Part shown: positions 1-19,662 of the stretch, piece by piece
Position numbering within the stretch: the stretch's first letter is position 1
Layout of the letters: the number at the start of each line of letters is the position of its first letter
Assembly: GCA_020052975.1 (NCBI GenBank)
Contig: JAGVOC010000114.1
Span: 1-19,662, forward strand
From: Desulfobacterales bacterium
GTDB taxonomy: Bacteria; Desulfobacterota; Desulfobacteria; Desulfobacterales; RPRI01
DNA length: 19,662 bases
Reading direction: 5' to 3'
Notes under the pieces: model-generated
Databases searched by the model: none
What the model saw: only the letters and a program-made list of their open reading frames with translations
Told to the model about the DNA's origin: nothing
Translations under genes and position numbers: made by a program

Positions 1-12
1 CAATTTCTTCAT
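1..12 (-). CDS. 5' end of a probable PEP-CTERM protein gene (cut by window edge)
   Basis: Only four codons are visible, reading Met-Lys-Lys-Leu, the usual start of PEP-CTERM precursors in this window. An AGGAG lies ten bases upstream. The call rests mainly on what lies behind it: 131-393 is a copy of the control region of the PEP-CTERM gene at 4713-5288, including a degenerate -24/-12 element and two 17-bp sites in the same orientation. The leader between promoter and ATG is longer than in the other copies. The product itself cannot be seen. Confidence 0.4.
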
Positions 13-128
13 CTTCCCGCTGCTCCTTTCTGTTACTTTATTTCAGTTTAGAGCAACTTTACCACTTAAACAACTGTACATTTTTTCCAGACCAGCGCTC
101 ACCTTCTGATGAAATTATACGCAAATAT

Positions 129-146
129 CATGCGAATGTTACTGCT
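129..146 (-). promoter_or_regulatory. Degenerate sigma-54 promoter
   Basis: On the minus strand this reads TCGCATGATATTTGC. It aligns with the intact element at 5360-5375, but the -24 GG has become CG. The -12 GC and the spacing are kept. The mutation should weaken or abolish RpoN recognition, so the gene beyond the left edge may be poorly expressed. Confidence 0.45.
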
Positions 147-264
147 TCATATTTTGATTAATAATAAAAATCTATAACTATCTATATCGTATAGTTTTAA
201 TTGAATTGTATTTTATCATACGGACAATCCAATTTTCCGATTGCCGGATGCTTCTTTTTAAATT

Positions 265-281
265 TGTAAAGAAAAGCGACG
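265..281 (+). promoter_or_regulatory. 17-bp TGTAAAG...CGAC site, probable PrsR site (copy 1)
   Basis: The sequence is TGTAAAGAAAAGCGACG. It is one of ten matches to TGTAARG-N5-CGAYR in the window. It lies about 120 bp behind the degenerate sigma-54 promoter at 129-146, a typical distance for an enhancer-binding protein site. Assignment to PrsR is inference from the prsR gene at 12297-13712. Confidence 0.6.
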
Positions 282-376
282 TTTTTTGGAGGATTAAGAG
301 TGGCAAATAGCGGGTGGCAAGTGCAATTAAAATGTCATATCAGTAAGTTGCATATAGCGAACGGACATTTGAAATT

Positions 377-393
377 TGTAAAGGATCCCGACG
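377..393 (+). promoter_or_regulatory. 17-bp probable PrsR site (copy 2)
   Basis: The sequence is TGTAAAGGATCCCGACG, starting 112 bp from copy 1 in the same orientation. The pair spacing recurs (111 bp) in the two other copies of this control region. Confidence 0.6.
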
Positions 394-436
394 GTGAAAA
401 AAGGGTCGAGGTTCAAGGAGAAAGGGGAAAGTATCG

Positions 437-466
437 TTGACATACAAAAAGATTTCCTTATATACT
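437..466 (+). promoter_or_regulatory. Sigma-70 type promoter for the GH2-like gene
   Basis: A perfect TTGACA (437-442) and a TATACT (461-466) are separated by 18 bp. Transcription would start near 473, giving a leader of about 100 nt before the ATG at 573. This contrasts with the sigma-54 promoters of the PEP-CTERM genes and suggests separate control. Confidence 0.6.
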
Positions 467-572
467 TCATCAACTCGAAAGCAAACCCCATATAAATACA
501 CAAATAATTAAGCAGGGTCATTAAATAAGGCTGAGTCCGACGCAAGACCATAAGTTAAAACAGGAATGCCCC

Positions 573-3500
573 ATGGAATCGCAAGATATGGAATTTAAAA
601 TGATAACACTGGCCGCAAAGCGAGCTCTCCTTCTGATCCTTCTGATCTTATTGATTGGCTGCGCGCAAGGATCATTATCGGACTCGCATTTTAATGCCCA
701 CCTCCCGAAAGGCGTCAAGGCTGTCTGGGATCTTGAAAAAGCATACAGCGAAAAAACCCCGACCCGGGGGCGCGTGTGCCTGAACGGCCTCTGGCTCTGG
801 CAACCGGCCAATAATGGCGCCGATGCAGTGCCCACCAGTCGGTGGGGCTATTTCAAGGTCCCCGGATCCTGGCCGGGAATCACGGACTACATGCAGAAAG
901 ACTGCCAGACGGTCTATGCCCATTCAAGCTGGAAAAATGAGAAATTTGGCGATATCACCGCAGCCTGGTACCAGCGGGAAATCACGATCCCCATGGAGTG
1001 GGTCAACAGACGCATAACTGTATACACTGAATATCTGAATTCATTTGCAATTGTGTATATCAACGGCATGAAGGCCGGTGAGATACGATTCCCCTGGGGC
1101 GAGGCGGACCTTACATCGGTTTGCCGCCCGGGCGGCAAGTACGTTCTGTCGATGCTTGTTATGGCCATGCCCCTCAAGAGCGTTCTGCTGTCGTTCAACG
1201 ACACCCTCCTGCCCAGAGAGGTGAAGGGCTCAGTGAAGCGCCGTGGCCTGTGTGGTGACGTTTACCTGGCCGGTGAGCCTCTGGGCGCCCGTATTGCTGA
1301 TGTGAAAATCGACACCTCGGTACGAAAAGAAGAAATCATGTTAGATATTGCTTTCAAGGGCCTCGATGCAATCGCACAATACACCCTATACGCCCGGATT
1401 ACAGAGAAAGGAAGAATTGCAAGGGAATTCACGACAGATATATTCCGGGGAAAAGACACAAAGGACGGCCGGATTCCCTTTACCAGTAAATGGAAACCCG
1501 AAAAGCTATGGGACCTCAATTCGCCACAGAATATGTACCAGCTCCAACTGTCACTGATGGACGCTGAAGGCAAACTGCTCGACACTTCCCTTCCGGAACA
1601 ATTCGGATTTCGCGAGTTCTGGATTGAAGGACGGGATTTCTTTTTAAACGGCACACGCATATTCCTGTCCTCTGTTCCTCTCGATAACGCCCAAATCGGC
1701 GCGGCACAGGCAAGCTATGAGGGAGCGCGGGAAAGCCTTTTACGCCTCCAGAGCTTCGGCATCAATTTCGTGTACACACACAATTATGGCTGCGAGCCGG
1801 GCTCCAACCTGAGTTTCACTGAGGTTTTGAGGGCAGCGGATGACGTGGGAATGTTAGTAGCGCTCTCCCAGCCGCATTTCCGGCATTACGAATGGCAGTC
1901 ACCCGACGCCGGCAAATCAAACGGCTACGCGCAACACGCGGAATTCTTTGTGCGCATGGCGCAGAACCATCCTTCCGTCATAGCCTACGCCACGAGCCAC
2001 AATGCTGCCGGATACAGCGAGGATATGAACCCGGATATGATCGATGGCATCAGTGATCCGCGCGACACGCGGGCTCTTAAAAACGCCGAACTCGCCCTGA
2101 AAGCGGAATCGATCCTGAAAAGCATTGATCCGGGCCGGATTGTATACCACCATTCTTCGGGCAACCTGGGTTCGATGCATACGAGCAACTTCTACCCGAA
2201 CTTTGTCCCGATACAGGAGCAATCAGACTGGTTCGAGCACTGGGCCACCGTGGGAATAAAGCCGGTTTTTCTCTGCGAATACGGCGCGCCTTTTTCCTGG
2301 GACTGGGCGATGTACCGGGGATGGTACAAAGGCAACAGGGCATTCGGGAGCGCAAAAGTGCCGTGGGAGTTCTGTCTTGCCGAGTGGAACGCGCAGTTCT
2401 TCGGCGATCAGGCCTACAGGATAAGTGAAATGGAAAAGGAAAATCTGCGCTGGGAGGCGAAGCAGTTCCGCGCCGGCAATCTCTGGCATCGCTGGGACTA
2501 CCCTCACGCTTTAGGCACGGGAGACTTCGATGAGCGTCAGCCGATTTTCGCCATGTATATCACAGACAACTGGCGGGCCTTTCGCACCTGGGGAGTATCG
2601 GCAATCAGTCCGTGGAAACACAAATTATACTGGAAGCCTCGTAATGGCATCGACAAGAACCGCAGGGAGCTGAAAGTCGACTGGGAAAACCTGCAAAGGC
2701 CCGGATTCAGCGCCGACTACGTCGACCAGCTTTACGAACGGATGGATCTGGCCTTTGAGCGGTCTGATTGGATCCCCTCGGCCGGGGCAACGGCCCTTAT
2801 ACGCAATAATGGGAAGCTGTTGGCTTACATAGCAGGCAAGCCTGAACGTTTTACAAGCAAAGATCACAATTTCCTCCCGGGTGAGACGGTAGAGAAACAG
2901 ATCATCGTCATCAATAATTCCCGTAAGGCAGTGAGGTGCGATTGCTCATGGACTTTTCAATTACCAAATGCAGTGAGCGGCGCGAAACGAATAAACATCG
3001 AAACCGGAGAACAGGCCCGGATTCCGATCTCCGTATCTCTGCCGGAAAACATAAAATCCGGGTCATACAAGCTTATTATGACAGCAAATTTCAGCCCGGG
3101 CGAGAAACAGGAGGACGAATTTGCAATCCACGTCCTGCCGCAGTTGCCGGCGCCAAAAATGTCTTCGAAGATTGCGCTTTTCGACCCGAAGGGAGATACG
3201 GAAAAACTCCTGAAAGCAATGGGGGTCCGCTTCCAGTTAGTGGAATCGAACAGTAATCTGTCCTATTACGAGTTGCTTATAATTGGCAGGCAAGCCCTCA
3301 CGCTTAACGGTCAGGTTCCGGATATCGGTAGAGTTCCGGATGGCTTGAAGGTAGTTGTGTTCGAGCAGACGTCGGAGGCGCTGGAAAAACGCCTCGGTTT
3401 TCGTGTCCAGGAGTATGGTCTGAGGCAAGTCTTCCCGCGGCTGGCGGACCATGCAGCTCTATCCGGGCTGAAGGTTGAGAACTTGCGGGACTGGCAGGGA

Positions 3501-4523
3501 GAAGCAACGATAGTGCCTCCGCGCCTTAAATACGAACTAGATAAAGCACTTGGCCCAACAATAGAGTGGTGCGGAATCAAGGTCCCGCATACATGGCGGT
3601 GCGGCAACCGGGGCAACGTGGCTACTGTACTCATAGAAAAACCTACCCGCGGTGACTTCATGCCTGTACTGGACGGCGGGTTCAGCCTGCAATACAGCCC
3701 GCTGCTGGAGTACCGCGAAGGCAAGGGAATGATACTGTTCTGCCAGATGGATGTGACCGGACGAAGCGAGAATGAACCCGCGGCAGAAACCCTGGTTCGA
3801 AACATTCTCCAATATGTTTCCGGCTGGAACCCGGAGCCAGGCCGAAAAATCCTCTATGCCGGTGATTCAGTCGGGGAAAAGTACTTGAAGTCGGCGGGCT
3901 TTCCCATAGATTCCTACCCGGACGGCAACCGGAACTTGTCGGCAGAAGATTTACTGATCGTTGGACCGGGAGGCGAACATAAGCCGGCTGGGCATGCACC
4001 AGAGATTGCATCGTGGCTGAAGGCCGGAGGCAACCTGCTGGCGATCGGTCTCAACGAAGAAGAGGCAAGTGCTTTCCTGCCGTTTAAGGTCGGTATCAAG
4101 AAGGGGGAGCATATCTCGGCATACTTTGAAGCGTCCGGCACAAGATCCATGCTGGCTGGTTTAGGACCGGCTGACGTCCACAACCGTGATCCCCGTGAAT
4201 TACCGCTTGTGACTTCAGGTGTTCCGGTTGTCGGAAACGGCGTTCTTGCAAAAGCAGATGGTATCAACGCCATTTTCTGCCAGCTTGTTCCCTGGCGGTT
4301 TGAGTATGAGAACGGACAGTACAATATCAAGCGCACCCATCGCCGCGTCTCATTCCTCATGACGAGGCTGCTGGCCAATATGGGAGCACGCGGTTCAACT
4401 CCTCTTCTTGCACACTTCCTCACGCCCGTAGATCCGGCCAGGGCGGAAAAACGATGGTTGAAAGGGTTATATAACGATGTGCCGGAAGAATGGGATGACC
4501 CGTACCGCTTTTTTCGCTGGTAA
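573..4523 (+). CDS. Lipoprotein, glycoside hydrolase family 2-like, with C-terminal GATase-like domains
   Basis: The 1316-residue product begins with a lipoprotein signal: a leucine-rich core ending in LLIGC, Cys30 to be lipidated, Ala31 not favouring inner-membrane retention. Next come a GH2 sugar-binding jelly roll (about 70-200, with WYQRE near 132), an immunoglobulin-like domain ending in a RGL-GDV-type motif region, and a TIM barrel (about 345-700). After that are another beta-sandwich near 765-865 and two Rossmann/GATase-like stretches (about 870-1090 and 1090-1220). CEYG places the GH2 nucleophile at Glu569. The usual acid/base motif NE is replaced: NHPSVIAYATSHNAAGY has Ala478 where Glu is expected, so ordinary hydrolysis is doubtful. 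The ATG has AGGA seven bases upstream. A periplasmic or outer-membrane role in polysaccharide handling is inferred from family and neighbours; the substrate is unknown. Confidence 0.85.
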   Translation: MESQDMEFKMITLAAKRALLLILLILLIGCAQGSLSDSHFNAHLPKGVKAVWDLEKAYSEKTPTRGRVCLNGLWLWQPANNGADAVPTSRWGYFKVPGSWPGITDYMQKDCQTVYAHSSWKNEKFGDITAAWYQREITIPMEWVNRRITVYTEYLNSFAIVYINGMKAGEIRFPWGEADLTSVCRPGGKYVLSMLVMAMPLKSVLLSFNDTLLPREVKGSVKRRGLCGDVYLAGEPLGARIADVKIDTSVRKEEIMLDIAFKGLDAIAQYTLYARITEKGRIAREFTTDIFRGKDTKDGRIPFTSKWKPEKLWDLNSPQNMYQLQLSLMDAEGKLLDTSLPEQFGFREFWIEGRDFFLNGTRIFLSSVPLDNAQIGAAQASYEGARESLLRLQSFGINFVYTHNYGCEPGSNLSFTEVLRAADDVGMLVALSQPHFRHYEWQSPDAGKSNGYAQHAEFFVRMAQNHPSVIAYATSHNAAGYSEDMNPDMIDGISDPRDTRALKNAELALKAESILKSIDPGRIVYHHSSGNLGSMHTSNFYPNFVPIQEQSDWFEHWATVGIKPVFLCEYGAPFSWDWAMYRGWYKGNRAFGSAKVPWEFCLAEWNAQFFGDQAYRISEMEKENLRWEAKQFRAGNLWHRWDYPHALGTGDFDERQPIFAMYITDNWRAFRTWGVSAISPWKHKLYWKPRNGIDKNRRELKVDWENLQRPGFSADYVDQLYERMDLAFERSDWIPSAGATALIRNNGKLLAYIAGKPERFTSKDHNFLPGETVEKQIIVINNSRKAVRCDCSWTFQLPNAVSGAKRINIETGEQARIPISVSLPENIKSGSYKLIMTANFSPGEKQEDEFAIHVLPQLPAPKMSSKIALFDPKGDTEKLLKAMGVRFQLVESNSNLSYYELLIIGRQALTLNGQVPDIGRVPDGLKVVVFEQTSEALEKRLGFRVQEYGLRQVFPRLADHAALSGLKVENLRDWQGEATIVPPRLKYELDKALGPTIEWCGIKVPHTWRCGNRGNVATVLIEKPTRGDFMPVLDGGFSLQYSPLLEYREGKGMILFCQMDVTGRSENEPAAETLVRNILQYVSGWNPEPGRKILYAGDSVGEKYLKSAGFPIDSYPDGNRNLSAEDLLIVGPGGEHKPAGHAPEIASWLKAGGNLLAIGLNEEEASAFLPFKVGIKKGEHISAYFEASGTRSMLAGLGPADVHNRDPRELPLVTSGVPVVGNGVLAKADGINAIFCQLVPWRFEYENGQYNIKRTHRRVSFLMTRLLANMGARGSTPLLAHFLTPVDPARAEKRWLKGLYNDVPEEWDDPYRFFRW

Positions 4524-4655
4524 GTTCGTAAGGTTCAAGGGGCAGCGAACTTCTATATTCGCTATTCGCTATTCGATAGATGTGTTCTCTGTGTGCTCTG
4601 CCTGCCCCGTAGGTGCATTCATCGTACTGGGGTGAGAGATTAATTAAGTCCGGCA
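4524..4655. repeat. Intergenic spacer with dispersed repeat
   Basis: No gene is seen. Short direct repeats (TTCGCTATTCGCTATTCG) are followed by a TGTGTTCTCTGTGTGCTCTG block and GAGAGATTAATTAAGTCCGG. The latter two recur together at about 5719-5758, and in inverted form at about 10743-10773, so they are dispersed intergenic repeats. Confidence 0.55.
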
Positions 4656-4697
4656 ATAAAAAAGGCAGAGCCGATTTAGCCCTGCCTTTTTATTAAA
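4656..4697. terminator. Bidirectional hairpin terminator
   Basis: AAAAAGGCAG pairs with CTGCCTTTTT across a short loop, with A- and T-runs on the two sides. It lies between the convergent GH2-like gene and the first PEP-CTERM gene and could stop both. Near-identical hairpins occur at 5762-5803 and 8039-8076. Confidence 0.8.
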
Positions 4698-4712
4698 GAT
4701 TTATAATTTGAT

Positions 4713-5288
4713 CTATTTTTTCAACTTTCTGCTTATACCTGCCAGCCCAAAAAGACCGAATCCAAGAAGCAGCATGGTGGCCGGTTCAGGGACAGCGTTG
4801 TATGTAAAATTGTCCATTAGAAACCAACGACTACCATCACCGGTAAAAACAAGCTGATCGACACCATTCATTGCAACATTAAAATACGTCATTGCTCCAA
4901 GAGATAAGTTGGCAACATAAGTGTCTACCAACGCCCCATTGTTATACCCATCAATTGTTACCGAATGAGCATTGGCATACCATTCAGCATTATTGTAAAG
5001 CCAACCTGTCAAATAGGCACCGTTGAAATTAAAGTCCGAACCATTCGATAGGCTTGCACTCGTGCCACCACCATTAAACGCAAAACGGTCACCGGAGACA
5101 GCCGGCAATGTATTGAAATAACCGGAATTATAATCAGCGTAAGAATAAAGTTCCATATTGTTCCATATAAAACCTCCATAATTGCTGATATCGCCAGTTT
5201 CAAAGTCTAAAACGGTGGCGGATACCGTATTAACCATTGCAAGCATAAACAACCCAATTACCAAACCAGCCACTATCTTGTTTTTCAT
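4713..5288 (-). CDS. PEP-CTERM sorting-domain protein (paralogue 1)
   Basis: The product is a 191-residue exported precursor. A Sec signal peptide (cleavage probably after Ala24) precedes a predicted beta-rich body that starts VLDFE and contains a YGGFIWNNM motif. The C-terminus is a PEP-CTERM signal: VPEPATM from about 166, a hydrophobic helix rich in Leu, Gly and Phe, then a basic tail (RKLKK). In the family this tail is cut by exosortase and the protein goes to the exopolysaccharide or surface. An AAGGAGGT lies just upstream of the ATG. Transcription should come from the sigma-54 promoter at 5360-5375. The next gene upstream (5830-6405) is a paralogue of equal length with the same opening, so this is a duplicated pair. 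The function of the body is unknown. Confidence 0.93.
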   Translation of the reverse strand: MKNKIVAGLVIGLFMLAMVNTVSATVLDFETGDISNYGGFIWNNMELYSYADYNSGYFNTLPAVSGDRFAFNGGGTSASLSNGSDFNFNGAYLTGWLYNNAEWYANAHSVTIDGYNNGALVDTYVANLSLGAMTYFNVAMNGVDQLVFTGDGSRWFLMDNFTYNAVPEPATMLLLGFGLFGLAGISRKLKK

Positions 5289-5358
5289 TTTATACCTCCT
5301 TCACTCACTTAAAATTGTTATTTATTATTCCACCTAAATTCCTTTTGGTAGTATTTAA

Positions 5359-5376
5359 TGCAAGTCGAATGCCAAT
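5359..5376 (-). promoter_or_regulatory. Sigma-54 promoter of PEP-CTERM gene 1
   Basis: The minus strand reads TTGGCATTCGACTTGCAT, with GG and GC in the required 10-bp-spaced arrangement. The start would be near 5348, about 60 bp before the ATG. Two 17-bp sites lie 130 and 241 bp further upstream. Confidence 0.85.
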
Positions 5377-5504
5377 GTCACTGTTTCATATTGTAATTAA
5401 TAATAAAAACATGTAACTATCTAATATTGTATAGTTTCAGTTGAATTGCATTTTATCATACTAACAATCCAATTTCCCGCTTGCCGGATGCTTCTTATTA
5501 ATTT

Positions 5505-5521
5505 TGTAAAGAAAACCGACA
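5505..5521 (+). promoter_or_regulatory. 17-bp probable PrsR site (copy 3)
   Basis: TGTAAAGAAAACCGACA, identical to copy 5 at 6637-6653. It is the promoter-proximal site of the pair behind gene 4713-5288. Confidence 0.75.
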
Positions 5522-5615
5522 ATTTTGGTGAGTTAAGAGTGGCAAATAGAGGGTGGCAAGTGCAATGAGAATGTAAAATCAGCAAGTTACATATAGCGAA
5601 CGGGCATTTGAGATT

Positions 5616-5632
5616 TGTAAAGGATTCCGATG
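5616..5632 (+). promoter_or_regulatory. 17-bp probable PrsR site (copy 4)
   Basis: TGTAAAGGATTCCGATG, 111 bp from copy 3 and in the same orientation. It is followed at once by a short G-rich stretch (GGTGGGAGGGGCAAGGGG). Confidence 0.6.
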
Positions 5633-5761
5633 GTGGGAGGGGCAAGGGGTAAGGGAAAGTGACGGGTGAATAGTGACGAGTGACGAGTCATGAAAAATCA
5701 GTTTAAAAAAATTATCTTTGTGTTCTCTGTGTGCTCTGTGAGAGATTAATTGAGTCCGGTA

Positions 5762-5803
5762 ATAAAAAAGGCAGGGCCATTTCTGACTCTGCCTTTTTAT
5801 TAT
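5762..5803. terminator. Hairpin terminator after PEP-CTERM gene 2
   Basis: AAAAAGGCAG (5765-5774) pairs with CTGCCTTTTT (5789-5798), flanked by A- and T-runs. It stands downstream of the gene at 5830-6405 and is a copy of the hairpin at 4656-4697. Confidence 0.8.
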
Positions 5804-5829
5804 TAGTACTAAGTTCTTGAAACCTTATT

Positions 5830-6405
5830 CTATTTCTTAAATTTCCTGATTCCAGCCACACCCAGCAGGCCAAGACCGAGAAGCAGCATGGTGGTGGGTT
5901 CAGGGACTTGATGATTAAAGGTGAAATCATCCATAGCAAAATGAGAGTTACTCGTGCTGAAACGTAATTCATCAATGTCTAATAAATTGGCATTCAACCA
6001 TTGAGGAGTGGCTGTGTTCAGCGTCAAATAGATAGTGTTGACCAAAGAGCCATCATCGTAACCTTGAACTGTGAGAATGTTATCGTTTTCCCAGGCAGAG
6101 GTAAACCAAGCACCGTTGAAATCAAAATCGGCGGTTCCGGCATATGTAATTGCCATGGATCCATAGCCGTTAAGCGCGACCTGTGTTCCAGATACGACGC
6201 CATTTTCGTATCCCGAACCAGGGTGGTAGTTTGGTCCATCGACAACATACATATTATCCCAATTGAAGCCGCCATACCCATTGGAAATTAAATACAAGGA
6301 ATCTGTTTGAGGGTTTTCAAAATCCAAGACTGCTGCGCTGGCAAATCCAGCCAACCCAACCATCATCATCACAGCCATCAATCCAATCAGACACTTCTTT
6401 TTCAT
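5830..6405 (-). CDS. PEP-CTERM sorting-domain protein (paralogue 2)
   Basis: The 191-residue precursor has a signal peptide cut probably after Ala24 (GFASA). The body starts AVLDFE and carries YGGFNWDNM, DFDFNGAWFTS and HFAMDDFTFN, each with a clear counterpart in the 4713-5288 product. The C-terminus has VPEPTTM (PEP from residue 168), a hydrophobic helix and the basic tail RKFKK. The two proteins are therefore tandem paralogues, diverged in the middle. GGGAGGT lies six bases before the ATG. The -24/-12 element at 6515-6531 and two 17-bp sites lie upstream. As an exosortase substrate it should be exported and, by family knowledge, tied to the exopolysaccharide matrix; its binding partner is unknown. 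Confidence 0.93.
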   Translation of the reverse strand: MKKKCLIGLMAVMMMVGLAGFASAAVLDFENPQTDSLYLISNGYGGFNWDNMYVVDGPNYHPGSGYENGVVSGTQVALNGYGSMAITYAGTADFDFNGAWFTSAWENDNILTVQGYDDGSLVNTIYLTLNTATPQWLNANLLDIDELRFSTSNSHFAMDDFTFNHQVPEPTTMLLLGLGLLGVAGIRKFKK

Positions 6406-6513
6406 TGTCGTACCTCCCTTTTTTGATTTTTAAGTCGATTTCTAGACCTAATTCAGATTGCTGTTTTAGATCACTGTTTAATTCATTTTTTTCTGTAACT
6501 CTGTAAGATAGAT

Positions 6514-6532
6514 AAGCAATGCTCATGCCAAC
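6514..6532 (-). promoter_or_regulatory. Sigma-54 promoter of PEP-CTERM gene 2
   Basis: The minus strand reads TTGGCATGAGCATTGCTT, a full -24 GG and -12 GC with correct spacing, about 110 bp before the ATG at 6405. The 17-bp sites begin 106 and 217 bp further upstream. Confidence 0.85.
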
Positions 6533-6636
6533 AATAAACCGTTTTGGCTTGATGTTTATAACATATTGATTAATAACGTAATTATCAAATCATATGTTTG
6601 AGTGTAAGATTATAAATATGCAATAAGATATAAAAT

Positions 6637-6653
6637 TGTAAAGAAAACCGACA
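6637..6653 (+). promoter_or_regulatory. 17-bp probable PrsR site (copy 5)
   Basis: TGTAAAGAAAACCGACA, identical to copy 3. Confidence 0.75.
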
Positions 6654-6747
6654 ATTTTGGTGAGTTAAGAGCGGCAAATAGCGGGTGGCAAGTGCAATGA
6701 GAATGTAAAATCAGCAAGTTACATATAGCGAATGGGCGTTTGAGATT

Positions 6748-6764
6748 TGTAAGGGATCCCGACG
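6748..6764 (+). promoter_or_regulatory. 17-bp probable PrsR site (copy 6)
   Basis: TGTAAGGGATCCCGACG, 111 bp from copy 5 with the same orientation and spacing as the pairs in copies A and B. Confidence 0.6.
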
Positions 6765-6867
6765 GTGGGAGGGGCAAGGGGTAAAGCAGGGGTCAGGGTT
6801 TAGGGGCGAGGTTTTTTGATTATGCAATTTGAGAAAGTGTTTGACAAATTACATAAATCCGCATAGC

Positions 6868-8037
6868 ATGTCGTTCATGATACGACGTGAAGTAGAAAAT
6901 ACCATTCATTCTCTATTGCGGGGATTTCCTATCGTTACCATTACCGGGCCACGGCAGTCCGGCAAAACCACTCTCGCAAAGGTCATTTTTCCCGACAAAC
7001 CCTATGCATCGCTGGAAGACCCGGATTTACGGCTTGCAGCCACGGAAGACCCCCGTTCATTTCTTGAGCGCTTTCCCGAAGGCGCCGTTCTCGACGAAGT
7101 GCAGCGCTGCCCGCACATCCTCTCCTATCTCCAGTCAATTGTGGATGCCGATGGACGCATGGGGCTTTATATTTTGACCGGTTCCCAGCAGTTCGGACTC
7201 ATGTCCGGCATAACCCAATCTTTAGCCGGAAGAACCGCCTTTGTGGAGTTGCTCCCTTTTTCACTCAACGAACTTGCACAGGCCGGCAAACAACCGCAGA
7301 ATGCTGACCTAATGCTGTATACCGGCGGCTATCCGCCACTCTACGATCGCGATGTGGTTATCCGGGCATGGTTTGGAGCCTATGTTACTGCGTACCTTGA
7401 GCGCGATGTCCGGCAGGTTCTCAAGGTTCAGGAACTGGAGACCTTCCAGCGTTTTGTTCGCCTTTGCGCCGGACGCAGCGGACAACTGGTGAATTTTTCC
7501 TCTCTTGCCACGGAATGCGGTATTACACACAATACGGCCAAAGCCTGGATATCAGTGCTGGAGGCCAGCTATATTGTGTTCCAGCTCCGTCCTTATCATG
7601 CAAACTTTAACAAACGTCTGATAAAGACTTCCAAACTCTATTTTTACGATGTCGGTCTCGTGTCCTGGCTGCTGGGAATACAGACACCGGAACAAATGGA
7701 AACACATCCATTGAGGGGAAGCATTTTTGAAACCTTTATTGTTGCGGAGTTGATGAAATCATTCCTCAATCGTGGAGAACGTCCGATGTTCCATTTCTGG
7801 CGTGAAAGCAATGGAGTTGAGGTGGACATCCTTATAGAGCGGGGCGGGCAGATTATCCCGATCGAGATCAAGTCCGGAAAGACCGTTGCACAAGATTTTT
7901 TTTCCGGCCTGGAAAAATGGGTGGCGCTCGCAGGGGATATGGCGATCAATCCAACCCTGATCTATGGTGGCGCGGAAAATTACCGGCACAAAGGGATAAG
8001 AATCATTGGATGGCGAGATGCGGGGAACTTTATTTAA
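6868..8037 (+). CDS. AAA_14 / DUF4143 family ATP-binding protein
   Basis: From the ATG at 6868 the product has 389 residues. A P-loop ATPase comes first: Walker A GPRQSGKTT (27-35), Walker B AVLDEVQR (73-80) and a sensor-like LTGSQQF (103-109). A winged-helix-like linker (about 205-240) and the DUF4143 domain follow. The end carries a PD-(D/E)xK-like pattern: GVEVDIL with Asp320, then IEIKSGK with Glu333 and Lys335. The family is widespread, often in accessory or defence-like settings, and its biochemical role is poorly defined. An in-frame TTG at 6829 and an ATG at 6877 are alternative starts; no convincing Shine-Dalgarno marks any of them. It sits inside the PEP-CTERM cassette series and interrupts it, with no evident link to protein sorting. 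It may be a recent arrival. Confidence 0.88.
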   Translation: MSFMIRREVENTIHSLLRGFPIVTITGPRQSGKTTLAKVIFPDKPYASLEDPDLRLAATEDPRSFLERFPEGAVLDEVQRCPHILSYLQSIVDADGRMGLYILTGSQQFGLMSGITQSLAGRTAFVELLPFSLNELAQAGKQPQNADLMLYTGGYPPLYDRDVVIRAWFGAYVTAYLERDVRQVLKVQELETFQRFVRLCAGRSGQLVNFSSLATECGITHNTAKAWISVLEASYIVFQLRPYHANFNKRLIKTSKLYFYDVGLVSWLLGIQTPEQMETHPLRGSIFETFIVAELMKSFLNRGERPMFHFWRESNGVEVDILIERGGQIIPIEIKSGKTVAQDFFSGLEKWVALAGDMAINPTLIYGGAENYRHKGIRIIGWRDAGNFI

Positions 8038-8038
8038 T

Positions 8039-8076
8039 AAAAAAGGCAGCGCCATTTCCGACTCTGCCTTTTGTTT
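8039..8076. terminator. Bidirectional hairpin terminator
   Basis: AAAAGGCAG (8041-8049) pairs with CTGCCTTTT (8064-8072). It starts at the stop codon of the ATPase gene and faces the convergent PEP-CTERM gene at 8097-8846. It is a third copy of the AAAGGCAG hairpin. Confidence 0.8.
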
Positions 8077-8096
8077 TAAATATTTATAAGGTTGAT

Positions 8097-8846
8097 CTAT
8101 TTCTTCAACTTTCTGCCTACACCTGCCAAGCCGATCAGACCAAATCCGAGAAGGAGCAGGGTGGCCGGTTCGGGTACCTTTGGAACCTGTACTTTCCCTT
8201 CAATGACATCATTACCACATTGCATCGTCCAATGGAAACCGACATCGCCCCAAAAATCCATGCTCCCCGTGTTGAATGTAAAGATCAGTCCGTCGGCTGA
8301 CAGGTCATAGGTAGCGGTTCCAATTAATTCCCCGGCGCCGCCCTTCCATGCCTGGTTTTTTCGATAAATATAATTACCAGTGAGTGGTGATACATTTGTA
8401 TTAACTATTTTGCTATAATCCAGGCTATACAGCCCCCAGCTATTACCGACTTCTGTGACCACATAATCCCAACCTTCAGAGCTGCTGAAGGTGTCCGTCT
8501 CGTAATGACCAGTTCCTATGGTAGCATTCCAGCCTGTCGAGTTAATATACAGATCTCCCGGACCAAGTTTAGAAGGAAGACCACCGTCGGCTGTAGAATT
8601 CAGGTGATTTCCGAAATATGGTCCGGTGATTTTAACATTCCAGTCATTTCCGGACTTTTCAACAGTCATCTGGTCCACGCTGAAATAGGGGGCTCCGATA
8701 ACGTCTCCATATGCAGTAGGTGAGGCATTCCATACCGCCCCTCCCCAATACGCATCATCGATTGTATAGGCACCTGCCAAGGATGGAATGATACATAAGC
8801 ACATAACTATAAGAAGTTTCCGTAATCTATTTTTCATCGTTTTCAT
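8097..8846 (-). CDS. PEP-CTERM sorting-domain protein (third)
   Basis: The 249-residue precursor has a long basic n-region and signal peptide (cleavage probably after Ala26, SLAGA). The body is rich in aromatic residues, Gly, Ser and Thr and is predicted to be beta. The C-terminus is VPEPATLLLLG (PEP from residue 225), a hydrophobic helix and the tail GRKLKK. The body opens with YTIDDAYWGG and is unlike the other PEP-CTERM proteins here. It resembles precursors with an XDD-type N-terminal region, but I cannot name a fold with confidence. GGAGGA stands upstream of the first ATG and decides the start over the ATG three codons later. A strong sigma-54 promoter and one 17-bp site lie upstream. 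Expected fate: export, exosortase cleavage and surface or matrix location. Confidence 0.92.
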   Translation of the reverse strand: MKTMKNRLRKLLIVMCLCIIPSLAGAYTIDDAYWGGAVWNASPTAYGDVIGAPYFSVDQMTVEKSGNDWNVKITGPYFGNHLNSTADGGLPSKLGPGDLYINSTGWNATIGTGHYETDTFSSSEGWDYVVTEVGNSWGLYSLDYSKIVNTNVSPLTGNYIYRKNQAWKGGAGELIGTATYDLSADGLIFTFNTGSMDFWGDVGFHWTMQCGNDVIEGKVQVPKVPEPATLLLLGFGLIGLAGVGRKLKK

Positions 8847-8905
8847 CTTTTATATCTCCTCCAGAGAATGTTTATTTTGTTATACATAATGCTGTATATG
8901 TTAGA

Positions 8906-8924
8906 TAGCAATTAATATGCCAGA
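8906..8924 (-). promoter_or_regulatory. Sigma-54 promoter of the third PEP-CTERM gene
   Basis: The minus strand reads CTGGCATATTAATTGCTA, a close match to the RpoN consensus with correct GG/GC spacing. The start would be near 8896, about 50 bp before the ATG. The 17-bp site at 9143-9159 lies about 220 bp upstream. Confidence 0.88.
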
Positions 8925-9142
8925 GTGTTGATAATATAATAATTCTTTTTATTTCAGACCCCTAAATGCTTGTCTTTTTCATCATTCAATCTAATGGATT
9001 TATAACATAACTTACTTATATATCAATTGATTCACGTTCAAATGGCAAGGCTGAATTATGTACGTGAATAATGTTATTTGGAAACGACTCAAGGGATATT
9101 TATTCTCAGGATTGGCGGTTAAATATATATGTATATCAAAAC

Positions 9143-9159
9143 TGTAAAGAAATCCGACA
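9143..9159 (+). promoter_or_regulatory. 17-bp probable PrsR site (copy 7)
   Basis: TGTAAAGAAATCCGACA. Here the site is single and its surroundings are not part of the duplicated control region, so its conservation is independent evidence of function. Confidence 0.78.
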
Positions 9160-9510
9160 GAGGAAAAGAGGGGAAAGGGATTGGGGCAGGCAATGTTTTG
9201 AGATACAATGTATTACATATTTGTATTGACTGACCGAAAATTTTCTGTTTTCCGGTCTGAAATTGAAGATTCCCAGTCGCAAGCAACGGTTCGCCTGGGG
9301 CGGACATGGAATCTTCCCAACAAGGAAGCCGGGTTTTTTGAATTCGCGCGCTTTTCCGATCAATAGAATCCTGTCCGCCTCAGGCGGAATGACTCCTTGA
9401 ATCATATTCTTTTTCCCTGGCCCCTATTCTTTTTCGCTTGAACCCTTGAATCCTAAAACAATCACCAACTTTTTTGGAGATGATCCTTATATTATAACAG
9501 GTTTTCGTCG
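9160..9510. other. Gene-free spacer with short G-rich tract and palindromes
   Basis: I see no convincing gene. A G-rich stretch (9161-9188) follows the 17-bp site. A perfect inverted repeat TCCGCCTCAGGCGGA lies at about 9375-9389. Open frames here have no recognisable domain or ribosome binding site. Confidence 0.5.
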
Positions 9511-9539
9511 TTGACAAAAACAACTTATACCTCTATAAC
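9511..9539 (+). promoter_or_regulatory. Sigma-70 type promoter for the FemAB-like gene
   Basis: TTGACA (9511-9516) and TATAAC (9534-9539) are spaced by 17 bp. The start near 9546 gives a leader of about 95 nt. Confidence 0.6.
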
Positions 9540-9587
9540 TCTCTAAAACTGTAATAAAAAATCAATTTGTCAATTTTGATACCTTCG

Positions 9588-9610
9588 AAAAAGTCAAAAA
9601 ACGACTTTTT
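9588..9610 (+). repeat. Hairpin in the FemAB-like gene leader
   Basis: AAAAAGTC (9588-9595) pairs with GACTTTTT (9603-9610) around a seven-base loop. It lies inside the predicted 5' leader, about 30 bases before the ATG. It could be a weak attenuator or a dispersed intergenic palindrome; the sequence alone does not decide. Confidence 0.5.
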
Positions 9611-9639
9611 ACGAGTCCATCAATTTTATTTTACTTATC

Positions 9640-10746
9640 ATGGCTGTTACAGATACATACAAAAAGATTGCTGAAACCGAGCTTGACGGATCTGTGCTTA
9701 CGGCATGGCTTTCTCCTGATCCCATAGATTCCCAGTGGGATTCTTTTGTGGAATCTGCACCTGAAGGACGGCACGAACAGTTAAGTTTGTGGTCACAAGT
9801 TAAATCTCTGGACGGCTGGAATTATACTCGCATTGTAATAACCGATCAAATCCGGATTATCGGCGGATTTCAACTGCTCTGGATTTCTAAGCGTTTTGTT
9901 GGACGTATCGCATATATCAGCCAAGGTCCGGTTACGATTAAAGATAATCCGGCTGCCATACACTTTGTTATAGAGCAGCTTAAGTCCGTAGTAAAAAAGC
10001 ATAAGATAAGAGCAGTTATAGTTCAGCCTGCCTGCCATGCAGAAAATATGTCTGTTCAACTGCGTCAAAAAGGGTTCCTTCCCGATATCCTGTACAAAAA
10101 TATAATAGACACCACTTTGCAGATCGATCTTGGCATAAATGAGAACGAACTGTTAAAAAATATGACAGCAAAAAAGAGATGGAATATAAGAAGGTCTGTA
10201 GCTGCCGATATTGAGTTTCGGGAAGGCTGGGAATCGGAACTGGGCGTATTTTTTGATCTTATGTCGGAAACTTGCAAGCGTCAGGGAGTTTTGCCCAACC
10301 CGCCTGATGAAAATCATCTGAAAACCATGTGGCTGTTATTTAACCCGGATGGATATCTAAAACTTTTTTTTATTCAGCATGGAGATGAAATTGTTTCCGG
10401 TGGGCTTGCCGTTACAATCGGTGACCGGTTTATCTTCTGGAAAGGCGGCTGGTCTGGTAAGTACGCTAAAATGAGGCCAAATGACGCGCTTTACTGGAGC
10501 CTTATAAAATGGGCAAATACAAAAGGCTATAGATATATAGACTTTGTTACGGTGGATCGCAAGACAGCCTTGTTTATAAAGCAAAACAAGGAGCTACCGG
10601 AAAAAATCATACAAACACCTACCTTCTTTAAAATGGGTTTCGGTGGCAATATCATTTATCTGCCGGAAGCCAATGTTTACATACCGAATGTTATACTCAA
10701 CACCCTGTACCGGATCACTTGCCTGATTCGGCGATTTCATCATTAA
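9640..10746 (+). CDS. FemAB-like protein, PEP-CTERM/exosortase-system associated
   Basis: The 368-residue protein has the double GNAT-fold layout of FemAB/FemX-like transferases. The first half contains an ISQGP motif after a beta-alpha stretch. The second half includes the TAKKRWNIRRS stretch, a GGLAVTIGDRFIFWKGGWSGKY core and a YWSLIKWANTKGYRYIDF helix-strand unit typical of the family. Relatives of about this length recur with exosortase/PEP-CTERM clusters. Their acceptor is not known; classical FemAB enzymes add amino acids from aminoacyl-tRNA to peptidoglycan precursors. No transmembrane segment or signal is seen, so it should act in the cytoplasm. No strong Shine-Dalgarno precedes the ATG. 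It is convergent with the PEP-CTERM gene at 10879-11535. A cytoplasmic step in cell-envelope or polymer building is inferred. Confidence 0.87.
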   Translation: MAVTDTYKKIAETELDGSVLTAWLSPDPIDSQWDSFVESAPEGRHEQLSLWSQVKSLDGWNYTRIVITDQIRIIGGFQLLWISKRFVGRIAYISQGPVTIKDNPAAIHFVIEQLKSVVKKHKIRAVIVQPACHAENMSVQLRQKGFLPDILYKNIIDTTLQIDLGINENELLKNMTAKKRWNIRRSVAADIEFREGWESELGVFFDLMSETCKRQGVLPNPPDENHLKTMWLLFNPDGYLKLFFIQHGDEIVSGGLAVTIGDRFIFWKGGWSGKYAKMRPNDALYWSLIKWANTKGYRYIDFVTVDRKTALFIKQNKELPEKIIQTPTFFKMGFGGNIIYLPEANVYIPNVILNTLYRITCLIRRFHH

Positions 10747-10790
10747 TCTCTCACAGAGTTCACAGAGTACCCAGAGTTTTTTTATAAAGA
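10743..10790. repeat. Dispersed repeat, inverted copy
   Basis: TTAATCTCTCACAGAG and GTTCACAGAGTACCCAGAG are the reverse complement of the TCTGTGTGCTCTGTGAGAGATTAATT block at 5728-5753. A T-run follows. It overlaps the stop codon of the FemAB-like gene. Confidence 0.55.
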
Positions 10791-10820
10791 ATTTTTGGGG
10801 GACCCTTAAGCCACTAAAAT

Positions 10821-10852
10821 ATAAGGGCCGCTTTTGCAAGCGGCCCTTTATT
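10821..10852. terminator. Bidirectional hairpin terminator
   Basis: AAGGGCCGCTT (10823-10833) pairs perfectly with AAGCGGCCCTT (10838-10848) around a four-base loop, flanked by A- and T-rich sequence. It lies between the convergent FemAB-like and PEP-CTERM genes. Confidence 0.88.
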
Positions 10853-10878
10853 AAGAGACAATATGATGTGAAGGAAGC

Positions 10879-11535
10879 TTAAGTGTTTTTCCTGCGGTAA
10901 AGCGCAAGACCCAGAAGGCCGGAACCGAGGAGCAGTAGGGTAGCCGGTTCGGGAACATAAATCAAAACATCCTGAGCATCGGAACCAGCCAAATGTGTGC
11001 CACGAGTTGTTGCATAAGCTAAATTTAAAACCTTAACCCGACCATTATTGCTCCATCCACCATCGACAGCCAAATCAGCTGCATCGTACCAACCTTGCGC
11101 TTGTGTGCTCAAAGCACCACCATATTCACCCTCAAACGTCCAAATGGCATACTGCAGATCGTTTGCAGACGTTTCATCGGAAACATAACCCGATAAAGTA
11201 CCAGATAAAAATTTGCTATATAACCAAGCGGTTTCGTTATCAAGCACATCATTCCCTGCTACAGTATGATCGGTAATTCCAATAACCTTGAATCCGGCAA
11301 TGTTAAAATCAAGGTGTTCCCTAGTCTGTATACAAAAAGTTCGAAATAATTCTCCAGAGGTATCACCAAGTAAATCTACACCAAATTCCCCGCCGGGATC
11401 GCCCGGTCCATTAAAAAACCGGATAGTATCGCCTACAACAATTGGATTTGCAGAATAAGAATAAGCAAAAACTCCCGGGACAATTAAAAAACAACTTATT
11501 AAGACAGCCGCTATTCCAATAAATAATTTTTTCAT
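10879..11535 (-). CDS. PEP-CTERM protein with a thioester-domain-like Cys/Gln pair
   Basis: The 218-residue precursor has a signal peptide cut probably after Ala24 (GVFA). The C-terminus is VPEPATLLLLG (PEP from residue 195), a hydrophobic helix and the tail YRRKNT. The body holds FRTFCIQT with Cys68 and, sixty residues on, DLQYAIWTFEG with Gln128. This order, a single Cys followed by a Q-x-A-I-W motif, is that of TQXA/thioester domains, where Cys and Gln form an internal thioester that can bond covalently to a target. Apart from Cys15 in the signal peptide no other Cys is present. AAGGAGG precedes the ATG. Upstream are a near-consensus sigma-54 element and a 17-bp site. A covalent adhesin or matrix crosslinker is a reasonable hypothesis; the thioester is not proven by sequence. 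Confidence 0.9.
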   Translation of the reverse strand: MKKLFIGIAAVLISCFLIVPGVFAYSYSANPIVVGDTIRFFNGPGDPGGEFGVDLLGDTSGELFRTFCIQTREHLDFNIAGFKVIGITDHTVAGNDVLDNETAWLYSKFLSGTLSGYVSDETSANDLQYAIWTFEGEYGGALSTQAQGWYDAADLAVDGGWSNNGRVKVLNLAYATTRGTHLAGSDAQDVLIYVPEPATLLLLGSGLLGLALYRRKNT

Positions 11536-11600
11536 TTTCAGCCCTCCTTACATTAATATTGTCATGAAGCACTTAGTTTCTATCAGTTACCGAAATAGGA

Positions 11601-11618
11601 TTCAACATTTGTGCCAAT
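11601..11618 (-). promoter_or_regulatory. Near-consensus sigma-54 promoter
   Basis: The minus strand reads TTGGCACAAATGTTGA. The -24 TTGGCAC is ideal and the -12 is TTGA instead of TTGC at correct spacing. It lies about 70 bp before the ATG at 11535, with a 17-bp site 130 bp upstream. Confidence 0.65.
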
Positions 11619-11744
11619 ATCAACATGGAAACATTTATATTATGTATTCAACATATATCTTATTGAATTTATATAAAATAAATTTCTAAATTTAGAGATG
11701 TTCTTTATTCCCCCCATCGCACACCATCGCACATAAAAAATATT

Positions 11745-11761
11745 TGTAAAGAATCCCGACA
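11745..11761 (+). promoter_or_regulatory. 17-bp probable PrsR site (copy 8)
   Basis: TGTAAAGAATCCCGACA, positioned like the sites behind the other PEP-CTERM genes. Confidence 0.75.
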
Positions 11762-11765
11762 TAAG

Positions 11766-11815
11766 ATAGGGGTCAGGGGTCTGGAACCGGGGGGCGGGGG
11801 TCAGGGATTAGGGAA
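11766..11815 (+). repeat. G-rich GGG-N4 tract
   Basis: Units such as ATAGGGGTCAGGGGTC and TCAGGGATTAGGG follow immediately after the 17-bp site copy 8. Confidence 0.6.
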
Positions 11816-11889
11816 AAGTGCGGTTGGATTTCTGATGGAGCCTGCCCGTCGACTGCATTTCCTAAAGATATCAGAGTGTTTTTAATAAT

Positions 11890-11906
11890 TGTAAAGAAAA
11901 TCGACA
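11890..11906 (+). promoter_or_regulatory. 17-bp probable PrsR site (copy 9)
   Basis: TGTAAAGAAAATCGACA, 145 bp behind copy 8. No further sigma-54 promoter is seen between them, so it either assists copy 8 or is a remnant. Confidence 0.6.
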
Positions 11907-12002
11907 TCATGAAGGGGGGTGCAGGACGATTTTGAATCTGAAATAAAAAGTATAACAAACAATATCAAAATGTTATGCCTGAATTAATGCGGTTCTGAAA
12001 CT

Positions 12003-12019
12003 TGTAAGGTTAACCGACA
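12003..12019 (+). promoter_or_regulatory. 17-bp probable PrsR site (copy 10)
   Basis: TGTAAGGTTAACCGACA, 113 bp from copy 9, close to the 111-112 bp spacing of the other pairs. A G-rich heptamer array starts directly after it, as after copies 4 and 6. Confidence 0.55.
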
Positions 12020-12170
12020 TAGATAGGGGCAAGGGGCGAGGGTCGAGGGGCAAGGAGATAGGGACAAGGGTTTAGGGGCAAGGGGTCAGGGGAAAGTGAC
12101 GAGTGAATAGTGAAGATAGGACAGGGGCAAGGGTTTAGGGGCGAGGGGATAGGGAGAAAGAACAGGATTC
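12018..12170 (+). repeat. Degenerate GGG-N4 heptamer array, G-rich on plus strand
   Basis: Repeated units include GATAGGG, GCAAGGG, GCGAGGG, TCGAGGG, TTTAGGG and TCAGGGG, interrupted by a GTGACGAGTGAATAGTGA block. It forms the far arm of an inverted pair with 12253-12296, beyond the end of prsR. Confidence 0.8.
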
Positions 12171-12252
12171 AAGGGTCCAAGTGGAAAAGATTTATAGACA
12201 GGATTAACATCTGGTTAGCACAACTGATCATTTTTTCGGGTTAAATCTTGTC

Positions 12253-12296
12253 TTATCCCTTGAACCTTGACCCTAAACCCTATCCCCTATCTTATC
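12253..12296 (-). repeat. Heptamer array after prsR, C-rich on plus strand
   Basis: The minus strand, in the prsR direction, reads units GATAGGG, TTTAGGG, TCAAGG immediately after the prsR stop codon. With the opposite array at 12018-12170 it could form a large stem-loop and may serve as the operon's end. Confidence 0.75.
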
Positions 12297-13712
12297 TCAT
12301 TCCTTCGGGATTCCGAACTTCTCCATCAGGTCGTACATGGTGGGACGGCTTATGCCGAGTTCCAGTGCAGCCTTCGACAGATTGCCGCTGCTGCGGGAAA
12401 GAGCCTTCATAAGCATCTCTTTTTCGAGGGCATCACGGGCTTCTTTGAGGCCTATCCCTTTATGCATTACAAGCGGAGAAGCCATATCCAGGTCTTTGGG
12501 TGTTACCTTGTTACCTTCTGCCATAATCACGGCACGCTTGATGCGGTTTTCCAGCTCCCGGACATTTCCGGGCCAGCCATACTGCTCGATTGCATCGATG
12601 GCTTCATCGGTAAACCCTTTGATTTTTTTCCTGTTTTCATCTGAATATCGCTCAAGGAAGGCTTTTGCCAGAAGTAATACGTCCCCTTCCCTTTCTTTTA
12701 ACGAAGGAAGGGACATAAAAATAACCCCCAGGCGAAAATAAAGGTCCTCGCGGAAGCTTCCATCCTTCATGGCCTCTTTGAGATCACGGTTGGTGGCTGC
12801 AATAACACGGGTGTCCACTTCAATCACTTCCCTGCCTCCCACCCGTTCAACTATCCTTTCCTGCAGGAAACGAAGAATCTTTACCTGAAGGGATAAAGGG
12901 AGTTCACCGATCTCATCTAAAAAGAGCGTGCCCCCCTCTGCCATTTCGATGCGCCCTTTGCGCTGAACATGAGCGCCGGTAAAAGAGCCTTTTTCGTGGC
13001 CAAACAGTTCGCTTTCGAGGAGATTTTCCGGAATGGCGCCGCAATTTATAACGACGAAAGGATTTGATTTGCGAATGCTCAGCCTGTGAATGGCGCGGGC
13101 AACAAGCTCCTTGCCGGTGCCGCTTTCTCCCATGATAAGAACAGGCGCATCCGTGGCTGATATCTTTCGGATAACAGAAAATATATCCTGCATCTTCGGA
13201 CAAATACCCAGCATGCCTTCAAAAGTGTTTCCGCTGAGACGCTCCTGCAATGTCTGCTGCTCCCGTTCAAGCTGGGACAGATAGAAGGCACGGCTTAACA
13301 CAACTTTCAGCTCATCGAGTTGAATCGGCTTATAAAAGAAATCATACGCACCCTGCGCCACGGCCCTTAAGGCATTTTCCTTCTCACCTCGGCCGGTTAT
13401 GATAATCACTTTTGCCTGCCTGTTTTCGGCCATGATGTCGCTTAAGGCGGCAAAGCCCTCCTCCACACCGGCCGGCTGGGGAGGCAATCCGAGATCGAGT
13501 GTAATGACAGCCGGCTGCTCCTTTTTAAACACGGCAAGGGCGCTGCTCCGGTCTTCCGCCAGAAAAACATCGTAATCTTTGGCCAGGGCCCATTTCATCT
13601 GCTTCCGCAGATCTTCGTCATCGTCGACGATAAGAAGTTTCTGCTTTGCAGAAAAGGGTCGAGGGGCAAGGGGATAGGGTTTAGGGTCGAGGGGATAGGG
13701 TTTAGGAGGCAT
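12297..13712 (-). CDS. prsR: PEP-CTERM-box response regulator, sigma-54 activator
   Basis: The 471-residue protein has a receiver domain (24-140; acidic triad at 30-32, phospho-acceptor Asp73, Lys128), an AAA+ sigma-54 activation domain and a Fis-type helix-turn-helix (about 443-466, SGNLSKAALELGISRPTMY). The AAA+ domain has Walker A GESGTGKE at 195-202, the RpoN-contact loop GSFTGA at 242-247 and Walker B TLFLDE at 262-267. This is the PrsR architecture. In Zoogloea PrsK/PrsR with RpoN has been linked to PEP-CTERM gene expression. Its likely targets here are the 17-bp sites and -24/-12 promoters to the left. Oddity: residues 2-19 (PPKPYPLDPKPYPLAPRP) are translated heptamer array; KLLIVDDD follows from residue 25. 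AAAGGA seven bases before this ATG supports it, and no other start exists before the receiver domain. The stop of the upstream four-helix gene is only 11 bp away. Confidence 0.93.
   Translation of the reverse strand: MPPKPYPLDPKPYPLAPRPFSAKQKLLIVDDDEDLRKQMKWALAKDYDVFLAEDRSSALAVFKKEQPAVITLDLGLPPQPAGVEEGFAALSDIMAENRQAKVIIITGRGEKENALRAVAQGAYDFFYKPIQLDELKVVLSRAFYLSQLEREQQTLQERLSGNTFEGMLGICPKMQDIFSVIRKISATDAPVLIMGESGTGKELVARAIHRLSIRKSNPFVVINCGAIPENLLESELFGHEKGSFTGAHVQRKGRIEMAEGGTLFLDEIGELPLSLQVKILRFLQERIVERVGGREVIEVDTRVIAATNRDLKEAMKDGSFREDLYFRLGVIFMSLPSLKEREGDVLLLAKAFLERYSDENRKKIKGFTDEAIDAIEQYGWPGNVRELENRIKRAVIMAEGNKVTPKDLDMASPLVMHKGIGLKEARDALEKEMLMKALSRSSGNLSKAALELGISRPTMYDLMEKFGIPKE
13653..13710 (+). 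repeat. Heptamer array inside the 5' end of prsR
   Basis: On the plus strand it reads TCGAGGG, GCAAGGG, GATAGGG, TTTAGGG, TCGAGGG, GATAGGG, TTTAGG. It lies between the prsR ATG and the first receiver-domain codons and is in frame, so 21-nt blocks translate as a seven-residue period (PKPYPLD, PKPYPLA). Confidence 0.85.
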
Positions 13713-13723
13713 TGCTCGTTCCT

Positions 13724-14086
13724 TTATTTCTTTTGTGATAAAGATTTTATCAAACCATTGAGAATTTTTGATACTTCTTCTTGCAATGCATAAAGCTTTA
13801 AATATTTCTCACTATCTAACAAATCAAGATCCTGTGAGAGAGAAAGCAATGTTTCTAACTCGCTACACGATCCATAGGCAACATATAGAAATTGAATATC
13901 TTCTTTTATATTTTTTCGACTATAACCCTCTGCTATATTGCAAGGTATGGAAACAGCGCTCCGTCGCATTTGTGATATAAGACCAAATCTCTCATCCTGA
14001 GGATAATCCTTCGTAACTTTGTAGATTTCAAGGGACAGGTTGTATCCTTTCTGATAACCAATCAAGTCTTTGTAACTCTTAAGCAT
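13724..14086 (-). CDS. Four-helix-bundle protein (23S rRNA intervening-sequence/S23 family)
   Basis: The 120-residue protein matches the four-helix-bundle family often encoded in 23S rRNA intervening sequences and also found alone. The signature runs through residues 35-57 and includes GLISQMRRSAVSIPCN and IAEGYSRKN. Its biochemical role is not settled. The gene lies between prsK and prsR in the same direction. Its start region is made of heptamer array: GGGG stands eight bases before the ATG and more G abuts it, so the array supplies the ribosome binding site. Its TAA is followed after eleven bases by the prsR ATG, with prsR's Shine-Dalgarno overlapping the end. A truncated, frameshifted second copy stands before prsK (16343-16566), so the element has been duplicated within the operon. 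A regulatory role here is unproven; it may be a passenger. Confidence 0.9.
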   Translation of the reverse strand: MLKSYKDLIGYQKGYNLSLEIYKVTKDYPQDERFGLISQMRRSAVSIPCNIAEGYSRKNIKEDIQFLYVAYGSCSELETLLSLSQDLDLLDSEKYLKLYALQEEVSKILNGLIKSLSQKK

Positions 14087-14186
14087 CCCCCTATCCCCTT
14101 GCCCCTAAACCCTTGCCCCTAAACCCTTGACCCTAAACCCTCGACCCTAAACCCTTGACCCTAAACCCTATCCCCTCGACCCTATT
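14087..14186 (-). repeat. Heptamer array between prsK and the four-helix gene
   Basis: About thirteen units, C-rich on the plus strand: CCCTAAA, CCCTTGA, CCCTCGA, CCCTATC, CCCTTGC. In the mRNA it is G-rich. It begins in the prsK stop codon (the TAG of a TAGGG unit) and runs up to the ATG of the four-helix gene. Confidence 0.9.
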
Positions 14187-16296
14187 TTGCCACCGGCAAC
14201 AAAACCCGAAACGTTGTCCCCTTCCCTTCTTCGCTTTCTGCTTCAATCCTTCCGCCATGTGCTTCGACTATGGTTTTGCAGTGATAAAGACCGATTCCCA
14301 TTCCCTGCTTTTTTGTCGTCCTGAAGGGACGAAAAAGATCGTTCGCGATAAATTCCACCGGCATCCCGCACCCGTTATCACGCACCAGAACCTCTGCCCA
14401 GTTATCCTTAGAACTTGTTTCAACGAATATCTGCCCCTCCTGCCCAAGAGAATCACATGCATTCATCAGGAGATTTTCAAGCACCTTATGGATCTGCTCC
14501 GGGTCTATGGAAACAGGAGTCACGGCGTTTAAGTTCCGTGAAACCGGGACCTTGATATATTCTTTCAGATCCGAAATGGTTGCCGCAACCAGTTCATTTA
14601 AATCTGTTTCTCTCAATGAAATGTTCAGCCTCTGGCTCAGAAGGGAGAGGCGGCTGCTCATGTTATTAATCTTGGATACGCTCTGGGAGATCGTTTTCAG
14701 GGCATCACTGCGAAACTCCGGATTATCAATATGAAGAGGCAGGTTCTGGGTGACAAGGGAGAGTTTCGAGGCCAAGTTTTTAAGATCATGCATGAAAAAG
14801 GCGGACATGGACTGAAAAGCCTCAAGCTCCTTAACCTGGCGGAGATGCTCTGAAAGTCTCAGGTTCATCAGGCTGGCCGCTGCCTGGCCGGCAATAGTCC
14901 TGACAAGCTCGGATTCTTCAAAAGAAAGAGATTCATAAAAAACTTTTTCGCTCAACGTCATAATCCCGATGAGGCGTCCCGCAGCATTGAGGGGCACGCA
15001 GTAACGTATGCGGGATTCCCGCGTTTCTGCTCCATAGGTGCGGTTCAGATCTTCCACCCAGTTGTCTTTATCACCTTCCGGACGCCCCTCAAGATCGACC
15101 GGCATGGTCTGATCCGTCATGGCGCGAATCATATCAGTACCTCCCTGACCGGATAGTTTCATTTGATCGGCCTGGGCATCCGCAAAAACAGTTGAGCCGC
15201 CGAAGAAGAGTCTTTCCTGTTTCTCGTCAACGAGCCAGATGCTGACCGAAAGTATCTCCATGGTTTCCGAAACCATCTTTACGATAACATTGCAAAGCTC
15301 CCTTGTTTGCGTGACAGAAGCGGTCCTGTTGGTAAAATTCTCCCATATTTTCTGATAGTCGTACTGGGGCCGTTTGAAATGGCGGCTGATGAAGCGCTTC
15401 CTCTTCACCCGGAGGCGGTCGGAAAGCAGGAGAGTTGCGATTCCGATTACGGCAACAAATACAAGGAATATGACAAGGTGAATATTGCTTATCCACTCAA
15501 AACGGATTGAAAGCCAAGCAAACACTCCCACAGAGATAAAATATACACCAGTGATAAGCGTGGTAAAGGAATTATAAAGAAATTGGTGGGACAGATGTAC
15601 GCCTGCAGCAAGTGGTTTTCCCCGGAAAAGGGACCGTAAAATGAGAAGATCGGCTACAAGGAGCGCTCTCGGATTGACCAGGGAAAGACCTGTGTTTACA
15701 CCTCTAAAAAGCAGTGCCTGGCTGTCGGTGAACAGGTGAACTCCGAAGATGGCCCCCAGGCCGAGGAACATAAACTTGGTCTGCCAGCGCGTGTGGCCCG
15801 TGGCATGACGGAATGTCCTTTCAAGGTTCATCAGGATCAGCACTGCAGAGACCACCCAGAGAAGATGCCAGGCATATCCGGACCATCCGATCGGGATAAA
15901 AAGAACAGATGTTTCCCCCAGAACCGGCACTCCCGCAAAGAAGGTATCATTGAAAAGAGTGACCATGGAAACAGGCAGAATTAAAGATGGAAGCAGAACC
16001 CATTTCCAGCTTGATATCTGCTCCGAATAGTTGGCCCTGGCAAAACTTACACTGAAGAAAAGCCAGACAGCAGGCAGGAAAGACGCGGCAATAAGCTGAA
16101 GCCTCTCCCGGAACAGAAAATTGTCAAATGCCGGCGCCTGTGAAACGAATCCGGTCAACCCTGCGTCAATTGCAAACAGAATCATGCCCGCGGCAAAAAC
16201 GCGGTGCACAAAAGAGCGCGGATCACGATACAGCGCCATAACAGCGATGCCTGCCGTCACAATTGCCGCAATATATGGCATATAAATGTTAAACAT
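14182..16296 (-). CDS. prsK: PEP-CTERM system membrane histidine kinase with GAF domain
   Basis: From the ATG at 16296 the protein has 704 residues. The N-terminal third (about 1-295) is a series of hydrophobic membrane segments. A GAF domain follows (about 330-475). Next comes the dimerisation/phosphorylation helix FFMHDLKNLASKL with His503. The ATPase domain has N box ENLLMNACDS (607-616), G1 DNGCGM (640-645) and G2 GMGIGL (665-670). This is the PrsK layout, and PrsR is encoded close downstream. An in-frame ATG at 16317 lies within a heptamer array (MTLNPP) and is a less likely start; neither ATG has a good Shine-Dalgarno, since the leader is C-rich in the mRNA. The gene ends in the TAG of an array unit. 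It should sense an unknown envelope or redox cue and phosphorylate PrsR. Confidence 0.92.
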   Translation of the reverse strand: MFNIYMPYIAAIVTAGIAVMALYRDPRSFVHRVFAAGMILFAIDAGLTGFVSQAPAFDNFLFRERLQLIAASFLPAVWLFFSVSFARANYSEQISSWKWVLLPSLILPVSMVTLFNDTFFAGVPVLGETSVLFIPIGWSGYAWHLLWVVSAVLILMNLERTFRHATGHTRWQTKFMFLGLGAIFGVHLFTDSQALLFRGVNTGLSLVNPRALLVADLLILRSLFRGKPLAAGVHLSHQFLYNSFTTLITGVYFISVGVFAWLSIRFEWISNIHLVIFLVFVAVIGIATLLLSDRLRVKRKRFISRHFKRPQYDYQKIWENFTNRTASVTQTRELCNVIVKMVSETMEILSVSIWLVDEKQERLFFGGSTVFADAQADQMKLSGQGGTDMIRAMTDQTMPVDLEGRPEGDKDNWVEDLNRTYGAETRESRIRYCVPLNAAGRLIGIMTLSEKVFYESLSFEESELVRTIAGQAAASLMNLRLSEHLRQVKELEAFQSMSAFFMHDLKNLASKLSLVTQNLPLHIDNPEFRSDALKTISQSVSKINNMSSRLSLLSQRLNISLRETDLNELVAATISDLKEYIKVPVSRNLNAVTPVSIDPEQIHKVLENLLMNACDSLGQEGQIFVETSSKDNWAEVLVRDNGCGMPVEFIANDLFRPFRTTKKQGMGIGLYHCKTIVEAHGGRIEAESEEGKGTTFRVLLPVAK

Positions 16297-16301
16297 AATT
16301 G

Positions 16302-16337
16302 GAGGGTTTAGGGTCAAGGGGCCAGGGTCAAGGGTTT
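16302..16337 (+). repeat. Heptamer array before prsK
   Basis: Plus strand GAGGGTTTAGGG, TCAAGGGGCCAGGG, TCAAGGGTTTA, C-rich in the mRNA just before the prsK start. It directly follows the GCAATGC end of the four-helix pseudogene element, as the array in prsR does for the intact element. Confidence 0.8.
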
Positions 16338-16342
16338 AAAAA

Positions 16343-16566
16343 GCATTGCATGTTCCTCTATTTTTTTTGTGAAAGAGATTTAATCAAACCATTGATAATT
16401 TTTGATACTTCTTTTTGTAATGCATAAAGCTTTATATATTTCTCACTATCTAACAATTCAAGATCCCGTGAGAGAAAGCAATGTTTCTAACTCGCTACAC
16501 GATCCATAGGCAACATAGAGAAATTGAAGATATTCTTTTATATTTTTTCGACTATAACCCTCTGCT
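16343..16566 (-). pseudogene. Truncated, frameshifted copy of the four-helix-bundle element
   Basis: This stretch is highly similar to 13709-13932, covering the last two thirds of the 120-residue four-helix gene, its stop (16358-16360), a GAGGA and a GCAATG. The first third is missing; at 16566 homology stops abruptly at a heptamer array. A two-base deletion in the CTCTCTC tract changes the frame: translation reads EGYSRKNIKEYLQFLYVAYG and soon after ends at TGA. The ATG after GAGGA opens only a ten-codon frame here. In prsR the equivalent ATG starts the protein. Confidence 0.85.
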
Positions 16567-16666
16567 TTAGGGTCTAGGGTCGAGGGTCGAGGGTTTAGGG
16601 TCGAGGATGGAATCCTTGCACCTAAACCCTATCCCCTTGACCCTAGACCCTAAACCCTCGCCCCTT
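16566..16666. repeat. Back-to-back inverted heptamer arrays after the exosortase gene
   Basis: From 16566 to about 16610 the plus strand is G-rich (TTTAGGG, TCTAGGG, TCGAGGG, TCGAGGG, TTTAGGG, TCGAGG). From 16619 to 16666 it is C-rich (CCTAAACCCTATCCCCTTGA, CCCTAGA, CCCTAAA, CCCTCGC). The halves are complementary, with GATGGAATCCTTGC as the loop. The C-rich half encodes the last residues and stop of the exosortase. Confidence 0.85.
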
Positions 16667-17513
16667 TTCTTTCCGTTCTCCTCAAAAAGTACAGAACCGG
16701 CGCAAGAAGAAGCAGCGCCACAATAAAAAACGGAATCCCCCCTTCCTTGTGAAGTGAACTCTGGAGAATCCTCGGATCTACGTAAGTGCCGAGCAATGTC
16801 AGTGTAACAATCCGGATTCCATTCTTGAACATTGCAATCGGAAAGATGGAAAGGGCCAATATGGCTTTCTTCCACCCGGTATTAAGAAACAGATGCCCCG
16901 CCAGAAGGGCCGTGATTAAAAGAGCGAGGCTTGACCGTATCCCGCTGCATTGTTTCGCCACTTCAACGCTCATACCGGTCAGGTTGAATACGAAGCCCTC
17001 CCTGAAAAAAGGGACGCCGGTTGCTGTAAGCAGAATATTCGTAAATTCAGTGGAACCCACCTGCAGAAAGTAAATGATTCCATCCATAAGAGAGCTTGGG
17101 ATAGGAATCATAAAACCAAGAAACAACAGGGGAAAAAGGGCTTCCCGGAAAGCTCCGACTCCGTAAGCAGATATAAAAGCACCCAGAAGCAGTACCACGC
17201 CAGAAAAAGTTATAAGAGATGTAAAGTCATTCTGATTGAGGCTTGTGCCAAGATTCTGACCCGACACATATAATATAATACCGATAAGTACGACAGATGC
17301 GCCGATCCCGAACGAATATATTACATCTGAATATATCTCTTTTCTTTTCAGATAGATAAGATATATGCTCACGAATGGAATAAGGAGGATATGTGAATAA
17401 TATTCTCTATTGGCAGCCGTATCCAGAAGATCCCTAAGAGGTGTGTATATCATGAACAATGCCGCAATAATAAACCCGCCGAACAGTAAATTTCTTTTGT
17501 TAAAATATGTCAT
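16650..17513 (-). CDS. Exosortase (PEP-CTERM sorting transpeptidase-like protease)
   Basis: From the ATG at 17513 the protein has 287 residues and about eight hydrophobic segments. The exosortase triad is visible: Cys189 in EVAKQCSGIRSS, Arg234 in FKNGIRIVTL and His255 in SLHKEGGIPFF. It should sit in the inner membrane and cut PEP-CTERM tails of the proteins encoded to the left. It lacks a fused EpsI domain, so I do not assign a numbered subtype, though PrsK/PrsR usually accompany XrtA. AAGGA ten bases before 17513 supports this start; an ATG at 17573 would add 20 array-derived residues (MTTLNPIPLPLNPNNK...). The C-terminus KGARV and TAG are encoded by a heptamer array, so the original end has been replaced or extended. 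Confidence 0.93.
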   Translation of the reverse strand: MTYFNKRNLLFGGFIIAALFMIYTPLRDLLDTAANREYYSHILLIPFVSIYLIYLKRKEIYSDVIYSFGIGASVVLIGIILYVSGQNLGTSLNQNDFTSLITFSGVVLLLGAFISAYGVGAFREALFPLLFLGFMIPIPSSLMDGIIYFLQVGSTEFTNILLTATGVPFFREGFVFNLTGMSVEVAKQCSGIRSSLALLITALLAGHLFLNTGWKKAILALSIFPIAMFKNGIRIVTLTLLGTYVDPRILQSSLHKEGGIPFFIVALLLLAPVLYFLRRTERKGARV

Positions 17514-17532
17514 TGGTTTGTCATCCTTGTTA

Positions 17533-17605
17533 TTAGGGTTTAGGGGCAAGGGTATAGGGTTTAGGGTTGTCATTTAGGGTATAGGGGCAAGGGTCAAGGG
17601 GTTAG
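17533..17605 (+). repeat. Heptamer array before the exosortase gene
   Basis: Plus strand TTAGGGTTTAGGGGCAAGGG, TATAGGGTTTAGGG, TATAGGGGCAAGGG, TCAAGGGG. It is C-rich in the mRNA and complementary to the array at 17663-17737. Confidence 0.85.
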
Positions 17606-17662
17606 AGTTAATGATCCGGACATCGTGCATCGTACCTCGATATTCGATATTCGCCTCTCGCC

Positions 17663-17737
17663 CATAGACCCTAAATCCTCGCCCCTAAACCCTATACCCT
17701 ATACCCTATACCCTCTCTATACCCTATACCCTCTTTC
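17663..17737 (-). repeat. Heptamer array after the nucleotide-sugar dehydrogenase gene
   Basis: Plus strand CCCTAAATCCTCGCCCCTAA followed by five near-uniform TACCCTA units with a CTCTC interruption. In the mRNA this is GGGTATAGGG-type sequence running straight from the last codons of the dehydrogenase. With 17533-17605 it makes a long imperfect stem around a loop near 17606-17662. Confidence 0.85.
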
Positions 17738-19400
17738 TCGCCTTTTCCTTAATCCTTTGTATATGCCCCCTGCCCAGACCCTTAACTTCACAGCCGAGTT
17801 CAAAATAACGGCGGATGTCATCGTCATTTAAAATGCCGAAGCAATCTATAACCGCGAGGGGTTTCCCGGCCATCTTCACCACAGCGTCCGGAACCAGTGA
17901 AAGGTAGTCCTGATGCCTTACCGCAAGCATAACCGCATCTGATCCTTCAAGTGCGCCGGGTAAGCTTTTGCTCATACGAAGCTCAGTTAAATTTTCCTGG
18001 TTTCTGAAAAATCTTGCCCAGGAATGTCCGGATGCAGGGTAAGTGTCCTGTTTCTCAAGTTCCCACCAGTGTTTGACATACGGATCATGTGCCCTGATTT
18101 CCGCCCCCATTTCCGTCAGTTTTCGCACAATGATTTCCGACCCGCTGTATCGGGTATCCCCCACATCCTGCCGGTAAGAAACCCCAAGCACGGTTACCTT
18201 TGATGCCGCTACAATTTTTCCCATGTTCCGCAGGGCATCGCGCGCGAGCTGAACGGCGCGCAGAGAACGGGTATCATTGATGTCAATCGCCAGCGGTGTG
18301 ATTTTAAATATGTCATCTTCAAAGCCCATGAGAGTGTGATAAGCCCAGACACCCAATCCTCCGTCCTTGGGCAGGCAGTATCCTCCAATGCCGGGACCCG
18401 GGAAAATAATGTTGGAGTGGGTCGGACGGACTTTGATTGCTTCAATCACCTTGGTCAGATCCACACTGTTTCTCTCCGCAAACACGCTCCATTCGTCTAT
18501 AAAGGCAAGGAGGGTGGCCCGGTAGGAATTCTCCACGATCTTGCAGGTTTCACTTTCAATGGGCTTTTCAAGGACCGTCAGGGGAAACTTTTCCACATTG
18601 ATGACATCCGACAGGAATTTTGTAACGCGCTCACGCGCCGTCGCATTGATACCGCTGCATACCCGCCAGAAATCCCGCACGGAAGCCACATAGTTACGGC
18701 CCGGCATGACCCGTTCAAAAGAATGTGACAATAAGGGTTCCGCATCCCTGAGACCCCTTTTTTCAAAGGCCTTTTTGATTATTGGATAAGCCACGTATTC
18801 GGTGGTTCCGGGAGGCACTGTGGTTTCAATCAGAATCAGGCAATCCGGCTCAATTTTATCGCCTATGACTTTCAAACTATCTTCAAGCGCTGCAATGTCG
18901 GCATATCCATCGCGGCAATTTCCGAAAGTTTCCTTGTGATAATCACACTGAACGTCCACAACAACCACGTCGGCAAGAGACAGGGCATCGTATGTAAAAG
19001 TTGCAACAAGAGTTTTCTTTTCATTTACGCACCTCGCGATCATGGGCGCCACCTCGGGATCTTCAGCTTCAACCGGTGAGATTCCCCGATTCATATAAGG
19101 AATCTTCCAGAATGATCTTGTTGAGGGCCGCTGCATGCCTATAACAAAATATTTGGGCTTACCGCTTTTTTTATCTTCAGCATCGGCAACCACACCGGCC
19201 ATGACCGCGCCGACGAATCCCACGCCCATAACCACTACAATCTCCCGGCCTTTCAAACGCTGTTCACTGACAAGCTCTTTCAGCCGGTTGTTTTCTTTTT
19301 CGTAATCAGATTCCTGCGGTAATGTGAATTCCTCGCCGTCCGGTGATATTGAAGTAAGCGTTTCGGGAAAACCCGGGGAATTAATTTCTTTTTTTTTCAT
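17724..19400 (-). CDS. Nucleotide-sugar dehydrogenase (UDP-glucose/UDP-ManNAc dehydrogenase family)
   Basis: The 558-residue enzyme has an extra N-terminal segment of about 50 residues before the NAD-binding Rossmann motif GVGFVG (59-64). The central helical domain has IVENSYRA. The catalytic loop GPGIGGYCLPKD has the nucleophile Cys342. A C-terminal domain follows with VLGVSYRQDVGDTRYSG and AHDPY motifs. Such enzymes oxidise C6 of a UDP-sugar in two NAD-dependent steps to give a uronic acid for polysaccharide. The exact sugar is not readable. It is the first gene of the run that continues into the exosortase, fitting joint exopolysaccharide and PEP-CTERM function. A strong AAAGGAGGT lies fifteen bases before the ATG and a G-rich tract nearer. 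The last codons and stop (KRV-TAG) run into a heptamer array. Confidence 0.92.
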   Translation of the reverse strand: MKKKEINSPGFPETLTSISPDGEEFTLPQESDYEKENNRLKELVSEQRLKGREIVVVMGVGFVGAVMAGVVADAEDKKSGKPKYFVIGMQRPSTRSFWKIPYMNRGISPVEAEDPEVAPMIARCVNEKKTLVATFTYDALSLADVVVVDVQCDYHKETFGNCRDGYADIAALEDSLKVIGDKIEPDCLILIETTVPPGTTEYVAYPIIKKAFEKRGLRDAEPLLSHSFERVMPGRNYVASVRDFWRVCSGINATARERVTKFLSDVINVEKFPLTVLEKPIESETCKIVENSYRATLLAFIDEWSVFAERNSVDLTKVIEAIKVRPTHSNIIFPGPGIGGYCLPKDGGLGVWAYHTLMGFEDDIFKITPLAIDINDTRSLRAVQLARDALRNMGKIVAASKVTVLGVSYRQDVGDTRYSGSEIIVRKLTEMGAEIRAHDPYVKHWWELEKQDTYPASGHSWARFFRNQENLTELRMSKSLPGALEGSDAVMLAVRHQDYLSLVPDAVVKMAGKPLAVIDCFGILNDDDIRRYFELGCEVKGLGRGHIQRIKEKARKRV

Positions 19401-19452
19401 AATTAGGCCCCCTGAACCTCCTTTAGCGAGAAGATATTTTAGTATTGTAACG

Positions 19453-19508
19453 GGTAAATAGTGACAAGTGACGGGTGACGAGTTACCATTTACTATTCAC
19501 TATTTACC
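19453..19508. repeat. Inverted repeat upstream of the dehydrogenase gene
   Basis: GGTAAATAGTGA (19453-19464) pairs with TCACTATTTACC (19497-19508). Inside are GTGACAAGTGACGGGTGACGAG tandem repeats related to the GTGACGAGTGAATAGTGA blocks at 5655-5690 and 12095-12115. It lies in the likely leader of the operon. Confidence 0.7.
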
Positions 19509-19531
19509 TGTCATATACACAGTGTAACCGA

Positions 19532-19660
19532 ATGGTTATCCATTTACAACAAACATTACTAAATGAGACCTTTGAAGAACGTCCAATTTTGGCCAAGTAC
19601 AAGGAAGGCGATAATTTCAACCACAGGAATACATTGAGTATTTCGAGGATTGAAATTTGA
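19532..19660 (+). CDS. Possible small ORF or gene fragment, unknown
   Basis: Forty-two codons from ATG to TGA have an ordinary protein-like composition (NETFEERPILAKYKEGDNFN). I recognise no domain, and there is no clear Shine-Dalgarno. The last third coincides with the 43-bp palindrome, so the frame could be fortuitous or the remnant of a longer gene. Confidence 0.25.
   Translation: MVIHLQQTLLNETFEERPILAKYKEGDNFNHRNTLSISRIEI
19614..19656. repeat. 43-bp imperfect palindrome, possible CRISPR-type repeat at window edge
   Basis: It begins ATTTCAACC and ends GGATTGAAAT, with an inner GAATAC...GTATTTC stem. The end form and nested dyad resemble some CRISPR repeats, but only one copy is visible, so an array cannot be claimed. 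Confidence 0.3.
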
Positions 19661-19662
19661 GC

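Follow-up and report, generated by a model that had tools for sequence, protein, structure and literature searches.

A four-helix-bundle gene between complementary heptad arrays, a proposed one-gene mobile element of bacterial operons

The window analysed here is the whole 19,662-nucleotide contig JAGVOC010000114.1 of a Desulfobacterales bacterium (assembly GCA_020052975.1), and all the features described below lie on its minus strand. Its prs operon includes the histidine kinase gene prsK (14182..16317; TIGR02916, 405.1 bits) and, downstream, prsR, which encodes a PEP-CTERM response regulator (12297..13712; TIGR02915, 648.8 bits). Between the two genes lies an element that we call element A. 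Its 5' arm (14088..14184) is a heptad array, G-rich on the coding strand (to which the composition of all arrays refers), that starts within the prsK stop codon and continues into a Shine-Dalgarno-like GGGGG preceding the ATG of a four-helix gene. The preliminary description had called this gene intact, and the window ORF list agrees (13724..14086, 120 amino acids); a profile search matched the protein to PF05635 (126.1 bits, cut-off 33.8) and to TIGR02436 (122.4 bits, cut-off 24). The gene is followed by a short tail, made of AGGAACGAGCA and an ATG (13710..13723), and by a C-rich 3' arm (13655..13711). The inverted match between the two arms scores 55.

A remnant of a second copy, element B (16343..16566), lost its 5' half and carries a single 2-base deletion that causes a frameshift, in line with its initial description as truncated and frameshifted. 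Copies A and B can be aligned over 13697-13937 and 16331-16569, with 219 of the 239 aligned bases identical, and the alignment bears out the claim that their homology continues beyond the stop codon, via AGGAACNNGCAATG, into the array in both copies. Both copies had also been placed between a G-rich and a C-rich array, which is correct for copy A but not for copy B. In coding-strand order, the surroundings of the latter consist of a G-rich array (16614..16666) that overlaps the exosortase gene at its 3' end, a C-rich array (16567..16606) in the place expected for the 5' half of the element, the four-helix remnant, and the C-rich 3' arm (16303..16335); the first two of these arrays form a small hairpin. 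Two other array pairs have no four-helix gene: a solo hairpin between the nucleotide-sugar dehydrogenase and exosortase genes (17535..17734, with arrays at 17535-17600 and 17668-17734) and a pair directly after prsR (12025..12291, with arrays at 12025-12154 and about 12254-12291). Overall, the window contains 33 occurrences of the heptad pattern GGGNNNNx3GGG, whereas 200 dinucleotide shuffles yielded 0.01 on average and never more than 1.

The suggestion that the ribosome binding site and ATG of prsR belong to the element is supported by our analysis. Within its first 38 codons, prsR has no ATG, GTG or TTG other than the ATG at position 13712, and PrsR matches TIGR02915 only from residue 26 onwards. 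Hence, prsR starts within the tail of element A, which serves it as ribosome binding site and start, and roughly its first 19 residues are the translated 3' arm. Occupied prsK-prsR junctions were found in four loci, i.e., the window, L001, L006, and L009. In the window, L006, and L009, the start codons available to prsR are only before or in the C-rich array, and the array is read as the N-terminus. The arrangement differs in L001 (protein 84% identical), where the frame of the tail has a stop, the own GTG of prsR lies after the 3' arm, and the signature GGAACNNGCAATG is already altered. The compact prsK-prsR junctions L112-L115, which have no four-helix gene, do not have this start region either. 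As for prsK, it does not start at the ATG of the copy B tail, because that frame closes after 10 codons; its true start is probably the ATG following the 3' arm of copy B.

Further copies exist in other genomes. Of 147 full four-helix genes, the window copy included, 109 have flanks that are reverse-complementary to each other with a score of at least 24. At this threshold, the background amounts to 96 of 2940 swapped flank pairs and 27 of 1470 shuffles, and 20 of 311 control genes have complementary flanks (Fisher p 5e-51), after removal of four mis-sorted four-helix genes and of repeats from the control set. Arms match inside one copy and rarely across unrelated copies, with 7 of 104 matching other four-helix copies within the same genome. 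The best arm period was 7 in 130 of 180 cases and 8 in 36 (shuffled arms gave 33 at 7), the arms on the 5' side are mostly G-rich, and the arm-to-arm length has a median of 510 bp. Stops in all three frames were weighed as a possible purpose of the 7-bp period: they were found in 30 of the 109 5' arms, where shuffling leads one to expect 14, but the 3' arms exceed expectation too (11 against 4.5), and this reading was therefore set aside. Records with paired arms are titled or classed as Syntrophaceae, Nitrospirae, Flavobacteriales, Acidobacteria, Phycisphaerales, Cyanobacteriota, and Gemmatimonadota. The score test detected no complementary flanks in 38 of the 147 full copies, although it overlooks copies whose 3' arm overlaps the end of the ORF, such as the plasmid loci L294, L295, and L299. 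Some copies appear to be truly armless (L251, L255, L298), and many broken four-helix copies were found.

Closely related proteins tend to have the same arms. Among the 19 protein pairs with at least 60% identity, from different genomes and with unshared neighbours, 11 have a same-sense arm motif in common and none an opposite-sense one; one of these pairs (L016/L017) is a single locus in two genomes, and without it 10 of 18 share the motif. Among pairs less than 45% identical, sharing is 1-2%. The motif tracks the protein lineage even across unrelated contexts (Mantel, 0 of 2000 permutations).

Solo arrays of AATGTGC, TTAAGTNN, AGAAGKT, and AAGGCNN concentrate where the matching protein is present. 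Those of AATGTGC were found in 2 of 60 genomes, and G124, identified by this motif alone, encodes a four-helix protein 80-83% identical to those of G104, with the same arms. Those of TTAAGTNN were found in 3 of 60 genomes, two of which have the matching lineage. G017 has 3 such matches, and its L073 is 54-59% identical with different arms; the TTAAGTNN search found none in G043, of the same lineage, nor in G021 (L130, 63-64% identical). The association of TTAAGT with the lineage (G030, G066, G043, G017, G021) has a Fisher value of 3e-4, the values for solo arrays not being independent draws since the genomes are related. For the two other motifs, the expected genomes were drawn from the arms of four-helix copies: AGAAGKT arrays are present in 4 of 4 expected genomes (G021, G028, G039, G044) and in 3 of 56 others (G031, G053, G060), and AAGGCNN arrays in 6 of 7 expected genomes (not G047) and in 7 of 53 others. 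All genomes with forward arrays of either motif carry PF05635. There were 256 forward matches to AAGGCNN, and its reversed control had 12, spread over 7 genomes of which two lack PF05635. The window motif GGGTTTA had 5 matches in 3 of 60 genomes, and its reversed control 3. We also considered that the dispersed repeats might occur solely as hairpin pairs and rejected this idea, many solo arrays being single in the sequence stretches examined from G030, G104, and G124.

The reading that we consider probable is that of a one-gene mobile element, made of a four-helix gene and two arms, whose protein recognises its own heptad arms. Such an element would consist, in this order, of a 5' heptad array, a ribosome binding site, the four-helix ORF, a short tail, and a complementary 3' array. 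Insertion would take place at a gene's stop codon, mostly in operons and in the sense of transcription, and the next gene would receive a new spacer and sometimes a ribosome binding site or a start codon. Like its relatives of solved structure, the four-helix protein is probably an oligomer. It would recognise its own arms, be it as double-stranded DNA, as a DNA cruciform, or as an RNA hairpin, which would keep arm motif and protein lineage matched, and shorter ORF-less versions and single arrays would disperse in the presence of the matching protein. Binding of the arms by the protein, and its role as the driver of dispersal, are our inferences.

A possible but clearly less probable explanation is that of an RNA-level intervening sequence, where arm pairing in the mRNA gives a stem that RNase III cuts out, as it does in 23S rRNA, and movement takes place via RNA, the arms serving RNA processing and not DNA recognition. 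The protein family, the size class, and the layout are shared with the 23S intervening sequence, and the window element folds with a z of -7.0. The sense bias is also strong: among 138 copies, both neighbours are co-directional in 88 and both opposed in 10, as scored on longest-ORF picks that include errors (L003, L069). Furthermore, PF05635 and Avd are related families, and Avd is described as an essential partner in DGR retrohoming (PMC10053308). However, the arms carry no wobble signature, with 129 G-U against 102 A-C mismatches (p 0.09), or 189 against 170 under milder scoring (p 0.34), and partnerless single arrays are common in the stretches named above.

Occupied and empty sites were seen in cultured cyanobacterial plasmids. 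The cleanest case opposes the occupied Trichormus L299 to the empty sites of Nostoc linckia (L300) and Tolypothrix (L301), the insert measuring 428 bp with a 5-bp target repeat, GTAAT, over the upstream stop codon. The comparison of the occupied Nostoc L273 with the empty L290/L291 gives 506 bp, and at the best-resolved empty sites the gene and both arms are missing together. Similarly, Picosynechococcus PCC 7003 has an element between cas10 and cmr3 and PCC 7002 has the same place without it. Target repeats were searched at six sites: one has a clear repeat of 5 bp, a second an exact one of 3 bp, a third a candidate, TTCTA, picked by eye, and the remaining three gave no call. In 107 older copies, target duplications inferred without empty sites show up weakly as a slight excess of flanking 5-mer repeats (32 against a swapped mean of 22.5, with 9 of 500 shuffles as high); for 4-, 6-, and 7-mers, 219, 20, and 51 of 500 shuffles were as high. 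The element encodes no recombinase gene. Together with the paired-arm copies found elsewhere and with the lineage-following arms, the occupied and empty sites substantiate the early proposal that array and four-helix gene spread as one unit.

It seems unlikely that the four-helix protein and the hairpin are instead kept by the host because they regulate differential expression of its operon. Distant genomes do share the occupied prsK-prsR junction, five genomes in the Flavobacteriales set have an occupied sdhA-sdhB junction, and thiolase junctions are occupied in both genome sets; the long residence at the sdhA-sdhB and thiolase junctions indicates that many copies are not young. Yet, the orthologous junctions of relatives are empty, broken copies are numerous, and the contexts, including plasmid transfer, integrase, and CRISPR operons, have no common theme. 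Very improbable, finally, is the idea that four-helix genes are passive residents, building up between heptad arrays whose spread has other causes: arrays do outnumber the genes (30 pattern matches, some overlapping, for one PF05635 match in G030, and 34 for six in G104), but the arm motif matches the protein lineage in unrelated contexts, gene and arms are absent jointly at the best-resolved empty sites, and the 17 genomes with arrays of TTAAGTNN, GGGTTTA, AGAAGKT, or AAGGCNN are all among the 31 PF05635 carriers, with none among the 29 PF05635-free genomes, which are relatives of G001.

Puzzling 7-base repeats are scattered in many bacterial genomes, and the proposed mobile element may be their explanation. 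If the element is real, a family annotated merely as four helix bundle or S23 becomes a mobile-element protein, the long-known and unexplained heptad repeats gain an origin, and the 23S rRNA intervening sequences join a larger family. The cas10-cmr3 copy may also bear on the reason why an association screen lists IVP genes next to CRISPR genes. A bolder version, which we regard as doubtful, is that the smallest autonomous transposons known have the four-helix protein itself, reading a heptad code, as their recombinase or nuclease or as its indispensable core. The highly conserved polar residues Q39, R42, S46, N50, E53, and E76 would then form an active site that has escaped recognition, and the non-autonomous offspring of the protein would be the classical heptads of Xanthomonas, cyanobacteria, and many environmental bacteria.

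Among known systems, REP/REPIN sequences with their RAYT (TnpA-REP) transposases similarly associate one protein gene with many non-autonomous repeats that carry its cognate motif and lie in the same genome. However, RAYTs are HUH Y1 nucleases and REP sequences are short palindromes, whereas the protein described here is a four-helix bundle without a known catalytic motif and its repeats are heptad arrays. The window gene had no match to transposase families, matching only the four-helix families PF05635, bAvd, TIGR02436, PRK12275-type, and Avd. The Avd of diversity-generating retroelements and bAvd are of a related family (weak PF22296 and NF033474 matches), but the window protein is below both cut-offs (bAvd 36.9 against 40, DivGenRetAVD 29.1 against 80), and there is no reverse transcriptase among the annotated neighbours of the plasmid copies examined.

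The heptad SSRs, with which the cyanobacterial STRRs are grouped, also have a 7-bp unit and are intergenic. They include GGGAATC in Xanthomonas and GGGGAYT in Nostoc (PMC4692102), as well as TAACTGA in Beggiatoaceae (PMC4679880). In the available portions of these accounts, the Xanthomonas SSRs have the layout of paired arms: they form convergent inverted pairs, with the sense strand at most 50 bp from a stop codon or the antisense strand upstream of an ORF; the origin of heptad SSRs is described as unknown, an association with mobile elements is generally not found (PMC4692102), and no four-helix gene is named (PMC4692102, PMC4679880). We found no open-licence literature tying non-rRNA PF05635 genes to heptad arrays.

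The likeness noted at the outset, that with the 23S rRNA intervening sequences, is upheld, and these appear related to the heptad-arm element. They share the protein family and a sporadic distribution, measure about 430-500 bp, and have their ORF enclosed by terminal inverted repeats that form a stem. In PMC4990558, the Coxiella one is 428 nt long, with a 28-bp terminal stem and an S23 ORF, and the intervening sequence is termed a selfish element. The window element, in contrast, lies between prsK and prsR and not inside a 23S rRNA gene, and an Rfam scan of the window gave no family above its cut-off. More generally, heptad-arm elements differ from the 23S intervening sequences by their location at stop codons in protein-coding operons, their lineage-matched arms, their genome-dispersed solo arrays, and a target repeat seen clearly at one site.

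The four-helix gene at 13724-14086 of the window belongs to PF05635 (23S_rRNA_IVP) and represents a wide family of small mobile elements, in which the gene lies between heptad arms (arrays with a period of about 7 bp, the 3' arm being reverse-complementary to the 5' arm) that match the encoded protein. The duplicated element reported in the preliminary description is real, and its scope is wider than was proposed there. In the window, GGGNNNN-form heptad arrays occupy the intergenic gaps among the minus-strand genes for a nucleotide-sugar dehydrogenase, an exosortase, and the PEP-CTERM-system histidine kinase (prsK) and response regulator (prsR). The copy before prsR is intact, while the one before prsK (16343-16566) lacks its 5' half and 2 further bases; an alignment of the two has 219 identities in 239 bases and extends beyond the stop codon, through AGGAACNNGCAATG, and into the array. 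The suggestion that the element lends prsR its start is right, because the ATG in its tail is the sole start codon among the first 38 prsR codons and the prsR family match starts at residue 26. This does not extend to prsK, since the tail ATG of the remnant meets a stop after ten codons. Similarly, the placement of both copies between G-rich and C-rich arrays holds for the intact copy, but around the remnant the coding-strand order is another one, with a G-rich and then a C-rich array before the remnant and a second C-rich array after it. Further along, a heptad hairpin of another family (GTGACAAGTGACGGGTGACGAG and AATAGTGAATAG-like units) precedes the nucleotide-sugar dehydrogenase at 19455-19505, without a four-helix gene. 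The ORFs at 4713-5288, 5830-6405, 8097-8846, and 10879-11535 have PEP-CTERM-like tails (VPEPAT/VPEPTT and a hydrophobic stretch, read by eye) and are likely substrates of the exosortase, whose gene adjoins prsK/prsR.

Four prsK-prsR junctions were found to be occupied: that of the window and those of loci L001, L006, and L009. In L006, the prsR frame offers a single start codon, an ATG that stands 18 codons ahead of LLIVDD and leads into the translated C-rich array. The L009 frame offers only a TTG (20 codons ahead of LLIIDD) and an ATG (18 codons ahead), both preceding the array. In L001, the tail frame contains a stop and the GTG of prsR itself sits past the 3' arm. The 119 relatives of the L001 genome yielded 11 prsR genes, one of which (L111) is L001 itself. 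The junctions of L112-L115 are compact and element-free; L117 has a longer spacer and no four-helix gene, L118 shows paired arrays, again with no such gene, and L119 a short array. As for the others, prsK was not seen in the stretch read for L116, L120 is doubtful, and L121 is truncated where the contig ends.

A protein scan of genome contigs gave 22 loci, and the flanks of the 11 that were printed mostly had the same layout with different heptads. PF05635 was sought in 8 of these genomes and in 60 relatives each of the genomes that carry L001 (Syntrophaceae) and L010 (Flavobacteriales); matches occurred in 31 relatives of the former and in 39 of the latter (37 over the cut-off). We compared the 200 bp upstream of each gene with the reverse complement of the 250 bp downstream. 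For the first 88 copies, the gene's own flank pair was above the 99% shuffle level in 67 cases, against 59 of 1760 swapped pairs and 7 of 104 pairings with other copies of the same genome. The set was then enlarged to 198 distinct matches, 156 of them full length and 147 with usable N-free flanks. A score of at least 24, the cut-off for complementary flanks, was reached by 109 of the 147 own pairs, 96 of 2940 swapped pairs, 27 of 1470 shuffled pairs, and 20 of 311 control genes, a set from which four mis-sorted four-helix genes and duplicate genes had been taken out and whose 20 scoring members include the window's prsK and exosortase, themselves between arrays. The 109 copies come from 58 genomes or loci.

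These elements are compact (median 510 bp from arm to arm), with arms of about 31 bp (median). Of 180 arms, 130 fit a period of 7 best and 36 a period of 8, as compared with 33 shuffled arms at 7. The 5' arm has more G than C in 90 copies and more C than G in 15, with 4 ties. Of the 81 copies whose upstream gene is on the same strand, 54 have a 5' arm that starts between -12 and +18 bases from the last sense codon of that gene. Both neighbours are co-directional with the element in 88 of 138 copies and both opposed in 10, the remainder being mixed; neighbours are longest-ORF picks, with errors in some GC-rich loci (L003, L069). Some copies depart from this layout. In L064, L076, L096, and L105, the flanks score high (73-91) as direct repeats instead of, or besides, inverted ones. 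Two 98% identical four-helix genes in two genomes (L251 in G124, L255 in G104) have no visible arms and are perhaps domesticated members. One relative, G033, has 18 PF05635 matches, many of them fragments, which suggests a burst followed by decay. Finally, in an operon of G072 (L156), a thiolase gene has a four-helix gene on either side, with an acyl-CoA dehydrogenase gene coming after the second; this closely resembles the doubled prs operon in the window.

The arms follow the protein lineage. Among pairs of the 109 copies taken from different genomes and with no neighbour genes in common, an arm motif was common, in the same sense, to 11 of 19 pairs with proteins at least 60% identical (10 of 18 without L016/L017, which is one locus in two genomes), against 0 of 19 in the opposite sense and 1-2% of the pairs below 45% identity. 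For instance, L003 and L004 encode 87% identical proteins in different genomes and between different neighbours, with the same GGGTATCGGG-type arms. In 26 of 36 cases from close pairs, a copy's own arms gave a better fit than crossed ones. Arrays lacking the gene were sought by motif. Hits of four patterns (TTAAGT, GGGTTTA, AGAAGKT, and AAGGCNN) in 60 relatives of G001 were confined to PF05635-bearing genomes, 17 of 31, with none in the 29 that lack the family. The TTAAGT pattern (three units, 60 genomes) was found in G030 (30 hits, one PF05635 match), G066 (12), and G017 (3). The linked protein lineage is present in the first two, and the G017 protein is 54-59% identical with other arms; the pattern had no match in G043, of the same lineage, or in G021 (L130, 63-64% identical). 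AATGTGC units occurred in 2 of 60 genomes, G104 (34 hits) and G124 (10); following the match, G124 was found to encode a four-helix protein 80-83% identical to those of G104, with the same arms. AGAAGKT units were found in all 4 expected genomes and three others, and AAGGCNN units in 6 of 7 expected genomes and seven others (256 forward hits versus 12 for the reversed control). GGGTTTA units gave 5 hits in 3 of 60 genomes, beside 3 hits for their reversed control.

Occupied and empty versions of the same sites support mobility. At a thiolase junction, the element is present in L240-L242, L243 retains the arms after loss of the gene, arms and gene are both missing from L244, and L245 has a solo pair with the motif of the same genome's own four-helix gene (L067). 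In the Flavobacteriales set, one site contains the element in G100 and solo arrays of another family in G088. The cleanest cases are on plasmids of cultured cyanobacteria. The stretch around the Trichormus element L299 is present without it in Nostoc linckia (L300) and Tolypothrix PCC 7601 (L301); the insert is 428 bp, counting one repeat copy, and repeats GTAAT, which includes the upstream stop TAA. The Nostoc copy L273, compared with L290/L291, is an insert of 506 bp at a site where stop and start codons overlap as TAATG, with ATG repeated exactly. Comparing L294/L295 with L292 gives a candidate TTCTA repeat, seen by eye and not called by the script, and three other comparisons (L274 with L287, L271 with L284, L297 with L302) oppose occupied to empty sites with borders that could not be fixed. 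Of the eleven plasmid loci scored, 8 reach at least 24 (L271-L276, L278, L297), the arms of L277 and L299 overlap the ORF end, and no arms were seen in L298. On a Picosynechococcus PCC 7003 plasmid, the L297 element separates cas10 from cmr3 in a type III-B CRISPR operon, and it is absent in PCC 7002 (L302), which may bear on the IVP hits of CRISPR association screens.

The only product of the element is a protein about 120 residues long; a recombinase is not encoded. Solved relatives 2gsc and 2rld have five chains per entry, which fits a pentamer. Highly conserved polar residues are Q39 (0.98), R42 (0.85), S46 and N50 (0.96), and E53 and E76 (0.99). In a separate 14-sequence alignment, the PCNIAEGY block is partly an artefact of the search pattern. 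In the simplest reading, the four-helix protein would recognise its own heptads and then either recruit a host enzyme or act itself. The element may instead take an RNA route, in line with its sense bias and its likeness to 23S intervening sequences, but the arms lack the G-U preference expected from selection on RNA pairing, and recognition of DNA is for this reason somewhat favoured.

Our search of open-licence literature found no paper linking the four-helix gene with heptad arrays. XCC0516, the protein of 2gsc, is, from its name, presumably of the same Xanthomonas species as the GGGAATC arrays. Among known systems, Xanthomonas and Nostoc are reported to have heptad repeats with no general link to mobile elements; those of Xanthomonas form inverted pairs that converge, in sense orientation close to stop codons and in antisense orientation ahead of ORFs (PMC4692102). 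Such repeats are also described in Beggiatoaceae (PMC4679880). PF05635 is called Avd-like in a DGR survey (PMC10053308), and one figure legend from a CRISPR association screen names it (PMC10910872). The Coxiella 23S intervening sequence is presented as a selfish element of 428 nt that has an S23 ORF and a terminal stem of 28 bp and is excised by RNase III (PMC4990558). The element described here resembles 23S intervening sequences in build, but not in their defining location, and REP/RAYT systems in behaviour, but without the REP/RAYT nuclease; because both of these features are missing, we class it as neither.
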